Shown here: one piece after another, positions 1 to 64,000 of the stretch
Numbering within the stretch: position 1 is the first letter of the stretch
Layout of the letters: every line of letters starts with the position of its first letter
Source: an uncultured bacterium
GTDB taxonomy: Bacteria > Bacteroidota > Bacteroidia > Chitinophagales > Chitinophagaceae
Assembly: GCA_903826405.1 (NCBI GenBank)
Contig: CAIKEH010000044.1
Span: 1 to 64,000, forward strand
Direction of reading: 5' to 3'
DNA: 64,000 nt
Notes under the pieces: model-generated
Database searches by the model: none
Told to the model about the DNA's origin: nothing
The model's input: the letters and a program-made list of their open reading frames with translations, nothing else
Translations under genes and position numbers: made by a program

Positions 1-315
1 AAGCTGAATGTTTCCAAGCAGGGAATACTGGATATAGAAAAGCGGGAAAAAGACGGGTCCATCACCATCAAATCGCTGAAAGAAATAGCCCGGGCATTGG
101 ATATGCAATTGGTATATGGCTTTGTTCCAAATGATGGATCATTGGACGCATTAATTGAAAAGAGGGCCACCGAACTGGCCACCAAAATTGTATTGCGTAC
201 TTCTAATACCATGAAGCTCGAAGACCAGGGCAATACCAACAAGCGTATTGTAAAGGCCATCAAAGAAAGAGCTGAAGAAATTAAAAAAGAAATGCCTAAA
301 ATTTTATGGGATTAG
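1..315 (+). CDS. Mobile mystery protein A, HTH regulator (5' end outside window)
   Basis: The reading frame is open from the first base, so the gene starts upstream of the window; 104 residues are visible. It has the end of an XRE-type helix-turn-helix (VSKQGILDIEKRE, then a stretch ending LDMQLVYGFVP), the pattern of the TIGR02612 'mobile mystery protein A' family. A lysine- and glutamate-rich helical tail follows. The stop codon lies inside the start of the Fic gene (10-base overlap), so the two are translationally coupled. By family knowledge A is the DNA-binding member of a two-gene cassette found in varied mobile contexts and likened to addiction modules; it probably represses its own operon. 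The internal TTG/ATG near 97-105 is not the true start, because the HTH continues upstream of it. Confidence 0.85.
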   Translation, partial: KLNVSKQGILDIEKREKDGSITIKSLKEIARALDMQLVYGFVPNDGSLDALIEKRATELATKIVLRTSNTMKLEDQGNTNKRIVKAIKERAEEIKKEMPKILWD

Positions 316-902
316 ATTTAGACTACATAGATGGACAAACCCCCTTAGATGAAGAAGAAAAAGATGGCCTGCTTATTCCTACCATTGCCACCCGTGGTGA
401 ATTAGACGAGTTTGAGCAGCAGAATATTGAACAGGCAGTGCAATGGACTTTAGGCCGTTCCTTTAAGCCTGAGCTGATTTTTACCGAAGACTTTATCCGC
501 ACAGTACATAAGCGGATGTATGCCGATGTATGGGCATGGGCAGGTGATTTCCGGAAAACCAACAAGAACATTGGGGTTGAGAAATGGCAAATACCATCCG
601 ACCTTAAATACCTGCTGGATGATGCTAAGTATTGGCACGAAAACAATACCTACCCACCCGATGAAATTGCTGTAAGGTTCAAGCACCGCATTGTAAGTAT
701 TCATTGCTTTCCAAACGGCAACGGGCGGCATAGCCGGTTAATGGCCGATATTATCATCGAAAAAATATACAAGCAGCCTGTTTTTAGTTGGGGTGCTGCC
801 AACCTTTCCAGCGAAGGCGATACCCGGACAGCCTACTTTAAAGCCGTTAAAACTGCCGATAAAGGAGATTACAGTTTGCTGCTGGCTTTCGCCAGGTCAT
901 AG
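306..902 (+). CDS. Mobile mystery protein B, Fic-family protein
   Basis: 198 residues with the Fic core motif HCFPNGNGRHSR at residues 133-144: the catalytic His, the GNGR anion-binding loop and the second Arg are all present. Asn stands where many Fic proteins have Asp/Glu, and I believe this is normal for the mobile mystery B subfamily (TIGR02613). Fic proteins usually transfer AMP or another phosphate-containing group to a target hydroxyl. The N-terminal region includes a GELDEFEQQN segment seen in this subfamily. I could not find a clear (S/T)xxxE(G/N) inhibitory helix in this protein. It overlaps the A gene and forms a toxin-antitoxin-like pair with it; the target is unknown. The gene is intact. 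Confidence 0.88.
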   Translation: MGLDLDYIDGQTPLDEEEKDGLLIPTIATRGELDEFEQQNIEQAVQWTLGRSFKPELIFTEDFIRTVHKRMYADVWAWAGDFRKTNKNIGVEKWQIPSDLKYLLDDAKYWHENNTYPPDEIAVRFKHRIVSIHCFPNGNGRHSRLMADIIIEKIYKQPVFSWGAANLSSEGDTRTAYFKAVKTADKGDYSLLLAFARS

Positions 903-1000
903 GTAATTGTAACCATCCATTTCATACACATTCAAAAGCCTCCTTCGGGCCCTTTTTTTGTTTCCTACACCTTTGCAACCTTTACTCTCTTTGCAGACTT

Positions 1001-1035
1001 TGCAAGCCTGCCCGTCCGTTCAGGCGGGGTTTGCA
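1001..1035. repeat. Imperfect hairpin in the gap after the Fic gene
   Basis: In the 182-base gap between two convergent genes, TGCAA (1001-1005) pairs with TTGCA (1031-1035), and GCCTG (1006-1010) with CAGGC (1021-1025); GGGGT at 1026-1030 bulges out. It may help terminate transcription from either side or be a copy of a small intergenic repeat. No other structure stands out, apart from a T-run at about 953-961 after a GC-rich stretch that could end the fic transcript. Confidence 0.3.
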
Positions 1036-1084
1036 CATTGCTATTTTCTTTAGTAAGCATTTGCTTTTTTTCGCTTCTTGCGGA

Positions 1085-2494
1085 TTAATTAAATTGGATA
1101 TTCAAATTTTTATGTCGAAATCCTTTTGAAAGAAAAGCCAGATAAATAAGTCCGATAAACACCCAGATCCCACCAACAATAAATGTCTTCAGTGGCAAGT
1201 TGATCCAGATCATGAGGCAGAATATAAATCCCAAGGCAGAGGGTATAAAGTGGAGGAAAAACCCTTTCATAGATTTTACGGGCGACTTGAAATAATATTC
1301 AAACATCGATGCAACATTCACACTCATGAATGCTAAAAATGCTCCAAAATTCAATAGCCAGGCAGCATTTTCAAAATTCAACAGTAGTGAGCCGATCAGA
1401 GCAAGAAAACCAATGATCAATATATTGTAATTTGGACTGGAATGTTTTTTATCAAGGTGCCCGAATATCTTTTTGGGGATCACACCATCTCGACCCATTG
1501 CATAAAGCAATCTGGAAGCACCAAGTTGTCCGGCCGATCCGGATCCGATCATGCCCACCAGCAAGACAAATGACAATGAACCATCCAGTAAGGCACCACC
1601 CACACGGTTGGCCACTTTCAGGATCGCGGTATCTAAAGCGTCATTTTGTGCTGTCGCATCCGGCAAACTCATGGTTTGTGCGATGAAATCGGGCCATGAC
1701 AAATGTGCGAGGTAAATCTGCATAGCGCTCCATATTCCGGTAATTACGCAGGTCAGTACCATGGCAATGATCATGACATTTCTTTTGGATTTTTTCACCT
1801 CTTCAGCCAAAGTTGTTATACCATCAAACCCTATATAAGTAACCGCAGTTAAGGCTGTCCCGGTTGCTATCGCTCCCCATGAAAATGTGCTTGGATCATA
1901 AATGGGTTTCGTTGAGAATAAACCGGCGAATCCATTTTTAAGGAATATGTAGCGAATGGCGGCAGACATGAAATAGAATACCACGACACTCATGATGACC
2001 AATATCACCTTATTCGCCTCTGATGCCATCTTGATTCCATTCAGATTTATGGTAGTGAATAAAATGATATATATAAATATGAAAAATGAATATGGAATAA
2101 ACGGAAGCATATGGTTTGAAGTGATACTAGAAAAAATCGTGCAGATGATGGGGAAGAGAAGATAGTCCATGAACATGGACCATCCAACAATGAATCCGAG
2201 GTATGGATGTAATCCTTTGCCAACATAGGTGTAAGCGGAACCGGAAACGGGATAACGTCGCGCCATTTTGCCATAACTAATGGCTGTGAATATCATGGCT
2301 ATCATGGCAATAAGGATCGTTGTTACAGCATGGCCATTTGAAGTATGATTGGCATGTCCAAATATGGACAATGCGGCTACGGGTTCAACAAGGATCAGAC
2401 CATAAATGATCAGATCACGTAGGGATAAGGCCCTAAGCAATTCACCATTTGAAGAATTATTTCGAACATTCTGTATACGTGAAGTTTTGATCAT
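1085..2494 (-). CDS. APC-superfamily amino-acid/polyamine permease
   Basis: 469 residues, very hydrophobic, with about 12 predicted membrane helices. The N-terminal half has the APC signature: a helix starting near LRDLIIYGLILVEPVAALSIFG, then the SYGKMARRYPVSGSAYTYVG loop and GFIVGWSMFMDYLL. The pattern is close to putrescine importers of the PuuP type, but the substrate cannot be assigned from sequence alone. It would act in the cytoplasmic membrane as a secondary importer. It stands alone, convergent with the Fic gene and preceded by a long gap, so it is probably monocistronic. The ATG at 2494 is used because helix 1 follows at the usual distance. Confidence 0.85.
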   Translation of the reverse strand: MIKTSRIQNVRNNSSNGELLRALSLRDLIIYGLILVEPVAALSIFGHANHTSNGHAVTTILIAMIAMIFTAISYGKMARRYPVSGSAYTYVGKGLHPYLGFIVGWSMFMDYLLFPIICTIFSSITSNHMLPFIPYSFFIFIYIILFTTINLNGIKMASEANKVILVIMSVVVFYFMSAAIRYIFLKNGFAGLFSTKPIYDPSTFSWGAIATGTALTAVTYIGFDGITTLAEEVKKSKRNVMIIAMVLTCVITGIWSAMQIYLAHLSWPDFIAQTMSLPDATAQNDALDTAILKVANRVGGALLDGSLSFVLLVGMIGSGSAGQLGASRLLYAMGRDGVIPKKIFGHLDKKHSSPNYNILIIGFLALIGSLLLNFENAAWLLNFGAFLAFMSVNVASMFEYYFKSPVKSMKGFFLHFIPSALGFIFCLMIWINLPLKTFIVGGIWVFIGLIYLAFLSKGFRHKNLNIQFN

Positions 2495-3045
2495 ACTTGT
2501 TTTTTTAAATAGTACATGAATTTCGATACTTGATGGAAAAAATCAACTATATATACATCTGCGATTCAAGTAAAAGTAATTGATCATAGAGCTATTTAAC
2601 ATCTAATGAACATTTATTTTACCCCCAGTTCACATTAAGTAGAACTTCCCTAAGATTTGTGATTTCAACATAGTTCGATCATCCGTTTTTTCTCGTTTTG
2701 ACTTGATCTCAATCTATTTGGTCCACAAGGGGGCATTTGTACATACCCCTTGAAGTTGATGTTTTTTTTGATCTTTCCGAGCTGAATTTCCAGTCCATAT
2801 CCTGATTCTCTGAAATTCTTTCCGATTGATTTTTAATCAATTGAAATCCAAATATTTGTATTTATACTGCATTGCAGTTCAGCGGAAATGAACTTTTTCT
2901 AAAAATGATTATTTTCGGGCCGATTCACTTGAAAAATGCATGCAGTTCACTCAAGATTATTTTCTATCCTCATGTTGAGTCTCAATCACGGACTGTAGAC
3001 TTGCGCTTCATGTCAAGATAAATTAATTCAACTCAATACCAAGGC
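2495..3045. other. 551-base intergenic region between divergent genes
   Basis: AT-rich gap between the minus-strand permease and the plus-strand acetyltransferase, which must hold both promoters. I see no gene or RNA. Small features: an inverted repeat ATTGATT-ttt-AATCAAT at 2825-2841, and the 9-mer TGCAGTTCA twice (2873 and 2941), either of which could be an operator. No convincing TAnnTTTG promoter was identified. Confidence 0.4.
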
Positions 3046-3708
3046 ATGAGTTTCGATCCTGCACATTATCAAATACGGACCATGAATGCTTCAGATTTTC
3101 CAACGATCAGAGATATCTGCAAGCTGGTTTATCCTGAGGATACTCCCTATACGGAAGAGGAATTGGCGAAGCACAAGGAACTTTATCCACAAGGACAATT
3201 CGTTGCGGAACACTTGGCTACAGGAAATGTAGCTGGCGTACATTTTTCACTCAGGATCAGTATGAATGATTATCATATTGATGATTCTTGGGACGTGCTG
3301 ACCGCTCATGGAACTTTTGAAGATCACGATCCTGTGAATGGACACACTCTTTATGGAGCAGATGTGTTCGTCAGTCCAGAGCACCAGCATCACGGACTGG
3401 CTCACGCCCTGACCGATGCTACACGAAAGCTGGCGGTAGAAGAAGGTCTTTGGCGAATGGTGGCCGGTAGCCGTTTGCCGGGATATTCAACCGTGGTTGA
3501 CGAAATCTCCCCATTGAAGTATGTTCAGGAGATCGTAGAAGGCAAACGCATCGACCCTGTTTTAACAGCGCATTTGAAAGACGGGTGGTCGGTGGTAAAG
3601 CCGATCCAGGGTTATCTTGCCCATGACCCTGAAAGTGCAGGTTGGGCCGCTGTGATCCAATGGATCAATCCGGATTGTCCTCCGCCTCCAGGATTTGAAC
3701 TTCGATGA
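3046..3708 (+). CDS. GNAT-family N-acetyltransferase
   Basis: 220 residues. The N-terminus (YQIRTMNASDFPTIRDI) is a typical first strand-helix of a GNAT fold, and residues around 107-124 (ADVFVSPEHQHHGLAHAL) match motif A, the acetyl-CoA pyrophosphate loop (Q-x-x-G-x-A). The length and C-terminal region resemble the GNAT domain that in some bacteria is fused to a carbon-nitrogen hydrolase, but no hydrolase domain follows here. Likely a cytoplasmic acyltransferase of unknown substrate. It has its own promoter region and no co-directional neighbour close by. Confidence 0.75.
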   Translation: MSFDPAHYQIRTMNASDFPTIRDICKLVYPEDTPYTEEELAKHKELYPQGQFVAEHLATGNVAGVHFSLRISMNDYHIDDSWDVLTAHGTFEDHDPVNGHTLYGADVFVSPEHQHHGLAHALTDATRKLAVEEGLWRMVAGSRLPGYSTVVDEISPLKYVQEIVEGKRIDPVLTAHLKDGWSVVKPIQGYLAHDPESAGWAAVIQWINPDCPPPPGFELR

Positions 3709-4204
3709 GCTTTATCCACTTCCGTCATTTTAAGGATCTTTGACTTTGATAAATGATGATTCTTTGCTGTCGAATGCCTTTTCAAATACTGTCATTGCCT
3801 GGATTGCATGAACCATCACATTTTTAAATTACATGGATCCTGTTGCTTAGGGAAGCTGATCCAATTCTCCTGTTCATTGATCGATCATATATTTTCGGAA
3901 AGGTGATATTTCGACTGGGATTTCCTGATTTCCCTGAAGCCATATCGTTTCATTTCCTCCATCTGAATTTCCTAGGGATCATGCGATATTTATTGCTTAA
4001 AAGGGATTTCGTACGCAAACAGATTTGATAACAGGACCCGGTTGATGTGGTCATTTTCCGATAAGGGATCTCCTTCATTTTAGAAAAACTCGATTTGATG
4101 CCGCCTCCGATCGAAATCCTGTTTGCCTTAGGTTAATTGTTCTCTTTGACGTACCTTTTTGCCGACAAACCCTCTAACAGTCCATGATTCCAAAAATCGC
4201 CATC
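3709..4204. other. About 500-base gap without a convincing gene
   Basis: Lies between the acetyltransferase and the DUF1080 gene. A 61-codon open frame at 3843-4028 is hydrophobic and phenylalanine-rich but resembles no known protein and lacks start context, so I do not call it. Near the 3' end TACCTTTT (4152-4159) resembles a Bacteroidota -7 box, but no TTG sits at the right distance. Confidence 0.35.
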
Positions 4205-5149
4205 ATGAAAAAATTCATCGCGGCCATCAGGCCAATCGTTATTTTATCGCTTTGCACTTGCTTTTACTTTTCTGTTTTTTCCCAGTCGCACTCGGAATCC
4301 CTTGAAGGCAGGTGGGATCTGACCGTCAATCGTGGTGACCGGATGGTGCCCTCTTGGCTGGAAGTCCGCCACTCCGGCCTCAAGAACCTGTTCGGACGTT
4401 TCGTTGGTGACGGCGGAAGTGCACGACCCATCTCCCAGGTTTTTTTCAAGGAGGGAAAGATGAATTTCAGCATCCCTGCACAGTGGGATAATAGCGACAA
4501 GGATTTAGTGGTGGAAGGCACTCTGCAGGATGGGAAACTGAGTGGTACGATGGTCACGCCGATGGGGAAGACTTATTCGTGGACCGGCGTGCGCGCACCG
4601 CGGCTGTACACCGAGAAAGAGCCTGCATGGGGAAGCCCTGTGAAATTGTTCAATGGTGTGAATATGGATGGATGGAAGGCCCTCGGCGACAACCAGTGGG
4701 TGGTTGAGAAAGGAGTTTTGAAAAGCCCACGTTCAGGTTCCAATATCCGCACGGAGAAAACCTTTTCTGATTTCAAACTGCATATCGAATTCCGCTATCC
4801 CGCTGAAAGCAACAGTGGTGTTTACCTGAGGGGTCGTTATGAGGTGCAGGTCGCAGACAGCAAAGGAAAGGAGCCATTAAGTGACTTGTTGGGTGGAATT
4901 TATGGGTTCATCGATCCATGGGAGATGGTTGCCAAAGGTCCCGGGGAATGGCAGTCATACGATATCACACTGGTAGGTCGCATGGTCACGGTAGTGGCCA
5001 ATGGGAAAACCATCATTTACAAGCAGCAGATACCTGGAATCACAGGCGGTGCTTTGGACAGCAATGAAGGCGAACCCGGGCCGATCATGATACAGGGCGA
5101 TCATGGTCCGATCGAATACAGGAACATCGTGATCACGCCTGCAAAATAA
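4205..5149 (+). CDS. Secreted DUF1080 (3-keto-disaccharide hydrolase-like) protein
   Basis: 314 residues from the chosen ATG. An in-frame ATG at 4184 would add seven residues in front of a good signal peptide (MKKFIAAIRP then a hydrophobic core ending FSQS), so 4205 is preferred. Residues about 30-130 form a small beta-rich domain. The rest is a DUF1080 jelly-roll with the usual markers: NGVNMDGWKALG, FRYPAESNSGVYLRG, a buried EVQVADS strand, and GEWQSYDITLVGR. DUF1080 members include 3-keto-glucoside hydrolases and carbohydrate-binding modules. The GH97 enzyme lies about 100 bases downstream on the same strand, which suggests joint action on oligosaccharides outside the inner membrane. Confidence 0.85.
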   Translation: MKKFIAAIRPIVILSLCTCFYFSVFSQSHSESLEGRWDLTVNRGDRMVPSWLEVRHSGLKNLFGRFVGDGGSARPISQVFFKEGKMNFSIPAQWDNSDKDLVVEGTLQDGKLSGTMVTPMGKTYSWTGVRAPRLYTEKEPAWGSPVKLFNGVNMDGWKALGDNQWVVEKGVLKSPRSGSNIRTEKTFSDFKLHIEFRYPAESNSGVYLRGRYEVQVADSKGKEPLSDLLGGIYGFIDPWEMVAKGPGEWQSYDITLVGRMVTVVANGKTIIYKQQIPGITGGALDSNEGEPGPIMIQGDHGPIEYRNIVITPAK

Positions 5150-5250
5150 TCATCACTTTGATCATTCGGAAGCGGATAAAATCCTCCTGATAGGTTTTGT
5201 ATACTCCCGATCGAATAGTGAATTGTGCTTTCCAGATCTAATGTTGCTGC

Positions 5251-7230
5251 ATGAAATATCTCTGTTCATGTCTGCTGCCTATTCTTTTCTTCCATCTGGC
5301 TCATGCAGGAAAGGAACTTGAATTACATTCCCCTGATGGTAAGCTCCGGGTGGTAGTGTCTGCCGCTCCCACCCTGAACTGGTCCGTATGGGATGGAAAT
5401 AGACCTTTGCTGTCACCTTCAGGGATAGACATCCTTCTCGGAAATGGACTGCGAATGGGTGATGCCATCAAGATCAGGAAAGTGGTTAGCCGCTCCAACA
5501 ACACCGTCATCATTCCTCCTGTTGCTGAAAAAAGGCGAATGATTCCCGATATTTATCAGGAACTGGCCATAACATTCGACAAGGGTTTCGGGATCATATT
5601 CCGTGCATATGACGACGGTGTCGCTTATCGTATCGTGACAGATATCAAAGACAGTATTACTATTATTTCTGAAAAGGCTGAGTTTCGATTCCCTGATGCA
5701 AGTCCAGTTTATTTTCCCGAGGTATCCCCAAGAACAGATGCCGATCGGTTCCATTCCAGTTTTGAAGAATTGTATCAGTTCAAGCCATTGGATAGTATCC
5801 GACCCAATAGCCTGCTGTTCACTCCTGTTTTGGTGAAACCTACGAACGGTACGTCCATTGGTATTACGGAGTCCGATCTGGAAGACTATCCGGGTATGTT
5901 CCTGAAGGGTAATGATGATCATGGTTTATATGGCGAATTCGCTCCTTTTCCTGAAGAACGGAAGGTTGTTGGAGGTGAATTCAAACAGGTGATCGTCACG
6001 AAAAGAGCGGGCTACCTTGCCAGGACAAATGGGAAACGTGCCTTCCCGTGGCGTGTGCTGATCATTGCTCGTGAAGACAGGGAACTTCCAGCCAATGATA
6101 TCGTATACCGTTTAGGGTCGCCATCCCGTATTACTGATCCGTCTTGGATACATCCGGGAAAAGGCACTGATGAATGGATCATAGGGGTGAACCTGTTCAA
6201 TGTACCATTCAAGTCCGGAGTGAATACGGCTACTTACAAATACTATATCGATTTCGCCAAGCGATTCGGTTTCGAGCGTATCATGATGGATGCAGGTTGG
6301 AGTGACCCCGAAGACCTTTTCCGGATCAACCCTTCCATCAACATGGATACGATTTCCGCATATGCCCGCGAAAAAGGCATCAGGCTCAGTATGTGGACCC
6401 TCGCCATGACCCTTGACCGTCAATTGGAACCTGCGTTAGACAGATTCAACGCCTGGGGTGTGGATTTCATCATGACCGATTTCATCGATCGTGACGATCA
6501 GGAGATGGTTATATTCTATAGCCGTGTGGCAGCCGCTTGTGCGAGACATAAGCTCATGATTATGTATCACGGAGCCTACAAGCCTGCAGGTTTCAGCAGG
6601 ACATGGCCGAATGCAATCACACGTGAATCCGTCTTAGGCTCGGAATACAATGCGTGGAGCGACAAACCATCACCCGAACACAATCTCATGCTGCCCTTCA
6701 TACGCATGACGGCAGGCCCTATGGATTATGAACCCGGAATCCTGGACAATGCCTCTCAGAAGACCTTTCGTCCCATTTGGGAAAAGGTCATGTCTTCGGG
6801 GACACGCTGTCATCAGGCTGCCATGTTCGTGGTCTATGACAGTCCGATACAACTATTTTCCGGGAATCCTTCACAAGGATGGGTTGAACCTACCTTCATG
6901 GAACTCATCGGAAGCATACCCACCACCTGGGATACGACCATTGTATTGGATGGGAAAGTGGGAGACTATATCATTACCGCCCGCAGGAAAGGAGAGGATT
7001 GGTGGATAGGGGCGATGACGGATTGGACCCCCCGGGACCTCTTACTTGATCTCGGGTTCCTCGGCAAAGGAGCCTATACTGCTACCATCTGCAAAGATGG
7101 AGTGAATGCAGATCGTCATGCTTCCGATCACATCATATCAGATCAAGTGATCAGGGCACCTCAAAAAATGTCCTTCCATCTTGCTCCGGGTGGAGGGTAT
7201 CTGGTGAGGTTGAAAAAAAATAAAGAATGA
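5251..7230 (+). CDS. Glycoside hydrolase family 97, probably retaining type
   Basis: 659 residues with a signal peptide (cleavage near LAHA-GKE). The N-terminal beta-sandwich (LHSPDGKLRVVV, YDDGVAYRI) and the central (beta/alpha)8 barrel (RIMMDAGWSD, then MTDFIDRDDQ) are those of GH97. Using catalytic positions remembered from the two characterised Bacteroides enzymes, Asp410 fits the nucleophile of the retaining alpha-galactosidase type and Glu465 (TRESVLGSE) the acid/base. The inverting SusB-type base is replaced by Gly441 (YHGAYKP). I therefore expect a retaining alpha-galactosidase or beta-L-arabinopyranosidase rather than a SusB-like alpha-glucosidase. Likely periplasmic. The gene is followed convergently, 15 bases away, by a ribokinase gene. 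Confidence 0.88.
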   Translation: MKYLCSCLLPILFFHLAHAGKELELHSPDGKLRVVVSAAPTLNWSVWDGNRPLLSPSGIDILLGNGLRMGDAIKIRKVVSRSNNTVIIPPVAEKRRMIPDIYQELAITFDKGFGIIFRAYDDGVAYRIVTDIKDSITIISEKAEFRFPDASPVYFPEVSPRTDADRFHSSFEELYQFKPLDSIRPNSLLFTPVLVKPTNGTSIGITESDLEDYPGMFLKGNDDHGLYGEFAPFPEERKVVGGEFKQVIVTKRAGYLARTNGKRAFPWRVLIIAREDRELPANDIVYRLGSPSRITDPSWIHPGKGTDEWIIGVNLFNVPFKSGVNTATYKYYIDFAKRFGFERIMMDAGWSDPEDLFRINPSINMDTISAYAREKGIRLSMWTLAMTLDRQLEPALDRFNAWGVDFIMTDFIDRDDQEMVIFYSRVAAACARHKLMIMYHGAYKPAGFSRTWPNAITRESVLGSEYNAWSDKPSPEHNLMLPFIRMTAGPMDYEPGILDNASQKTFRPIWEKVMSSGTRCHQAAMFVVYDSPIQLFSGNPSQGWVEPTFMELIGSIPTTWDTTIVLDGKVGDYIITARRKGEDWWIGAMTDWTPRDLLLDLGFLGKGAYTATICKDGVNADRHASDHIISDQVIRAPQKMSFHLAPGGGYLVRLKKNKE

Positions 7231-7251
7231 TCTTCTCTTCGCTGATCATTC
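7213..7251 (-). terminator. Hairpin terminator for the ribokinase gene
   Basis: GAATGATC (7225-7232) and GATCATTC (7244-7251) form a perfect 8-bp stem with an 11-base loop that overlaps both convergent stop codons. Read on the minus strand the stem is followed by a T-rich tract (complement of the A-run at 7213-7224), the layout of an intrinsic terminator for the minus-strand gene. Confidence 0.55.
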
Positions 7252-8148
7252 AGCCAACTCGTGCCGGTAGGGCATCGAAGGCTGCGCGCCCATCCGAGTG
7301 ACCGAATGAGATGCGGCACGACAAGCTGTTTCCATCGCCTCTTTCCAGTCCTTTCCGGATGCCAACTCAACCGCCAATACGCCATTGAAGACATCACCTG
7401 CTGCGGTGGTATCCACGGCATGGACTTTGGGAGCGGCAACTTCCATTTCAGATTCCTTGCTCTTATAGTAAACGCCTTTTGATCCCAAGGTGATGATGAC
7501 GTTTCTCACTCCTCTGGCCAGCAATGCTTCTGCGGCCATGGAAGCTGAAGCCTTGTCCCGTACTATGATGCCGGTCAGGATCTCAGCTTCAGTTTCATTG
7601 GGCGTGATGAGGTGCAGTAGAGGATAGAGTGAATGCGGTATGGATTGTGCCGGTGCTGGATTGAGGATCACCTTCTTGCCTAAAGCATGTGCCTGCTCAA
7701 TGGCGTGGATGACTGCATTCAGGTGGATCTCCAGTTGAAGCAAAATGATTTCACTCTTGATCAATGCATCTTTTGCTGCGTCGATCTCCGACGGTTGAAG
7801 TGTGCTGTTCGATCCGGGTGCCACGACGATCTCATTTTCACCTTCGCTATTCACCAGTATCAAGGCGACACCGGAAGCGGTTTCATGGTCGGTACTTATG
7901 TGTGAGGTGTCTATGCCTTCTTTTTTCAGTTCAGATATGGCTCGTTCTCCAAAAATATCCTTTCCGGTTCTGCCGATGAAGGTGACCTGACCGCCCATCC
8001 TTGCCGCAGCCACGGCTTGGTTCGCTCCTTTCCCCCCCGAGAACATAAAGAATTCTCCACCGATGATACTCTCGCCGGGTGCGGGGAATCTTGCGGCCTT
8101 CACGACCATATCCGTATTCGAACTTCCAATGACGGTGATGAGGGGCAT
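7246..8148 (-). CDS. rbsK: Ribokinase (PfkB family)
   Basis: 300 residues, the normal ribokinase length. Both PfkB signatures are present: the N-terminal substrate-binding GGKGANQAVAAARMGG and the C-terminal DTTAAGDVFNG, with the catalytic base at Asp252. NPAP and TPNETEA motifs in the middle are typical of RbsK. It phosphorylates D-ribose at O5 with ATP, feeding the pentose-phosphate pathway and nucleotide synthesis. The DMT-type sugar transporter gene lies 71 bases upstream on the same strand, so the two probably form an uptake-and-phosphorylation operon. Confidence 0.88.
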   Translation of the reverse strand: MPLITVIGSSNTDMVVKAARFPAPGESIIGGEFFMFSGGKGANQAVAAARMGGQVTFIGRTGKDIFGERAISELKKEGIDTSHISTDHETASGVALILVNSEGENEIVVAPGSNSTLQPSEIDAAKDALIKSEIILLQLEIHLNAVIHAIEQAHALGKKVILNPAPAQSIPHSLYPLLHLITPNETEAEILTGIIVRDKASASMAAEALLARGVRNVIITLGSKGVYYKSKESEMEVAAPKVHAVDTTAAGDVFNGVLAVELASGKDWKEAMETACRAASHSVTRMGAQPSMPYRHELAE

Positions 8149-8219
8149 AAAACAGATTCAGCTTTCAGATTAAAAATATTAATACATGATTACAGAGACA
8201 TTCTGGATCACAGCTGATC

Positions 8220-9215
8220 TCATCGGGCATAAATGATCAGTGCGATGCCAATAACATAAAGTAGTAACATCAGGTTGAGCAGTCTGGATGTTCCAGTGGG
8301 GGCATCTTTGAATTCCTTCCAGATATATATTCCCCAAACAGCTGCGATAACGGTAGCTCCTTGTCCGAGTCCATAAGAGATCGCTGGACCGGCCTTGTCG
8401 GAAGCGATGATGCTGAAGGACATGCCGAGGCACCAGATGGCACCACCGAGGATCCCAGTAAGATGATCACGCAGGCTTCCTTTGAAATAGGCACCGAAAG
8501 TAGTAGGCGTGCCTGAGAAGGGTCTGCGCATGATGAAGGTATTGAAGAGGAGGTTGCTGAGGAACATACCCAGGGCGAAGAACACGAGTGCAGAATAGGG
8601 ACTGAGTTTCCCCGCTTCAGGTACGCTGAAATCGGAGAACATGGACTTGGCCACGAACCTATAGAAGAAACCCATAAGGAGACCTGCCGTCACGGATAGT
8701 AGTAATCCTTTTGAAGAGGTGTTGGTCTTGCCCAAAGATAAATTACGATAAGCTTTTGCATTCAGCAATATGGCGATAGCGATCAATGCCACGCCGGCGA
8801 AGAGGACCATGGAGTTCCCTTGGGGATTGTCGATATAATTGACGATGACGCCGAGAACGAGAGCGATGCCTATGCCGACGGGGAATGCTACCGACATGCC
8901 TGCTATGGAGATGGCAGCGACCAAAAGAATATTGGAAGCATTGAAGATGGCTCCACCGAGCATGGCGGAATGCTTGTATGTTCTTTCTGCCTGGGCAAGG
9001 TCATCCAGGAATGACCTGCCAGCCTGCCCATGGCTTCCAAGGGTGAATGCGAGTATAAGAGTGAAGACTAGGATACCGATCACATAATCCCAATAGAAAA
9101 GTTCAAATCGCCAATGGCCAGCGGCCAGTTTCTGAGTATTTGCCCAGGATCCCCAGCAGAGCATGGTGATCACACAAAAGAGTACGGCCGTAGTGTAACT
9201 TTCCAGAATGAACAT
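8220..9215 (-). CDS. DMT-superfamily sugar transporter (RhaT/GlcU-like)
   Basis: 331 residues with about 10 predicted membrane helices. The start (FCVITMLCWGSWANTQKLA) and the internal FPVGIGIALVLGVIVNYI and GGAIWCLGMSFSIIASDKAG stretches are those of the glucose/ribose porter and L-rhamnose transporter branch of the drug/metabolite transporter superfamily. Its position directly upstream of the ribokinase gene argues for ribose or another pentose as substrate; this is inference. It would act as a cation symporter in the inner membrane. Confidence 0.78.
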   Translation of the reverse strand: MFILESYTTAVLFCVITMLCWGSWANTQKLAAGHWRFELFYWDYVIGILVFTLILAFTLGSHGQAGRSFLDDLAQAERTYKHSAMLGGAIFNASNILLVAAISIAGMSVAFPVGIGIALVLGVIVNYIDNPQGNSMVLFAGVALIAIAILLNAKAYRNLSLGKTNTSSKGLLLSVTAGLLMGFFYRFVAKSMFSDFSVPEAGKLSPYSALVFFALGMFLSNLLFNTFIMRRPFSGTPTTFGAYFKGSLRDHLTGILGGAIWCLGMSFSIIASDKAGPAISYGLGQGATVIAAVWGIYIWKEFKDAPTGTSRLLNLMLLLYVIGIALIIYAR

Positions 9216-9300
9216 GATTATGGATTTCCATGAATGTAACCAAATTTCTGAAATCGCATTTCACCTTCCGAAATAGGCAAACCTGAATGTTGATTCAATA

Positions 9301-9342
9301 AAAATCAAAACCCCATGTATATAAACATGGGGCTTTGATTTT
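9301..9342 (-). terminator. Strong hairpin terminator downstream of the RCC1-like gene
   Basis: The arms 9301-9318 and 9325-9342 pair over 18 positions with a single G-T wobble and a 6-base loop; CCCCATGT/ACATGGGG is the core. On the minus strand the stem ends in a T-rich stretch. It lies 57 bases after the stop of the gene ending at 9399 and upstream of the sugar transporter gene, so it separates the two transcription units. Confidence 0.75.
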
Positions 9343-9398
9343 GGCGCTACTGATAGGAGCCTGACCGGCAGATCTGCCGACGAGTATGATGTGTTGAA

Positions 9399-11627
9399 TC
9401 AGTTCTTGCTGACTCGGAGGAGCTGGATGTTCCCGTCCTTCATCTCCACTTTCACGAGATACATTCCCCTCGGGATCTCCTGTATCATATAGCCATCCTG
9501 TGCCAGTGGCCATGATTTGACGAGGTTGCCGTTCATGTTGAACAGTTGGATTCTGGCCAGTTTTTCAGGAATGACATTGCCCAGTTTGAAACTATTGGAA
9601 GCCGGGAATGGATACACAGTGATGGCCTCACGCATTCCGGATGCATCCGGTGCTACCTGCATGATGGGTGAATAACTCACATCCCCGTCTTTGCCATTCT
9701 GCCGAATCCTGTAGAAGATCCTCGATGCGTTGTACGCAGTATCGGTTTCCGCGTAATAATTGGTGGATTTTAGATTCTGCGCCTTTGTCTTTCGTATCGC
9801 AGGTGTCCATTTCACACCGTCCTGACTACGCTCTACAGTATAATGATCCACATTTTCATCCTCGATCGTCGACCAGGCGACAGTGACACCTCGGCCAACC
9901 CTGTTCGCACGGTTTGTTTTCCAGGAGACCGACAGTAGCCCGAAGGAGGTAAAATCCACATTCGCTGTGTTCGTCCCATTTCCTCCATTTATAGTATAGG
10001 AAAGCGTCGTATTTGAAGGAGTGAAAATGAGGGGGCTGGTGAGTATGGCCGTATACGTACCATTATTATTGTCGATCACGATTCCGATGGTTCCAAGTGA
10101 GGTGAAGATCACGACCGGACCACCGCTCATGGTGAGGTTGTTGCCGGAAGCATCTTTCAACTGTACGGTGACCACGGTGGTGGTAGTGCCGTTTCCGATC
10201 AATATGTTTTGCGCGGATGAAATGGCGGACCTGGTGGCGTCCGGTGATACGGGGACATAACCACAGATATTGATCGATGGGGTGTTATTACAATCGTAGG
10301 TCAGTGTTTGAGAGGGCGAAGTCGATGTGATGGTCCCATCGCCCATGCTGCCATTCGTCTTGTGTCCCACGTAACAGAATTTGGAGGAGCCTATTTTCAT
10401 GAAAAGCATGGTATGGCCCCCCATTTCGCAGAAAATCGCCTTATCTGTTCCTGAAGTGAAATTCAGCGGTATGCCTGGATCCCATGAACCTGCTGCCACA
10501 CCACCTGTAGCGCGACCAAGCATACCGGAACTGTTATCGCCCCATGTATATAGATCGCCACTTGTAGTGATCGCTCCCATCCCGGGGTATCCAATATTCC
10601 CTTCCTGTACACTGATGAAGTTCACATCCGTGAAATAGGTCACGGGCGAATTCGATTTTTTGGCCTGAACCCAGGTGGTCCGCATGGTGGTGGTGAAATC
10701 TCCGCACTGTCTGAGCCGGTTATCACCCAGGCTATAAAGTTTACCTGAATTGGCCAGCAAGTAATATGTGTTCCTGGCAGCGGAGGAATCGCTTATGCCG
10801 CCTGTAACACCGATCATCTTTGGGATACTGCTGGCGAATTCCGATGGGATCGTCATTTGTGTTGCATATGCCTTGGATACATTCGCATTGCCGTCCCCCA
10901 GGAAAACAGAATTGCCCCAAGTGTATACCTTGCCGTCACTTGTCAGTGCCATGAATGCATTTGCAACAGAACTGGATACCTGTCCGCGTACTGCGGTCAC
11001 GTTCGTGAGGTAGGTGCTGGCGTCTTTCTTCACCTGCTTCCAGGTTGAAGAACCCGAGGCGCCAGTTGATCCGTTGCCTTCGATGGTCTGATTGACCTGG
11101 GTCATGATATAAACTTTCCCGCTATCCGTGAGGATCAACAGGGTTTGTGAGGTTGCAAACAAACTGGAAACGTTGGATGGATTGACTCCGGTCGGCAAGC
11201 CATAACTATTTGCACCAGATATGCTTCCTATCTTGGCGAATGCTGCCGAAGTGGTCAGGGAATTATTCAGCACGAGACCTTCAATGCCCCACGCGTATAG
11301 ACCATTCGTCGTGAGCAGGATGGCTTGGTCCTTCTGGCTGCCGCCGGCACCGCCGCCGATGGCCACCTTAAGGGGTGTGCCCCTCATTGCTGTGTAGATC
11401 GTGGAGTCCAAACTCAGGGGACTACCTTGATCGGTACCGTCAAACTTCATGGCGGCACCCCAGGTAACAAAACTTCCGTCTGTTCTTTGGGCAATGGATG
11501 CATGGTAACCGCTGACGATCTTGTCGTACTGCGAGTTGACATTACATTGTGCCCAAGAAATCTGAGTGGTGAAAATGGTCGAGATCGCCAGAAGGAGCGC
11601 GAGCCTCAAGGGTAAAGTTGTTTTCAT
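9399..11627 (-). CDS. Secreted RCC1-repeat protein with T9SS C-terminal sorting domain
   Basis: 742 residues. A signal peptide ends near SWAQ. Residues about 30-440 hold recurring blades of the type 'tsdGkvYtWGdn', characteristic of RCC1-like seven-bladed propellers. About 460-560 is an Ig-like (invasin/BIG-type) domain (SAQNILIGNGTTTTVVTVQLKD). About 575-650 is a fibronectin-like module (VAWSTIEDENVDHYTVERSQDG). The last ~80 residues (VYPFPASNSFKLGN, IQLFNMNGNLVKSW, GMYLVKVEMKDG) are a type A T9SS sorting domain. The protein is therefore exported across the outer membrane and either released or anchored at the surface. Its function is unknown; RCC1-like propellers bind proteins or glycans. 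Confidence 0.85.
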   Translation of the reverse strand: MKTTLPLRLALLLAISTIFTTQISWAQCNVNSQYDKIVSGYHASIAQRTDGSFVTWGAAMKFDGTDQGSPLSLDSTIYTAMRGTPLKVAIGGGAGGSQKDQAILLTTNGLYAWGIEGLVLNNSLTTSAAFAKIGSISGANSYGLPTGVNPSNVSSLFATSQTLLILTDSGKVYIMTQVNQTIEGNGSTGASGSSTWKQVKKDASTYLTNVTAVRGQVSSSVANAFMALTSDGKVYTWGNSVFLGDGNANVSKAYATQMTIPSEFASSIPKMIGVTGGISDSSAARNTYYLLANSGKLYSLGDNRLRQCGDFTTTMRTTWVQAKKSNSPVTYFTDVNFISVQEGNIGYPGMGAITTSGDLYTWGDNSSGMLGRATGGVAAGSWDPGIPLNFTSGTDKAIFCEMGGHTMLFMKIGSSKFCYVGHKTNGSMGDGTITSTSPSQTLTYDCNNTPSINICGYVPVSPDATRSAISSAQNILIGNGTTTTVVTVQLKDASGNNLTMSGGPVVIFTSLGTIGIVIDNNNGTYTAILTSPLIFTPSNTTLSYTINGGNGTNTANVDFTSFGLLSVSWKTNRANRVGRGVTVAWSTIEDENVDHYTVERSQDGVKWTPAIRKTKAQNLKSTNYYAETDTAYNASRIFYRIRQNGKDGDVSYSPIMQVAPDASGMREAITVYPFPASNSFKLGNVIPEKLARIQLFNMNGNLVKSWPLAQDGYMIQEIPRGMYLVKVEMKDGNIQLLRVSKN

Positions 11628-12162
11628 CTGAAGGGTTTTAACAGGGTTGGGATAGGGTTGTATATATTAACGTATGGGGAGGGCGGCGGATTGTGGGTGT
11701 TTTCACATTTCTAAAAAATTAAAAAACAATTGATATTCAGTATTTTACAAAGGTTTTAGGGCAGTTGTAAACACTTGTCAATGATTTTTTTTTGATCAAA
11801 AAGAGTCCACTGAGCACTAAGAGAGGGATTGATCTACGTTTCTTGTTCTGCTGAATCATGGAAAGGGATTCCCCGCGGCAATTTAAAAATCATTCTTATG
11901 CTTGATAATGAATGGATTAGGTTGATTTATTTAGAAGTGTGGGAGACTGTCCACCGGCAACGGTGGTCTAACTGGTTGACTATACACGCTTAGCGAATAA
12001 GTAAGCAGGATTACATTAAACGGCATTATCGATCACGCGTATTCAGGGAAGGGAGGTATCAAGGTTGTACAGGATGCCTTTGCAAAGAAGTGATGTCCGA
12101 ATGATGAATTTTTCCTGCCTTTTTTCTTGGATCCGGATGTGTTGATTAAGGGGGATGGTCGG
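11628..12162. other. 535-base intergenic region with a GNRA-loop hairpin
   Basis: Lies between two minus-strand genes, upstream of the RCC1-like gene and downstream of the CotH-like gene. It is AT-rich and I see no gene. At 11951-11966 CCACCG-gcaa-CGGTGG forms a six-bp GC stem with a GNRA tetraloop, and CAAAGGTT near 11746 is a one-mismatch minus-strand -7 box. A short open frame beginning at 12127 is the antisense shadow of the CotH-like gene. Confidence 0.4.
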
Positions 12163-13503
12163 TCAAGGTTTTTTTGTTGTTGGACAGGCAACTCCTTGAT
12201 CCAACTGTTCATTCATCCAATTCATCCTTTTCGAAAGCCAGTCCTTCATCTTCTGTATATGCATATCATGGTCGCCCACCTTGCCCCATCTGGCACTTTC
12301 CCTTTCGGTGGCTTCCTTCAACAGGCTCACCCGCTCTTCGATTTTTTTATAGATCACATTGAGATCCAATGGCTGACCTGTTTGGGTGAGTTCTTTCCAC
12401 CTTTTCGCCATCTGACATCGGAATGTGGGGTTCCGGTATAAGTCATTCCAAAATCTTGGCCCTGTGTTATCGTTGTTGTCGAACTGCCACAGGTCGGCAT
12501 GGCTTCTATCGTAACCCCATATGAAAAGATCATTACCATACGTCAAGTTGAAATCCCAAACAGGTCCGGCCCGCAATTTTCCATTGCGGTCCTTGTGCAG
12601 ATAAGTGCTGTACTGGTAACCGTCCACATTGGAAGCTAGTTCATTGATCAGCATGAAATTGATGAAGTTGGGTACATCAATGATCGAGGGATAGCCATCC
12701 ACCATGGATTCATTCTGTGCGATCATGGCATCCCGGAGTTTGTTGAAAACGGAATTGATGTATTCATTCTGTTTCGGGGTGATGAACTCCGGTTTCGGAT
12801 AATGGTTGATGAAGCGGACCGTACTGTCCTTGGAATCCTTCAGTACGAAAGCTACGGGGTCTCCATTGGGTTTGTCGGCCTTGACAATATACCCGCCTGT
12901 GATCGCAGGATAGCTTTCGTCCTCTTTGCTCAATTTCGCGATATGGACTCGGTCTTTTCCAACCTTGATCTTTTCCAACAATATATAAAGTCCTTTGTAA
13001 TCATCATTCACGATCACTTCGCAGTAGACACCTCTGGGGGCATATTCACCCATGCTTCTGGCCAGGTCATAAGATAGGTAATCCCTGATTAGGGAGGAGT
13101 CATATGCCAAAGCATTCAATATCCAATCGTTGTCGGAAGGCATTCCCAACAGGCTGACATGATCATTATTTTTCTTTCCAGAACCCAGTATCGTCAACGT
13201 GTAGGGTTTTTTATCCAGGCGTTGTGAAGTGGAACCTTTCTGCTCAATGGAGATCTTTCCATCAAAATTCAGGAAGGATGATGTGTTCTGGTCGGAAACA
13301 AGATTTCTGGATCCGTCCTGTCTGTAAATGATCTTCATGTAAGCGTTCATTCTCGGGTCAACGGGGATGTCCTTGAACTTTCCGGTATTGGAATCCTTTT
13401 CCGTGTTGATGATGATGATGGGAAGATTGCTTTCGCGGAGTATTTGTGCATGGGATAAGATGGAACAGATCAACAAGAGAAAGGCGAAACTGAATTTTGT
13501 CAC
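12163..13503 (-). CDS. CotH kinase-like secreted protein
   Basis: 446 residues from a GTG start. The frame is open for 39 more codons to an ATG at 13620, but the only good signal peptide (TKFSFAFLLLICSILSHAQ) begins right after the GTG at 13503, so that start is preferred. CotH-family markers follow in order: KGSTSQRLDKKPYTLTI, LLGMPSDNDWILNALAYD with SLIRDYLSYDLAR, then VNDDYKGLYILLEKIKV and GPVWDFNLTYGND. The Asp of WDFN (about residue 317) fits the metal-binding catalytic Asp of CotH. CotH proteins are atypical secreted kinases that phosphorylate proteins; in Bacteroidota the substrates are unknown. The gene has no co-directional partner close by. Confidence 0.78.
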   Translation of the reverse strand: MTKFSFAFLLLICSILSHAQILRESNLPIIIINTEKDSNTGKFKDIPVDPRMNAYMKIIYRQDGSRNLVSDQNTSSFLNFDGKISIEQKGSTSQRLDKKPYTLTILGSGKKNNDHVSLLGMPSDNDWILNALAYDSSLIRDYLSYDLARSMGEYAPRGVYCEVIVNDDYKGLYILLEKIKVGKDRVHIAKLSKEDESYPAITGGYIVKADKPNGDPVAFVLKDSKDSTVRFINHYPKPEFITPKQNEYINSVFNKLRDAMIAQNESMVDGYPSIIDVPNFINFMLINELASNVDGYQYSTYLHKDRNGKLRAGPVWDFNLTYGNDLFIWGYDRSHADLWQFDNNDNTGPRFWNDLYRNPTFRCQMAKRWKELTQTGQPLDLNVIYKKIEERVSLLKEATERESARWGKVGDHDMHIQKMKDWLSKRMNWMNEQLDQGVACPTTKKP

Positions 13504-13806
13504 GGCTTTGGGGTTGTGATAGTGAAGGGTCTGCTTCTGCAAACGGCAATCGTCCGCGAACACCAGGTACAGGGCGGATCGCGCATCAAGATAGTGCAGA
13601 TATTCGAAACCGGTTTCCACAAAACCCTATCCTGGTGAAGTGAAACGAATCCACTTGTTGTCCCGACTTTAATGCAATGCAGGAATGATCATAACATATT
13701 GGTAATCAATTGCATTTAGATTGTACCATGTGCATGACAAATCTTTAATGCCAAGTATGGATTTAGCCTTTGAATCTTTACCTTCAGCGACTTAAAATAA
13801 TAAATC

Positions 13807-16800
13807 ATGCCATCGAGATCACTTCGGAATTTCTTCAAATGGTTGCCTATCGTCCTACCTTCTTTAGTTCTGGCATCTGTCGGAGCCGGCGGGTCCGCTG
13901 AATCCTGTCGAAGCGATAGGGCATTCAAAGACAGTACCAAAGCCGATACCGCACGATACGCCACTTACAAGGGACTACCGCTCAAGCCAGCCCGCAAGAT
14001 CAGTTACAACACTCGTCAAGGTTCTTGGATGAGTGTAGACGTGAGTCCTGATGGACAGACACTCTTATTCGATCTGGTCGGCGACCTGTATACCATGCCG
14101 ATGGTTGGTGGTAAGGCCACGCGCCTCACTCGTGGTATCGCGTGGGATACCCATCCTCGGTATAGCCCTGACGGTAAAAGGATACTTTTTACTTCCGATC
14201 GAAGCGGTTCGGAGAATATCTGGTATATAGACACCGAAAAAAAGGATACCGTGCAACTCACGAAAGATCGTGATCAGAATTTTCCCTCTGCAGCCTGGTC
14301 TCCAGATGGGGAATATATCGTTTACTCCAAAGGGCGTCTCAATGTTCAATTGTACATGATGCATAAGGATGGAGGATCTGGTACGCAACTCATCAGCACG
14401 CCTGCCAACCTCAAGACCATCGATCCGGCCGTAAGTGCAGATGGAAGATTTATCTATTATTCCCGACGCTTTGGAGCTTGGAACTATAATGCACAACTCC
14501 CGCAATACCAATTGGGGCAATACGACCGCGAGACGGGAAAAATGAATACCATCACTTCGCGATACGGTTCCGCATTCACTCCCGTGCTCAGTAAAGATGC
14601 CAAGTGGATGGTCTATGGTTCGCGACACGAGGAGAAGACGGGTCTTGTGCTTCGTAATCTGCAGAATGGAGATGAAAAGTGGCTGGCATGGCCTGTTCAA
14701 AGAGACGATCAGGAGAGCATCGCCGTTATGGGGGTGCTTCCTGGCATGTCATTCACTCCAGACAGCAAGGCCGTCATCGTCAGTTATGGAGGGCTGTTCC
14801 ATCGCATACCGGTGGATGGTTCCGCGATCACGGATATTCCCGTGAATGCAGATATTGATCTTGAACTCGGACCTCGCCTCGAATTCAAATACAATATCTC
14901 AGATTCATCACATGCAAAGGCTACCCAGATCCGGGATGCTGTCCCTTCACCGGACGGGAAGAAACTTGCCTTTACCGTACTGAATCGGCTCTATGTCATG
15001 GATTATCCTAACGGCACACCAAGGAGGTTGTCGACGAATGATTATACCGAAGCCGAGCCCATATGGTATCCGGACGGATCGGCCATAGCCTACACGACCT
15101 GGTCAAATGAAGGTGGAGCATTATATAAAGTGAATCTTGCCGGCAAGGCCTCAACTCCGGTGAAATTGACCACAGAGTCAGCTCTTTACCAGCAGATGGC
15201 CTTCAACAATGATGGAACGCGTATCGTATTCTTACGCAGCCGTCAGCAGGCTTTCCGGAACGCGATCGGGCCTGAGGTAAACGGAAATGAAGATGACCTC
15301 TGCTGGATACCCTCGCAAGGTGGTGCAACCACGGTCATAGATAAGGCCATGGGCCGATACAATCCTCATTTTGTAAAAGGGGACAACCGAATCTATCTCA
15401 ATACCGGCAATGGATCGTTGGTCAGCGTCAACTGGGAAGCCGCTGATGAAAAAGTACTGGCCACGGTATCAGGTATCACCACTTTCGGAATGATGAACTA
15501 CAGATATGGCAGGCCAGATCCATCCATGATGCAGTGTATCATGACCGAAGCCTCCTCGGTGGCACAGGAAATGAATATGCCTTCATCGGCTTCTATGGTG
15601 ACTCTATCGCCAAAGGGTAACCGCGCATTGGCACTCATCAACAATGAAGTTTATCTCGTAAGCATTCCCAAGACAGGAAAACTCAATTCCATCAACGTTG
15701 GAGACCCCTCCAGCGCTTCTTATCCAGCCCGAAAACTCACTGAACTGGGTGGTGAGTTTCCTTCCTGGGAGGCTGATGGTAAGACCATCCACTGGAGTCT
15801 GGGGAATGCCCATTTTACCTATGATGTGGACAAGGCGCAGGCTTTTGAAGATAGTGTAAAGCAGGCCAAGAAAGATGATGCTCGTCGCATAGCAGATTCC
15901 ACAGAGAGGGTGAATGCAGACTCGACCTTGAAGAAGGCAGCGGAAGCGGCCAAGAAGGTTGCTGACTCCATAAAAAAAGTAACGGATTCCATTGAAGCCA
16001 AGGACCCTGCCAAGAAAGACAAAAAAAAGGCGGAAGAGACATTCAAAGCTACGGAGAACGAAGTCAAGGTTTATTATAAGCAAGACCTTCCTCAAGGGTA
16101 TGTGTTGCTCAAGGGTGGAAGAGTGATCACCATGAATGCCGATGAAGTGATCGATAATGGTGATGTACTAGTTGAGAATAATCGAATAAAGGCAGTGGGT
16201 CGCACGGGAACGATCTCCATTCCATCCGGAACCAAAGTGATCGATGTGGGAGGCAAGACCATCACGCCGGGTTTTGTGGATCCGCATGCACATATGTGGC
16301 CTGTCTGGGGCATCCATAAGAACCAGATGTGGATGTATGCCACGAATCTCGCTTATGGTGTGACTACAACTCGCGACCCGCAAACAGCAACGACGGATGT
16401 ACTAACCTATGGAGACATGGTGAACGCCGGCATGATGGTGGGGCCCCGCATCTATTCAACGGGTCCGGGCGTGGGTTTCTGGGATTACAATATCAAGGAT
16501 TCCGCGCAAGCCGAATCTGTACTTAAGCAGTACAGTAAATACTACAATACCCATTACATCAAGATGTACTTGACGGGCAACCGTCAGCAGCGCCAATGGA
16601 TCATCATGGCTGCAAAGAATCAACAGCTCATGCCCACAACGGAGGGAGGCTTGAATTATAAGCTCAACATGACCAATCTGCTTGATGGATATCCCGGACA
16701 TGAGCACGCCATTCCCATATATCCCCTCCATGATGATGTGATCAAGGCCATTGCAGATGCAAAGATGTGCGTCACGCCTACTTTGCTCGTCTCTTATGGC

Positions 16801-17352
16801 GGACCTTTCGCAGAGAATTATTATTGGGAGACGGAAAATGCCTACAACGACAAGAAGATGCAATACTTCATGCCTTATGAGGAGCTTGCCGGTAAGACCC
16901 GCCGCGTAGGTGGATGGTTCATGAAGGAAGAGCAGGTTTTCCCCAAGCATGCCAAAAACATGAAGGCGCTGGTTGAAGCGGGCGGACTCGCCGGTATCGG
17001 AAGCCATGGAGAATTTCAGGGACTTGGATATCATTGGGAGATGTGGGCCATGCAGAGTGGCGGAATGCGGAACATGGACGTTCTTCGTACAGCTACCGTA
17101 CTCGGCGCGACCGGACTTGGTCTGGACAAGGAACTCGGAACGTTGGAGGTGGGTAAACTCGCGGACATCCTTATCCTCGACAAAAACCCATTGGACGATA
17201 TCCGAAACACCAATACGCTGAGTAAGGTCATGAAGAATGGAAGGCTCTATGATGCCAATACTGCCGATCAGGTATATCCGAATCAGGTCAAATTGGACCG
17301 AAGGGAATGGCAGGAAGAAAAACCGGTTTCAAATACGGGAGTGAAGGATTGA
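13807..17352 (+). CDS. Exported TolB-like beta-propeller / amidohydrolase fusion
   Basis: 1181 residues. After an N-terminal hydrophobic segment, residues about 75-600 contain WD40-like (PD40) repeats of the TolB/DPP-IV type, such as DVSPDGQTLLFD, RYSPDGKRILFTSDRSGSENIW and AWSPDGEYIVYS. A Lys/Ala/Asp-rich, probably coiled-coil linker runs from about 673 to 750. The C-terminal ~420 residues form an amidohydrolase barrel: GGRVITMNADEVIDNG, the metal motif DPHAHMW (His827, His829), GHEHAIP, GSHGEFQGLG and the family's LGTLEVGKLADILILDKNPL end. Such fusions are usually annotated as imidazolonepropionase-like or dipeptidase-like hydrolases; the substrate is unknown. It sits upstream of two further amidohydrolases. 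Confidence 0.85.
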   Translation: MPSRSLRNFFKWLPIVLPSLVLASVGAGGSAESCRSDRAFKDSTKADTARYATYKGLPLKPARKISYNTRQGSWMSVDVSPDGQTLLFDLVGDLYTMPMVGGKATRLTRGIAWDTHPRYSPDGKRILFTSDRSGSENIWYIDTEKKDTVQLTKDRDQNFPSAAWSPDGEYIVYSKGRLNVQLYMMHKDGGSGTQLISTPANLKTIDPAVSADGRFIYYSRRFGAWNYNAQLPQYQLGQYDRETGKMNTITSRYGSAFTPVLSKDAKWMVYGSRHEEKTGLVLRNLQNGDEKWLAWPVQRDDQESIAVMGVLPGMSFTPDSKAVIVSYGGLFHRIPVDGSAITDIPVNADIDLELGPRLEFKYNISDSSHAKATQIRDAVPSPDGKKLAFTVLNRLYVMDYPNGTPRRLSTNDYTEAEPIWYPDGSAIAYTTWSNEGGALYKVNLAGKASTPVKLTTESALYQQMAFNNDGTRIVFLRSRQQAFRNAIGPEVNGNEDDLCWIPSQGGATTVIDKAMGRYNPHFVKGDNRIYLNTGNGSLVSVNWEAADEKVLATVSGITTFGMMNYRYGRPDPSMMQCIMTEASSVAQEMNMPSSASMVTLSPKGNRALALINNEVYLVSIPKTGKLNSINVGDPSSASYPARKLTELGGEFPSWEADGKTIHWSLGNAHFTYDVDKAQAFEDSVKQAKKDDARRIADSTERVNADSTLKKAAEAAKKVADSIKKVTDSIEAKDPAKKDKKKAEETFKATENEVKVYYKQDLPQGYVLLKGGRVITMNADEVIDNGDVLVENNRIKAVGRTGTISIPSGTKVIDVGGKTITPGFVDPHAHMWPVWGIHKNQMWMYATNLAYGVTTTRDPQTATTDVLTYGDMVNAGMMVGPRIYSTGPGVGFWDYNIKDSAQAESVLKQYSKYYNTHYIKMYLTGNRQQRQWIIMAAKNQQLMPTTEGGLNYKLNMTNLLDGYPGHEHAIPIYPLHDDVIKAIADAKMCVTPTLLVSYGGPFAENYYWETENAYNDKKMQYFMPYEELAGKTRRVGGWFMKEEQVFPKHAKNMKALVEAGGLAGIGSHGEFQGLGYHWEMWAMQSGGMRNMDVLRTATVLGATGLGLDKELGTLEVGKLADILILDKNPLDDIRNTNTLSKVMKNGRLYDANTADQVYPNQVKLDRREWQEEKPVSNTGVKD

Positions 17353-17544
17353 CATCAGGGCTATTTTTGAGGTGGCGTTTTAATAGTGGGAACGCTTTCT
17401 GTACCTATTTTCTGGCAGAAGTATAACTCCTGTCTGGAATTCGCCGGTGCATAAATCAGTGAATGCGTAATGGTATGGGCACAACATAGGCGGAAAGCGA
17501 TTTGTGTTTCATTTCGTAAGGAAATTTTTTTCCAGTCATCTGCA

Positions 17545-17573
17545 TTCGTCTGTCCGGAGAGTTCTTATTTTTG
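17545..17573 (+). promoter_or_regulatory. Candidate Bacteroidota promoter for the first YtcJ-like gene
   Basis: TATTTTTG (17566-17573) matches the -7 consensus TAnnTTTG exactly. A weak -33 element (TTC at 17545-17547) lies 18 bases upstream. The start codon is 31 bases downstream of the -7 box, giving a short leader. Confidence 0.4.
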
Positions 17574-17604
17574 CCAAGATACTTTGTAACCTAAAAGTGT
17601 TTTC

Positions 17605-19338
17605 ATGAAAAATTCCTTGATCATTCTTGCTCTGATGTTCCTTTTTTCCTGCAGCCAGAATACTTCACAGAAATCTTCTGGAAAAGAAGGTGAATCTGCA
17701 TCCGCCACCATGTACTTCAATGGTGACATCCTCACCATGGAAGGGGATAGTGCACAGTATGTGGAAGCACTTGTCGTTAAGGAAGGCAAGATCCTTTATG
17801 CCGGTTCCAAAGTTGAGGCCATGAAACAAGCCGGCGAAGGCCACACCATGGTCGACCTTCAGGGTAAGACCATGCTGCCGGGCTTCATCGACGGCCATAG
17901 CCACCTGACTAATTATGCCGATGCCACCCTGCAAGCCGATCTGAATCCACCGCCTATCGGAAAGGTGCAATCGATACCGGACATTCTGGCCACCATGAAG
18001 GCTTTGAAAGAGAAGATGGGTAATAGTGATACGATGCTTCTGGTGGGTTTTGGGTACGACCCGGATCAATTGAAGGAAAAAAGACACCCCACGGCTGCAG
18101 AGATCGATGCTCTGTTCCCTACCAACCCCGTTATTTTGAAACACGCCTCCGGACACATGCTCGTGGCTAATACCGCCGCGCTGAAATTGGTGGGTATAAG
18201 TGCAGTGACCAAAGATCCCTCAGGAGGTACCATACTCAGAAAGAAGGGGACTCAAGAACCCGAAGGGCTCGTGCAGGAAATGGCGCAGACTCCGTTCATT
18301 CCTGTACTCGCAAAGTCCATGGGCAACGCTGTCGAGATGAAGAAGTTGAAGGATGCACAGGATTATTACGCAAGCTGTGGGGTCACCACAGCAGCCGAAC
18401 ACCTGGCCATGCCTGAGAAATTGGCCCTGCTGGACACTGCTGCCAAGCAAGGGATTCTTTTCATCGACCTGATGACCGCACCTGCATTCACCATGGCCAA
18501 AGAGGTGCTGGGTACAGGAAAGATCAATTGGGGCGTTTACAATAACCACCTGAACTATGTCGGTCTCAAAATGGCTGTTGACGGGTCGCCCCAAGGGAAA
18601 ACTGCATTCCTCACTAAACCATACCTGACGCCGGTGCCCGGTTGCTCGAGTAACTGCGTTGGATTCCCCAATTTGACCCAGGATCAGGTGAATGCACTCA
18701 TGCTCGCCTGCTACAAGAACAAGGTCCAATTGTATTCACATTGCAATGGTGACGCCTCCATAGATATGATGATCAGGGGACATGAGTATGCCATCCGCAG
18801 TTTGGGTGATAGCACCAGCGACCGTAGGACCGTGATCATTCATTCTCAGATCATGAGACCGGACCAACTTCCCATATTTAAGAAATACAAGTTGCTCCCT
18901 TCTTTTTTCACAAACCATACTTATTATTGGGGTGATGTGCATCTCGCCAATCTGGGCAAGGAGAGAGGTGGTTTCATCAGCCCCATGGCTTCGGCCATGA
19001 AGTTAGGCATCATATGTACCAACCACACAGATGGGATAGTAACTCCGATGGACCAACTTTTCTTACTCTGGACCTCGGTGAATCGTATCTCCCGGACCGG
19101 TCAGGAAGTGGGGGCTTCAGAAAGGATCACTGCTTATCAGGGATTGAAAGCACAGACTATCAATGGAGCCTATGAATACTTCGAAGAAAATAAGAAAGGT
19201 ACACTCACTACAGGCAAACTCGCCGACCTGGTGATCCTCGACAAGAATCCATTGAAGGTGGATCCCAGGGAGATCCGTGATATCAAAGTCACAGAAACCA
19301 TAAAAGAGGGTAAGACCATCTTCAAAAAAGGATCTTGA
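17605..19338 (+). CDS. YtcJ-like amidohydrolase lipoprotein (first of tandem pair)
   Basis: 577 residues. The N-terminus is a lipoprotein signal (SLIILALMFLFSC, lipidated Cys at 16). The body is an amidohydrolase-3/YtcJ-type metal hydrolase: NGDILTMEGDSAQYVEALVV as the N-terminal strand domain, then the metal motif FIDGHSH (His98, His100), SHCNGD, VIIHSQ and TNHTDG, which supply the remaining His and Asp ligands. It ends LTTGKLADLVILDKNPL. The family hydrolyses C-N bonds in small amides, formamides or cyclic ureides; the substrate is unknown here. It is probably anchored to a membrane facing the periplasm. A paralogue of the same layout follows after about 120 bases, and the two probably arose by duplication. 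Confidence 0.85.
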   Translation: MKNSLIILALMFLFSCSQNTSQKSSGKEGESASATMYFNGDILTMEGDSAQYVEALVVKEGKILYAGSKVEAMKQAGEGHTMVDLQGKTMLPGFIDGHSHLTNYADATLQADLNPPPIGKVQSIPDILATMKALKEKMGNSDTMLLVGFGYDPDQLKEKRHPTAAEIDALFPTNPVILKHASGHMLVANTAALKLVGISAVTKDPSGGTILRKKGTQEPEGLVQEMAQTPFIPVLAKSMGNAVEMKKLKDAQDYYASCGVTTAAEHLAMPEKLALLDTAAKQGILFIDLMTAPAFTMAKEVLGTGKINWGVYNNHLNYVGLKMAVDGSPQGKTAFLTKPYLTPVPGCSSNCVGFPNLTQDQVNALMLACYKNKVQLYSHCNGDASIDMMIRGHEYAIRSLGDSTSDRRTVIIHSQIMRPDQLPIFKKYKLLPSFFTNHTYYWGDVHLANLGKERGGFISPMASAMKLGIICTNHTDGIVTPMDQLFLLWTSVNRISRTGQEVGASERITAYQGLKAQTINGAYEYFEENKKGTLTTGKLADLVILDKNPLKVDPREIRDIKVTETIKEGKTIFKKGS

Positions 19339-19456
19339 CTGCCACATCAAAAGGAAAAGATAGAGCTCCTTGCCGGTCAATGGAACATGCTTGATGAAAG
19401 GTTGCTTAAAACCCTTTTTGCTCAATTCAACAGTGAAAAACGGTATAATCAATCAT

Positions 19457-21184
19457 ATGAATAGGATATTGCTTGTCATGATCTGCCTCTATCTGGCTTC
19501 ATGTGGAAACATAGGTGTCAAACAGCAAGATCAAGGAACCACAGATCACAAAGCAACGGTATATTATCATGGCGATATAGTCACCATGGAAGGAGACTCC
19601 GCCTTTTATGTGGATGCTGTTGCGGTCAAGGAAGGGAAGATAATTTATGTAGGGTCGAAGGAGGAAGCCATGAAACAGGCGGGCGAAGGCCATGCTATGG
19701 TCGATCTCGAAGGCAAATTCATGGCGCCTGGATTTATAGATGGGCATGGACATGCCTTTGGTGCTGGTTTCCAAAAAATGGCAGCAAACATACTTCCTCC
19801 GCCTGATGGTCCTGTTTCCGATATCGGTACGCTGATCGTGACCATGCAAAAATGGTATTCTGATCTGGATGCAAAAGGGATGGCCCCCAAAGTCATTGTA
19901 GGCTTTGGTTACGACGATTCCCAATTGAAGGAAAAGAGGCATCCAATTGCTTCCGATCTGGATAAGATTTCAAACAAGATACCTGTCATCCTCGTACATC
20001 AGTCCGGGCATTTACAAGTGCTCAATCACGTGGCCTTGCAGGCCATGGGTTACAATGCCGGTACACCAGACCCACAGGGAGGTGTTATCAGGCGAGATAA
20101 AGATGGTAAGACACCCAATGGCGTGCTGGAAGAAACCGCGGGGGCCATAGTCATGATGAAATTGTTCAACAGGTTTGATTCTGCAATGAATATTAAGATG
20201 TGCAAGGCCGGTATTCAGTCATATAAGGAATTCGGATTCACCACCGTTCAGGAAGGTGCTGCTGCGCCGAATATGGTGGATTCCTGGAGGAAGCTTGCTG
20301 CTTCAGGCGAGTTGGATGTTGATGTGGCGGCATATCCAGTGCTTGTTGCTGCCAGGGAAATGATGGACAAAGAGGGGACAAGTGCAACGTATTCAGGTCA
20401 TTTCCGCATTGCTGGGATTAAGATCACGCAGGACGGCTCACCTCAAGGGAAAACGGCATACCTGACCCATCCCTACAAAGTGCCTCCAACAGGTCAGACC
20501 AAGACTTTTCGTGGTTATCCCGCATTCCCAAGGCAATCCCAGTTAGACTCTTTGGTAGAGTATTCATTCTCCAAGAACTGGCAAGTGTTGATGCACTGCA
20601 ACGGGGATGCTGCGGGTGATATGATGATCACTTCCGTCCGACATGCTAACGACAGGCTTGGTTCAAAAGACAGGAGACCGGTCATGATCCATGCTCAAAC
20701 CGCTCGATATGATCAATTGGACAGCATGAAGATTTTGGGGATCATACCGTCTTTTTTCAGCATGCACACATTCTACTGGGGTGATTGGCACCGGGATGAA
20801 ACATTGGGACAGGAAAGGGCATTTAGGATCTCTCCCGCTCAAACGGCGTATAAAAAGGGGATCATCTTCACGGAACACCATGACGCACCGGTTGGTTTGC
20901 CGAGTTCCATCATGATCCTGCACACGGCCGTGAACCGAACCAGCCGCTCCAATGCTGTCATTGGGGAAGGTGAAAAGCTCAGTCCCTATCAGGCCTTGTT
21001 GTCTATCACTCGATACGGCGCCTATCAGTATTTTGAAGAAGGCATGAAGGGGACGATAACAAACGGGAAACTCGCTGACTTCGTGATTTTGGATAACAAT
21101 CCAATGAAGGTGGAATCGAAAGACATCATCAATATAAAGGTGATGGAGACAATTAAGGAAGGAAAGACTGTTTTTAAGAGGTGA
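19457..21184 (+). CDS. YtcJ-like amidohydrolase lipoprotein (second of tandem pair)
   Basis: 575 residues from the ATG at 19457. The frame is open from 19370, but the lipoprotein signal (NRILLVMICLYLASC, Cys at 16) starts at 19457. The protein is collinear with its upstream neighbour, sharing blocks such as EAMKQAGEGH, VGFGY, QLKEKRHP and QGKTAYL/QGKTAFL. The metal motif is FIDGHGH (His97, His99), followed by MHCNGDA, MIHAQ and TEHHDAP. Differences in the active-site loops (GHSHLTN versus GHGHAFG, TNHTDG versus TEHHDA) suggest diverged substrates. It is probably co-transcribed with the first copy. Confidence 0.85.
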   Translation: MNRILLVMICLYLASCGNIGVKQQDQGTTDHKATVYYHGDIVTMEGDSAFYVDAVAVKEGKIIYVGSKEEAMKQAGEGHAMVDLEGKFMAPGFIDGHGHAFGAGFQKMAANILPPPDGPVSDIGTLIVTMQKWYSDLDAKGMAPKVIVGFGYDDSQLKEKRHPIASDLDKISNKIPVILVHQSGHLQVLNHVALQAMGYNAGTPDPQGGVIRRDKDGKTPNGVLEETAGAIVMMKLFNRFDSAMNIKMCKAGIQSYKEFGFTTVQEGAAAPNMVDSWRKLAASGELDVDVAAYPVLVAAREMMDKEGTSATYSGHFRIAGIKITQDGSPQGKTAYLTHPYKVPPTGQTKTFRGYPAFPRQSQLDSLVEYSFSKNWQVLMHCNGDAAGDMMITSVRHANDRLGSKDRRPVMIHAQTARYDQLDSMKILGIIPSFFSMHTFYWGDWHRDETLGQERAFRISPAQTAYKKGIIFTEHHDAPVGLPSSIMILHTAVNRTSRSNAVIGEGEKLSPYQALLSITRYGAYQYFEEGMKGTITNGKLADFVILDNNPMKVESKDIINIKVMETIKEGKTVFKR

Positions 21185-21338
21185 ATGGCCCAGTATCGGC
21201 ACCCATGCTTTCCCCCCATCGAAGATCAAGATCAGTTGCTGATATCCGGTTCAACCCATAAATTGAGCTCTTGGAAAGTTGATGAACAACACTCGGTTAC
21301 TGAAAATCTTTTTCCCGCCGATTTCTTAACTTGTCGGA

Positions 21339-21800
21339 ATGTCCATGCCAACCATTTCTGTTCTGCCCGCTACAGATACTGACCGCTCGTGGGCAGCAGC
21401 TCTGCTATCGGGTCAGGAGCCATGGGTCACACTGGGCGTCTCGTATCAGACCTGCCTGGCGAACTGCACGGATCCGGATCTAGATCTCTACATTGCTCAT
21501 AGAGAGGGTGTAAGGTGCGGAATGATGCTCATCCATCCAAAAGGATTCGCCGGATCCCCATACATCAAATCCATTGCCACCGATCCGGATCTGAGGAATA
21601 CGGGTGCAGGATTCACGATGATGCATTTTATAGAAGAGAAATATGGTTCGTACACCGGACACATTGCGTTATGCGTATCCTCATTCAATACCCGCGCAAA
21701 ACATTTCTATCAGCGATCCGGCTATCGACAAGTTGGAGTGTTGCAGGATTACATTATTTCTGGAGCTTCTGAGATCATCATGGTCAAAAAAATAGGATGA
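21339..21800 (+). CDS. GNAT-family N-acetyltransferase
   Basis: 153 residues. The core is SIATDPDLRNTGAGFTMMHFIEE (motif A with R-x-T-G-x-G, the acetyl-CoA loop) followed by VSSFNTRAKHFYQRSGYRQVGVLQDYI, the classic GNAT 'N-x-x-A-x-x-f-Y-x-x-x-G-F/Y' motif B. A cytoplasmic acetyltransferase resembling the RimI-like/aminoglycoside-type clades, substrate unknown. Its stop overlaps the start of the MFS gene by four bases (ATGA), so the two are translationally coupled and probably belong to one pathway. Confidence 0.8.
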   Translation: MSMPTISVLPATDTDRSWAAALLSGQEPWVTLGVSYQTCLANCTDPDLDLYIAHREGVRCGMMLIHPKGFAGSPYIKSIATDPDLRNTGAGFTMMHFIEEKYGSYTGHIALCVSSFNTRAKHFYQRSGYRQVGVLQDYIISGASEIIMVKKIG

Positions 21801-23026
21801 ACGATAAACGGCCACCATGGCGATGGGTATTCTTGCTGCTGGCCACTGCAACGGCGAGCTACATCAGCCGCGTTAACGTTTCCACAGCGGGTCCGATGAT
21901 CATGGAGGAGTTCAAACTCACACAGGTGGACATGGGCCGTGTGTTCAGTGCATTCCTGCTGGGTTATGCGCTTTTTCAGATTCCCGCAGGATTATTGGCG
22001 GACAGATGGGGAGCCCGAAAACTCCTGACACGTGCTTCATGGGCCTGGTTCTTACTAACGGCTTTTTCTGTTGCTTTCAGCCCTTCCGCTTCAACGATCT
22101 CCTTTTTTTCGGGATCGTCCATGTTCCTTTTTTTCCGCTTACTACTCGGCATTTCGTCTGCGCCTACCTATCCGGGTTCTGCAAAAGGAGTTTCACAATG
22201 GGTGTCTCCTGCATTTCAGGCCAGAGCCAATGGTATTGTACTGACCTCTATAGGACTGGGTTCCGCTCTGGCACCGATCCTGGTATCGTACATGATGGTG
22301 AAATGGGGATGGCGAACGGCATTGTTGGTGTCCGCATTTCCTGCTTTGATCATGGGGGTCGTTTGGAGCAGAATACGGAAACGGGATCTTCCTGAACCCC
22401 AAAAAGCGGTTGAACGTGACCGCGATCGAATAGGGTACGGTACATGGAGTAACAGATCTTTCCTTTTACTGACTTTGAGTTATACGCTTCAGGGTTATGT
22501 GGGGTATATCTTCGTTTCCTGGTTCTATTTGTACCTCATACAGGAAAGACATTTCGGCCTGCTCAGCGGTGCCTGGATGAGCAGCCTCCCTTGGGTGCTC
22601 ACGATCATTGCGGTTCCACTGGGTGGATGGTTGACGGACAAATTGGCTGCTGGTTCTGCCGGTGAGTTATGGGGGAGAAGGATAGTTCCCATTGTGGGGA
22701 TGGGCTTATCCGGTATCTTTATATCCATTGGAGCACATACCGACAACCCCGTGATCGCCGCGATCGCACTGGCAGGTGCCACTGCATTGGTCCTCTCCGT
22801 GGAAGGTCCGTTCTGGGCCATGATGATGCGTGTTTCAGGCAGCAGGAGCGGGAGGGCTGGCGGCATTATGAACATGGGGAGTAATATCGGCGGTTTCATC
22901 TCTCCCATGTTAACCCCATGGATAGCTTCGCGAATGGGTTGGGAAAATGCCCTCCATGTGGCTGCAGTGCTGTCGATCTTGGCTGCTTCACTATGGATAC
23001 TCATCGAGCCGAATGAAAGGGCATGA
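21797..23026 (+). CDS. MFS transporter, anion:cation symporter-like
   Basis: 409 residues with about 12 predicted helices. Motif A between helices 2 and 3 is clear (GLLADRWGARKLL), preceded by SRVNVSTAGPMIMEEF and GYALFQIPAG, a pattern of the ACS family (hexuronate, glucarate, sialate and related organic anions). The second half has RRIVPIVGMGLSG and GGIMNMGSNIGGFISPMLTP, also ACS-like. Likely imports an organic acid with protons or sodium. It is coupled by a four-base overlap to the acetyltransferase gene upstream. Confidence 0.85.
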   Translation: MNDKRPPWRWVFLLLATATASYISRVNVSTAGPMIMEEFKLTQVDMGRVFSAFLLGYALFQIPAGLLADRWGARKLLTRASWAWFLLTAFSVAFSPSASTISFFSGSSMFLFFRLLLGISSAPTYPGSAKGVSQWVSPAFQARANGIVLTSIGLGSALAPILVSYMMVKWGWRTALLVSAFPALIMGVVWSRIRKRDLPEPQKAVERDRDRIGYGTWSNRSFLLLTLSYTLQGYVGYIFVSWFYLYLIQERHFGLLSGAWMSSLPWVLTIIAVPLGGWLTDKLAAGSAGELWGRRIVPIVGMGLSGIFISIGAHTDNPVIAAIALAGATALVLSVEGPFWAMMMRVSGSRSGRAGGIMNMGSNIGGFISPMLTPWIASRMGWENALHVAAVLSILAASLWILIEPNERA

Positions 23027-23099
23027 ACATTCGGGCATCATTCGAATGGCCATCACATGGATATGTGACTAAGGGCGGCTGAATGGGCTTATGGGCGGC

Positions 23100-23130
23100 T
23101 TGACCTCTACATTTCAATCAATTACCTTTG
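23100..23130 (+). promoter_or_regulatory. Promoter of the DUF5916 gene, nearly leaderless
   Basis: TTG at 23100-23102 and TACCTTTG at 23123-23130, separated by 20 bases, match the Bacteroidota -33/-7 consensus (TTG, then TAnnTTTG). The ATG of the following gene begins only six bases after the -7 box, so the transcript would start at or within a few bases of the start codon. Confidence 0.55.
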
Positions 23131-23136
23131 CGGGCC

Positions 23137-25398
23137 ATGATTAGAGTTCTCACTGCCATTTTACTTTTTTTGTTCCTGCTTCCTGCGGACTCTCGATCCC
23201 AATTTAAAAAGGAGAGGAGGACGTTGTTACAGTCCCTGACCATTGACAAATACCAAGATAATTTCAAGATCGGGATCAGTAGGGTAAACGAGCCCGTTAC
23301 CATCGATGGGGAACTCAATGAACCCATCTGGAAAAAAGCTGAAAAGGCCGATGACTTTTTCTTGAAGTATCCGAATGACAAAGAGCCTCCGGGGCGGCAG
23401 ACCGAGGCACAAGTCGCTTACGACGACAAGTTTCTCTACGTAGCCTTCACTTGCTTCGATACTAGCTTAGAGATCATACAGAGCCTGAAACGGGACATAG
23501 GACATCTGGATAACGATGGCGTCGGTATCGTACTGGACCCTATGAACCTGCACACAACAGGTTTCATCTTTGTTGTCAATGCTTTCAATGCGCAGTCCGA
23601 CGAGCAACTCAGCCTCAGCCAGGATAACGAGATCCAATGGAGTTGGAACAGCAAATGGTTCTCCGCCACGAAACGTCATGGTGATCGATGGACGGCGGAA
23701 ATGGCCATCCCGTTCAAGACCCTTCGTTATCCATCTGGCAAAAAATTGTGGGGTATCAATTTCATCCGGGTGGATATGAAAAAGAACCAGTACTCGGTCT
23801 GGACCCATGTGCCGGTCAATTTTCGCATCTATAATTTGGGATATACCGGCGGATTGATATGGGATAGCCTGCCACCAGTAGCAAAAAGCAACATGGTGGT
23901 GATCCCATATGTTACGGGAAGTGGTCAGGAGGACAGGGAGAATGGAGAGAAGATCAGTTTCAAAGGTAATGCGGGACTTGATGCGAAATTGGCACTCAAC
24001 TCGAGGCTCAACCTCGACCTCACCCTCAATCCTGACTTTTCTCAGGTTGAAGTGGATCAGCAGATCACCAATCTCACCAGATACAACCTGTTCTTTCCGG
24101 AGAAAAGGAATTTTTTTCTGGAGAACTCCGACATCTTCAGCGAATATGGCATACCCAGCTTCATGACGCCATTCTATTCCAGAAGGATCGGAGTGGACAA
24201 TAATGGCAATCGTGTGCCCATCATCGGGGGAGCTCGTTTGACCGGTGGCGTGAGTCCCACCACACGCATCGGCATCATGGATATTCAGACGGCTGGGACC
24301 AGTGATTTTGCTGCGCAGAACTATTCAGCGCTTTCGCTCAACCAGAATGTTTTTGGGCGTAGCGTCGTGAAAGGTTATTTATTCAATCGTCAGGGATTCC
24401 AGAGCGAATCACAGAAAGCGGCAGACCCCCTTGGAGCCTGGGGCAGAAATGCCGGTACTACTTTCGATTACATCAGCCGAACGGGGAAGTGGAATGGATG
24501 GGCTGCCTATCACCAATCCTTCAAGCCAGGAATCCATACCAACGATAAATTCCTCGAGGCCGGTTTCGGCTATACGGGTAATCGTTTCAGCAACATGGTG
24601 GATGTCGTTCACATGGGAACCAACTATTACACGGATATGGGATTCGTGCAGCGTATCGAGAATTATGATGCATCCCGGGACACTTCCATCCGTGTTGGCT
24701 TCAATCACCTTTTTGACAATGCGACCATGAAATGGTTTCCAAAAAATGGTCCGGTAAGTCGTCACACCCTTAGCCTGGAAAGCTATACTGTATTAAATCC
24801 GGACTGGACCTTCAACGAATCGAATAATACGCTTAAGTATAAGTTGGAGATGAAGAATACAGTCATGCTCAACCTGAACTTATTGAATGATCAGGTGAAC
24901 CTGTTGTATCCGATTTCGTTCACAGGAGGAAAACCCTTGCCTGCGACCCATTATGGGTACACCTATGGAACCGTGGAGTTCTTCACGGACAGTCGCAAAA
25001 CATTTGGGGGGATGATCGGAGGTAATTTTGGCACTTTCTACAATGGAACCATCCGGTCTATCAAAGGAGGTTTGATGATTCGCAGCCGTCCGCACGTCAA
25101 TATCGGCATCCTTGGGGAGTACGATATTCTGTCTTTCCCCGGCGATTATGGCAAGACCGTCCTCTTGCTGATATCACCGAAGATCGAGATCAATTTCTCG
25201 ACAACGCTCAGTTGGACCACCTTCATGCAATACAATACGCAGGCGAATAATTTCAACATCAACAGTCGCTTCCAGTACCGGTTCAGGCCGATGAGCGACA
25301 TCTACCTTGTATATTCGGATAATTACTTCACCGATCCATTGCTGCGTAACAAGAACCGCTCTCTGGTCTTCAAGATGAACTATTGGCTGAACTTGTGA
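23137..25398 (+). CDS. DUF5916 outer-membrane protein with CBM9-like N-terminus
   Basis: 753 residues from the ATG at 23137; a TTG three codons upstream lies inside the -7 promoter box, so it is rejected. A signal peptide ends near SRSQ. Residues about 50-220 form a CBM9-like beta-sandwich (VTIDGELNEPIWKKAEKAD, QVAYDDKFLYVAFTC). The DUF5916 hallmark follows (LNPDFSQVEVDQQITNLTRY, then FFPEKRNFFLENSDIF). The C-terminal 400 residues are rich in alternating aromatic and polar strands and end in a strand with an aromatic residue near the terminus, as in outer-membrane barrels. Function unknown; members are often found near peptidases and transporters. It converges with, and directly abuts, the next cluster. 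Confidence 0.82.
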   Translation: MIRVLTAILLFLFLLPADSRSQFKKERRTLLQSLTIDKYQDNFKIGISRVNEPVTIDGELNEPIWKKAEKADDFFLKYPNDKEPPGRQTEAQVAYDDKFLYVAFTCFDTSLEIIQSLKRDIGHLDNDGVGIVLDPMNLHTTGFIFVVNAFNAQSDEQLSLSQDNEIQWSWNSKWFSATKRHGDRWTAEMAIPFKTLRYPSGKKLWGINFIRVDMKKNQYSVWTHVPVNFRIYNLGYTGGLIWDSLPPVAKSNMVVIPYVTGSGQEDRENGEKISFKGNAGLDAKLALNSRLNLDLTLNPDFSQVEVDQQITNLTRYNLFFPEKRNFFLENSDIFSEYGIPSFMTPFYSRRIGVDNNGNRVPIIGGARLTGGVSPTTRIGIMDIQTAGTSDFAAQNYSALSLNQNVFGRSVVKGYLFNRQGFQSESQKAADPLGAWGRNAGTTFDYISRTGKWNGWAAYHQSFKPGIHTNDKFLEAGFGYTGNRFSNMVDVVHMGTNYYTDMGFVQRIENYDASRDTSIRVGFNHLFDNATMKWFPKNGPVSRHTLSLESYTVLNPDWTFNESNNTLKYKLEMKNTVMLNLNLLNDQVNLLYPISFTGGKPLPATHYGYTYGTVEFFTDSRKTFGGMIGGNFGTFYNGTIRSIKGGLMIRSRPHVNIGILGEYDILSFPGDYGKTVLLLISPKIEINFSTTLSWTTFMQYNTQANNFNINSRFQYRFRPMSDIYLVYSDNYFTDPLLRNKNRSLVFKMNYWLNL

Positions 25399-26289
25399 TC
25401 AGGCCATGCCGATCTTCCTGATGCCATACACACTATTCAGGAGAAAAAGGATCACGCCCCAGACAGAGATAATGATGGAGTACGCTATGAAGAGTAGCCA
25501 AACCGGTGTCTTGTGTCGAGTGGCATAAAGCGTCCTCCTGTCAAAATTGTTTTCCGGCTTGACGTATTTGCCCCAAGGAATTGCTTTTTCCAAGGTAAGG
25601 TTTCCAAGTGTCTCGTTATCTTCTACTACTGCTGCAACTACGATCTCCCCTTTGATGTCCCCAGGCATGCTGTCTCTTTTGAATTCTGCATTGACTTGGC
25701 CGAGTGAGTCTGTGGTATAAGAGGCGACTTCGGCATTGATAGGCAGCAGGCTGTTCAGCCTGTGTATGCCAAGCTTCATCTCCACACCTTTAACCGGTAT
25801 CCATTCCTGTTTCTCGTTAAGTAGGGTGACCATAACACTTATGTTTCTGCCTTCCAATGTATCCAAAGTGATCTTGGATCGGGTCATTTTTGCTTCCGCT
25901 TTGGTCTCATCGAAATCTTTGTTCGCATCCACGATGGCAGTAATGGTATGAGATACACTACTTTTCCATACGCTCTGAAATGCCACAGGAATGGGAAGCT
26001 TCGCAACCCCACTGGAGTTGGTTAAAACTTTGGAGAGAAGATTCTTTGGTTCTGTTCCATCGAGGTAAACGGAGACCGGAAGATTTCCTACTGGCTGGAA
26101 TTTCCTATCGATCTTGGTTTTTGCCTGAACAGCAATGTACTGAGTCTGGTTATTGATCAGAAAATATCCTGGAGTAAGTATTAGAGTCTTTTTGCTCGTG
26201 GAATCGCTTTGGGCGAAGCCGTTTGCTCCGATGGTCAGGAAGACTACAACTGCAAACGCCTTCAACGATAATTCATGCAGCTTTTTCAT
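25399..26289 (-). CDS. Exported membrane-anchored subunit of the NrfD/Fe-S cluster (unknown family)
   Basis: 296 residues. A signal peptide (cleavage near GFAQ) is followed by about 220 residues of beta-rich periplasmic sequence that looks like two Ig/CnaB-type repeats (YIAVQAKTKIDRKFQPVGNLPVSVYLDG and VMVTLLNEKQEWIPVKGVEMKLG). A single C-terminal membrane helix (WLLFIAYSIIISVWGVILFLLN) comes last. I do not recognise a named family. Its start overlaps the NrfD-type gene by 17 bases, so it is translationally coupled to it and is probably an accessory subunit of that complex. Last gene of the cluster. Confidence 0.7.
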   Translation of the reverse strand: MKKLHELSLKAFAVVVFLTIGANGFAQSDSTSKKTLILTPGYFLINNQTQYIAVQAKTKIDRKFQPVGNLPVSVYLDGTEPKNLLSKVLTNSSGVAKLPIPVAFQSVWKSSVSHTITAIVDANKDFDETKAEAKMTRSKITLDTLEGRNISVMVTLLNEKQEWIPVKGVEMKLGIHRLNSLLPINAEVASYTTDSLGQVNAEFKRDSMPGDIKGEIVVAAVVEDNETLGNLTLEKAIPWGKYVKPENNFDRRTLYATRHKTPVWLLFIAYSIIISVWGVILFLLNSVYGIRKIGMA

Positions 26290-27580
26290 GTTGTTCTATT
26301 AATGTTTCCTGAATGGGTATGATGGGGAATATCCTGGCGAAAAAAGTGATCACCAGTAATGCGCCCGCCAAGGATCCTATCGCGATGGCCCATTCCTGCC
26401 AACTCGGGAAATAATGCAGGTAATTCTTCGGTACATCATGCATGGGTAGGAAGGGATGCAACAAGGTTGGCGTCACGATCAGGTAACGTTTGAACCAAGC
26501 ACCTACTACGACCATGACACCTGCAATGAAGGCTGGCAGAGGTTTTCTGCCCAGCTTGAAAAGAAGTATCATTATGGGTACTGCCATTCCTGCCAGTATG
26601 GCGAACCAGAAAAGTGGTGCGAACTCTCCTGTGAACAATTCTGTCAAGTGTGCTTCCTCGGGCTTTTTCATTTTGAAAGCCGGTACGAGGTATTCATTGA
26701 TATTGAAATAAGCATAGAGCAGAGCGAGAAGCACCACGATCCGTGACATTTTATCAAAATGCTGTTCGGTAATATACTTCTCCAGATGATATGCGCTGCG
26801 AAAGACATACATGGCGACCAGCACGGCTCCCGAGCCCACCAAGAATGCACCGGAAATGAAGTAGGCTCCGAAATTGGTGCTGTCCCATCCTGGCCGGTAG
26901 GTTGTTGCGAACAGCCATGATGTGACTGTATGGATCGAAAAGGCCACAGGGATGATGGTTATGCAAAGGATGCTGATGGCCCTGTTGCTGATCCGGATCT
27001 GTTCAGGTTTGTCTTTCCAGAATGATCCTATGGCTCGATAGAATCCGTTCCACTTCTTCGTTGCGCTATTCTTTGCATTGAGAAGGAATTTGATGTCCGG
27101 AAGCAACGGAAAATAAAGCAGAAGCAGGCTGATGATGAAATAGGTGCTGATCACTATGACATCCCATATGATCGGTGATTGCAAGCGACCATATAATAGG
27201 AGATTATAGAACCTGTCCGGCCTGCCCATGTCCACCACGATTATGATCGAGGCGAAGACGATCGCGGAAACAGCGATGATCTCGGCAATTCTGGTCAGGG
27301 GTGTACTCCAGTGGACATCGACCAGTCTGAAGACTGCGGTGATCAGTGATCCCACGAGACTGATGGCGACGAAGAACACGAAGTTGGATATATAAATGCC
27401 CCAGGATACATAATCCCTCATGCTGGTAACAACAAGTCCATCCCTCAATTGGAGAAAATAGGCGAATGCGCCAAATGCTGACAGGAGGATAAGAATCCCG
27501 GTCCAGATCATTCCTTTTTTTCCGAAACGTTGTGGTAGTAAGTCCTGAACTGTTTGTTGGGTTAACTGGTTATTTTCCAC
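26273..27580 (-). CDS. NrfD/PsrC-type membrane quinol-interacting subunit
   Basis: 435 residues with about 8-10 predicted helices. The N-terminal part (DYVSWGIYISNFVFFVAISLVGSLI) and the loop VDMGRPDRFYNLLLYGRLQSPIIWDVI are NrfD/PsrC hallmarks, closest in feel to the ActC/ActF subunits of alternative complex III. Proteins of this family bind quinol or menaquinol in the membrane and pass electrons to or from a periplasmic Fe-S partner. That partner is encoded immediately upstream (16-base gap). Unlike classical DMSO or polysulfide reductase loci, no molybdopterin catalytic subunit is present in the cluster. Confidence 0.85.
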   Translation of the reverse strand: MENNQLTQQTVQDLLPQRFGKKGMIWTGILILLSAFGAFAYFLQLRDGLVVTSMRDYVSWGIYISNFVFFVAISLVGSLITAVFRLVDVHWSTPLTRIAEIIAVSAIVFASIIIVVDMGRPDRFYNLLLYGRLQSPIIWDVIVISTYFIISLLLLYFPLLPDIKFLLNAKNSATKKWNGFYRAIGSFWKDKPEQIRISNRAISILCITIIPVAFSIHTVTSWLFATTYRPGWDSTNFGAYFISGAFLVGSGAVLVAMYVFRSAYHLEKYITEQHFDKMSRIVVLLALLYAYFNINEYLVPAFKMKKPEEAHLTELFTGEFAPLFWFAILAGMAVPIMILLFKLGRKPLPAFIAGVMVVVGAWFKRYLIVTPTLLHPFLPMHDVPKNYLHYFPSWQEWAIAIGSLAGALLVITFFARIFPIIPIQETLIEQHEKAA

Positions 27581-27596
27581 GATCGTTCATTTAGAT

Positions 27597-28538
27597 TCAA
27601 GATTTCCTGACTGCTGATTCTCGCTCCCTCTCTTGTTCCATGCCGGATTCGAACGGGAAGTTCCGGTTAACCGGGGGCAGATAATAGACGCTGGGCTTAG
27701 TGCCAAGGTCTTCCATGAGACGATAGCCTGCCTTGTCCCGGATCAATTCACTGAATTGGAAAGTTTCTGAGCCGTTGGTCACGCTGTCTTCATTCATGTC
27801 TCCGAAAGAGAAAACACCATTGGGACAGGCGGAAACACAATGCGGCAAACTTCCCTCTCGGACCATATCCGGGCAGAAATCACATTTGCCTACTGTTCCT
27901 TTCTTCTGTGGTACGCTACTTTCGCATGAATAGGGTTTGTCCGCCAGTTCCTGTGGCATTTCGGGTTTTTCCCAGTTGAATACGCGCGTGGAATATGGAC
28001 AGGCGGCCATGCAGAAACGGCAACCGATGCAACGATCACTGTCTATCAGTACGATCCCATCTTTCCGTTTGAACGTAGCATCCACGGGACATACCTTGAC
28101 GCAGGGAGGTTCATCACAGTGCATACAAGTAGTGGGTTGCCAGTAAGGAGCGGTCTTTTCCGCATCTTGCATCGGGTATACCTTGATCCAGTTCTGATCT
28201 GAATGTACATGATGTACATGATTGCACGCCGACTGGCATTTTTTCAGGTTCTTGCATCGGGACAAGTCTATCACCATGACGAATTTCTTACCTGCTATAC
28301 CTAAGCGGGCAACGTCATTGGACACGGGAGGCATTTCGGGTATGGGTTTCAGGAAAGCCTCGTCCACCTCTATGATCTCACCGTCCGAGGACAATAACTT
28401 GACCTTCTTCCCTGACGCTTTCACGGTGGAGTCATCGGGGGTGAAAACATCATTACTATTATTACAACCAAGAGCGGTCAAGCCTGCGGTGATTCCGGCG
28501 GCAAGAAAATCCCTTCTGCTGTTGTCCAGATTTTGCAT
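27597..28538 (-). CDS. TAT-exported four-cluster [4Fe-4S] ferredoxin-like subunit
   Basis: 313 residues. It begins with a twin-arginine signal (NSRRDFLAAGITAGLTALGC), whose last residues could also act as a lipobox. Then come CKNLKKCQSAC, CMHCDEPPCVKVCP, CIGCRFCMAACP and CDFCPDMVREGSLPHCVSACP, the four cysteine groups of NrfC/DmsB/PsrB-type electron-transfer subunits. The C-terminal end (GTKPSVYYLPP) is also typical. It would sit in the periplasm and shuttle electrons between the NrfD-type subunit and the cluster's cytochromes. The short sequence after the signal (KLLSSDGEIIEVDEAFL) recurs in the small protein encoded next door. Confidence 0.88.
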   Translation of the reverse strand: MQNLDNSRRDFLAAGITAGLTALGCNNSNDVFTPDDSTVKASGKKVKLLSSDGEIIEVDEAFLKPIPEMPPVSNDVARLGIAGKKFVMVIDLSRCKNLKKCQSACNHVHHVHSDQNWIKVYPMQDAEKTAPYWQPTTCMHCDEPPCVKVCPVDATFKRKDGIVLIDSDRCIGCRFCMAACPYSTRVFNWEKPEMPQELADKPYSCESSVPQKKGTVGKCDFCPDMVREGSLPHCVSACPNGVFSFGDMNEDSVTNGSETFQFSELIRDKAGYRLMEDLGTKPSVYYLPPVNRNFPFESGMEQERERESAVRKS

Positions 28539-28557
28539 GTATTGGGTTTGAGGTTGG

Positions 28558-28812
28558 CTATTTTCTGATCCAAGTTTTTAACTCATCATCGGTTATCTTT
28601 TTCCTTGTTTCGGAAAGAAGTGCGTCATCCACTTCCACCAGTATGCCATCTTGAGTAAGCATCCGATGTGTTTTTCTTACTGGCTCCGGCCCGCAGGAGA
28701 GGACCTGCTTCCGATCAAAGAAAAGGGATCTAAGACCTCCAAGGAGTGCCATGATGCTGATGCCATAAACGAATGTCCGCCTCTTGCTTATTGCTGGATT
28801 ATTGTTTTGCAT
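28558..28812 (-). CDS. Small TAT-like protein sharing a motif with the Fe-S subunit
   Basis: 84 residues from the ATG at 28812; the frame extends to 28905, but the KRRTF twin-arginine-like segment and hydrophobic stretch (VYGISIMALLGGL) lie at the usual distance from 28812. The mature part contains MLTQDGILVEVDDALL, which aligns with LLSSDGEIIEVDEAFL of the Fe-S protein encoded 19 bases downstream (shared DG, EVD, A and L). No cysteine cluster is present; there is only one Cys. I do not recognise a family. It may be an anchor, chaperone or assembly subunit, or a remnant of a duplicated Fe-S N-terminus. Confidence 0.55.
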   Translation of the reverse strand: MQNNNPAISKRRTFVYGISIMALLGGLRSLFFDRKQVLSCGPEPVRKTHRMLTQDGILVEVDDALLSETRKKITDDELKTWIRK

Positions 28813-28908
28813 GATGTTATATATGGTTGTGGGTGCTCCTGAAACTGGAAGATCCAGCCTATGAAAACGTAACATGGCATTGAGCAATGCTGCGTTTAGT
28901 TCCAAGGG

Positions 28909-29310
28909 TTATTTTTTCAGAGTCCTGAGAAAATTGACCAAGTTCCACCTGTCTTCATCCTCCGGGATTTTTTTCTTGAAACTGGGCATATCATCTCTGC
29001 CTTCTGAAACCTTGAAGAAGAGGGAGCCGTCCGTTTGGTTTTGTGTGGTTGATTTACTGAAATCTCCCGGTTCTGTTTTCAATTGGGCTGCTTTCGGTCC
29101 GTCCCCCAAGCCGTTTTTTCCGTGGCATGATGAGCAGTGCTGGTTCCAGAGTGACTTTCCTTCCGAAATGGATTCGGCATTCGTTTTCACGGGATTGGCC
29201 TTACTTGCCGACGCGGCAGGTACTGCCCAGGGTTTGGGTTGGAAACGGAAAGATGCACCAATCAGGAATAAGCCGGCCAGTGCACAGAGAGCGATGATCC
29301 TGGTTTTCAT
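28909..29310 (-). CDS. Periplasmic mono-heme cytochrome c
   Basis: 133 residues with an N-terminal signal or anchor (IIALCALAGLFLIGAS). Residues 46-133 are a class I cytochrome c: WNQHCSSCHGKNGLGDGPKA with Cys59, Cys62 and His63 binding heme, and Met108 (RDDMPSFKKKIPEDE) as the distal ligand. It ends in the usual WNLVNFLRTL helix. In the cluster it is a natural electron acceptor from, or donor to, the Fe-S/NrfD pair. Confidence 0.88.
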   Translation of the reverse strand: MKTRIIALCALAGLFLIGASFRFQPKPWAVPAASASKANPVKTNAESISEGKSLWNQHCSSCHGKNGLGDGPKAAQLKTEPGDFSKSTTQNQTDGSLFFKVSEGRDDMPSFKKKIPEDEDRWNLVNFLRTLKK

Positions 29311-29363
29311 GTTGATCGTGTTTTATGGGTGAGTGAATGAGGTTTTATGGAGAGATCTTTTGA

Positions 29364-30299
29364 TCAGAAATTCCAAAGTCGGTTGATGTTGAATCCGATC
29401 AAGAACTGTCCTTTCGTATAGTCGTTCATATTATAGAGGTTGTTGTATTGTGGCAGGATCGCATTGTAGTTCGCGAAGAAAACCTGAAAGCAGTGCCCGC
29501 TGGTCTTGATCTCGATGCCGCCACTCAGGTTGGGGTGCGGATTGTTCATTGGATGTTGTGTGATCGGTTGGTCATAGTTCGCTATGATGGACATTTTGTC
29601 CGTGACCTTGTACCTTCCACCCAATGAGAAAGAAAGGTGCGTGTTCTCGTACATGGGCTGTACTTTACCGTTTTCGTCAAGGTATCCTTCCAGATTATTG
29701 AAGTGGGTGACATTAAAAGATCCCTGAGCAGAGAATTTGTCCGTGAACTTCCTGGCGACGATCAATTGGTTAAAAAAGTTCAACCTGTCTGCGAAGGTTA
29801 TAAAAAGGGTGGAGTTGTCTTTTTTCCTCGTGTCCATGGCCACATTGCCGAACCAGGTCAGACTGATGGGCATGCTGCCATCTTTTGTCTGTTTCAGTAT
29901 AGCGTATTTCGAATTGAAGTCAACCACCATGTTCTCGCTGTATATGCCTGCCCCGAACTGCAGCCTATCCATGGGAGCGTAGTTGGCAGCAAGACGGATA
30001 TGAGCACCGCCGAAGATGCCGAAGAGGTCGGTGAAACCTTTATCCCAGGTGCCGAACCGGTGCTGCATCAGGAACTCAAAGGTGCCCTTGATGGGTACCA
30101 TGACGGTCTGGTTGTCGATCACGTAGTTGCCTTCAAAAGTGTTTTTCGTGAAGGACTTCTTTTTGGTTGCCGGAGCCAGGGAAGAACTGTCTGTTTGTGC
30201 CTTCAGTGCGGCCAAGGGAAATGCCAGTGAGCAAAGGACAAGCAAGGCGTACCTTTTGATGGCTCTGATCATGGAAAAGTGTTGGATATGCTGTTTCAT
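29364..30299 (-). CDS. DUF5777-like outer-membrane beta-barrel protein
   Basis: 311 residues. The signal peptide (KRYALLVLCSLAFPLAALKA) follows a Met at 30272 that may be the true start. The rest is beta-strand-rich with alternating aromatic residues (FEFLMQHRFGTWDKGF, HIRLAANYAPMDRLQFGAGIYSEN, HLSFSLGGRYKVTDKMSIIANYDQP) and ends ...GFNINRLWNF with a terminal Phe, the outer-membrane insertion signal. It matches my memory of the DUF5777 barrel family. Being in an operon with heme proteins and lipoproteins, it may be a sheath or porin for the electron-transfer system. Confidence 0.72.
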   Translation of the reverse strand: MKQHIQHFSMIRAIKRYALLVLCSLAFPLAALKAQTDSSSLAPATKKKSFTKNTFEGNYVIDNQTVMVPIKGTFEFLMQHRFGTWDKGFTDLFGIFGGAHIRLAANYAPMDRLQFGAGIYSENMVVDFNSKYAILKQTKDGSMPISLTWFGNVAMDTRKKDNSTLFITFADRLNFFNQLIVARKFTDKFSAQGSFNVTHFNNLEGYLDENGKVQPMYENTHLSFSLGGRYKVTDKMSIIANYDQPITQHPMNNPHPNLSGGIEIKTSGHCFQVFFANYNAILPQYNNLYNMNDYTKGQFLIGFNINRLWNF

Positions 30300-30309
30300 G
30301 ACGTTCTGT

Positions 30310-30708
30310 TTAGTTGTTTTTTGCTCCCTGTTTGATCCAGGCCAGCATGATCTTGTTGATGTTGTCTGGATTATTGGGCGCTCCGAGCGGCATTGCGGGT
30401 GTTTTCTTGGCGGTCATGTATAGATAAACCTCGCTGTTCTCCGGATCTTGTTTATTTAGATAATTCCCGGTGATGAGTGAACTGAGGGCTGATTCTGTTT
30501 TCAGGTTCGGTCTTACACTACCGTCGTGACAGCCGCTCAGGGCGCAATTTTGGGTCAGTAGCGGGCTTAACTCCTTTGAAAAACTCACTTCCGTAGTGAT
30601 GTCAGGTGAGTTGTCTATGATGACCGTGGTGGTTTTCCTACAACCCGCCATCACCATCAAGATGACCGCGACGATGGCCAATGCAACACTTATGGGTTTT
30701 TTTAACAT
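30310..30708 (-). CDS. Heme c lipoprotein with CX4CH motif
   Basis: 132 residues. Lipoprotein signal ending VMAGC (Cys23). The single heme site is NCALSGCHDG: Cys55, Cys60, His61, with four residues between the cysteines instead of two, a variant seen in Planctomycete/Bacteroidota-type cytochromes. MPLGAPN at residue 106 gives a possible distal Met, and the C-terminal helix (INKIMLAWIKQGAKNN) matches cytochrome c-like domains. Probably attached to a membrane on the periplasmic side. Located between the barrel and the EB_dh-type genes in one operon. Confidence 0.75.
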   Translation of the reverse strand: MLKKPISVALAIVAVILMVMAGCRKTTTVIIDNSPDITTEVSFSKELSPLLTQNCALSGCHDGSVRPNLKTESALSSLITGNYLNKQDPENSEVYLYMTAKKTPAMPLGAPNNPDNINKIMLAWIKQGAKNN

Positions 30709-30744
30709 GATTCCTGATTTAGGTATTCCCGGATCTCGCGGCGT

Positions 30745-32064
30745 CTACTTGCTGAATTTCAGCATGAGGTTGGGTTTGATGCCGTGCTGGTAGTTTGAAC
30801 TGTTGAAGATGGCCATTCCGAAAGGTTGGTCCTGCAACTGTCCGTCCACCATCCCGTTGGTGAAGTCTATATCCTGTTTCAATTGGTCAGGGGTCTTTAA
30901 TTTTCGGGTGAATTCAAGCACCCATCCTGAACCATTGTAGATGCCCATCGCTGTGAAGTCGCTCCTGCCCGCTGTGAAGGGGGCGGATATGAATGCGGGT
31001 ATGCATTTTGCTCCAACCTGTGGAGCCGTGCCATCATGGTCAGCATAATCTGAATTGCCCGTTGGGTCGATGGTACCGTCCGCATAGGTGAGTACTCCGG
31101 CGCTGCTGACACCAGTTATCTTTTTTGCCGGCCCTCCCGGTAGGGTATCTGTGGCGGAGTAGAACAATTTTCCCGTGCCATCCGGTATCACCCATTTGGG
31201 AACGTTGACAGAAGCCCCTGTTCCATCTAGCTTCAAACTCTGTGAGTTGTTGAATGGTCCATTGCTCACGTTCGTATTCGTGTTGACGTATGAAGTAGTG
31301 AACGGTGAAGGCGGGACAAGATCGTCCGCATGACGTCCATTGCCAGAACCACCGACCGTATCCGTGGTTGCAGGACCACCTGCCCAATCCTGATACTGGT
31401 CGTCCATCTGGTTGGTGAGTAGGTCTTTGTTCAGGTGGCACCACCACATGTCTATTTTTTCGTTGGCTCCGTTGGTGTAATGGTTGCCACTTCTGTTGGA
31501 GACCCATTGTCCGGCATAATTCTTATAAGGGGAGAACAAGTGACAACTTGCATAGCAGGTCTGTGCCGGAAATTTTGACGTTGAATGGTCAATGTTCCAA
31601 AGCATGGCCAGTTGGTCCTGTCCCATACCTTCCTTGGTCAAGATGCCATTCACATCGAATTGCCGCGAATTGGCCCTTTGAGCCCATCGTTGTGTAATGG
31701 GGTTGAAGTACCAGGGCTGAACAGGATTGTTGCTTGCGTCGTTCCACTCGACAAGAAAGTAAATGTTCTGGTCATCATAAAGTGAACGAACGGTTGCGGG
31801 ATATTGCTCGGCGATATAACCGGCGAAAAGTCCATTTCCCGGGTTGGGGACCTCAGGAATCACTTCCAGTTTTGTTGCTGTATTCCAAACGGCATCCACA
31901 TTTCCATCGATGGTAGGGGCGCTTGAGATTTTCTGGGACAGGAGAATGTTGGTTTCTCCCGCAGGGGTCACGTTGATGACCTGGTCCTTTTTTGTACAGA
32001 AAGTGAGACCGATCATGGAAGCGATCCCCAGTACGACAACATATCCTTTTTTTGAACTGAACAT
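30745..32064 (-). CDS. Ethylbenzene dehydrogenase-gamma-like heme lipoprotein with CX3CH
   Basis: 439 residues, first gene of the cluster. Probable lipoprotein (signal ending GLTFC, Cys23). It has the EB_dh/DMSO-reductase-gamma-type beta-sandwich: APTIDGNVDAVWNTATKLEV near the start, then RSLYDDQNIYFLVEWNDAS. An inserted heme c-like site is QTCYASCHLF (Cys170, Cys174, His175), with three residues between the cysteines. In the characterised family this domain binds heme b and receives electrons from a molybdoenzyme; here that partner is missing. The predicted role is an electron-entry or exit protein on the cell envelope. Confidence 0.78.
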   Translation of the reverse strand: MFSSKKGYVVVLGIASMIGLTFCTKKDQVINVTPAGETNILLSQKISSAPTIDGNVDAVWNTATKLEVIPEVPNPGNGLFAGYIAEQYPATVRSLYDDQNIYFLVEWNDASNNPVQPWYFNPITQRWAQRANSRQFDVNGILTKEGMGQDQLAMLWNIDHSTSKFPAQTCYASCHLFSPYKNYAGQWVSNRSGNHYTNGANEKIDMWWCHLNKDLLTNQMDDQYQDWAGGPATTDTVGGSGNGRHADDLVPPSPFTTSYVNTNTNVSNGPFNNSQSLKLDGTGASVNVPKWVIPDGTGKLFYSATDTLPGGPAKKITGVSSAGVLTYADGTIDPTGNSDYADHDGTAPQVGAKCIPAFISAPFTAGRSDFTAMGIYNGSGWVLEFTRKLKTPDQLKQDIDFTNGMVDGQLQDQPFGMAIFNSSNYQHGIKPNLMLKFSK

Positions 32065-32415
32065 ATGAAACGCTTTATGGTGTAGAATCTTTTAATTGAC
32101 GATGTAAAGATTCGAACATGAACTTTTGTATTATCATGACAAACATCATTGTGTCGGATGAATTTGATCGGAAATAGCTTAGCCGATACCGCTATCATGA
32201 CATTTATGGTCACTTCTGACGTTCATTTATCGAATTTGGGTTGATGGAGTGGAGAGTAAAGAGATTTTCGGGAAGGCGGATGAATGATGTTAAAGGCTGA
32301 TTTTTTATTTTTTAATATTTTTTCGGTTTGCTGCCACCTCTATTCTGGTGACTGATGGTTTTTGCCGATTCTGATGATTTGACTATATTGACATCCATCA
32401 TTATATCATCGGATC
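32065..32415. promoter_or_regulatory. 351-base divergent control region for the electron-transfer cluster and the PhyH gene
   Basis: Holds the promoters of the minus-strand cluster and the plus-strand dioxygenase gene. The 10-mer TATCATGACA occurs twice in direct orientation, at 32132-32141 and 32193-32202, in front of the cluster; it could be a regulator site. For the plus-strand gene, TTTG (32361-32364), a 19-base spacer and TATATTGA (32384-32391) give a fair promoter. No gene is seen. Confidence 0.4.
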
Positions 32416-33243
32416 ATGAAGAATATGCCTGATAGTGTTCGTCTGGAACTCGAATCCCCTTTTCACCTGCCTGAGTGGGCAGTTGATCACTATGCTGCCA
32501 CTGGTCATGTAAAGCTCAAGGCTGTGCTTTCTACTGCAGCCATAGAGTGGATGGATACTACCATTACAGAAGAAGTGAAAAGGTTGAATACTCAGCGTTT
32601 GCCGATGGAAGAAAGGGATACTTACGGGAAGGCCTTTCTGCAGATCATGAATATCTGGACCCAGTCGGAGCCTGTAAGGGAGATCGTTTTCAGCAAGAGG
32701 CTGGCTTCCATTGCAAGTGCCTTGATGAAGGTGGATGGAGTTCGACTCTATCACGACCAGGCACTTTACAAAGAGCCTCGTGGCGGTCAGACCCCTTGGC
32801 ACGCGGACCAATATTACTGGCCTCTGGAAGGGGATAAAACAGTTACAGTCTGGATACCACTTCAAGCTACTCCTTTGGCAATGGGTCCATTGGAGTTCAG
32901 CGAAGGAAGTGATGCGCTATTGGAAGGCAGAAGCCTGAAGATCAGTGATGAAAGCCAACATGTGATCGACGATATGCTCAAGAAAAGTCGCTTGCGGCAC
33001 AAGATCGAACCATTCGATCTGGGTGAGATCAGTTTCCATAAAGGCTGGCTTTACCACCGTGCCGGTGCAAACACTACGGATACCATGCGGAAAGTCATGA
33101 CCATGATCTATATGGATAAGGACATCCGCTTGAAGCAACCAGAGAATCCTAACCAAGAGAACGACTGGAATACCTGGTGTCCCGGTGCGAAAGTAGGGGA
33201 GGTGGTATCTACTGCACTGAACCCGATAATTTACGAGAATTAG
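32416..33243 (+). CDS. Phytanoyl-CoA dioxygenase family (Fe(II)/2-oxoglutarate) protein
   Basis: 275 residues. A double-stranded beta-helix with the iron triad: H-x-D at WHADQYYWP (His129, Asp131) and the distal His in GWLYHRAGAN (His214). An Arg (TMRKVMTMIYM) about ten residues later is positioned to bind 2-oxoglutarate. The YYWPLEG and WIPLQ segments are typical of PhyH-like oxygenases. No signal peptide, so cytoplasmic. It presumably hydroxylates a small metabolite or lipid; substrate unknown. Monocistronic, with a small hairpin after the stop. Confidence 0.85.
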   Translation: MKNMPDSVRLELESPFHLPEWAVDHYAATGHVKLKAVLSTAAIEWMDTTITEEVKRLNTQRLPMEERDTYGKAFLQIMNIWTQSEPVREIVFSKRLASIASALMKVDGVRLYHDQALYKEPRGGQTPWHADQYYWPLEGDKTVTVWIPLQATPLAMGPLEFSEGSDALLEGRSLKISDESQHVIDDMLKKSRLRHKIEPFDLGEISFHKGWLYHRAGANTTDTMRKVMTMIYMDKDIRLKQPENPNQENDWNTWCPGAKVGEVVSTALNPIIYEN

Positions 33244-33263
33244 CCAGCCTTCTCGGGACAGGT

Positions 33264-33280
33264 GGAACCATTCAGGTTCC
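33264..33280 (+). terminator. Short hairpin downstream of the PhyH gene
   Basis: GGAACC (33264-33269) and GGTTCC (33275-33280) form a perfect six-bp stem with a five-base loop, followed by TTTCCC. It lies 20 bases after the stop; a weak intrinsic terminator. Confidence 0.35.
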
Positions 33281-33330
33281 TTTCCCTGGTGAACTAATTA
33301 TGATAGATAAGTAATCCATAAAATCAGATC

Positions 33331-33915
33331 ATGCGCGTACCACTCATCCTTTTGCTTTTTATTTCTGTGAATGAACTTTTTGCACAGCGTCCTCCATTGA
33401 CCCCTGCTCAGGATTCCGCAAGGATATATCCATTGATCAAGTCAAGTCGGGATTGTGGAGTATTCCCGGTTGAGGGGGTGGATTTTACCATCGACACACG
33501 CGCGAAATACAAAGTGCTGCTTGACGTTACCGTATGGTCCAGTGATAGTTCTGCATCAAAAAAAATGAACCCGGGACTCACAGAGATAGGTAGGCAGCTC
33601 AATCTTCATATCTATGCCGGGGTTCCCTTGAAAAACATCAACATGGTGGCCGCTGTTCATGGACCCGCTCTGCGTTCGCTGCTCAATAATGAAGCTTACA
33701 GAAGGGTTTTCAAGACCGATAATCCGAATATCGCACTCATCAAGGAACTCAAAAATGCAGGAATAACACTGATCGCCTGCGGTCAGGCATTGTTTCGCCA
33801 AAAATTCAGCAAGAAAGACCTGCTTCCAGATGTTCAGCTCTCTTTATCGGCCAAAACAACCTCAAGTTATTTCCAATCCAAAGGTTATGCTGTTTTCCTC
33901 GTCAATGAGGAATGA
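33331..33915 (+). CDS. Exported DsrE-family protein
   Basis: 194 residues with a signal peptide (RVPLILLLFISVNELFAQ). The mature part has the DsrE/DsrF-like layout: YKVLLDVTVWSSDS as the first strand, LHIYAGVPLKNINMVAAVHGPALRSLL in the middle, and a late strand with a single Cys (ITLIACGQAL), the position of the conserved cysteine in the sulfur-relay family. Exported DsrE-like proteins are common in Bacteroidota, but their role is not established. The next gene downstream also encodes an exported protein. Confidence 0.78.
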   Translation: MRVPLILLLFISVNELFAQRPPLTPAQDSARIYPLIKSSRDCGVFPVEGVDFTIDTRAKYKVLLDVTVWSSDSSASKKMNPGLTEIGRQLNLHIYAGVPLKNINMVAAVHGPALRSLLNNEAYRRVFKTDNPNIALIKELKNAGITLIACGQALFRQKFSKKDLLPDVQLSLSAKTTSSYFQSKGYAVFLVNEE

Positions 33916-34025
33916 ACCCTGTTCAGACTTTTACATGTATGGGCAAAAGCCAATTGACTGATCGGAGGGTAAAACTTATTTTCATCTGCTGAAGTCCAAT
34001 TCATACGGACTTGCAGCATTAGAGC

Positions 34026-34925
34026 ATGAAGACCTGTTTCACCAGCCTGATCACGTTATTACTTATCCCCGTTCTGCATGCCCAATTACCCCGGCCAGCG
34101 TCAGGAACTATTCGTCGTGTGGTCAATTTCCCCTCTCGCTTCGTTGAGCCCAGGAATGTGGATATCTGGCTACCAGACGGTTATGATCCCAAGAAGAAGT
34201 ACGCTGTACTCTACATGCAAGACGGTCAGATGCTCTTCGATTCCACCACCTCCTGGAACAAGCAGGAATGGGGCATTGACGAAACACTGGGGGGCCTACA
34301 AGCCCGGAAATTGATCAGGGATTGTATCGTGGTGGGTATCTGGAATGGTGTGGTGCTGCAACATGCCGAATACTTTCCGCAAAAGGCCATTGACTTCATT
34401 CCGCCTGCTTACAGGCCGGAACTCATGCCATTGATCCGTAACAAACCCATGGCTGATGATTATCTGAAATTCATGGTTAAGGAATTGAAACCATGGGTGG
34501 ATAGCGCCTACTCCACATCACCCGACCGCAAGAATACTTTCGTCGCAGGTTCGGGAATGGGGGGACTGATTTCCCTCTATGCTGTATGCGAGTATCCGGA
34601 AGTTTTCCAGGGTGCGGCATGCCTATCCACGCATTGGTTGGGAACCTACGATGTTAAAGACAATCCGGTGCCGGATGCGATCGTTCAATATCTCAAGTCC
34701 AGGATCCCCAAGTCCTCCGAACACAAGTTATACTTCGACCATGGGACAACAAGTCTGGATTCGTCGTATGGCCCTCTCCAGAAAAAAGTGGATGAACTTT
34801 TTGAGGCTAATGGATACGATGCTTCCAACTATAATAGCAGGGAATTCGCAGGTGAAGGAAGCAGTGAGAACTCATGGAACAAGCGTTTTTACATCCCTGC
34901 CATTTTCCTGCTGAGAGGGAATTGA
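34026..34925 (+). CDS. Exported esterase-fold protein lacking catalytic Ser and His (pseudo-esterase)
   Basis: 299 residues with a signal peptide ending near LHAQ. It is a PF00756-type (esterase D/Fes-like) alpha/beta hydrolase: NVDIWLPDGYDP, YAVLYMQDGQMLFD, WGIDETLGG, GMGGLISLYAVCEYPEVFQGAACLS and LYFDHGTTSLDSSYGPLQ. The nucleophile elbow reads AGSGMGG where the family has GSSMGG, so the catalytic Ser is Gly177. The usual 'GxxHNExxW' histidine region reads GEGSSENSW, so Ser279 replaces the His. The Asp region is intact. The frame is undamaged, so it looks like a folded non-catalytic relative, perhaps a binding protein. Confidence 0.82.
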   Translation: MKTCFTSLITLLLIPVLHAQLPRPASGTIRRVVNFPSRFVEPRNVDIWLPDGYDPKKKYAVLYMQDGQMLFDSTTSWNKQEWGIDETLGGLQARKLIRDCIVVGIWNGVVLQHAEYFPQKAIDFIPPAYRPELMPLIRNKPMADDYLKFMVKELKPWVDSAYSTSPDRKNTFVAGSGMGGLISLYAVCEYPEVFQGAACLSTHWLGTYDVKDNPVPDAIVQYLKSRIPKSSEHKLYFDHGTTSLDSSYGPLQKKVDELFEANGYDASNYNSREFAGEGSSENSWNKRFYIPAIFLLRGN

Positions 34926-34953
34926 CAACGGACATGAATGAATTTGGATTGTA

Positions 34954-35814
34954 TCAGTGTGCAAAACCTATCTGATAAATATTCTGCCATTGCTTGCCTG
35001 TAACATAGATCTTGTCAGTGGTACTGTCGTAAGCGATCCCATTCAGTACATCAGCACGGGGATTCTTGTTCTTCGCATCGGCAACCAATGAACTCATGTC
35101 GATCCGTCCGACCACCTTCCCGTTGGCAGGATCGATCTTGACGACCCAAGGACTGATCCAGACATTCGCGTAGATGTATCCCCTGATCCATTCGAGTTCA
35201 TTCAAGCTGTCCTGCGGATTGCCATTCAAGGTCACGGATAATTTTCGTACCGGTTTCTGAGAAGCGGGGTCAATAAAAGTGAGTGTTGATGTCCCGTCGC
35301 TCATGATCAAGTGAGTACCGTTGGTGGTCAAGCTCCAACCTTCTTTATTTTCATATGGGAAACTACCTGTTTGCCGAAAGGTCTTTGCGTCATAAATGAA
35401 GCCCAATTTGTTCCTGTAAGTCAGCTGGTAGAGCTTGTTTCCGAAGAATACGATCCCCTCACCAAAATATTTGCTTCTGTCCAACTCCACTTTCATTTCG
35501 AATTTCCCCGTAGTGATGTCGGTGATACCGATCATGGATCTCAGGCTTGGATCGGTCTCTGGAGAACCCGTGCTTTCGAAGAGTCGGCTTTCATGGAATA
35601 CCAATCCTTCCGTGTAGAGTGAAGTGTCGTGGTTGTGGTATTTGATCACTGCATAGTTTATGACTGGCGTTATGGGAGCTGCCGGTTCTGATTGTTGATC
35701 GGGCTGCTCGCCACGGTCATGGCATCCGGGAGTAAGTGCTATCAATATGAAGGCGGCGAGAAATCTTTGGAGGGGTCCTGCCATCACGGTACTTGATTTT
35801 AGATGGGATTTCAT
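34954..35814 (-). CDS. Glutaminyl-peptide cyclotransferase lipoprotein
   Basis: 286 residues. The signal ends ALTPGC, so it is probably a lipoprotein; an in-frame Met eleven codons in (MAGPLQRF) may be the real start. The body is the beta-propeller type of glutaminyl cyclase (plant/papaya QC-like): YTEGLVFHESRLFESTGSPE, GEGIVFFGNKLYQLTYRNKLGFIYD, EGWSLTTNGTHLIMSDGT, LNELEWIRGYIYANVW and LNGIAYDSTTDKIYVTGKQW. The enzyme converts N-terminal Gln to pyroglutamate, which protects exported proteins from aminopeptidases. T9SS-secreting Bacteroidota often carry it. Confidence 0.88.
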   Translation of the reverse strand: MKSHLKSSTVMAGPLQRFLAAFILIALTPGCHDRGEQPDQQSEPAAPITPVINYAVIKYHNHDTSLYTEGLVFHESRLFESTGSPETDPSLRSMIGITDITTGKFEMKVELDRSKYFGEGIVFFGNKLYQLTYRNKLGFIYDAKTFRQTGSFPYENKEGWSLTTNGTHLIMSDGTSTLTFIDPASQKPVRKLSVTLNGNPQDSLNELEWIRGYIYANVWISPWVVKIDPANGKVVGRIDMSSLVADAKNKNPRADVLNGIAYDSTTDKIYVTGKQWQNIYQIGFAH

Positions 35815-35952
35815 TCCACAAAGTTAAGCAGTAGGCCAGTTATGCCAGTTCCGGATAAGGCGACTGAAATCGAATGGTGGTGCCAAAGCGGGTCTATGCC
35901 ATAATACTTGGCACGGATATCAGAACCTGTTGATGGAAAATGACCTTACAGG

Positions 35953-35982
35953 TTTGATTTTCGTCCGGTATGCTTATATTCG
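35953..35982 (+). promoter_or_regulatory. Candidate promoter of the nuo operon
   Basis: TTTG (35953-35956), an 18-base spacer and TATATTCG (35975-35982, one mismatch to TAnnTTTG), 23 bases before the nuoA start. Confidence 0.45.
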
Positions 35983-36005
35983 CGGGAGTCCACCAAAACT
36001 GAAGT

Positions 36006-36356
36006 ATGGGTCCTGCCTCGATGATAGTCCTGATCCTTGCCGCATTGGCATTTTCCATATTTGCCATACTTTTAGCTAAGGTCGTCACCAAATCAACGAC
36101 CAACCCACAGAAGGGCCAACCCTACGAATGCGGTGTCCCCACGCAAGGGCAGACATGGACCCAGTTCAACGTGGGATATTACCTTTTTGCACTCATCTTC
36201 CTGATCTTCGACGTCGAGATTGTTTTCCTCTACCCTTGGGCCGTTGCGGTCAAACAGACCGGTATGCTTGCATTGGTTGAGATCATCATATTCTTCTTCA
36301 TACTGTTCATCGGGTTTCTTTATGCGCACAAAAAAGGTGCGCTGAAATGGGTTTAA
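36006..36356 (+). CDS. nuoA: NADH-quinone oxidoreductase subunit A
   Basis: 116 residues, three membrane helices. Family markers: KPYECG-type loop (QPYECGVPTQGQTWTQFNVGYYLFALIFLIFDVEIVFLYPW), with the Cys and the acidic FDVE helix that line the quinone site of complex I. First gene of an eleven-gene operon. Confidence 0.95.
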   Translation: MGPASMIVLILAALAFSIFAILLAKVVTKSTTNPQKGQPYECGVPTQGQTWTQFNVGYYLFALIFLIFDVEIVFLYPWAVAVKQTGMLALVEIIIFFFILFIGFLYAHKKGALKWV

Positions 36357-36410
36357 GGAAGATAAGCTCATCATGGATCATTTATGAAGCAGGAGTTGAG
36401 GAATATATAA

Positions 36411-36427
36411 ATCCGGAATCCGGAATC
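36411..36427. repeat. Intergenic GGAATCCG-type repeat (nuoA-nuoB)
   Basis: ATCCGGAATCCGGAATC is a short, partly palindromic tract just before nuoB. Similar tracts are found at 38653-38682, 39763-39773 and 55164-55189, always between genes. Confidence 0.4.
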
Positions 36428-36446
36428 TATAATAAGGAAAGGAATC

Positions 36447-36995
36447 ATGAGTGAAACAAATACAGAAGCCCCAAAAACCTTCCCCGGCATAGTGCATGAG
36501 GTGCCGGGTGGTGGTATATTGACCGGACCTTTGGAGGATGTCGTAAACTGGGCCCGTAGCAACTCACTGTGGCCACTCGTTTTCGGGACAAGCTGTTGCG
36601 CTATCGAGATGATGTCGACAGCCTCTGCCAAGTACGACTTTTCCCGTTTCGGTTTTGAAGTCACCCGGGCCACCCCCCGTCAGGCAGACCTGATCATCAT
36701 CGCCGGGACGATCGTGAATAAAATGGCCCCAGTGCTCAAACGACTTTATGACCAGATGGCCGATCCAAAATATGTGATTGCGATGGGAGCATGTGCGACC
36801 AGCGGCGGCCCCTTTTTTTATAACACCTATTCCGTTGTCAAGGGCGCCGACCACGTCATCCCCGTGGATGTCTACGTTGCAGGCTGCCCACCCCGTCCAG
36901 AAGCCCTACTACATGCCCTGATCACCCTTCAGGAAAAGATAAAGGCAGGAGGGAAGCGTGAACGGATAGATATTGACGGTAACCTGATCAAATAA
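36447..36995 (+). CDS. nuoB: NADH-quinone oxidoreductase subunit B
   Basis: 182 residues. It carries cluster N2, the last Fe-S centre before quinone: TSCCAIEMM (adjacent Cys pair), [10 protein letters not shown] and [12 protein letters not shown] supply the four cysteines. The [19 protein letters not shown] segment is the standard NuoB core. Peripheral-arm subunit at the membrane interface, next to NuoC and NuoD. Confidence 0.96.
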
Positions 36996-37028
36996 TCATC
37001 ACAGTCGGAAGCTCAACTGCAACATGGC

Positions 37029-37484
37029 ATGACCAGAGAAGAATTACAGACCTCCATTGCCGAACTCGCCTCTGGCGCCACCTGGGATGAAGGCGGGCAG
37101 TGGCCTGTGGTGAATATATTACCCGAGGCCTGGCCTGAACTGGCCCGAACCCTGAAGAGTGATCCACTCTTCGCATTTGATTACCTTTTCTGTGTGACAG
37201 GTGTGGACTGGAAGTCCCATCTTACAGTTGTATATCATCTGACCTCTTTACGTTTTAGGCATACGCTAGTCGTCAAAGTGAAACTGGATAGGGCAAAGCC
37301 GCAAGTGGGAACCGTTTGTGATATCTGGCGTACGGCTGAATTGCATGAGCGCGAGATCAGGGAATTGTTCGGAGTGGAGTTTCTCCACCATCCCGATCCC
37401 CGTAACCTCATCCTTCCTGATGTATGGGATGGATTCCCTTTACGAAAGGATTATGAGGACCCCGTCAATATGATCAAACTCTGA
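37029..37484 (+). CDS. nuoC: NADH-quinone oxidoreductase subunit C (30 kDa)
   Basis: 151 residues. The family signature HEREIRELFGVEFLHHPDPRNLILPDVW and the C-terminal FPLRKDYEDP are intact. Separate from NuoD rather than fused as in enterobacteria. Assembles with NuoD and NuoB in the connecting part of complex I. Confidence 0.95.
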   Translation: MTREELQTSIAELASGATWDEGGQWPVVNILPEAWPELARTLKSDPLFAFDYLFCVTGVDWKSHLTVVYHLTSLRFRHTLVVKVKLDRAKPQVGTVCDIWRTAELHEREIRELFGVEFLHHPDPRNLILPDVWDGFPLRKDYEDPVNMIKL

Positions 37485-37522
37485 TCAGGTTGTCAACTCA
37501 AGTAGGAAAGTGAACTGAATAT

Positions 37523-38638
37523 ATGATCGAAGAATTGGGAACAACGGAACAGGGAGAACTGGTGATCAACATCGGCCCCCAGCACCCTGCTACACATGGG
37601 GTGTTACATCTCGTGGTCACCTTGAATGGGGAAACCATCCGGAAAGTGGAGCCCCATCTAGGCTATATCCATCGTTCCATTGAAAAGATGTGTGAAAGTC
37701 TATCTTATCGGCAGTTCATCTATACCACCAGCCGGATGGACTATCTCTCTTCTCATATAAATAATCATGCCTGTGCCCTGTGTGTGGAAAATGGCATCCA
37801 GGTGGAGATCCCCGAAAGGGCGCAGGTCATCCGGGTTTTGATGGACGAATTGACCCGCATTGCCTCACATTTGTTGTGGTGGGGTGCCATGGCCATGGAT
37901 GTGGGAGCCATTACCCCTTTCTTTTATGCTTTCCGCGAACGGGAGATGATCAATGATATCATGGAAGAGACCTGTGGTGCCAGGCTGACCATGAATTATA
38001 TGGTCCCTGGCGGGGTGATGATGGATATCCATCCCAATTTCCAGCGCCGGGTCAAGGAGTTGCTATTGCAGTTCAAACATAAATTGCCCGAGTATCATGA
38101 ATTAGTTACTGATAATGTCATCTTCCAGTCCCGCACCAAAGGAGTCGGTTACCTTTCGGCAGATGATGCGGTCTCCTATGGGACAAGCGGTCCCACGGCT
38201 CGCGGTAGCGGAGTACCCTGCGATATCCGCAAACTTTACCCGTACGATGTATACAGCAAACTTGAATTCAGTGAATGCCTAGCGAAAGAGGGCGATACCT
38301 TCGCCCGATACCTGGTACGCATGAATGAATTGGAGCAGTCCATACGCATTGTGGAACAACTGATCGATAACATTCCAGAAGGTGATTTTCAGGCCAAAAC
38401 AAAAGCTGTATTGAAACTTCCGAAAGGTGAATTCTACCAAAGGGTGGAGACCGCACGTGGAGAGTTCGGCGTATACATGATCAGTGAAGGCGCTATGCAA
38501 CCGTACAGGATAAAATTCCGTTCACCTGGTTTTTCCAACCTGAGCGCTCTGGACCATATGGCCCGCGGTGCAAAGATCGGTGACCTGGTGGCTATAATGG
38601 GGTCGTTGGATTTAGTGATACCGGATATTGATCGATGA
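37523..38638 (+). CDS. nuoD: NADH-quinone oxidoreductase subunit D (49 kDa)
   Basis: 371 residues, near the lower end for the family. GPQHPATHGVLHLVV near the N-terminus contains the quinone-binding His, and HLGYIHRSIEKMCE, TSRMDYLSSHINNHAC and the C-terminal YRIKFRSPGFSNLSALDHM with DLVAIMGSLDLVIPDIDR are all standard. It forms the quinone pocket with NuoB. In most aerobes nuoE, nuoF and nuoG follow; here only 49 bases separate it from nuoH. Confidence 0.96.
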   Translation: MIEELGTTEQGELVINIGPQHPATHGVLHLVVTLNGETIRKVEPHLGYIHRSIEKMCESLSYRQFIYTTSRMDYLSSHINNHACALCVENGIQVEIPERAQVIRVLMDELTRIASHLLWWGAMAMDVGAITPFFYAFREREMINDIMEETCGARLTMNYMVPGGVMMDIHPNFQRRVKELLLQFKHKLPEYHELVTDNVIFQSRTKGVGYLSADDAVSYGTSGPTARGSGVPCDIRKLYPYDVYSKLEFSECLAKEGDTFARYLVRMNELEQSIRIVEQLIDNIPEGDFQAKTKAVLKLPKGEFYQRVETARGEFGVYMISEGAMQPYRIKFRSPGFSNLSALDHMARGAKIGDLVAIMGSLDLVIPDIDR

Positions 38639-38652
38639 CGCATTGCGCCAAT

Positions 38653-38682
38653 AATCGAATCCGTAATTCGGAATCCGAAATT
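38653..38682. repeat. Intergenic GGAATCCG-type repeat (nuoD-nuoH)
   Basis: AATCGAATCCGTAATTCGGAATCCGAAATT fills most of the gap where nuoEFG would be expected; it contains nested inverted repeats of CGAATCCG/CGGATTCG type. Confidence 0.45.
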
Positions 38683-38687
38683 AACTT

Positions 38688-39764
38688 ATGTGGAGTCTAT
38701 CTAAAATATCAGGTCTTATTGACCATTGGCTGAACGGCAAACTGGGGTCAGGTTGGGCTTCGGTAGCGGAGATGGTCATCGTGGGCCTATGCGTGATCGG
38801 GTTGTTTGCTATACTTGGTCTGGTACTTGTACTCATGGAAAGGAAGGTGTCTGCATGGATGCAGATCCGGCTTGGACCGAACAGAGTGGGTCCCAAGGGT
38901 TTACTCCAATCCCTCGCCGACACTTTGAAGTTATTGGTCAAGGAAGGACTCACTCCTGACGGGGCAGACAAGTTCCTGTTCAATCTGGCACCTTTTGTGG
39001 CGATGATCGCTGCGATGTTGCTGATGGCGCCCATTGCATTTGCAAAGGATTTTCAGATCTGGGATGTCAATATCGGGGTCCTATATATCACGGCCATCTC
39101 ATCCATATCCGTCATCGGTATTCTTATGGCCGGGTGGAGCAGTAATAACAAATACTCATTATTGGGGGCCATGCGCAGTGGGGCACAGATAGTCAGTTAC
39201 GAACTATCGGCGGGATTGTCCATTCTGTCGATTGTGGTACTGACTGGCAGCTTAAAGGTATCCGACATCATAGCAGCCCAGCAGAACGGATGGTGGATCT
39301 TCAAGGGGCATGTACCTGCTCTCATCGCCTTCGTGATATTCATCATCGCCGCTACAGCAGAGACCAACCGGGCTCCCTTCGATCTTGCAGAAGCGGAATC
39401 CGAGTTGACCGCCGGTTTTCACACAGAATACTCGGGGATGAAGTTCGCCCTCTTCTTCCTGGCCGAATATGTAAACGTGTTCATCGTGTGCGCCATCGGT
39501 GCCACGCTTTTCTTGGGCGGATGGATGCCCTTCCACATCGGCAGCTGGGAAGGCTTCAATCACATCATGGATTACATCCCTTCATCAATATGGTTCTTCG
39601 GTAAGACATTCTTCCTGATCTTTCTGATCATGTGGTTCAGATGGACCTTCCCGAGACTGAGGATCGACCAACTCCTCAACCTCGAATGGAAATACCTGTT
39701 GCCGATAGGGATGGTGAACATAATTTTGGTGACGATCGTAGCCATTAAAGGGTGGCACTTTTAA
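38688..39764 (+). CDS. nuoH: NADH-quinone oxidoreductase subunit H
   Basis: 358 residues with about eight helices. It has the two acidic quinone-channel loops of NuoH: MERKVSAWMQIRLGPNRVGP and ETNRAPFDLAEAESELTAGFHTEYSG. It joins the peripheral arm to the proton-pumping arm. Follows nuoD directly. Confidence 0.96.
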   Translation: MWSLSKISGLIDHWLNGKLGSGWASVAEMVIVGLCVIGLFAILGLVLVLMERKVSAWMQIRLGPNRVGPKGLLQSLADTLKLLVKEGLTPDGADKFLFNLAPFVAMIAAMLLMAPIAFAKDFQIWDVNIGVLYITAISSISVIGILMAGWSSNNKYSLLGAMRSGAQIVSYELSAGLSILSIVVLTGSLKVSDIIAAQQNGWWIFKGHVPALIAFVIFIIAATAETNRAPFDLAEAESELTAGFHTEYSGMKFALFFLAEYVNVFIVCAIGATLFLGGWMPFHIGSWEGFNHIMDYIPSSIWFFGKTFFLIFLIMWFRWTFPRLRIDQLLNLEWKYLLPIGMVNIILVTIVAIKGWHF

Positions 39765-39773
39765 TTCCGAATC
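39763..39773. repeat. Short copy of the GGAATCCG-type repeat (nuoH-nuoI)
   Basis: AATTCCGAATC overlaps the nuoH stop codon; a half-copy of the tract seen upstream of nuoB and nuoH. Confidence 0.25.
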
Positions 39774-39788
39774 AACGAATGTAAGATT

Positions 39789-40265
39789 ATGTTTTTAGTA
39801 GACTACTTAAAAGACATTACGGGTGCGATCAAGTCGCTGCTGACCGGCATGAGGCGGACGGGTTATTATTTTACTCACCACAAGGAGATCATAACCCAGC
39901 AATATCCGGATAATCGGGACACTTTAAAATTGCCTGAGCGATTCAGAGGTGAGGTGGTGATGAGCCACAATGAAAGTAATGAACATCGCTGCACGGGTTG
40001 TACTGCCTGTGAACTAGCTTGTCCAAATGGTACCATTAAGGTGGTGACCAAATTCGATATTTCGCCGGAAGGCAAGAAGAAGAAAGCCGTGGACAAATTC
40101 ATCTATCATCTCGAGTTATGCACCATGTGCAACCTCTGTATAGAAGCCTGTCCGACTGATGCGATACGAATGGCACAGAGTTTCGAGCATAGCGTGTATG
40201 ACCGTGCTGAACTCACCAAAGTGCTCAACAAACCAGGCTCTAAGATCGAGGAGGGCGTCGAATGA
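39789..40265 (+). CDS. nuoI: NADH-quinone oxidoreductase subunit I
   Basis: 158 residues. Two [4Fe-4S] motifs, CTGCTACELACP and CTMCNLCIEACP, hold clusters N6a and N6b. In a complex without NuoEFG this subunit would be the natural entry point for electrons from ferredoxin or flavodoxin. Its stop overlaps the nuoJ start by four bases. Confidence 0.95.
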   Translation: MFLVDYLKDITGAIKSLLTGMRRTGYYFTHHKEIITQQYPDNRDTLKLPERFRGEVVMSHNESNEHRCTGCTACELACPNGTIKVVTKFDISPEGKKKKAVDKFIYHLELCTMCNLCIEACPTDAIRMAQSFEHSVYDRAELTKVLNKPGSKIEEGVE

Positions 40266-40780
40266 ACGGATCAGCGATCATATTTTACGGATTAGGGGCA
40301 CTGACCTTGGTCAGCGCCTTACTCGCAGTGACCGCCAAAAAGATATTCCGAGCGGCCATATTCCTGCTGTTCACCCTGATCGGTGTGGCTGGTATATATT
40401 TCTGGCTCAACTATGAGTTCATTGCCGCCGTTCAGATCGTAGTATATGTCGGAGGTATCGTAGTGATGATCATATTTTCCATCTTCCTGACGCAACAGTC
40501 CGGCGAGAAACTGCCTTCTCCACCGACACGTCGAATGGTATCCGCCCTAGTGGCAACCATCCTGGGATTTGCGTTGGCAGGACTGCAGATCTGGCAACAT
40601 CATTTCACCGGTGATGGAAAAATAGTCATTGAACCTTCGGTACTGAACATCGGCAAACGTATGTTGGGAACTGGTGATGGAGGGTATGCGCTTCCTTTTG
40701 AAGTGGTCAGTATGCTTCTGCTGGCGGCCATGATCGGTTGCATCGTGATCGCCATGCGCTCAAACAATAAAACAACATGA
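40262..40780 (+). CDS. nuoJ: NADH-quinone oxidoreductase subunit J
   Basis: 172 residues, five helices. The family signature lies in helix 3 (VQIVVYVGGIVVMIIFSIFL), including the pi-bulge glycine region important for coupling. Overlaps nuoI and nuoK by four bases each, so the three are translationally coupled. Confidence 0.95.
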   Translation: MNGSAIIFYGLGALTLVSALLAVTAKKIFRAAIFLLFTLIGVAGIYFWLNYEFIAAVQIVVYVGGIVVMIIFSIFLTQQSGEKLPSPPTRRMVSALVATILGFALAGLQIWQHHFTGDGKIVIEPSVLNIGKRMLGTGDGGYALPFEVVSMLLLAAMIGCIVIAMRSNNKTT

Positions 40781-41091
40781 TGGAACCCGGTTTATATCAT
40801 TTATTATTCATCAGCACAGCTCTTTTTTTCATCGGCGTGTTCGGTTTCCTCACTCGAAGGAATCTGATCACCATGCTCATGAGCATCGAACTCATCCTGA
40901 ACAGCGTATGTCTGAACTTCGTTGCCTTTAACAAATACGTATGGCCCGGGGAACTGGATGGTGTTTTTTTCACGGTTTTCATCATCGCCATAGCCGCAGC
41001 GGAAGCAGCAGTCGCCATTGCCATCATCATCAATCTCTACCGTAGTCATCGTTCTATTGATGTGGAAGTTGCCGGAGAATTGAAAGGTTAA
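40777..41091 (+). CDS. nuoK: NADH-quinone oxidoreductase subunit K
   Basis: 104 residues, three helices. The two essential glutamates are in place: NLITMLMSIELILNSVCLNFVA (helix 2) and IAAAEAAVAIAIIINLYR (helix 3). Part of the proton path next to NuoN and NuoJ. Confidence 0.96.
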   Translation: MMEPGLYHLLFISTALFFIGVFGFLTRRNLITMLMSIELILNSVCLNFVAFNKYVWPGELDGVFFTVFIIAIAAAEAAVAIAIIINLYRSHRSIDVEVAGELKG

Positions 41092-41106
41092 AAGTACGAT
41101 CAACAA

Positions 41107-43053
41107 ATGAATGCCATGCCAGCCACGATCTATATCATACTCATCCCGCTTCTGCCCTTGCTCGGGTTCCTGATTTTTGGCCTTTTCGGAAAAAAATATT
41201 TCAAGACATCCTCGGGCTTAGTGTCCATCATCCTCATCTCCCTTTCATTTCTGTTGGCACTGTATACCGCATATACTTATTTTTTTATTTTGGGAAGAAC
41301 GGATGGGGTTTATCAAGCGATAAAACCCATCCAATTGACTTGGCTGTCATTCACGCAGGCTCTTTCCATTGATATGGGCATTCTTCTGGATCCCATTTCC
41401 GTAATGATGCTTCTCGTGGTCACCGGGGTATCCCTTATGGTACACATCTTCAGTCTCAGTTACATGAAAGGGGAGGAGCGCTTCCCGATATATTATGCAT
41501 TCCTTGGGCTATTCACATTCTCAATGCTTGGATTGGTACTCAGTTCCAACATCTTTCAGATCTATATGTTCTGGGAATTGGTAGGCGTGTCCTCTTTCCT
41601 ACTCATCGGTTACTATTATGATAGGCCTTCAGCAGTTGCGGCAGCTAAAAAGGCATTCATCGTCACGCGCTTTGCCGACCTCGGCTTCCTGATCGGCATA
41701 CTTGTTCTTTCATATCATGCACAAACGCTGGATTTTCAGACCTTGATACAACGTCTGGCTACACCCGGCACAGTTCAATTTTCTTCCGCGGTAGGTTCGG
41801 GCTTCCTCGGCATCTCCGCGTTGACCTGGGGATTGTCCTTGGTTTTCATGGGTGGTGCCGGTAAGAGCGCGATGATGCCTTTGCACATCTGGCTGCCTGA
41901 TGCCATGGAAGGCCCCACGCCTGTATCCGCACTGATCCACGCGGCAACAATGGTCGTGGCAGGTGTTTTTCTCGTCGCGCGGCTCTTCCCTGTTTACTCC
42001 ATTTCCGCGCCCATCGTATTGCGAATGATCGCTTTCATCGGGGTGTTCACCTCTCTTTTTGCCGCTATCATCGCCTGTACACAGACCGATATTAAGAGAG
42101 TGCTCGCCTATTCTACCATGTCTCAGATCGGGTTCATGATGTTCGCTCTGGGCGTATCTGGTTATTCTGGTGAAGATGGTCTTGGCTACGCCGCTTCCCA
42201 GTTCCATCTCTTCACACATGCATTATTCAAGGCCTTGCTCTTCTTGGGTGCAGGAGTGGTCATTCATTATGTTCATAGTAATGAAATGAAAGATATGGGT
42301 GGATTGCGCAAGCAACTTCCCGTGACACATATCACTTTCCTCATCGCCTGCCTGGCGATATCTGGCATACCTCCCTTCGCAGGGTTCTTCAGTAAGGAAG
42401 AGATATTGATGGCAGCACATGAACATGAGCCTCTGGTCTATTGGCTGGCCATCCTGACATCCGGACTCACGGCATTTTATATGTTCCGCCTTTACTTCGG
42501 TATTTTTTGGAGTAAGCCTTTCCGAAATGAACATGCACATGGTCATGAGGGAACATTTCCATTGCTTGCACCATTGGTCATCCTGTCGATAGGAGCAGTA
42601 GGTGCTGGATTCATTCCATTCGGTCATTTCGTGAGTGCAGATGGCAGGATTTTGGAGATGCCTTTACATGTTGGATTCTCCGTTCTTCCAGTGTCGGTCG
42701 GAGTCGCAGGTATACTGATCGCTTTCTGGCTTTATCAGACGAAGAATGATCGGCCCGACAGGATCGCATCTGCCTGGAAAGGGCTATATCGATCTGCTTA
42801 TCATAAATTCTATTTCGATGAACTCTATATGGCCGTGACTAAGGGTATACTGTTCCCATTGGTGGGAAAGCCCGCTGCCTGGTTCGACAGGAACATCGTG
42901 GATGGAGCTGTGAATGCAAGCGCTTCCCTCACGCAAGGAGTTTCTGATAGAATCAAAGGGATGCAATCAGGAAGGGTACAACCCTATGCTGTATATTTCC
43001 TTATTGGCGTATTACTGTTATCTTTTTTCCTTTTGTATATCTGGATACGATGA
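41107..43053 (+). CDS. nuoL: NADH-quinone oxidoreductase subunit L
   Basis: 648 residues, antiporter-like subunit at the tip of the membrane arm with the long lateral helix at its C-terminal end. Canonical charged residues are visible: the TM5 Glu in MFWELVGVSSFLLIGYYY, the TM7 Lys in GGAGKSAMMPLHIWLPDAMEGPTPVSALIH, and the TM8 region HAATMVVAGVFLVAR. Appears fully functional, in contrast to NuoM. Confidence 0.95.
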   Translation: MNAMPATIYIILIPLLPLLGFLIFGLFGKKYFKTSSGLVSIILISLSFLLALYTAYTYFFILGRTDGVYQAIKPIQLTWLSFTQALSIDMGILLDPISVMMLLVVTGVSLMVHIFSLSYMKGEERFPIYYAFLGLFTFSMLGLVLSSNIFQIYMFWELVGVSSFLLIGYYYDRPSAVAAAKKAFIVTRFADLGFLIGILVLSYHAQTLDFQTLIQRLATPGTVQFSSAVGSGFLGISALTWGLSLVFMGGAGKSAMMPLHIWLPDAMEGPTPVSALIHAATMVVAGVFLVARLFPVYSISAPIVLRMIAFIGVFTSLFAAIIACTQTDIKRVLAYSTMSQIGFMMFALGVSGYSGEDGLGYAASQFHLFTHALFKALLFLGAGVVIHYVHSNEMKDMGGLRKQLPVTHITFLIACLAISGIPPFAGFFSKEEILMAAHEHEPLVYWLAILTSGLTAFYMFRLYFGIFWSKPFRNEHAHGHEGTFPLLAPLVILSIGAVGAGFIPFGHFVSADGRILEMPLHVGFSVLPVSVGVAGILIAFWLYQTKNDRPDRIASAWKGLYRSAYHKFYFDELYMAVTKGILFPLVGKPAAWFDRNIVDGAVNASASLTQGVSDRIKGMQSGRVQPYAVYFLIGVLLLSFFLLYIWIR

Positions 43054-43080
43054 ACATGACTAAAGGATTGTAAAAACTGA

Positions 43081-44565
43081 ATGATGAACCTGCTCATATT
43101 GATCACCTTGCCTTTGCTCACCGCATTTGCGGTATTGCTGTCCCCAAAGCCACAGCACGCAAGGGTTTTTTCACTAGCGGGAGCTACACTGCAGTTATTG
43201 ATAGCAGTTCTGCTTTTTCTGCAGTATAGAGCTTCTGTTTCCAACGGCCCCTGGGCATTCGAGTCCATGTATGATTGGTATCCCTCCTGGCATATCGGAT
43301 TACATCTTGGAGTGGATGGCATCTCCGTCGCCATGATCCTGCTTACCGCATTCGTGGTCGTTGCTGGGGTATTGGTGTCTTGGAACGTGGAGAAGATGCC
43401 GAAAGAGTTCCATTTTCTGCTCATCCTGTTGAGCCTTGGTGCTTATGGATTCTTCATATCACTCGATCTATTCACGCTCTTTTTCTTTCTTGAGCTCGCC
43501 GTGATCCCCAAATATCTGCTTATCGGTGTTTGGGGAAGCGGGAAGAAGGAATATAGTGCGAACAAACTAGCCCTCATGCTGATGGCCGGCAGCGCACTGG
43601 TGCTGATCGGGATCCTGGCTTTGTATTATGCTCAGCCTGCGGGAGCTGGAAGTTTCGACCTGACCCTTATCGGGAAAAACAATATCCCTGAAAGTACGCA
43701 GAAGGTGATTTTCCCTTTGCTTTTCGTCGGCTTCGGCATATTTACCGCTCTATTCCCTTTTCATACTTGGGTGCCCGATGGTCATAGCTCAGCACCTACA
43801 GCAGGATCCATGTTCTTGGCCGGTATATCCATGAAATTAGGAGGGTATGGTTGCTTGCGTGTTGCGACCTACCTGCTCCCATTGGGTGCAACTTATTATT
43901 CCAACACCATAATCGTATTGGCCGCCATTGCCATACTCTACGGCGCCTTCGCGACCATGATGCAGAACGACCTCAAATACATCAATGCATACTCCAGCGT
44001 AAGCCACTGTGGCTTCGTGCTGCTGGGTATCGGGATGTTGACGAAGACCGCTATCACCGGTGCGGTTTTTCAGATGGTATCACACGGACTCATGACCGCC
44101 CTTTTCTTCGCCGTCATAGGTATGGTCTACGAACGTACGCACACGAGATTGGTGGCTCAAATGGGCGGACTCATGAAAGTCCTACCCTTCATAACTACCA
44201 TTATGTTCATTGCGGGTTTATGCTCTCTTGGACTGCCCGGGCTGAGTGGTTTTGTTGCTGAAATGACGGTGTTCATGGGGTCATGGGAAAAGGTTGAAAC
44301 CATCTATCGAGTGATAACCATCGCCGCGGGCATGTCGATCGTTGTTACGGCAGTTTATATACTCAGGGCCGTTGGCCAAACAGCGATGGGGCCATTGGCG
44401 CACGAAGAGTATAAAGGATACAGAGATGCCTCCTGGAATGAGAAACTCGCCGCAATTATATTGGTATTGGGCATACTGGCAATCGGCTTGGCACCCTTCT
44501 GGCTGAATGATCTGGTGACACCAAGTACGGAGTTGATCATGAAAAAGATACTATCATCGAAATAA
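43081..44565 (+). CDS. nuoM: NADH-quinone oxidoreductase subunit M with altered TM7 charge
   Basis: 494 residues, about 14 helices. Recognised by FPFHTWVPDGHSSAPTAGSMFLAGISMKLGGYG and SHCGFVLLGIG. The TM5 Glu (Glu138), TM8 Lys (Lys252) and TM12 Glu (Glu394) are present, but the TM7 lysine that the family places in 'FAvKxPxxPxH' is Phe221 (FGIFTALFPFH). A lysine not found in E. coli NuoM, Lys144, lies six residues after the TM5 Glu (ELAVIPKYLL). This may be a lineage feature of Bacteroidota NuoM. Otherwise it is a normal proton-pumping antiporter subunit. Confidence 0.94.
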   Translation: MMNLLILITLPLLTAFAVLLSPKPQHARVFSLAGATLQLLIAVLLFLQYRASVSNGPWAFESMYDWYPSWHIGLHLGVDGISVAMILLTAFVVVAGVLVSWNVEKMPKEFHFLLILLSLGAYGFFISLDLFTLFFFLELAVIPKYLLIGVWGSGKKEYSANKLALMLMAGSALVLIGILALYYAQPAGAGSFDLTLIGKNNIPESTQKVIFPLLFVGFGIFTALFPFHTWVPDGHSSAPTAGSMFLAGISMKLGGYGCLRVATYLLPLGATYYSNTIIVLAAIAILYGAFATMMQNDLKYINAYSSVSHCGFVLLGIGMLTKTAITGAVFQMVSHGLMTALFFAVIGMVYERTHTRLVAQMGGLMKVLPFITTIMFIAGLCSLGLPGLSGFVAEMTVFMGSWEKVETIYRVITIAAGMSIVVTAVYILRAVGQTAMGPLAHEEYKGYRDASWNEKLAAIILVLGILAIGLAPFWLNDLVTPSTELIMKKILSSK

Positions 44566-44606
44566 AGATCGGAGGGAAATCAAATCCGAAGAATGGAGAA
44601 TAGGAC

Positions 44607-46004
44607 ATGGGAATATTTTTGAACTATATGAAACCGGAGTTGATGATCTCTTTGATCATCTTCCTGCTCCTCATCCTGAAACTAGGCAAGGGCATGACAA
44701 ATGCAGCTTTGTTGCCGTTCATTCAGGTGCTGATACTGATCGGATTTCTGATCACGCTATTCCTCCCCGCAGAAGGATCGCTTTTTCATGGAATGTACAG
44801 GACCGGTCGCCTCATAGGCTTTCAGAAAGCGGTACTGTTGCTGGGGGTATATCTGATCAGCCTCCTCTGTTCGGGTTGGTTGAAGAAAAGCGAGCACCTA
44901 ACTGAATTCATCGTACTCATGCTCTCTGCTCTTCTTGGTATGTTTTTTCTGCTTTCCAGCGGGCATCTGGTGATGTTTTTCCTATCGCTGGAACTGGCCA
45001 CCATACCCGTTGCGGCCATGTCGAATTTCGATCTGGATAAGAAAGCTTCTTCCGAAGCAGCCATGAAGATGATCTTGTCCTCCGCATTCGCTTCAGGGAT
45101 CTTGCTGTTCGGGATTTCCCTGATCTATGGGATCACCGGCACATTGTACTTCGATGCACTCGTGTCCAGGATCGAGGCCGGCCCTCTTCAAGTGATGGCT
45201 TTCGTTTTCCTGTTCAGTGCTTTCGCCTTCAAACTTTCAGTGGTGCCCTTTCATCTTTGGACTGCGGATGTATATGAAGGCTCTCCATTCCCGGTCACTG
45301 CTTTTCTATCTGTCGTATCGAAAGGGGCAGTGGCATTTACTTTTGTAAGTGTCTTGTATCGGGTCTTCCAACCGCTGGGTGAGTTATGGCATATCCTCCT
45401 GATGATCACTGCAGTCTCTACACTGGTCATTGGAAATCTTTTTGCTTTACGTCAGGACAACATCAAGCGATTCCTTGCCTTCTCTTCCATCGCACAGGTC
45501 GGTTTCATCCTGGTGGGCATCACCGCGAACGATGCTTCGGGAACAGCATCGGTGACCTATTTCATTCTGGTGTATCTATTCTCTAACCTAGCAGCTTTTG
45601 GAGTAGCATCTGTCATAGCCGACAGCACGGGAAGAGAAAATATCTCCGATTATCGCGGGCTGTATGCTTCACACCCCATGCTTTGTTGGGTCATGGCGCT
45701 CGCCCTCTTCTCTCTCGCAGGAATACCACCTACTGCGGGCTTCTTTGGAAAGGTCTTTCTGTTGGGTGCAGGCGCATCAAGAGGTCAGTTGTGGCTCATT
45801 GTTATCGCAGCCTTGAATATGGTCATCTCACTATATTATTATCTTCGTGTGGTGAGGGCCATGTTCATGGAAAAACAACTGTCGCCTATCGGAACGATCA
45901 CGCAGGAATTGCCGGTCAGATTCGCCCTTTTACTCTGTGTAGCCGGTATATTGCTGACCGGTCTCCTGAGTTGGATCTATGAGTATATACGACTATTGAT
46001 CTGA
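44607..46004 (+). CDS. nuoN: NADH-quinone oxidoreductase subunit N
   Basis: 465 residues, third antiporter-like subunit. TM5 Glu (FLSLELATIPVAAM) and TM7 Lys (FAFKLSVVPFHLWTADVYEGSPFPVTAFLS) are both present. RQDNIKRFLAFSSIAQVGFILVG is the conserved TM11-12 region. Last recognised complex I subunit; the small gene at 46025 follows after 20 bases. Confidence 0.95.
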   Translation: MGIFLNYMKPELMISLIIFLLLILKLGKGMTNAALLPFIQVLILIGFLITLFLPAEGSLFHGMYRTGRLIGFQKAVLLLGVYLISLLCSGWLKKSEHLTEFIVLMLSALLGMFFLLSSGHLVMFFLSLELATIPVAAMSNFDLDKKASSEAAMKMILSSAFASGILLFGISLIYGITGTLYFDALVSRIEAGPLQVMAFVFLFSAFAFKLSVVPFHLWTADVYEGSPFPVTAFLSVVSKGAVAFTFVSVLYRVFQPLGELWHILLMITAVSTLVIGNLFALRQDNIKRFLAFSSIAQVGFILVGITANDASGTASVTYFILVYLFSNLAAFGVASVIADSTGRENISDYRGLYASHPMLCWVMALALFSLAGIPPTAGFFGKVFLLGAGASRGQLWLIVIAALNMVISLYYYLRVVRAMFMEKQLSPIGTITQELPVRFALLLCVAGILLTGLLSWIYEYIRLLI

Positions 46005-46024
46005 TCAAGTAAAATAAAACATAC

Positions 46025-46429
46025 ATGGCCATCAATCAGAATCATACCTGTGAGGAGCTCGACGGCGTAAAATGTGCCATTGTCGAGAAGAATGTGAAAC
46101 CTGAGCGTGTGGATTTTCTGAAATGGCTACTTGAAGGCAACGGATTCACCGTGATCGCTGCGCCCTCTCCCGCACCCAAGTCTGCCCCTCCTCCCAAGCC
46201 TGTTGAGGGAGAGGCTGCTTCTGAAGGAACCCCAGCCACTATTGATCCACAACCCACAACTTTCACCGTTGGGGTAACAGACATTACATTCAATACGACC
46301 AATGCGCTCTACGGCCGCCTGCTCCGAACAGATAATGGACATAAAGTAACAGTCGACTATTTTTTTCAGCGAGATTCCCAAAGTCATGATGAGAGGCCTT
46401 ATTTTGAAAAGAATGATTTGCCTATCTGA
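46025..46429 (+). CDS. Small protein of unknown function at the end of the nuo operon
   Basis: 134 residues, no signal peptide or membrane helix. An N-terminal region (HTCEELDGVKCAIVEKNVKPERVDFLKWLLEGNGF) with two cysteines eleven residues apart resembles a small alpha/beta domain. A proline/alanine/glutamate linker (about 48-73) leads to a C-terminal beta-rich part (TFTVGVTDITFNTTNALYGRLLRT). I do not recognise a family. It starts 20 bases after nuoN on the same strand, so it is probably co-transcribed and may be an assembly factor or lineage-specific subunit. Confidence 0.6.
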   Translation: MAINQNHTCEELDGVKCAIVEKNVKPERVDFLKWLLEGNGFTVIAAPSPAPKSAPPPKPVEGEAASEGTPATIDPQPTTFTVGVTDITFNTTNALYGRLLRTDNGHKVTVDYFFQRDSQSHDERPYFEKNDLPI

Positions 46430-46806
46430 ATGATATTCGCATGAGTATATTCCCGGTTGAGTTTCCTTAATCTCTTCGTCTACGACCTATCACTTTTTCC
46501 TTACCAATGCTAGTGAAAAAATCAGTGGCTTACGATTGAATGCCAGTTTGTTTTCACATTACCTGCCTGCAAAATCCGAGAGATCGTCCCTGTTACGGAA
46601 TTCTGGTTCGGATGATTTGGAGAACTGCTTTGATTTCATATTGGAGCTGTAACAACATTTTTAGTTTTGAAAATATTTTGGAGCAATATTCGATTGGGAG
46701 AATGGCAGAAGACGATTAATTTGTACCTGCTGATTTTCGGGAAACTCATTGTTTTAAATAGCAAGATTCATTTTCATCCCATTCACGAACCTTACAATTT
46801 AAATAC
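46430..46806. promoter_or_regulatory. 377-base gap with a promoter for the PorT-like gene
   Basis: No gene seen. TTG (46694-46696), a 19-base spacer and TTAATTTG (46716-46723, one mismatch to TAnnTTTG) form a good promoter 83 bases before the next start codon. Marks the end of the nuo operon. Confidence 0.45.
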
Positions 46807-47526
46807 ATGCACATGAAAAATCTTTGCATTTTGTTATTGGGTTTATTTTGTTATTCTTACTCTCATGCACAAGCCGCGCTGCTGGCATTGATCTTTGGCG
46901 ACAAGATCGCCTCTGAAAAATTCCACTTGAGTGTGGACGCTGGATTGAATCTTTCTTCCATGCCGGGCCTTCAACAGCAGAAATTGATGCATGGCTTGTA
47001 TTTCGGTCTGGGAACTTTCATCAAGATCAATGACAAATGGGCGCTTACGCCGGAGTTCAAACCACTATCTCCCCGAGGTGCCAAAAAAGTACTGCCCTTG
47101 TCGGATTACTCCAGTACACTGACTGATGTCCAATATGATATCGGGTTGAAATATATTGATGTACCTGTTTTGGTCCAATACAAGGTGACACCAAGATTGT
47201 TCGTTTCGTCAGGACCTCAGTGTAGTTTCCTGACCTCGGCAAAGCAGATTTCTTCGGGGAAGTTGGCTTCCGGAAATTCGGTGGATATTCAGGAGAATCT
47301 GAAGCCGCGTTTTGAACCTGTTTACTTCAGTTGGCCCTTGGAGGTCGGTTATTCTTTCTCCAACTTACACAAAGGGAAGGGCATGGATATCAAGTTCAGG
47401 TATGATCTGGGCCTGAGCAACTTGATGAAGTCATCCGACTATGGCAACTCCAAAGGTTCGACCTTTCATATATTTCTTTCTTTCCCGTTCGTCACTCAAG
47501 CGGAGGAAGCCAAATCGATTAAGTGA
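46807..47526 (+). CDS. PorT-like outer-membrane beta-barrel protein
   Basis: 239 residues with a signal peptide (NLCILLLGLFCYSYSHAQ); a second ATG at 46813 is an equally possible start. Alternating hydrophobic strands (FHLSVDAGLNLSSMPG, LYFGLGTFIKINDKWALTPEF, IDVPVLVQYKVTPRLFVSSGPQ) fit the eight-stranded OMP_b-brl_2/PorT family. The C-terminal strand FHIFLSFPF is typical of such barrels. No specific role can be assigned; PorT itself is part of the T9SS, but this family is broad. Confidence 0.78.
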   Translation: MHMKNLCILLLGLFCYSYSHAQAALLALIFGDKIASEKFHLSVDAGLNLSSMPGLQQQKLMHGLYFGLGTFIKINDKWALTPEFKPLSPRGAKKVLPLSDYSSTLTDVQYDIGLKYIDVPVLVQYKVTPRLFVSSGPQCSFLTSAKQISSGKLASGNSVDIQENLKPRFEPVYFSWPLEVGYSFSNLHKGKGMDIKFRYDLGLSNLMKSSDYGNSKGSTFHIFLSFPFVTQAEEAKSIK

Positions 47527-47564
47527 TCAGCCCGCTTTGTTTGATGTGAAGTTGGCCAATATAA

Positions 47565-47600
47565 CTCATCCCCCCACTTGCAAACTGCTGGGGGAATGAG
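47565..47600 (+). terminator. Hairpin after the PorT-like gene
   Basis: CTCAT-CCCCC (from 47565) pairs with GGGGG-AATGAG (47590-47600) with one bulge. It lies 38 bases after the stop codon; no T-run follows, so termination is uncertain. Confidence 0.35.
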
Positions 47601-47714
47601 ACCTGAATTTGCTGTTTGGGCAGGACAGTCAGAAAAATATTTTCTTCTTATATTTAGATTATGCGATCTCCTGGGTGAATGCAAATGATCCGGGTATGTT
47701 AAAAGCTGAATTTT

Positions 47715-49247
47715 ATGGAGAAACATGGAGTAGAAAAAATGGTCGGAAAAAGAACCATCCGATTTTACCTCTTGGCCTACTTCTCACTGAATTTGTGTAT
47801 GCTATCCGTTCGATCGCAGACCGGAGAGGTATTGGAGAAAATGCTGTCGAGAGCAAAGCAATTTGATCTGAAGACGCCATACAAGCCGCTTCCCGGTGAC
47901 CCGCTTTCTTATCATGCGGCAGGTTATGCCAAGATCATGTGTTCTGCTGTTTTCATCACGGGGTTGTCTCCTGAGTTCGCAGCCGAGCATGTCGGGTATT
48001 TCACAGCTCCTTACTCAGAGCGTTCCAAGTTAAGTAAGCCGATGATAGACTATGTAAAGAAGACCGTTTCCATAAAGCTGCCCAATGGGGTCATGCGTAC
48101 GGCTGTTTATACAGGAGGTCAGGGATGTGTTTGTTACCCGGAGGGTAAGGACACCTTATTTTTCAAACCAGAGAATATCATCAGGTCTCTTCCCGATGCT
48201 GATGCCACTCCTTGGCCCATGGGAGATGTGTTGCCCGTATCCAAGTTGCCCATGGAAATTGATATGGATAAAGTCAGGCGTGCCGTTGATTCTGCCTTTT
48301 CTGCTGAGGAAGCCCATACGGCTGCTTTTGTGGTGACTTATAAGGGTAGGATCATAGGTGAGCGTTACGCCGCAGGGATCACGAAAAATACCAGGCTTGA
48401 GAGTTGGTCCATGGGGAAGAGCCTTTCAGCCACCATTATGGGCGTCTTGATCCAACAGGGTGTTTATTCTCTAGAGCAGCCCGCACCGATCCCGCAATGG
48501 CAAGGCAAGGGAGATGGAAGGGCGAAAATCAAGATCAAGGACATCATGCATATGTCCAGCGGACTTTATTGCAGAGCTCCATTGGACCCGGATTTTGATT
48601 CTTCTCTAGGCTATGAACAGCACAAGTATCTCTATACCGGTGGAGTCAATTCCTTCGAATATGCGGCAAGCTTGCCCCAGCAATGGCCTCCCAACACTGT
48701 TGGTAGATATCGGAATTGCGACCCCGTGCTGATCAATTACCTGAATCGGCTGGGTATCGAGAGCCTCGGAAAAGATTATCACAGTTTTCCACAGCGTGCG
48801 CTATTCGACAAGTTAGGCATCCGTTCCATGGTGATGGAAACTGATCCCTATGGTAACTTCCTGACTCAGGGTTATGAACTGGCCAGCGCAAGGGATTGGG
48901 CGAGACTGGGCAACTTGTACTTGCAGGATGGAGTATGGCAAGGGGAAAGGATCCTGCCGATAGGGTTCACTACATTTGTGAGTACCTTGGCCGAACCCTG
49001 GGTAGAGGATGGACGTCCCATTTATGGCGGCTTGTTCTGGATCAACGGAGATGGCGCTTACCCGATCCCCAGGGACGCATATATGATGTTGGGTGCAGGA
49101 GGTCAATACGTTACCATGATCCCTTCTCATGACCTGGTCATTGTCCGTCTTGGTCATTTCAAGGGATCGGTAAATGGTGATGACAAACGCACTTTGGGTA
49201 AGGCTTATACCCTGCTGATGCAAGCAGTACCTGAATTTAAAAAGTGA
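47715..49247 (+). CDS. Serine hydrolase, class C beta-lactamase fold
   Basis: 510 residues. The N-terminal hydrophobic segment (RFYLLAYFSLNLCMLSV) begins after a basic stretch and an ATG at 47739 could be the start. After about 200 residues of N-terminal sequence comes the catalytic core: S-x-x-K as SMGKS (Ser232, Lys235), then YRN (Tyr332, Asn334), and a late GLFWINGDG/LGAGGQYVTMIPSHDLVIVRLGH region. This is the layout of the 6-aminohexanoate-dimer hydrolase/EstB group. Likely an exported esterase, amidase or peptidase of unknown substrate. Confidence 0.82.
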   Translation: MEKHGVEKMVGKRTIRFYLLAYFSLNLCMLSVRSQTGEVLEKMLSRAKQFDLKTPYKPLPGDPLSYHAAGYAKIMCSAVFITGLSPEFAAEHVGYFTAPYSERSKLSKPMIDYVKKTVSIKLPNGVMRTAVYTGGQGCVCYPEGKDTLFFKPENIIRSLPDADATPWPMGDVLPVSKLPMEIDMDKVRRAVDSAFSAEEAHTAAFVVTYKGRIIGERYAAGITKNTRLESWSMGKSLSATIMGVLIQQGVYSLEQPAPIPQWQGKGDGRAKIKIKDIMHMSSGLYCRAPLDPDFDSSLGYEQHKYLYTGGVNSFEYAASLPQQWPPNTVGRYRNCDPVLINYLNRLGIESLGKDYHSFPQRALFDKLGIRSMVMETDPYGNFLTQGYELASARDWARLGNLYLQDGVWQGERILPIGFTTFVSTLAEPWVEDGRPIYGGLFWINGDGAYPIPRDAYMMLGAGGQYVTMIPSHDLVIVRLGHFKGSVNGDDKRTLGKAYTLLMQAVPEFKK

Positions 49248-49611
49248 CCAACACCGGAAGAGTGAAAATTTTGGATACTGAGGATAATTCAATCCAATTC
49301 TATTTTTTTATTTTAGGCACTCAATCTAACTGCTCAATTCAGCTTTGAGAAGCTTTTCGGAAAACATGTTGAATGTAATCTAACGGAGAGGATAAATCAG
49401 ATCGATTCTAAAAAAGAACGATAAGTGAAATAATACCCAAAATGGTATTCTAACCATGCGTACTATATAAAAGGTATTTTTTGGAGAATATATTTTCTGG
49501 AAATCTCTGCACTTCTAGTTGAAACAAGGTCCATCAGGATCAATTTCACAATTTCTATGAGCTTAAGGGTTTATTTTTTATGCGCAAGTATATTTTTATA
49601 ATTGTCTTGGA
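49248..49611. other. 364-base AT-rich gap
   Basis: Between the convergent serine hydrolase and blh genes. Very AT-rich, especially 49440-49600. No gene or clear terminator stem found. Confidence 0.4.
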
Positions 49612-50580
49612 TTATTGAAGAGTTGCTTGTAATTCATTATTCTTTGACACCGGATCACTTTTCTTAATATCATAGTACATTGTATTCATGATTTCCATGT
49701 GTGGAAGTGTGAGAATGGAAATGGACATCAATGTTCCCATGAAGATGATTGAAAAATCAAATGTCAGTCCACCAATCCAGAGAAAAATGGAGATAGTACA
49801 TAGAGACAGCAAACTGAGGGGTATTGCTTTTAAGAAAACCTGTCTGGCTGTAAAAGAAAACTGTTGCCGTAAATGAGTGGATATGGATTGAAGAGAGATC
49901 ATTGAATGCCAGACTGTGAAATAAAAAATGAACGCAGGGATAAGCGGCAGAAAGTATATGGTCGTTGATAGTATCCAGGTTTGTAGGATAATGCCATAAC
50001 CGGGGTAATTATTTTGCTTTACTTGCCATACAGACCAGATAAGTAACATGATCCAAGGGGTAAGATCAAGATATCTATGACCTATATTGATCTGTAAGAT
50101 TAATGAAGTAAGTGGAGACCACGCTGAAAGTATTGGTGAGACTTCCTCCGCATGCGGGAAAAAGATAAATGAAAGTATCAAAATGCCATAAAAGGCTTTT
50201 TCAGGCCAAGTATGCTCATTTTTAGATTTTCCATCAATGATGAGATCGGTATCCGCAAAATGGAATGCGGAAATCATTAAGAATAACAGAAATGCTATTT
50301 TGGGGAAAAGCCACCAAATTGCAGCATAAATGATCATCATGAACAGATACCTGCCTAAGAAGGTTGAGATTCGGCTTTTTTCAGGGGTCTTGTTTGATCG
50401 CTTATTATTACCACGGTGAACAAAGTGATCCAAAGCACCATGTGGTATTCCAAACAAAGCAAGAAATATCAATAAAACGATCTGCCAGAAGAACTGTGGG
50501 CATTGTTTAATCCATGGAGAGCAAAGTGCACAAGCAAATCCAATGGAAAGGAGGGTCTTTCTTAACGGTGTAATTGTCAT
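49612..50580 (-). CDS. blh: Beta-carotene 15,15'-dioxygenase, Brp/Blh family
   Basis: 322 residues from the ATG at 50580; a TTG at 50637 would extend the protein through the hairpin and overlap the rhodopsin stop, so it is rejected. About eight membrane helices. The iron-binding histidines of the family are visible in FGIPHGALDHFVH, ISAFHFADTD and the FTVWHSMISLQSISTH segment. Cleaves beta-carotene into two retinal molecules, the chromophore for the rhodopsin encoded immediately upstream. Inner-membrane enzyme. No beta-carotene synthesis genes are in the window. Confidence 0.92.
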   Translation of the reverse strand: MTITPLRKTLLSIGFACALCSPWIKQCPQFFWQIVLLIFLALFGIPHGALDHFVHRGNNKRSNKTPEKSRISTFLGRYLFMMIIYAAIWWLFPKIAFLLFLMISAFHFADTDLIIDGKSKNEHTWPEKAFYGILILSFIFFPHAEEVSPILSAWSPLTSLILQINIGHRYLDLTPWIMLLIWSVWQVKQNNYPGYGIILQTWILSTTIYFLPLIPAFIFYFTVWHSMISLQSISTHLRQQFSFTARQVFLKAIPLSLLSLCTISIFLWIGGLTFDFSIIFMGTLMSISILTLPHMEIMNTMYYDIKKSDPVSKNNELQATLQ

Positions 50581-50595
50581 TGTCAGCTTGAAAAT

Positions 50596-50625
50596 GGGGG
50601 TCAGCTTTTTTATTTGCTGACCCCC
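50596..50625 (-). promoter_or_regulatory. Perfect hairpin between the rhodopsin and blh genes
   Basis: GGGGGTCAGC (50596-50605) and GCTGACCCCC (50616-50625) form a 10-bp perfect, GC-rich stem with a 10-base AT loop, in the 53-base gap between the rhodopsin stop and the blh ATG. It may attenuate transcription into blh or protect the upstream rhodopsin mRNA. Confidence 0.65.
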
Positions 50626-50633
50626 GTTTAAAA

Positions 50634-51359
50634 TCAATTTGCTGAACGACTTAACGAGTAAATAACCAGACCAAATCCAATTTTGTTGATGGCATCACCG
50701 ATATTGTAGATAACATCCATAGATAGGCCAGAAAGGATTTTCATGCCGAATAGACCTCCCTCTGTTCCTGCAATATAACCCAGAGGATATATTGCCCATC
50801 CAACAAGCACAAACCACGCTAGTGTTTTATTCGCCCGATTGACTGCAGGCCCGGCTGATTGAGCCAATTTTGCAACCTCGCCAAACCATATTAAATATAC
50901 TATGTAGAAATAGGCAAGACCACTTATTAGACCCCATATCCAACTTTGCATGTCTTTGCCATGGATGGCCTCGCCGATGTAACCTGTAACAAGCATGATC
51001 AAAGAAGCAGCAATGAGTTTAGTCAGAAGTGAAATTTTAGCGCCAACCTTTTTGGTGATGAGGTAGAATTCAACGCACATCAAGGGAACAGTCAGTAACC
51101 AGTCTACATAACGGAAAAAAGTGGGCGACTCGTTGGTGGCGAGGTTGTAATCCCTCATGTAATAGTAATGGACAGCGGCGATGAATGTGATCAATCCAGA
51201 TACAAGGACAGAGGTACGCCATTCTTTTGAAGTGGCCCCAACTTCGAAGAAGAAGAATACGGAAGCTGCCAGCATGGCCATGCAACCAATGAAGAATGTA
51301 AATGCGACATAATTATCAGCCGCAATGGGTTTGATTTCAAGCAAAAAGGAATAGTTCAT
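50634..51359 (-). CDS. Proteorhodopsin, light-driven proton pump
   Basis: 241 residues, seven helices. Helix C reads RYVDWLLTVPLMCVEFYLI: Asp86 (proton acceptor), Thr90 and Glu97 (cytoplasmic proton donor) make the DTE motif of outward proton pumps. His64 pairs with the acceptor as in proteorhodopsin. Lys226 (GDAINKIGFG) is the retinal Schiff-base site. The spectral tuning position is Met94, which in known Bacteroidota pumps goes with green absorption. The position often small in carotenoid-antenna rhodopsins appears to be a bulky Tyr (LAYFY). Transcribed with blh, which supplies retinal. Confidence 0.95.
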   Translation of the reverse strand: MNYSFLLEIKPIAADNYVAFTFFIGCMAMLAASVFFFFEVGATSKEWRTSVLVSGLITFIAAVHYYYMRDYNLATNESPTFFRYVDWLLTVPLMCVEFYLITKKVGAKISLLTKLIAASLIMLVTGYIGEAIHGKDMQSWIWGLISGLAYFYIVYLIWFGEVAKLAQSAGPAVNRANKTLAWFVLVGWAIYPLGYIAGTEGGLFGMKILSGLSMDVIYNIGDAINKIGFGLVIYSLSRSAN

Positions 51360-51777
51360 ATGTCTATTTTTTGATGACTAATTTGGTTCGGGCCGGAAAA
51401 TATTCGAGCAGAAAATTAAAGTCTACAACAGTGTAGGCAGGTGAAATTCATTTCGCGTCAGGGGCAGGAACTAGATAAAAATTAACAAATTTATTTGCTC
51501 ACTGTTCGCAATTAATAATATATATAAATTAATTATGTGAATAATATTGAAAATGAAAAGAATATATTCGATAGCTTAAGTAGCATTGATGAGTTTTAAA
51601 GTTTAGAAAGCCTAATCCAACAAGCAAATTGATTATAATATGGACTACAAAGTCTTGTTTAGAATGCGGTCATCATATTTCAGCTTTTGGAGGCATGCCA
51701 TAATGGGATTGTGACCTGCGGCTCGGACGGTTATGTACTCGATTCGGGAATCGAGACTTGGACAGTATCTTTACTGT
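51360..51777. promoter_or_regulatory. Divergent control region between rhodopsin and epimerase genes
   Basis: 418 bases, AT-rich. For rhodopsin (minus strand) TAAATTTG at 51493-51486 matches the -7 box exactly, with TTG at 51511-51509 but only a 15-base spacer. On the epimerase side a near-perfect palindrome, CTCGATTC-GG-GAATCGAG (51738-51755), ends 22 bases before the start codon and looks like an operator. No gene is seen. Confidence 0.45.
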
Positions 51778-52644
51778 ATGGTACAACTGAGCAATGAACG
51801 GATCTCTGTTTCGATCCATCCTGATGGTGCTGAGTTACGTTCCCTTACCCACAATGTCAATGGGAGGCAATATTTATGGAGTGGTGACCCGGCGTATTGG
51901 GGTAAATATTCACCTGTCCTTTTCCCGTTCGTTGGTTCGTTGAAGGATGGTAGATATACATACGAAGGAAAGTCGTATCCAATGGGTCGTCATGGTTTTG
52001 CAAGGGAAAAGACCTTTGAAGCCGAGGTCGTGGATCACCGAGAGGCCCGTTTTACTTTGGAGGATGATGAGAGTACAAGAGCGGTTTATCCTTTCCCCTT
52101 CCGCCTTTCTATAACTTATCAATTACGCGGCCCTATATTAGGCGTTACATATAAAGTGGACAACTCAGGTGATGGGATCATGTGGTTCTGCATAGGAGCG
52201 CACCCTGCTTTCGCAGTACCGAATGCTCCCGTATTGAGGTATGACGATTATTTTCTGGACTTTAATGAATCAGAAGTGGTGGAAAGGTGGGAATTGGAAG
52301 GGGGGCTTTTGAAAAAGGAACCCAGTCCGTTTCTAAATGGAAGGTCCAGAATCCTTCTATCGAAAGATCTTTTTGCAAAAGATGCGATCGTGCTCAAGGG
52401 GCTGAGATCCTCAACCATCACGGTCGCCACTACTTATGATACACATGGTTTCAGGTTCAATATGGAAGGTTGGCCATATTTGGGTCTATGGGCTGCTTCC
52501 GGAGCGGATTTCTTGTGTATAGAACCCTGGCAAGGTCATGCTGATCATTTGGATGACCCGTATGATATCACACAGAAGGAAGGTGTTGTGGCGCTGGAGT
52601 CGGGTCGAAGCTGGTCAAGGAATTGGTGGGTGGAGTTGTTTTGA
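51778..52644 (+). CDS. Aldose 1-epimerase (LacX-like) family protein
   Basis: 288 residues. The ATG at 51778 is chosen because the frame upstream runs through the palindrome and carries no family sequence. Markers: LTHNVNGRQYLWSGDPAYWGKYSPVLFPFVGSLKDGRYTYEG, YPMGRHGFAR, FCIGAHPAF and LCIEPWQGHAD, the pattern of the LacX/YeaD-like branch of the mutarotase superfamily. Likely equilibrates anomers of a sugar or sugar phosphate in the cytoplasm; the substrate is unknown. Confidence 0.82.
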   Translation: MVQLSNERISVSIHPDGAELRSLTHNVNGRQYLWSGDPAYWGKYSPVLFPFVGSLKDGRYTYEGKSYPMGRHGFAREKTFEAEVVDHREARFTLEDDESTRAVYPFPFRLSITYQLRGPILGVTYKVDNSGDGIMWFCIGAHPAFAVPNAPVLRYDDYFLDFNESEVVERWELEGGLLKKEPSPFLNGRSRILLSKDLFAKDAIVLKGLRSSTITVATTYDTHGFRFNMEGWPYLGLWAASGADFLCIEPWQGHADHLDDPYDITQKEGVVALESGRSWSRNWWVELF

Positions 52645-52752
52645 CAAATCTAAACTATTAACCAACCAGCTTTTGCGGGGATTTAAAAATGGTTTGAAGT
52701 GCCCAAAGATCCGGATCAATTTAGTGAGGTTAAAAACTCCAGTGAGGAACAA

Positions 52753-54579
52753 CTAAATTGATCGGAGGTTTATATGCAGTTCCTGCAGCTGTTTTTCGTC
52801 GATGGTGGAAGGTGCATCCAACATCACATCCCGTCCGCTGTTGTTCTTTGGGAAGGCGATGAAATCGCGTATGCTTTCGCTGCCACCGAGAATCGCACAT
52901 AGTCTGTCGAATCCGAAGGCGATGCCGCCATGGGGAGGAGCACCGTATTCAAATGCTCCAAGTAGGAATCCGAATTTATGTATGGATTCCTCTTTGCTCA
53001 TGCCCAATGCAGCGAACATTTTCTCCTGTAGTTCACGCTGGAAGATCCGTATGGAGCCTCCACCGATCTCGTTACCATTCAATACCATATCATAGGCATT
53101 GGCCTTGATATTCGCATAAGGATGGCTTAGATAGGCGTTTGCATCTGCGATGGAGGGTTCATTTTCGATCATGACCTGTATGTGGTCCGGCTTTGGTGCC
53201 GTGAAAGGATGGTGGCGAGCCACCCAGCGATTTTCTTCCTCGGCATACTCGAAAAGTGGGAAGTCGAGTACCCAGAGTAAACGGAATTCGTTGTTCTTGC
53301 GTAGACCCAGCCGCTCGCCCATTTCGAGGCGAAGTTCACTGGCCGCCTTGCGGGTACGTTCTTCGGATCCGGCAAGGATCAGGATGAGATCTCCAGATTG
53401 TGCTCCTGCTGCCTGGGCTATGGATTGTAATCTGTCTTGATTATAAAATTTATCTACGGAACTCTTGAAGGTGCCATCCGGATTGCACTTGATGGTGACC
53501 ATTCCTTGCATTCCGATCTGTGGACGCTTGACCCATTCGGTGAGTTCATCGGTTTGCTTTCGGGTGTACTCCGATGCTCCGGGAACGGCGATGGCGATGA
53601 TGGTTTCGGCTTTGTCGAAGACATTGAAGTCGGCCCCATTCACGAGATCAACCCTGTCCTGCTTGGAAACATAAACTGAATCGGGTTTCTTCAGGTTCAG
53701 CAGCTGCATGCCGAAGCGGATGTCCGGCTTGTCATTGCCATATTGCCACATGGCATCTTCCCACGTGGTGCGTTCCACTTTGTCGGTGTAATCGATGCCC
53801 TTCACATCCAGGAAGATCCTTTTGATCAAGCCCTCGAACATATTCAGGATATCCTCCTGCTGCACAAAACTCATCTCACAGTCTATCTGGGTGAATTCAG
53901 GCTGTCGATCTGCGCGGAGGTCTTCATCGCGAAAACACTTCACGACTTGGTAGTACCGGTCATATCCACTGACCATGAGCAACTGCTTGAAGGTCTGTGG
54001 CGACTGGGGTAGTGCATAAAACTGTCCAGGGTTCATTCGGGAGGGAACAACGAAATCACGGGCGCCTTCAGGGGTGGATTTGATCAGAAAAGGTGTTTCG
54101 ATGTCCATGAAATGGTTTTCATGGAGATAATTTCTGGCCGAACGGTTAACGGAATATCGGAGTTCCAGATTTTTTTTCACCGCATTACGTCGAAGGTCCA
54201 TATAGCGGAAGCGCATCCGAAGGTCTTCACCGCCATCCGTATCATCCTGGATGGTGAATGGTGGAGTATTGGATCTGTTCAGGATGTTGAATTCGGAAAC
54301 ATATATCTCTATGGCACCGGTAGGGATATGAGTATTCTTGTTACTCCTTTCCATCACCTTGCCGGTTGCCTGAAGTACGAATTCCCTCCCCAAAGGCTGC
54401 TCGTCAAGCTTTGGATTCAGGGATTCGTTGAATACCAGTTGAGTGATGCCATAACGATCACGCAGGTCCACGAAAGTGATGGCTCCGAATTTTCTGATGG
54501 TCTGAACCCAGCCGGCCAGAGTGGTTTCCTGTCCAGCATGTTCTTGTCTTAGTTCTCCGCAAGTATGTGTCCTGTACAT
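52753..54579 (-). CDS. aspS: Aspartyl-tRNA synthetase
   Basis: 608 residues, the bacterial type with an N-terminal OB fold ([24 protein letters not shown]). Class II motifs are present: motif 1 around [22 protein letters not shown], motif 2 [20 protein letters not shown] and motif 3 [14 protein letters not shown]. The GAD insertion domain lies between motifs 2 and 3 ([20 protein letters not shown] region). It charges tRNA-Asp. No neighbouring genes of related function. Confidence 0.95.
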
Positions 54580-54660
54580 AGATGATTGCCCTTTGGTTAG
54601 GTATGAATGGCATGACCGCCAAGGGGTGCGAAGATAGCCAAAAGGGCGGAAAGAGGCTTG

Positions 54661-55104
54661 TCAGGGTCTTCCAGAATGGATCTCCCTGGCAGAGAGTTGA
54701 TCCATCTTTTCTTGCATCTTGTCCCTGAATTTCTTTCGAGGCACCAAAAAGAAATAGTAGGCACCCAGAATGAGCAACCCTATGGCAAATGGTAATAGCG
54801 CGAACTGACGCAGTCCATAGGGGCCGATTAGGTTCTCATCCCAATGGTAGAATTCGCCCACCATCCACATGCAGTTAGCGGTGATCCAGAAATCCACCGC
54901 CAGGTTGTGTATCAATTCGGAGGTTACATGTCTGGTTTGCCAGGTGATCAAGATGGCAACGGTAAGCGTCGGGATGATCATGATTACACCAGGCAACCTG
55001 AGGTTCATGGCCCAACAAGCATCTTTGAGAAGCCATAAAAGTATGTGCATGTTCTCAACCTTGCGGAAACGGGCAGGTATGGAATAGATCTTATTGTCTT
55101 GCAT
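54661..55104 (-). CDS. Small membrane protein of unknown function
   Basis: 147 residues with about four membrane helices. It contains ENMHILLWLLKDACWAM near the N-terminus and ends in a charged tail (PRKKFRDKMQEKMDQLSARE). Similar short proteins with an 'ENxHIxLWLxKDxxW' start are common in Bacteroidota, but I know of no function. It lies between aspS and the macroglobulin gene on the same strand. Confidence 0.65.
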   Translation of the reverse strand: MQDNKIYSIPARFRKVENMHILLWLLKDACWAMNLRLPGVIMIIPTLTVAILITWQTRHVTSELIHNLAVDFWITANCMWMVGEFYHWDENLIGPYGLRQFALLPFAIGLLILGAYYFFLVPRKKFRDKMQEKMDQLSAREIHSGRP

Positions 55105-55163
55105 GTCTCGGACGGGCTATGGTGATGAGATCCGCACTGGCGGGTGAGGCACAAAAATAAGGA

Positions 55164-55189
55164 GATTCCGAATTTCGAATTCCGGATTC
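55164..55189. repeat. Intergenic GGAATCCG-type repeat (minus-strand gap)
   Basis: GATTCCGAATTTCGAATTCCGGATTC in the gap between the small membrane protein and the macroglobulin gene, the same AATCCG/CGGATT composition as the repeats in the nuo operon. Confidence 0.4.
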
Positions 55190-55229
55190 TGCTCAAATTA
55201 TCTTTAAACGTATAACAGTCCCCAAACAA

Positions 55230-58200
55230 TTATTCCTTTACCCTGATCCTCATCCCTTCCGAATGAGCAGCGAACTCTGGGGCATACATGCACTGCACCT
55301 CGGCAATGCCAACGGAGAATTCGCCTTCCGCTGAAACGAAAAGTGGATATTCAAATACGTAAGTGCCTTTGGGCAGGTAGCTGAAGAAGAAGTTTGTACT
55401 GGCATCCCGGATGCTTTCGTAGTAGCCGAGGCCACCTTGCCATTTATACTGACTGAGCACATTCAGTGGTTCAGTCCCCGAAGCGCGCATGTCTTTCATG
55501 TATACATATTCCATGTCTCGGTCGGCACGGAGTTCCACCCGCACGATAATTTTGTTGCCCACTTTAATTTCCTTGTCTTCTATGGCTTTAAGGACTGGCC
55601 CTTTATCGGAGGTGGTTTCAATATAAAGTTGTTTCTTGAGTGAGAACGGCGAGTTCGCAGGAGTTATGGCATCCAGACTTTCGAAGTACTGCCAGTATAC
55701 GGCTCCCCAGCTGAGAGCCTGCTTTCCAGCGGTGCCGTTGATGGTCACCTGAATTTTACCCATTTCATTACTTATGGATTTGCCATCAACTACTTTCTTG
55801 AAATATCCTGTGCCGGGTTGATCGGCAGGAGAGCTATGCATGATGAACGGTGACTGCTCTCCAAGTTTGATGCTCACTTCCGGTGTGGCAGCTGCCCAGT
55901 TCTGCCCTTGCAATAGAAGGGCAAAAACCGCATCGGCCGTGGCTTTGGTGCTTTTCCAAGAGTTGGTCTGCTTCTGGGTGAGCAACCACTGTTTCATGGA
56001 CTCCACACTTGCTTCGTCTTTAGCCACTTCGGCGAATGCCTCGATCAATAAGGCCTGTGTTTCAACAGGAGCTTGATGCCAGTAGTATCCTGAGGTCACA
56101 TCTTTCCAGTACATACCTATAGTAGGAGATTGAAGGGCGTATTGTTTCAAAGAGGCCATGATGGCATTGGCTGTTTTTTCATTACCCGCCCGTTCTTGCG
56201 CCAGTGCGATCATGGCTTGCTCCATCTTTGCGTGCTGTAACCAGTATTGGGCAGACTGGTTCATGTAAAAAGTATATGCTCTCTTACTTTTTTCCGGTAG
56301 GGGCATGTTCATCACCATACTTCGGGCGTATAGATATTGGATCTGTAGACTGGAAAGCTGATGTTTTTTCTGATCGCCCTTGAGTCGGATCAATTCAGAG
56401 TAGTCTTCAGTAATACGCTGATCCAGGTAGTTGATCGCTTTGCGCTGGATCTGTGTCAACGCCACGTTATGTTCAGTAGGAACGGCTTGCAGTTTTTGCA
56501 AATGTCCGATCGCGGAGGCAATGTATTGGGTGATGAATCGGTCATCTGGTCCGCCGGGAAACCAGACGAAGCCGCCATTCGGTGATTGCAACTGCGACAA
56601 TTTTTCCAGATTGGAATTGAGCGCTTGACTTATGCGGGCCATGTCAAAAAGCAAGGCGATGTTTTTTTTCTGCTCGGCCTCATTCTTCGCTTCCATCACC
56701 CAAGGTGTCTCTTGCAAGAGAACCGACTTCAGTTCTTTATTCTTCTGCAGGTTACTGAGCAAGGCTGCTTCGTTCGAACTGTCGGTGACCCACTTTTCAT
56801 AGTATGCCTTAATCTTCGGCGCTTTTTCGATCACCTTTTCCGCCAGAGCATTAGCATAAAAGCGATTGAAGATTTGTTCGGCACAATCCTGAGGGTAATC
56901 CGCCAGATAGGGGAGAGACTGTACCGCGTACCATGCAGGATTGGAACTGAACTCGACCGTAAGAGCATGGTGAGTGAGAGAAGGACTGGTATTATTAAGT
57001 AGTTTGTCAAGGCTGAATTTCTGTGTACCATCGCCTTTCATCAAAATAGGCTTGGATTCAGTAACCAACTGACGGTTGGTCAAAACAGGTATTTCTGCTT
57101 CTTCTCCATCGCTCATGGACCCGGAGATGGCAACGATCCTGTAAAGTAAGGGTTTGTTGAAATTGGTTGGTACTTCAAAGTTAAAACGAACTGCAATACT
57201 CTGTCCATCTGGAACGCTGAAATATTGGATTGGGAAGGTATTTTTGAACCATCCATCTACAGTGTTTCGGGTTTCGGGATCGATCAACTCAAGCTGGGCA
57301 TGACCAGTGATCTCTTTTCCTGTTAGGTTAGCCACTTTGGCAGACAAATTTATCTTGTCACCTTCTCTGAGGAAACGCGGCACGTTGGGTTGTACCATCA
57401 GTTCTTTGCTGGTCACAACGTTGGTCGTGGTTGACCCCATGGAGAGGTCTTTCGTATGTGCGAATACCTGCGCTTTCCACTGGGTTAAAGCCTCCGGCAT
57501 AGTGAACTTGAATTGCACATTTCCTTCCAGATCTGTTTTCAGGTCGGGAAAAAAGAATGCAGTTTCGTTAAAGTCGGTCCGGATATGTAGACCAGCAAGC
57601 GGATCACCATGATCCTGTGTTCGCTTGTTGTTGGAATCGGTATGCATTGCATCGACTGGCGTGGCCGATGGTATCGTAATCTGAGCTTCCTTATTTCTCC
57701 TAACGGTCCCCGAATCCATCATTTCTGGAGGTTGCGCTTCTGCCATGGCGAGCATGGGTCTGACCATCATGTCATGGTAGGAAGTGAACCTTCTTCCCGA
57801 TTCTGCCCAGAGCAGCTGGTCGTATTTTTTTTCAGGTATCGATTCAAATGCAGGACCAAGTACCCTTTCCTGATTTGGTGCTGCGTTGAATCCGGCAAGG
57901 CTTTGCCAATTCAGGGTTCTGTTCATGTTTGGGAACAATGAGGGGGAAGTCCACGAAAAAGGGGTGAATTGATCGAGTGAAGCGTCATACATACTTGTGA
58001 GTACTTCTGATGCCAATTTATCACCTGTTTTTCCTCTCACGGTCACTGTCCACTCTTCCTGACTTCCGGGCTGGGTCTTGTCACGGAAAGAAGCGAATCG
58101 AATGTCCAGTTCCTTGTTCGTCCACGGCACTTCAACCAAGCTGCTCATGTTGAAGAATCGATTGTGTTTGACGAATGCATGATTGAAGCCGAATCCGCCT

Positions 58201-61200
58201 CTTTCATCTTCGGTGACCAATATATCGTTGTCCAATTTCTCCTTGTTCATTCTGAGGATCATGAAAGGATGTTTTGCATCCGTTTGGTCTGAAACGATCT
58301 TTGTCGGAGGCCTGATCTTAGTCTTGGGTTGGGGATGTTTGGCCGTTGATCCCATCAGGTCAGTCCTTTCCTGAACAATCCAAAGGTCAGTTGCGTCAGT
58401 ACGCAACTGCATCTGTACATGTGTACCGGGTTCTACCTTGGTCTTGTCCATGGATGTGGTGAAATATTCAGGTACACCACCCATGCCCGATCTTCTGTCG
58501 AAGATCTGTAGATATTGATATGCGGTAACTGTTTGTCCATATTTGTCCAATGCATGAATTTCCGCGAGATACCATCCAGGGGTCAGGCTGGTGGAGGTTA
58601 GGCCAATCGGTTTATTTCCAGTACTGTCTTGTATGGTGAACATGGCCGATGATCTGGGCCATTTACTCTTATTCAAATCATCTGCATAGTCATCAAAGGG
58701 GAACCATTTCCGGTATTCTTCTTTGTTCATCAGAAAGGTGTCTGGAGCTTCCCAATATCGTGGTCTGATCAGTTGGTCTGGGGCATTCAGTTTGTATACA
58801 GACATCGAGTAAGGCACTTTTTGCGGTTCACCCGACAGATTTTGGGCAGTCACGACTGCGCTGATCGTACTGTCGCTGTAAATTGGTTCTTTCTCGTTGA
58901 TATTGACTTGAACCTGTAGGGATCTGTAGCCGATGGTGATGATCTTTTCCGTAGAGCGGGTCTCTCCATTGATGTCAGTAACGTCTGCAGTGACCATATA
59001 GTCAAAAAATGGATTAGAGCCAGGGTCGATTGACCTGTCCGGTATTGCAGCGAAACTGATCGTGTATGTCCCATCACGTTGGGTGGTCGTAAGGCCGTTG
59101 GTTATCTCCTGAGGGGAAGTTGGGCGCCAGGGGAACCGTATCCAGATGGGGTCCATAAAACGTGATCGGCGGGTCACGCGATAATTAACCCTTGCACCGT
59201 TGATTGCATTTCCAGCATATGCTCTAGTTTGGCCGATGATGGTTACCGTATCGTTCAGACGGTGGTCTCCTGTGGGATTCTTTATTTCAGTGAAAAATTT
59301 CGGCCTTTTGTATTCTTCCACTTTGAATCGAGCTTGATCCTCCGGCCTGGCATCGGCATAAATGCTGAAATCACCCGTCAGTGATTGTTGTGGGACTTTG
59401 AATGAGCCGGAAACGGAGCCGAATTCATTGCTGGAGGATGCGATGGAATCCACCAGATCGCCATTTGCATTCCTCAGATGTATGGTGGTGCCCAGTCCAA
59501 CAACGATCTTGTATTTTTTTGATCGAGGATCGCGGGTGATGATGATGCCTTTGAAGTGAACGGTTTGGCCTGGACGATAAATGCCCCTGTCGGTAAAGAA
59601 GAAGATGGATCGATTATTTTTTTCATATTGATCGGCATCTACATCCTTGTGTTCCACTCCTGATGGTCGATAGGATTGAAATTGGATCTGTTTGGGGAAG
59701 TAATGGTCTTGCTGCCAATGAACTTCAAGGCGTGTGTTGGTATTGCCTTGTATCTGATTTGGAAGTTTGACATGACCATCCATATCGGCAACGAGCAGTT
59801 CTTTCTTCGTCTCAAGGGATCTGCGAAGGGTATAGTCGTAGCTGCTTTGCCACACTTGCACCTTCGCCTCTGGAAGGGGTTGGCCGGTTTCGCGATCAAC
59901 GATGAAGTAGTCGGCCCCGTTATTGAACCAGCCGATATTGGTGACATCGAAATACGTGACTGACATGGGATTTTTATCCAGGGGTAGGTCCTCCATGGTC
60001 CCTGCAAGCAGGATATAGCTACCCAGGGGTAATGGATCCAATTTGATCTCCACCTTGTGTTCCCTATGGTCAAGAAGTTGGGGGAGTTTCACGGTGCCCA
60101 CTTTCAGGGGAGTGAGTTTTCTTAATTTGTCCCAGTAGGTGTCGGACCATCGGTCGGTATTTTCGTCCTTCAAATCATCATCTGCAGGTATGATCCTGTA
60201 GTGGATACTTTCTGCATTCTTGAAGCTGACAAACACACGGAAAGGTTTGTCTGGAAGATTGACCTGCTCAGAAGCGATTTTCAGGGAAGGTTGTAAAATG
60301 GTTTGAAGGAGATTGTGTGCATGGAGAGCGGCTGGGCTTCCGGGAAATTTATTTTCCAATTCTTCCAACCCCAACTTCACTTTCGAATAGCCATCCCGCT
60401 GGCTGGTCTTTCCTGATCCGGGGTCGTATTCCGAGGCGTGCCCCATGTCCATGTTGAGTACACGAAAAACTGCAAGGGCAGCATCTTCCCTGTTCGGGTA
60501 CCTCTTTGAAAGTTCCTCCAATGCCTTTCGATAAAACGACTCCTTTTCTATCTGAATGCTGGTACGGTTCATGTATTCCAGTCTTTCCAGTTCGAGGTCA
60601 ATGAGTGCTGCAGGATCCTGATCGTTCAGGTGGAACCTTGTCAGTTGCTGGTAAATGAGTATGGCATGGTAATCGAGGGAAGTGGTATCCCTGGTGCTGA
60701 ATTTAGTCTTGCTGAATGATTCAGCAGCAGAGAAGGCATCGGGGTCGGATAGCAAAAAGGCATATGCCGGTTTGGTTATTGTCCGCTCCGGGTTGGTGAA
60801 ATATTCCAGTGCCTGATGTGCGAGAAGATCATACAGGGTGGGGCGCAGAGATCGGCTATTTCCTTTTGTGATTATTGGGTCGTAAGCGTCAAGTTTCAAC
60901 TGGACCAGTTTCGAAGGATCTTTGATGGAAGCCATGTAATGGGCCATGATCTCATCATGCAGGTCGTCGGCACTCCAGGTGGTTATATCGGAAGATCTTT
61001 TACCCTGAATGGTGGTCCTGTCATACAGTTTCCATCGGTTCTGCTGAAGAAATTGCCAATACGAAGAGCCGATCAGGGAGTGCAGCAGGGAAGTCTGCGG
61101 TTCTTTAGAGCCTTTCAATTCACGGCTAAGTGCTTCGATCTGTTTCGGGGTCGCATCCTCTTCCCGGGATTGAACGATTTGCATTTTATATACCAAAGCC

Positions 61201-61406
61201 TTGATCGTCTGTGGTGAGTTCCCTTCTTTTTTGGCTTGATCGTAAAGTTTATCAACCTCGACACCGGCGGCCAATGGCAATCCCTTTTTGGAGATCAGGT
61301 CCTCGATCTTTTTCCACTGGGAGGCATAGTCATATGTCTGTTTCTGAGCCATGAGCGAATTGAAAAAGAGGATCAGGATCAGCGCGGACAATACTCTGGT
61401 CTGCAT
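55230..61406 (-). CDS. Alpha-2-macroglobulin family protein
   Basis: 2058 residues with a signal peptide (cleavage near LMAQ). The N-terminal ~350 residues are helical repeats (Bacteroidota-type extension). Macroglobulin MG domains follow (FFFTDRGIYRPGQTVHFKGII is the MG2 hallmark), then the A2M core FKFTMPEALTQWKAQVFAHTKD. Next is the thiol-ester region YPQDCAEQIFNRF, with Cys1508 and Gln1511 of the C-x-E-Q motif retained, and the helical TED domain (GGFVWFPGGPDDRFITQYI). The C-terminal beta domain completes it. Such proteins trap proteases in the periplasm or at the surface. The family is often followed by pbpC; that partner is absent here. Confidence 0.92.
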   Translation of the reverse strand: MQTRVLSALILILFFNSLMAQKQTYDYASQWKKIEDLISKKGLPLAAGVEVDKLYDQAKKEGNSPQTIKALVYKMQIVQSREEDATPKQIEALSRELKGSKEPQTSLLHSLIGSSYWQFLQQNRWKLYDRTTIQGKRSSDITTWSADDLHDEIMAHYMASIKDPSKLVQLKLDAYDPIITKGNSRSLRPTLYDLLAHQALEYFTNPERTITKPAYAFLLSDPDAFSAAESFSKTKFSTRDTTSLDYHAILIYQQLTRFHLNDQDPAALIDLELERLEYMNRTSIQIEKESFYRKALEELSKRYPNREDAALAVFRVLNMDMGHASEYDPGSGKTSQRDGYSKVKLGLEELENKFPGSPAALHAHNLLQTILQPSLKIASEQVNLPDKPFRVFVSFKNAESIHYRIIPADDDLKDENTDRWSDTYWDKLRKLTPLKVGTVKLPQLLDHREHKVEIKLDPLPLGSYILLAGTMEDLPLDKNPMSVTYFDVTNIGWFNNGADYFIVDRETGQPLPEAKVQVWQSSYDYTLRRSLETKKELLVADMDGHVKLPNQIQGNTNTRLEVHWQQDHYFPKQIQFQSYRPSGVEHKDVDADQYEKNNRSIFFFTDRGIYRPGQTVHFKGIIITRDPRSKKYKIVVGLGTTIHLRNANGDLVDSIASSSNEFGSVSGSFKVPQQSLTGDFSIYADARPEDQARFKVEEYKRPKFFTEIKNPTGDHRLNDTVTIIGQTRAYAGNAINGARVNYRVTRRSRFMDPIWIRFPWRPTSPQEITNGLTTTQRDGTYTISFAAIPDRSIDPGSNPFFDYMVTADVTDINGETRSTEKIITIGYRSLQVQVNINEKEPIYSDSTISAVVTAQNLSGEPQKVPYSMSVYKLNAPDQLIRPRYWEAPDTFLMNKEEYRKWFPFDDYADDLNKSKWPRSSAMFTIQDSTGNKPIGLTSTSLTPGWYLAEIHALDKYGQTVTAYQYLQIFDRRSGMGGVPEYFTTSMDKTKVEPGTHVQMQLRTDATDLWIVQERTDLMGSTAKHPQPKTKIRPPTKIVSDQTDAKHPFMILRMNKEKLDNDILVTEDERGGFGFNHAFVKHNRFFNMSSLVEVPWTNKELDIRFASFRDKTQPGSQEEWTVTVRGKTGDKLASEVLTSMYDASLDQFTPFSWTSPSLFPNMNRTLNWQSLAGFNAAPNQERVLGPAFESIPEKKYDQLLWAESGRRFTSYHDMMVRPMLAMAEAQPPEMMDSGTVRRNKEAQITIPSATPVDAMHTDSNNKRTQDHGDPLAGLHIRTDFNETAFFFPDLKTDLEGNVQFKFTMPEALTQWKAQVFAHTKDLSMGSTTTNVVTSKELMVQPNVPRFLREGDKINLSAKVANLTGKEITGHAQLELIDPETRNTVDGWFKNTFPIQYFSVPDGQSIAVRFNFEVPTNFNKPLLYRIVAISGSMSDGEEAEIPVLTNRQLVTESKPILMKGDGTQKFSLDKLLNNTSPSLTHHALTVEFSSNPAWYAVQSLPYLADYPQDCAEQIFNRFYANALAEKVIEKAPKIKAYYEKWVTDSSNEAALLSNLQKNKELKSVLLQETPWVMEAKNEAEQKKNIALLFDMARISQALNSNLEKLSQLQSPNGGFVWFPGGPDDRFITQYIASAIGHLQKLQAVPTEHNVALTQIQRKAINYLDQRITEDYSELIRLKGDQKKHQLSSLQIQYLYARSMVMNMPLPEKSKRAYTFYMNQSAQYWLQHAKMEQAMIALAQERAGNEKTANAIMASLKQYALQSPTIGMYWKDVTSGYYWHQAPVETQALLIEAFAEVAKDEASVESMKQWLLTQKQTNSWKSTKATADAVFALLLQGQNWAAATPEVSIKLGEQSPFIMHSSPADQPGTGYFKKVVDGKSISNEMGKIQVTINGTAGKQALSWGAVYWQYFESLDAITPANSPFSLKKQLYIETTSDKGPVLKAIEDKEIKVGNKIIVRVELRADRDMEYVYMKDMRASGTEPLNVLSQYKWQGGLGYYESIRDASTNFFFSYLPKGTYVFEYPLFVSAEGEFSVGIAEVQCMYAPEFAAHSEGMRIRVKE

Positions 61407-61541
61407 ATGTTCGGCTTATGAGCTACAAATTAGGTCATTGTCAGATAAAGGATGCTGATATGATGATTTTGCATAAAGCCCTGTTCCGACCTCCACTGAC
61501 CTTAGCTGACTTTTTGTGGCGACTGGGACGGGTCTGAATCA

Positions 61542-61570
61542 AAAGAGCCGCTCCTAAGGAACGGCTCTTT
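61542..61570 (-). terminator. Hairpin terminator of sucD
   Basis: AAAGAGCCG (61542-61550) pairs with CGGCTCTTT (61562-61570), with a short inner stem TCC/GGA. On the minus strand a T-run follows, 20 bases past the sucD stop. Confidence 0.7.
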
Positions 61571-61589
61571 ATGAAAATCATGTTAAAAC

Positions 61590-62462
61590 TTATTTTTTCA
61601 TGGCTATGGCCATGGTCTTTCCGATGTCTGCTGGGCTGTCGACCACGTTGATGCCACATTCCCTCATGATGCGCATTTTAGCAGCAGCTGTATCATCTGA
61701 ACCTCCGATGATGGCGCCAGCGTGTCCCATCCGTCGACCGGGAGGTGCGGTTTGCCCGGCGATGAAGCCGACCACGGGTTTGGTGCCATTCTCTTTGATC
61801 CAGGAAGCAGCTTCTGCTTCCATGCCACCGCCGATCTCACCGATCATGACTATGCCTGCAGTTTCAGGGTCATTCATGAAAAGTTCAACTGCTTCTTTGG
61901 TGGTGGTTCCGATGATGGGGTCACCGCCGATCCCGATCGCGGTTGATATGCCCATTCCTGCTTTAACGATCTGATCAGCTGCCTCATAGGTCAATGTACC
62001 TGATTTGGAAACGATACCGATATTTCCAGGCATGAAAATGAAGCCGGGCATGATGCCCACTTTGCACTCACCTGCGGTGATCACGCCTGGACAATTGGGG
62101 CCAATGAGTCTCGTCTTTTTGCCTGAGAGATAATTTTTGACCCTGACCATGTCCTGTACGGGAATGCCTTCCGTTATGCAGACGACCAATCCGATACCTG
62201 CCTCCGCGGCCTCCATGATGGCATCACCAGCGAACGCGGGCGGCACAAAAATGATGCTCACGTCGGCACCCGTTTCCTTTACGGCGTCAGCCACGGTGTT
62301 GAAAACGGGTTTTTCCAAATGCTTGCTTCCGCCCTTTCCAGGGGTCACGCCCCCGACCACATGGGTGCCATATTCTATCATTTGTGTGGCATGGAAAGTT
62401 CCTTCCGTACCTGTAAAACCCTGTACGATTATCTTGGAATTTTTATTGACGAGGACTGACAT
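61590..62462 (-). CDS. sucD: Succinyl-CoA ligase (ADP-forming) subunit alpha
   Basis: 290 residues from the ATG at 62462; the 22 extra codons upstream have no family counterpart. Markers: [19 protein letters not shown] (CoA loop), [15 protein letters not shown] and the phospho-histidine loop [13 protein letters not shown] (His247). Forms succinyl-CoA or cleaves it in the TCA cycle with SucC, which is not in the window. Ends with its own terminator. Confidence 0.96.
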
Positions 62463-62573
62463 GTGAGTTGGATATCCTTGGTTAACGTATGTTTTGAAAG
62501 CGGGGCAAAAATAGGGGAAAATGCGCAACAGTAGGGCTACAGAATCCCTTTTCCGGAAATAGCGGTTTTATCC

Positions 62574-63371
62574 TCAATAACCCCAGGTCAGCGAACTCCG
62601 ATAGCTCCGCCAAAACTTGGCCCCATCCGTTGAATCATATCTGACCATGGTTATGCAACTGGCAAGCCAATTGCCGGCCAGAACTACGGGGATCTTCAAT
62701 TCCCCCTGATCATTCGTGAGTAGTTTTGACTGTTCCACTTTGCCGTTCGTTTTATGTCGAATCTTGACCAAATGATGAGGTAGTGGTTGATTGTTGAACA
62801 GAACCTTCAATTGAAACACCTGACCTTTTTTCAGTTCATAGGGATGATTGAGTGGGATGATGTCGAGTGGAAGAGGTGTTTTTTTCCGGTAATTCTCGGT
62901 TTTCTTTCCGCCTACCTGCAGAAGGGTTTTCATATTATGCTGATAGATCTCCGTTGCTGCAGAATCTGATTCTCCATTTTCTTTCCTCCATTCGATCACA
63001 TTGCCCAACTCTTCATCTTGAAGGAACTGGTTGAATTTTTCTGCTGGAAGGAAGTTGGTCCTGTTTTTGGAAAGCATGGCCATCATGATTGTGCCTTCGT
63101 CCATGAACTGGAGGTTGAGCGAATCTCCAGTACTGTCGCTGACCAGGTCCTCCAAGTCGTCCTCGACACCGGGTAGATAGATCTTGAGTTTTTCCACGTT
63201 CTCATGGTCTCCGGGCCAGTCCCTACCTTCAAAATCCGTACCCTCGCGAATATGAATATCCACTTGCTGACCAGGCTTGAGTTGGAAGTGCTGGGGTTCA
63301 AGCCAGCATTCATGTGCACTTCCCAGGCACAGCAAAATGGTGAAAAGCAGGCAAAGGAATGGCTTTCTCAT
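62574..63371 (-). CDS. DUF4198 periplasmic protein
   Basis: 265 residues with a signal peptide (CLLFTILLCLGSA). The mature N-terminus HECWLEPQHFQLKPGQQVDIHIREG and the C-terminal YDSTDGAKFWRSYRSSLTWGY match DUF4198. The family resembles periplasmic proteins associated with nickel/cobalt transport; here the neighbours do not show metal transport. It starts two bases after the stop of the ABC ATPase gene upstream. Confidence 0.75.
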   Translation of the reverse strand: MRKPFLCLLFTILLCLGSAHECWLEPQHFQLKPGQQVDIHIREGTDFEGRDWPGDHENVEKLKIYLPGVEDDLEDLVSDSTGDSLNLQFMDEGTIMMAMLSKNRTNFLPAEKFNQFLQDEELGNVIEWRKENGESDSAATEIYQHNMKTLLQVGGKKTENYRKKTPLPLDIIPLNHPYELKKGQVFQLKVLFNNQPLPHHLVKIRHKTNGKVEQSKLLTNDQGELKIPVVLAGNWLASCITMVRYDSTDGAKFWRSYRSSLTWGY

Positions 63372-63373
63372 CT

Positions 63374-64000
63374 TTACTTGAGCAAATCGTCCATATTCCG
63401 ATCATTGTCGATCTTGCCTTTCATTTCCAACATGCGCATGTCCTTGGCGTCTTGCAGGAAATCCGAAGCGAAGATGAACTTGTTCAGCAACTCATTCTTG
63501 CTGAAGATGATCTCCTTATTATTGCCCTCCCATTCTTTCCTGCCCTGATACATGTAAATGATCTTGTCTCCGATTTCCATCACGCTGTTCATGTCGTGCG
63601 TGTTGACCACGGTGGTGATCTTGAAGTCGGTTGTGATCTCGCGGATGAGTTTGTCTATGACAAGGGAGGTCTGCGGGTCGAGGCCGGAGTTGGGTTCGTC
63701 GCAAAATAGATATTTCGGATTGAGTACGATGGCACGCGCGATACCGACCCTCTTTTTCATGCCGCCACTGATCTCCGCGGGGTATTTCTTATGAGCCTCT
63801 CGCAGTTGCACGCGGTCGAGTACTTCGTCCACCCGTTTCTGTTTCTCCGCACTGGTGCTTTTTGAGAACATCTCCAGCGGGAACATCACGTTCTGTTCAA
63901 CTGTCTTACTGTCGAACAGTGCAGATCCCTGGAAGAGCATGCCGATCTGCTGCCTCATCAGCTTCTTCTCCTCTTCATTCATTTTTGTGAAATCCTGACC
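63374..64000 (-). CDS. MlaF-like ABC transporter ATPase (N-terminus outside window)
   Basis: The frame runs off the right edge, so the Walker A part is missing; 208 residues are seen. Present are the Q-loop (IGMLFQGSALFD), signature ISGGMKKRVGIARAI, Walker B YLFCDEPNSGLDPQTS and the H-loop VVNTHDM. The ISGGMKKR form is typical of Mla/Mce-type phospholipid transporters, which work with a YrbE-like permease and an MCE protein; those genes probably lie beyond the edge. Confidence 0.88.
   Translation of the reverse strand, partial: GQDFTKMNEEEKKLMRQQIGMLFQGSALFDSKTVEQNVMFPLEMFSKSTSAEKQKRVDEVLDRVQLREAHKKYPAEISGGMKKRVGIARAIVLNPKYLFCDEPNSGLDPQTSLVIDKLIREITTDFKITTVVNTHDMNSVMEIGDKIIYMYQGRKEWEGNNKEIIFSKNELLNKFIFASDFLQDAKDMRMLEMKGKIDNDRNMDDLLK

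Follow-up and report, generated by a model that had tools for sequence, protein, structure and literature searches.

A molybdenum-free NrfD gene block with an exchangeable outer cassette in Bacteroidota: a candidate quinol:cytochrome c oxidoreductase linked to the outer membrane

Genes of the locus and their products

The window, i.e. the whole stretch of 64,000 nucleotides analysed here from an uncultured Chitinophagaceae bacterium, carries eight co-directional genes on its minus strand at 25399-32064, and all eight open reading frames (ORFs) of the initial annotation, which had been made from the DNA letters alone, were found (Table 1). Pfam matches lie above the cut-off for the EB_dh-type protein (66 bits against 33), the DUF5777 barrel (243 against 23), the cytochrome c (47 against 27), the Fe-S protein (Fer4_11, 79 against 26) and NrfD (112 against 26); the heme lipoprotein has no match above cut-off, and neither the Ig-like nor the small Tat protein matches any Pfam family. 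A CBM9/DUF5916 gene on the plus strand (23128-25398) adjoins the block and does not recur beside it in the relatives whose maps were drawn.

Table 1. Genes of the block, with positions in the window
Product	Position	Strand	Features
EB_dh-type lipoprotein	30745..32064	-	CX3CH c-heme-like motif (CYASCH); PF09459; exchangeable head of the outer cassette
CX4CH mono-heme cytochrome lipoprotein (hemeLP)	30310..30708	-	Motif CALSGCH
DUF5777 beta-barrel, outer-membrane-type, ~12 strands	29364..30299	-	PF19089
Mono-heme cytochrome c, exported	28909..29310	-	CSSCH; conserved Met108-Pro109; PF13442
Small Tat-type protein	28558..28905	-	Start probably at 28812; related to the N-terminal part of the Fe-S protein, encoded on its own
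Tat-exported Fe-S subunit, DsrO/NrfC type	27597..28538	-	15 invariant Cys; possible lipoprotein
NrfD/PsrC-type membrane subunit, quinone-site	26273..27580	-	PF03916
Ig-membrane protein	25399..26289	-	Two Ig-like domains and C-terminal transmembrane helix (AlphaFold2)

Regarding the NrfD subunit, the best matches of its profile are ActC structures (E about 1e-80 to 1e-77), and its residues D117, S135, D140 and R365 align to H139, S164, D169 and R395 of ActC (6f0k_C alignment), the quinone-site and gate assignments for the NrfD type being those of sections 7-8 of PMC8076601. S135, D117 and R365 are invariant in the 11 sequences of alignment A1, D253 of ActC is replaced by L223, and Asp117 resembles the residue of DsrP and QrcD rather than the His of ActC. 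By residue comparison, NrfD retains the quinone-site and proton-gate residues, and the combination of PF03916, a nearby Fe-S gene, the quinone-site Ser, an acidic residue in TMH2 and the gate Arg places it among the NrfD/PsrC-type (CISM) quinone oxidoreductases. Its frame shares 17 bases with that of the Ig-membrane protein in the window, and the two frames overlap in 83 of 90 adjacent pairs, a count in which frames taken from the first start codon overstate the overlap.

The Fe-S protein, initially read as a Tat-exported four-cluster ferredoxin and also aligned here to PsrB, has 15 rather than 16 invariant cysteines. Of 89 orthologues, only 2 retain the second Cys of motif I; 86 have L, V or A at this position and one has Glu. 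Since a lipobox-like match follows the Tat motif in 71/89 (lipobox and Tat counts are simple pattern matches throughout), the protein may be a Tat lipoprotein. The small Tat-like gene is present as proposed, except that the TTG start listed for it gives way to an in-frame ATG at 28812, yielding 84 aa and thereby coming closer to the median length of 89. Profile comparison relates this small protein to the N-terminus of the Fe-S protein (hhalign probability 97.9, E 3.7e-12). Searched against 1573 ORFs at E 0.01, the profile of the small protein recovers 86 Fe-S ORFs besides the small Tat ORFs themselves, and nothing else. The Ig-membrane protein is predicted by AlphaFold2 (pLDDT 90.7) as strands followed by a helix at 263-295, and its Foldseek matches mostly carry Ig-like, MG or FN3 domains. 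The cytochrome c keeps CX2CH in 82/82 and Met108 in 82/83 aligned sequences.

Conservation of the block and exchange of its outer genes

Apart from the scan for relatives, gene order was compared within Bacteroidota; 80 of the fetched loci were the best 80 of 581 confirmed ones, so the sample leans to close relatives. With the window and the loci L042 and L043 set aside, the base set holds 89 loci, of which 55 have at least 6.5 kb upstream and at least 1.5 kb downstream (the flanked loci). Because longer frames that overlap them displaced the cytochrome c of the window and several small Tat genes in ORF calling, tblastn was used to count the eight window proteins, on the NrfD strand and within 8 kb of NrfD, whereas counts come from ORF clusters for YceI, 6TM, EBdh2, C12, C13 and DUF5777b.

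Among the flanked loci, in a sample that includes the best 80 of 581, the Fe-S gene lies near NrfD in 55/55, the Ig-like protein and the cytochrome c each in 54/55, the DUF5777-type barrel in 51/55 and the heme lipoprotein in 50/55. L035 scores as lacking the barrel and the lipoprotein because both are on the opposite strand and the count is restricted to the NrfD strand; in 4/55, DUF5777 is missing from the NrfD strand and DUF5777b from the surrounding 8 kb. A heme lipoprotein gene stands immediately upstream on the same strand for 68 of the 69 DUF5777 ORFs having an upstream neighbour, a pairing that indicates clustering beyond chance. In other Bacteroidota the genes therefore form a conserved block and are not scattered; by record titles, and among the matches listed, it is found in many Chitinophagaceae and in some Sphingobacteriaceae, Cytophagales and Saprospiraceae, with Niastella vici, Mucilaginibacter phenanthrenivorans and Flavihumibacter profundi among the cultivable relatives. 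Within the block, an inner module that stays the same, comprising the cytochrome c, the small Tat protein, the Fe-S protein, NrfD and the Ig-membrane protein, is combined with an outer cassette (heme lipoprotein and 12-strand barrel) whose first gene is exchanged.

This first gene can encode an EB_dh cytochrome, YceI or other heme lipoproteins. The EB_dh lipoprotein, present in the window as annotated, is not a fixed member of the block, being near NrfD in 23 of the 55 flanked loci; YceI is near NrfD in 28/55 (by ORF clusters, in the sample that includes the best 80 of 581), paired CX4CH lipoproteins in 6/55, and the exchangeable head is absent from 8/55. On a quick NrfD tree, the raw count for EB_dh is 12 changes. 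The EB_dh protein has a c-heme-like motif of its own with the odd spacing CX3CH (28/30), its C170, C174 and H175 being invariant in 20 aligned sequences, as well as a lipobox-like C23, with such a site in 27/30; its profile matches a CBM9 xylanase (E 5.9e-6) and a portion of the nitrite oxidoreductase subunit NxrC (E 1.9e-5).

The heme lipoprotein, for which the proposed gene and motif were both found, carries CX4CH in 63 of 68 sequences and CX2CH in the other 5, with C23, C55, C60 and H61 invariant in 21 aligned. Its top structural match by profile is FoxE (E 2.2e-6), a cytochrome that oxidises Fe(II), followed by hydrazine synthase alpha (E 6.6e-5), cytochrome domains being matched in both. 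The DUF5777 protein, likewise as proposed, is predicted by AlphaFold2 (pLDDT 86) to fold into a beta-barrel of ~12 strands, for which the best Foldseek matches are the NanC porin, OmpG and FapF. Surface-export signals were not evident on the lipoproteins in an uncalibrated pattern count. A second outer cassette, free-standing and made of YceI and two heme lipoproteins, occurs in the same genome.

Besides the main family, a sister subfamily of 8 loci retains the Fe-S, NrfD, Ig and cytochrome c genes, adjoined by another exported protein of 387 aa (8/8) and another heme lipoprotein of 87 aa (7/8). By BLAST neither shows kinship to DUF5777 or hemeLP, and the 387-aa protein, without a match in Pfam or to PDB profiles, gives no more than the impression of a barrel. 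In the main-family locus L100, both kinds of outer genes lie side by side. HMBD heavy-metal-type proteins stand alongside the sister subfamily in 7/8 loci and CusB-like efflux genes at its locus L131, which would suit a metal-related redox system that reduces or detoxifies metals, copper for instance, at the envelope. Such neighbours were not seen around the window block on inspection, neighbourhood is not function, and this explanation is rather improbable.

Molybdenum subunits and related systems

As the initial annotation stated, no molybdenum catalytic subunit accompanies the block. PF00384 has no match in the genome, rated 100% complete, in a search whose control finds 11/14 and misses the genome's own ActB-like protein; likewise, none was detected in 110 loci with the window's NrfD family, many of them on short contigs, using a profile built from three sequences (E 0.01) and uncalibrated by an independent positive; of the 92 first-set loci, 15 are shorter than 8 kb. 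A molybdenum subunit beside FeS-NrfD was found in the two more distant outgroup loci only, L042 and L043. The NrfDs of this nearest outgroup are 38-40% identical and in the NrfD tree stand beside the window family (support 90/90), the ActC rows forming a separate clade; the 26 "main" rows make up one clade only if three "intermediate" rows are included, and the root is unsure owing to the very long branch of the ActF outgroup. While the position of L042 and L043 fits an electron-transfer arm for a molybdenum enzyme encoded elsewhere, the second option of the initial annotation, the genome has no recognisable enzyme of this kind within the reach of the PF00384 search, so that we consider such a service highly improbable. 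The first option, a self-standing quinol-to-cytochrome module, is well supported by the same searches of the genome and of the 110 loci, together with the conserved block.

A DmsA/ActB-type protein does exist elsewhere in the genome, namely the ActB-like one, but it belongs to an alternative complex III (ACIII) operon on another contig with partners of its own, i.e. an NrfD-type ActC, a PF11821 ActD and cytochrome oxidase genes, the COX1/COX2 genes coming after those of ACIII. The block resembles ACIII in its ActC-like NrfD and in a quinone-to-cytochrome c role that it would share. It differs in that no gene of the ActA, ActB, ActD or ActF type is among the eight and in that the Fe-S protein is separate and lacks a Cys in motif I, not motif III (6f0k_B alignment). 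A standard ACIII was rejected on the absence of Act genes from the block, the separate ActC clade and the location of the genome's ACIII elsewhere. The block might still be a further quinol:cytochrome c oxidoreductase of ordinary kind, a branch resembling ACIII that supplies an oxygen reductase and whose outer genes are merely co-regulated, as the ActC matches and the cytochrome c near NrfD in 54/55 would allow; yet the linkage of the barrel (51/55) and heme lipoprotein (50/55) would then go unexplained, the sister subfamily again has an exported protein and a heme lipoprotein, and an ACIII is already present, all of which makes this reading quite unlikely.

The statement that NrfC/NrfD pairs normally serve a molybdenum reductase or ACIII proved too narrow, since SirCD of Shewanella and CbcSTU/Cbc4 of Geobacter are described in passages of PMC11434368 as Mo-free quinol dehydrogenases of Fe-S and NrfD type, with a c-type cytochrome as part of Cbc4, and SirCD is also covered in passages of PMC8524038. 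With Fe-S and NrfD genes and no recognised molybdopterin subunit, the block falls outside the Mo-containing reductases (Psr, Dms and the like), and its inner half is by analogy of the SirCD and CbcSTU kind; compared by description, it adds the mono-heme cytochrome c, the Ig-membrane protein, the small Tat protein and the DUF5777 cassette. According to the published passages on them, NrfD clusters of Planctomycetota and KSB1 also lack a molybdenum subunit and, in a comparison by description, adjoin multi-heme cytochromes and an actD gene, unlike the present block.

The likeness to DsrMKJOP lies in scores of 185.6 bits with DsrO for the Fe-S protein and 136.5 with DsrP for NrfD and in the DsrP-like quinone-site Asp; both scores are below the curated cut-offs (200 and 350), which led to the rejection of a true DsrOP, and DsrM, DsrK and DsrJ are missing among the eight. 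As in the porin-cytochrome conduits (Mtr, Cyc2), a barrel and a heme protein are encoded together; in the window, however, the two are separate, the barrel has ~12 strands and is NanC/FapF-like, and the block includes no multi-heme cytochrome. Cyc2 is a fused cytochrome-porin with a single heme, and a barrel of ~12 strands is probably too narrow to house a cytochrome as Mtr-type barrels do. The EB_dh protein shares the PF09459 domain and the match to part of NxrC with the gamma subunits EbdC and NxrC, from which it differs as an exchangeable CX3CH lipoprotein without alpha/beta molybdenum subunits.

A possible electron path between quinones and the outer membrane

The explanation we favour, with a probability of roughly 0.57, is a Mo-free menaquinol/quinone:cytochrome c oxidoreductase that connects to a set of cytochromes assembled at the outer membrane. 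Menaquinol would be oxidised at the periplasmic-side site of NrfD, which may also move protons, and the Tat-exported Fe-S protein, kept at the membrane together with the Ig-membrane protein and the small Tat protein, would relay electrons to the mono-heme cytochrome c in the periplasm. This cytochrome would dock on the outer-membrane set, i.e. the CX4CH lipoprotein, the 12-strand DUF5777 channel and the exchangeable head, and the head, here the EB_dh type, would determine which partner is reduced, or oxidised, either at the outer membrane or beyond it. We infer that these proteins form one chain, together with the outer-membrane placement and the direction of flow. This explanation draws on the constant inner module with its linked cassette, the lack of a recognised molybdenum subunit in the genome and the 110 loci, the retained quinone-site and gate residues, c-heme motifs kept in three separate proteins, the profile matches of the heme lipoprotein and the EB_dh protein, the outer genes of the sister subfamily and of L100, the second cassette of the genome and the precedents SirCD and CbcSTU. 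Counting against it are the narrow ~12-strand barrel, the surface-export signals that were not evident in the uncalibrated count, the merely impressionistic barrel of the sister subfamily, the flanked loci missing DUF5777 (4/55) or a head (8/55) and the molybdenum subunit beside the nearest outgroup NrfDs. As the genome has ACIII and an oxidase, the cytochrome c could instead feed the oxidase.

The direction could also be the opposite, with the outer cassette oxidising an extracellular donor (such as Fe(II), another reduced metal or humic substances) and electrons running inward via cytochrome c to the oxidase or backwards via NrfD to menaquinone. The FoxE match of the heme lipoprotein and the COX1/COX2 oxidase, available as an electron sink, fit such uptake, but the match spans one cytochrome domain and does not settle the substrate, and electron flow runs downhill from menaquinol to cytochrome c, so that uptake appears unlikely.

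In the literature searched, which covered few subscription papers, no description of the Bacteroidota family, its outer cassettes or the sister family was found, nor any paper on DUF5777; none of the literature matches listed has a CX4CH lipoprotein, and the main text of a paper on a Mucilaginibacter metal island is without 4Fe-4S or cytochrome c terms. If the favoured oxidoreductase reading is true, many Chitinophagaceae, as well as some members of the Sphingobacteriaceae, Cytophagales and Saprospiraceae, would possess a hitherto unrecognised electron path linking quinones to the outer membrane; these bacteria are presumably in the main aerobic heterotrophs of soil and freshwater, and DUF5777 and the CX4CH lipoproteins would gain a function. 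More tentatively, and as a possibility to which we give less than even odds, Bacteroidota may build trans-envelope electron wires from parts that, in the loci seen, are mono- and diheme, with a constant Mo-free quinone module and swappable tips (EB_dh, YceI, other heme lipoproteins, or the exported protein and lipoprotein of the metal-adjacent loci) that suit it to various partners at the outer membrane or outside the cell. A single inner engine combined with several tips, together with a metal-adjacent sister family, would amount to a natural experiment, in which the partner can be sought by comparison of the cassettes.

Gene content and conservation of the block

All eight minus-strand genes proposed by the initial annotation were found in place (see table). 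In the family search, EB_dh, DUF5777, cytochrome c, multi-cluster ferredoxin and NrfD were matched above Pfam cut-offs, the heme lipoprotein gave no match above cut-off, and the Ig-like and small Tat proteins gave no family match. With AlphaFold2, the Ig-like protein is predicted to comprise beta-sandwich domains (two, by our count) and a C-terminal helix (pLDDT 90.7), its Foldseek matches being chiefly proteins with Ig-like, FN3 or macroglobulin domains, and DUF5777 is modelled with about 12 strands (pLDDT 86), nearest to the structures of NanC, OmpG and FapF. Next to the block, the stop of a CBM9/DUF5916 gene abuts that of the Ig gene with zero spacer, and this gene was not seen to recur beside the block among the relatives drawn. 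Elsewhere in the window a NADH dehydrogenase operon begins.

Coordinates of the features discussed
Feature	Location	Strand	Content
Eight-gene block	window 25399-32064	minus	
Adjoining gene	window 23128-25398	plus	CBM9 + DUF5916 protein
Start of nuo operon	window 36006-38638	plus	PF00507 and PF00346 matches
Free-standing outer cassette	L129 7811-10471 (contig C54, window's genome)		diheme lipoprotein (CX4CH + CX2CH), second CX2CH lipoprotein, YceI, DUF5777
Main-family locus	L100 1681-7481	minus	cytochrome c, 406-aa protein, 91-aa heme lipoprotein
Main-family locus	L100 1681-7481	plus	6TM-YceI-hemeLP-DUF5777-cytochrome c

Searching a phylum sample of 395 genomes, NrfD was found at 50% identity or more in 10, the window's own included, and at 38-40% in two; the remaining matches among those listed reached 27-32%, and the 18 of these placed in the tree grouped with the window genome's own ActC in a single clade (100/99). 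In a family sample of 394 genomes, 95 had NrfD at E <=1e-80, including 71 at E <=1e-150, and since it was present in 2 of the 10 genomes listed as same-genus, the distribution is patchy. Regarding gene order, 20-kb regions were compared around 11 phylum matches and around 80 loci from named genomes, the best of 581 confirmed, proximity being counted in the 55 loci with enough flank. The genes form a conserved block and are not scattered, NrfD having nearby Fe-S in 55/55, Ig and cytochrome c in 54/55 each, the small Tat protein in 44/55, the DUF5777-type barrel in 51/55 and the heme lipoprotein in 50/55, while DUF5777 has the heme lipoprotein directly upstream in 68 of 69 cases. Second FeS-NrfD-Ig copies, tandem or neighbouring, occur within one locus in L040, L146 and L133, belonging to different subfamilies in the latter two. 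Two loci labelled Comamonas (L073) and Sphingobacterium thalpophilum (L060) encode a block NrfD 74-76% identical to the window's; these contigs are possibly mis-binned or mis-named.

Absence of a molybdenum subunit

The claim that the block lacks a molybdopterin subunit is well supported. PF00384 gave zero matches in the window's 55-contig genome, whose completeness is rated at 100%. In a control search this profile was positive in 11 of 14 known genomes, and it fails to report the ActB-like protein of the window's own genome. Across 113 loci, a Mo-subunit profile built from three sequences, with some of the searched contigs short, matched only in L042 and L043; it found none in the 110 loci whose NrfD belongs to the window's family or its subfamilies, the remaining locus being the free-standing cassette. 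As to a DmsA/ActB-type protein elsewhere in the genome, PF00384 reported none and an ActB-like protein is nevertheless present, in the operon of the genome's other NrfD-domain protein. This operon is an alternative complex III (ACIII): it encodes a 1061-aa ferredoxin-domain protein, a multi-heme cytochrome and a cytochrome c, a PF11821 ActD, COX1/COX2 and a 407-aa protein lacking any Pfam match (ActF by position).

The outgroup loci L042 and L043 encode FeS-NrfD pairs whose NrfD is 38-39% identical to the window's, together with multi-heme cytochromes and a Mo subunit (PF00384). A 672-aa ORF in L042 contains 19 CXXCH motifs. Because they are adjacent to the window's family in the NrfD tree (90/90), whose root is uncertain, loss of the Mo subunit in this line is plausible.

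A fixed inner set and exchanged outer heads

The block is modular: the inner set of cytochrome c, small Tat, Fe-S, NrfD and Ig is constant, and the head of the outer cassette varies. Among the 55 loci, EB_dh lies near NrfD in 23 and YceI in 28 (both in 8), a second EB_dh type in 3 (that of L098 additionally has a cytochrome c domain), and in 6 a CX4CH lipoprotein pair accompanies a DUF5777 variant, 4 of these having it on the opposite strand; no exchangeable head of any type was seen in 8/55. On a quick NrfD tree, without shuffle control, EB_dh presence requires at least 12 changes. The outer cassette exists alone too, since the window's genome has one further DUF5777, whose neighbours are two lipoproteins of the CXXCH type and a YceI protein, with no NrfD within the 12.7 kb fetched. 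Upstream of the outer cassette, L040 and L041 encode a lipoprotein-like protein that contains six CXXCH motifs.

Around more distant NrfDs, 20 regions were fetched, 8 of which (L131, L136-L142) form a sister family repeating this plan in part. Each keeps Fe-S-NrfD-Ig-cytochrome c, accompanied by a different exported protein of about 387 aa (8/8), a different 87-aa heme lipoprotein (7/8), a YceI-like protein (5/8) and HMBD heavy-metal-type proteins (7/8); distant versions of the first two occur in L134, and of the 387-aa one in L132. By BLAST, neither is related to DUF5777 or the heme lipoprotein of the main family, and the 87-aa protein weakly resembles the cytochrome c cluster. The 387-aa protein may be an outer-membrane barrel, but it has no Pfam match, and at E 0.1 its profile matches nothing in the PDB. 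The neighbours in L140 and L131 are metal-related: each has an AraC-type regulator, and L131 additionally has efflux genes of CusB-like and outer-membrane type. In L100 the two kinds of outer genes stand side by side on opposite strands, its 406-aa protein and lipoprotein being relatives (32% and 49%) of their sister-family counterparts. A further subfamily of seven regions (L143-L149, NrfD 35-39%) also keeps Fe-S-NrfD-Ig-cytochrome c, the opposite strand carrying a DUF5777b and CX4CH lipoprotein pair in 5/7, with YceI-hemeLP-DUF5777 in one and EB_dh-hemeLP-DUF5777 in one; L146 has a main-type copy too.

Probable mechanism and known systems

When the window NrfD was aligned with ActC of 6f0k (positions counted by hand; functional residues from sections 7 and 8 of PMC8076601), Asp117, Ser135, Asp140 and Arg365 fell on ActC His139, Ser164, Asp169 and Arg395, and ActC Asp253 on Leu223. 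Since these four are invariant in 11 aligned NrfD sequences, the quinone site appears to be retained, as does the proposed proton gate. An Asp in TMH2, described for DsrP and QrcD in the same source, is likewise found in the window NrfD.

Across 89 sequences of the Fe-S protein, 15 Cys are invariant, and the second Cys position of motif I is occupied by L, V or A in 86 and by Cys in 2, whereas the alignments with ACIII and ethylbenzene dehydrogenase show the Cys gap in motif III. One [3Fe-4S] or oddly ligated cluster would thus be expected, in what we take to be the ferredoxin half facing the would-be catalytic subunit. Regarding hemes, cytochrome c has CX2CH in 82/82, the heme lipoprotein CX4CH in 63/68 (CX2CH in 5) and EB_dh CX3CH in 28/30; the profile of the heme lipoprotein has matches in both FoxE and hydrazine synthase alpha, and that of EB_dh matches part of NxrC. 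The small Tat protein is akin to the Fe-S N-terminal region, a common VKxLTxDGxLVEVD-like stretch lying past the Tat signal, and may be a second docking piece.

That the lipoproteins lie at the outer membrane, in what order electrons flow and that they meet a partner outside are all inferred. Against this reading count the modelled barrel, which appears narrow for a cytochrome plug, the 4/55 loci with neither DUF5777 on the NrfD strand nor DUF5777b nearby, and the alternative that cytochrome c could also feed the oxidase.

In the part of the open-licence literature covered, no description was found of this Bacteroidota family, of its small Tat protein or DUF5777 cassette, or of the exchange of heads. 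NrfD clusters are reported from Planctomycetota and KSB1 genomes, two of them lacking a Mo subunit and one lying close to a porin-cytochrome complex (PMC10732223, in part). Mo-free Fe-S and NrfD quinol dehydrogenases are already known: in the portions of the sources consulted, SirCD can replace CymA (PMC11434368; SirCD also PMC8524038) and CbcSTU is termed a menaquinol:ferricytochrome c oxidoreductase (PMC11434368), both having in common with the window block Fe-S and NrfD subunits without a Mo subunit.
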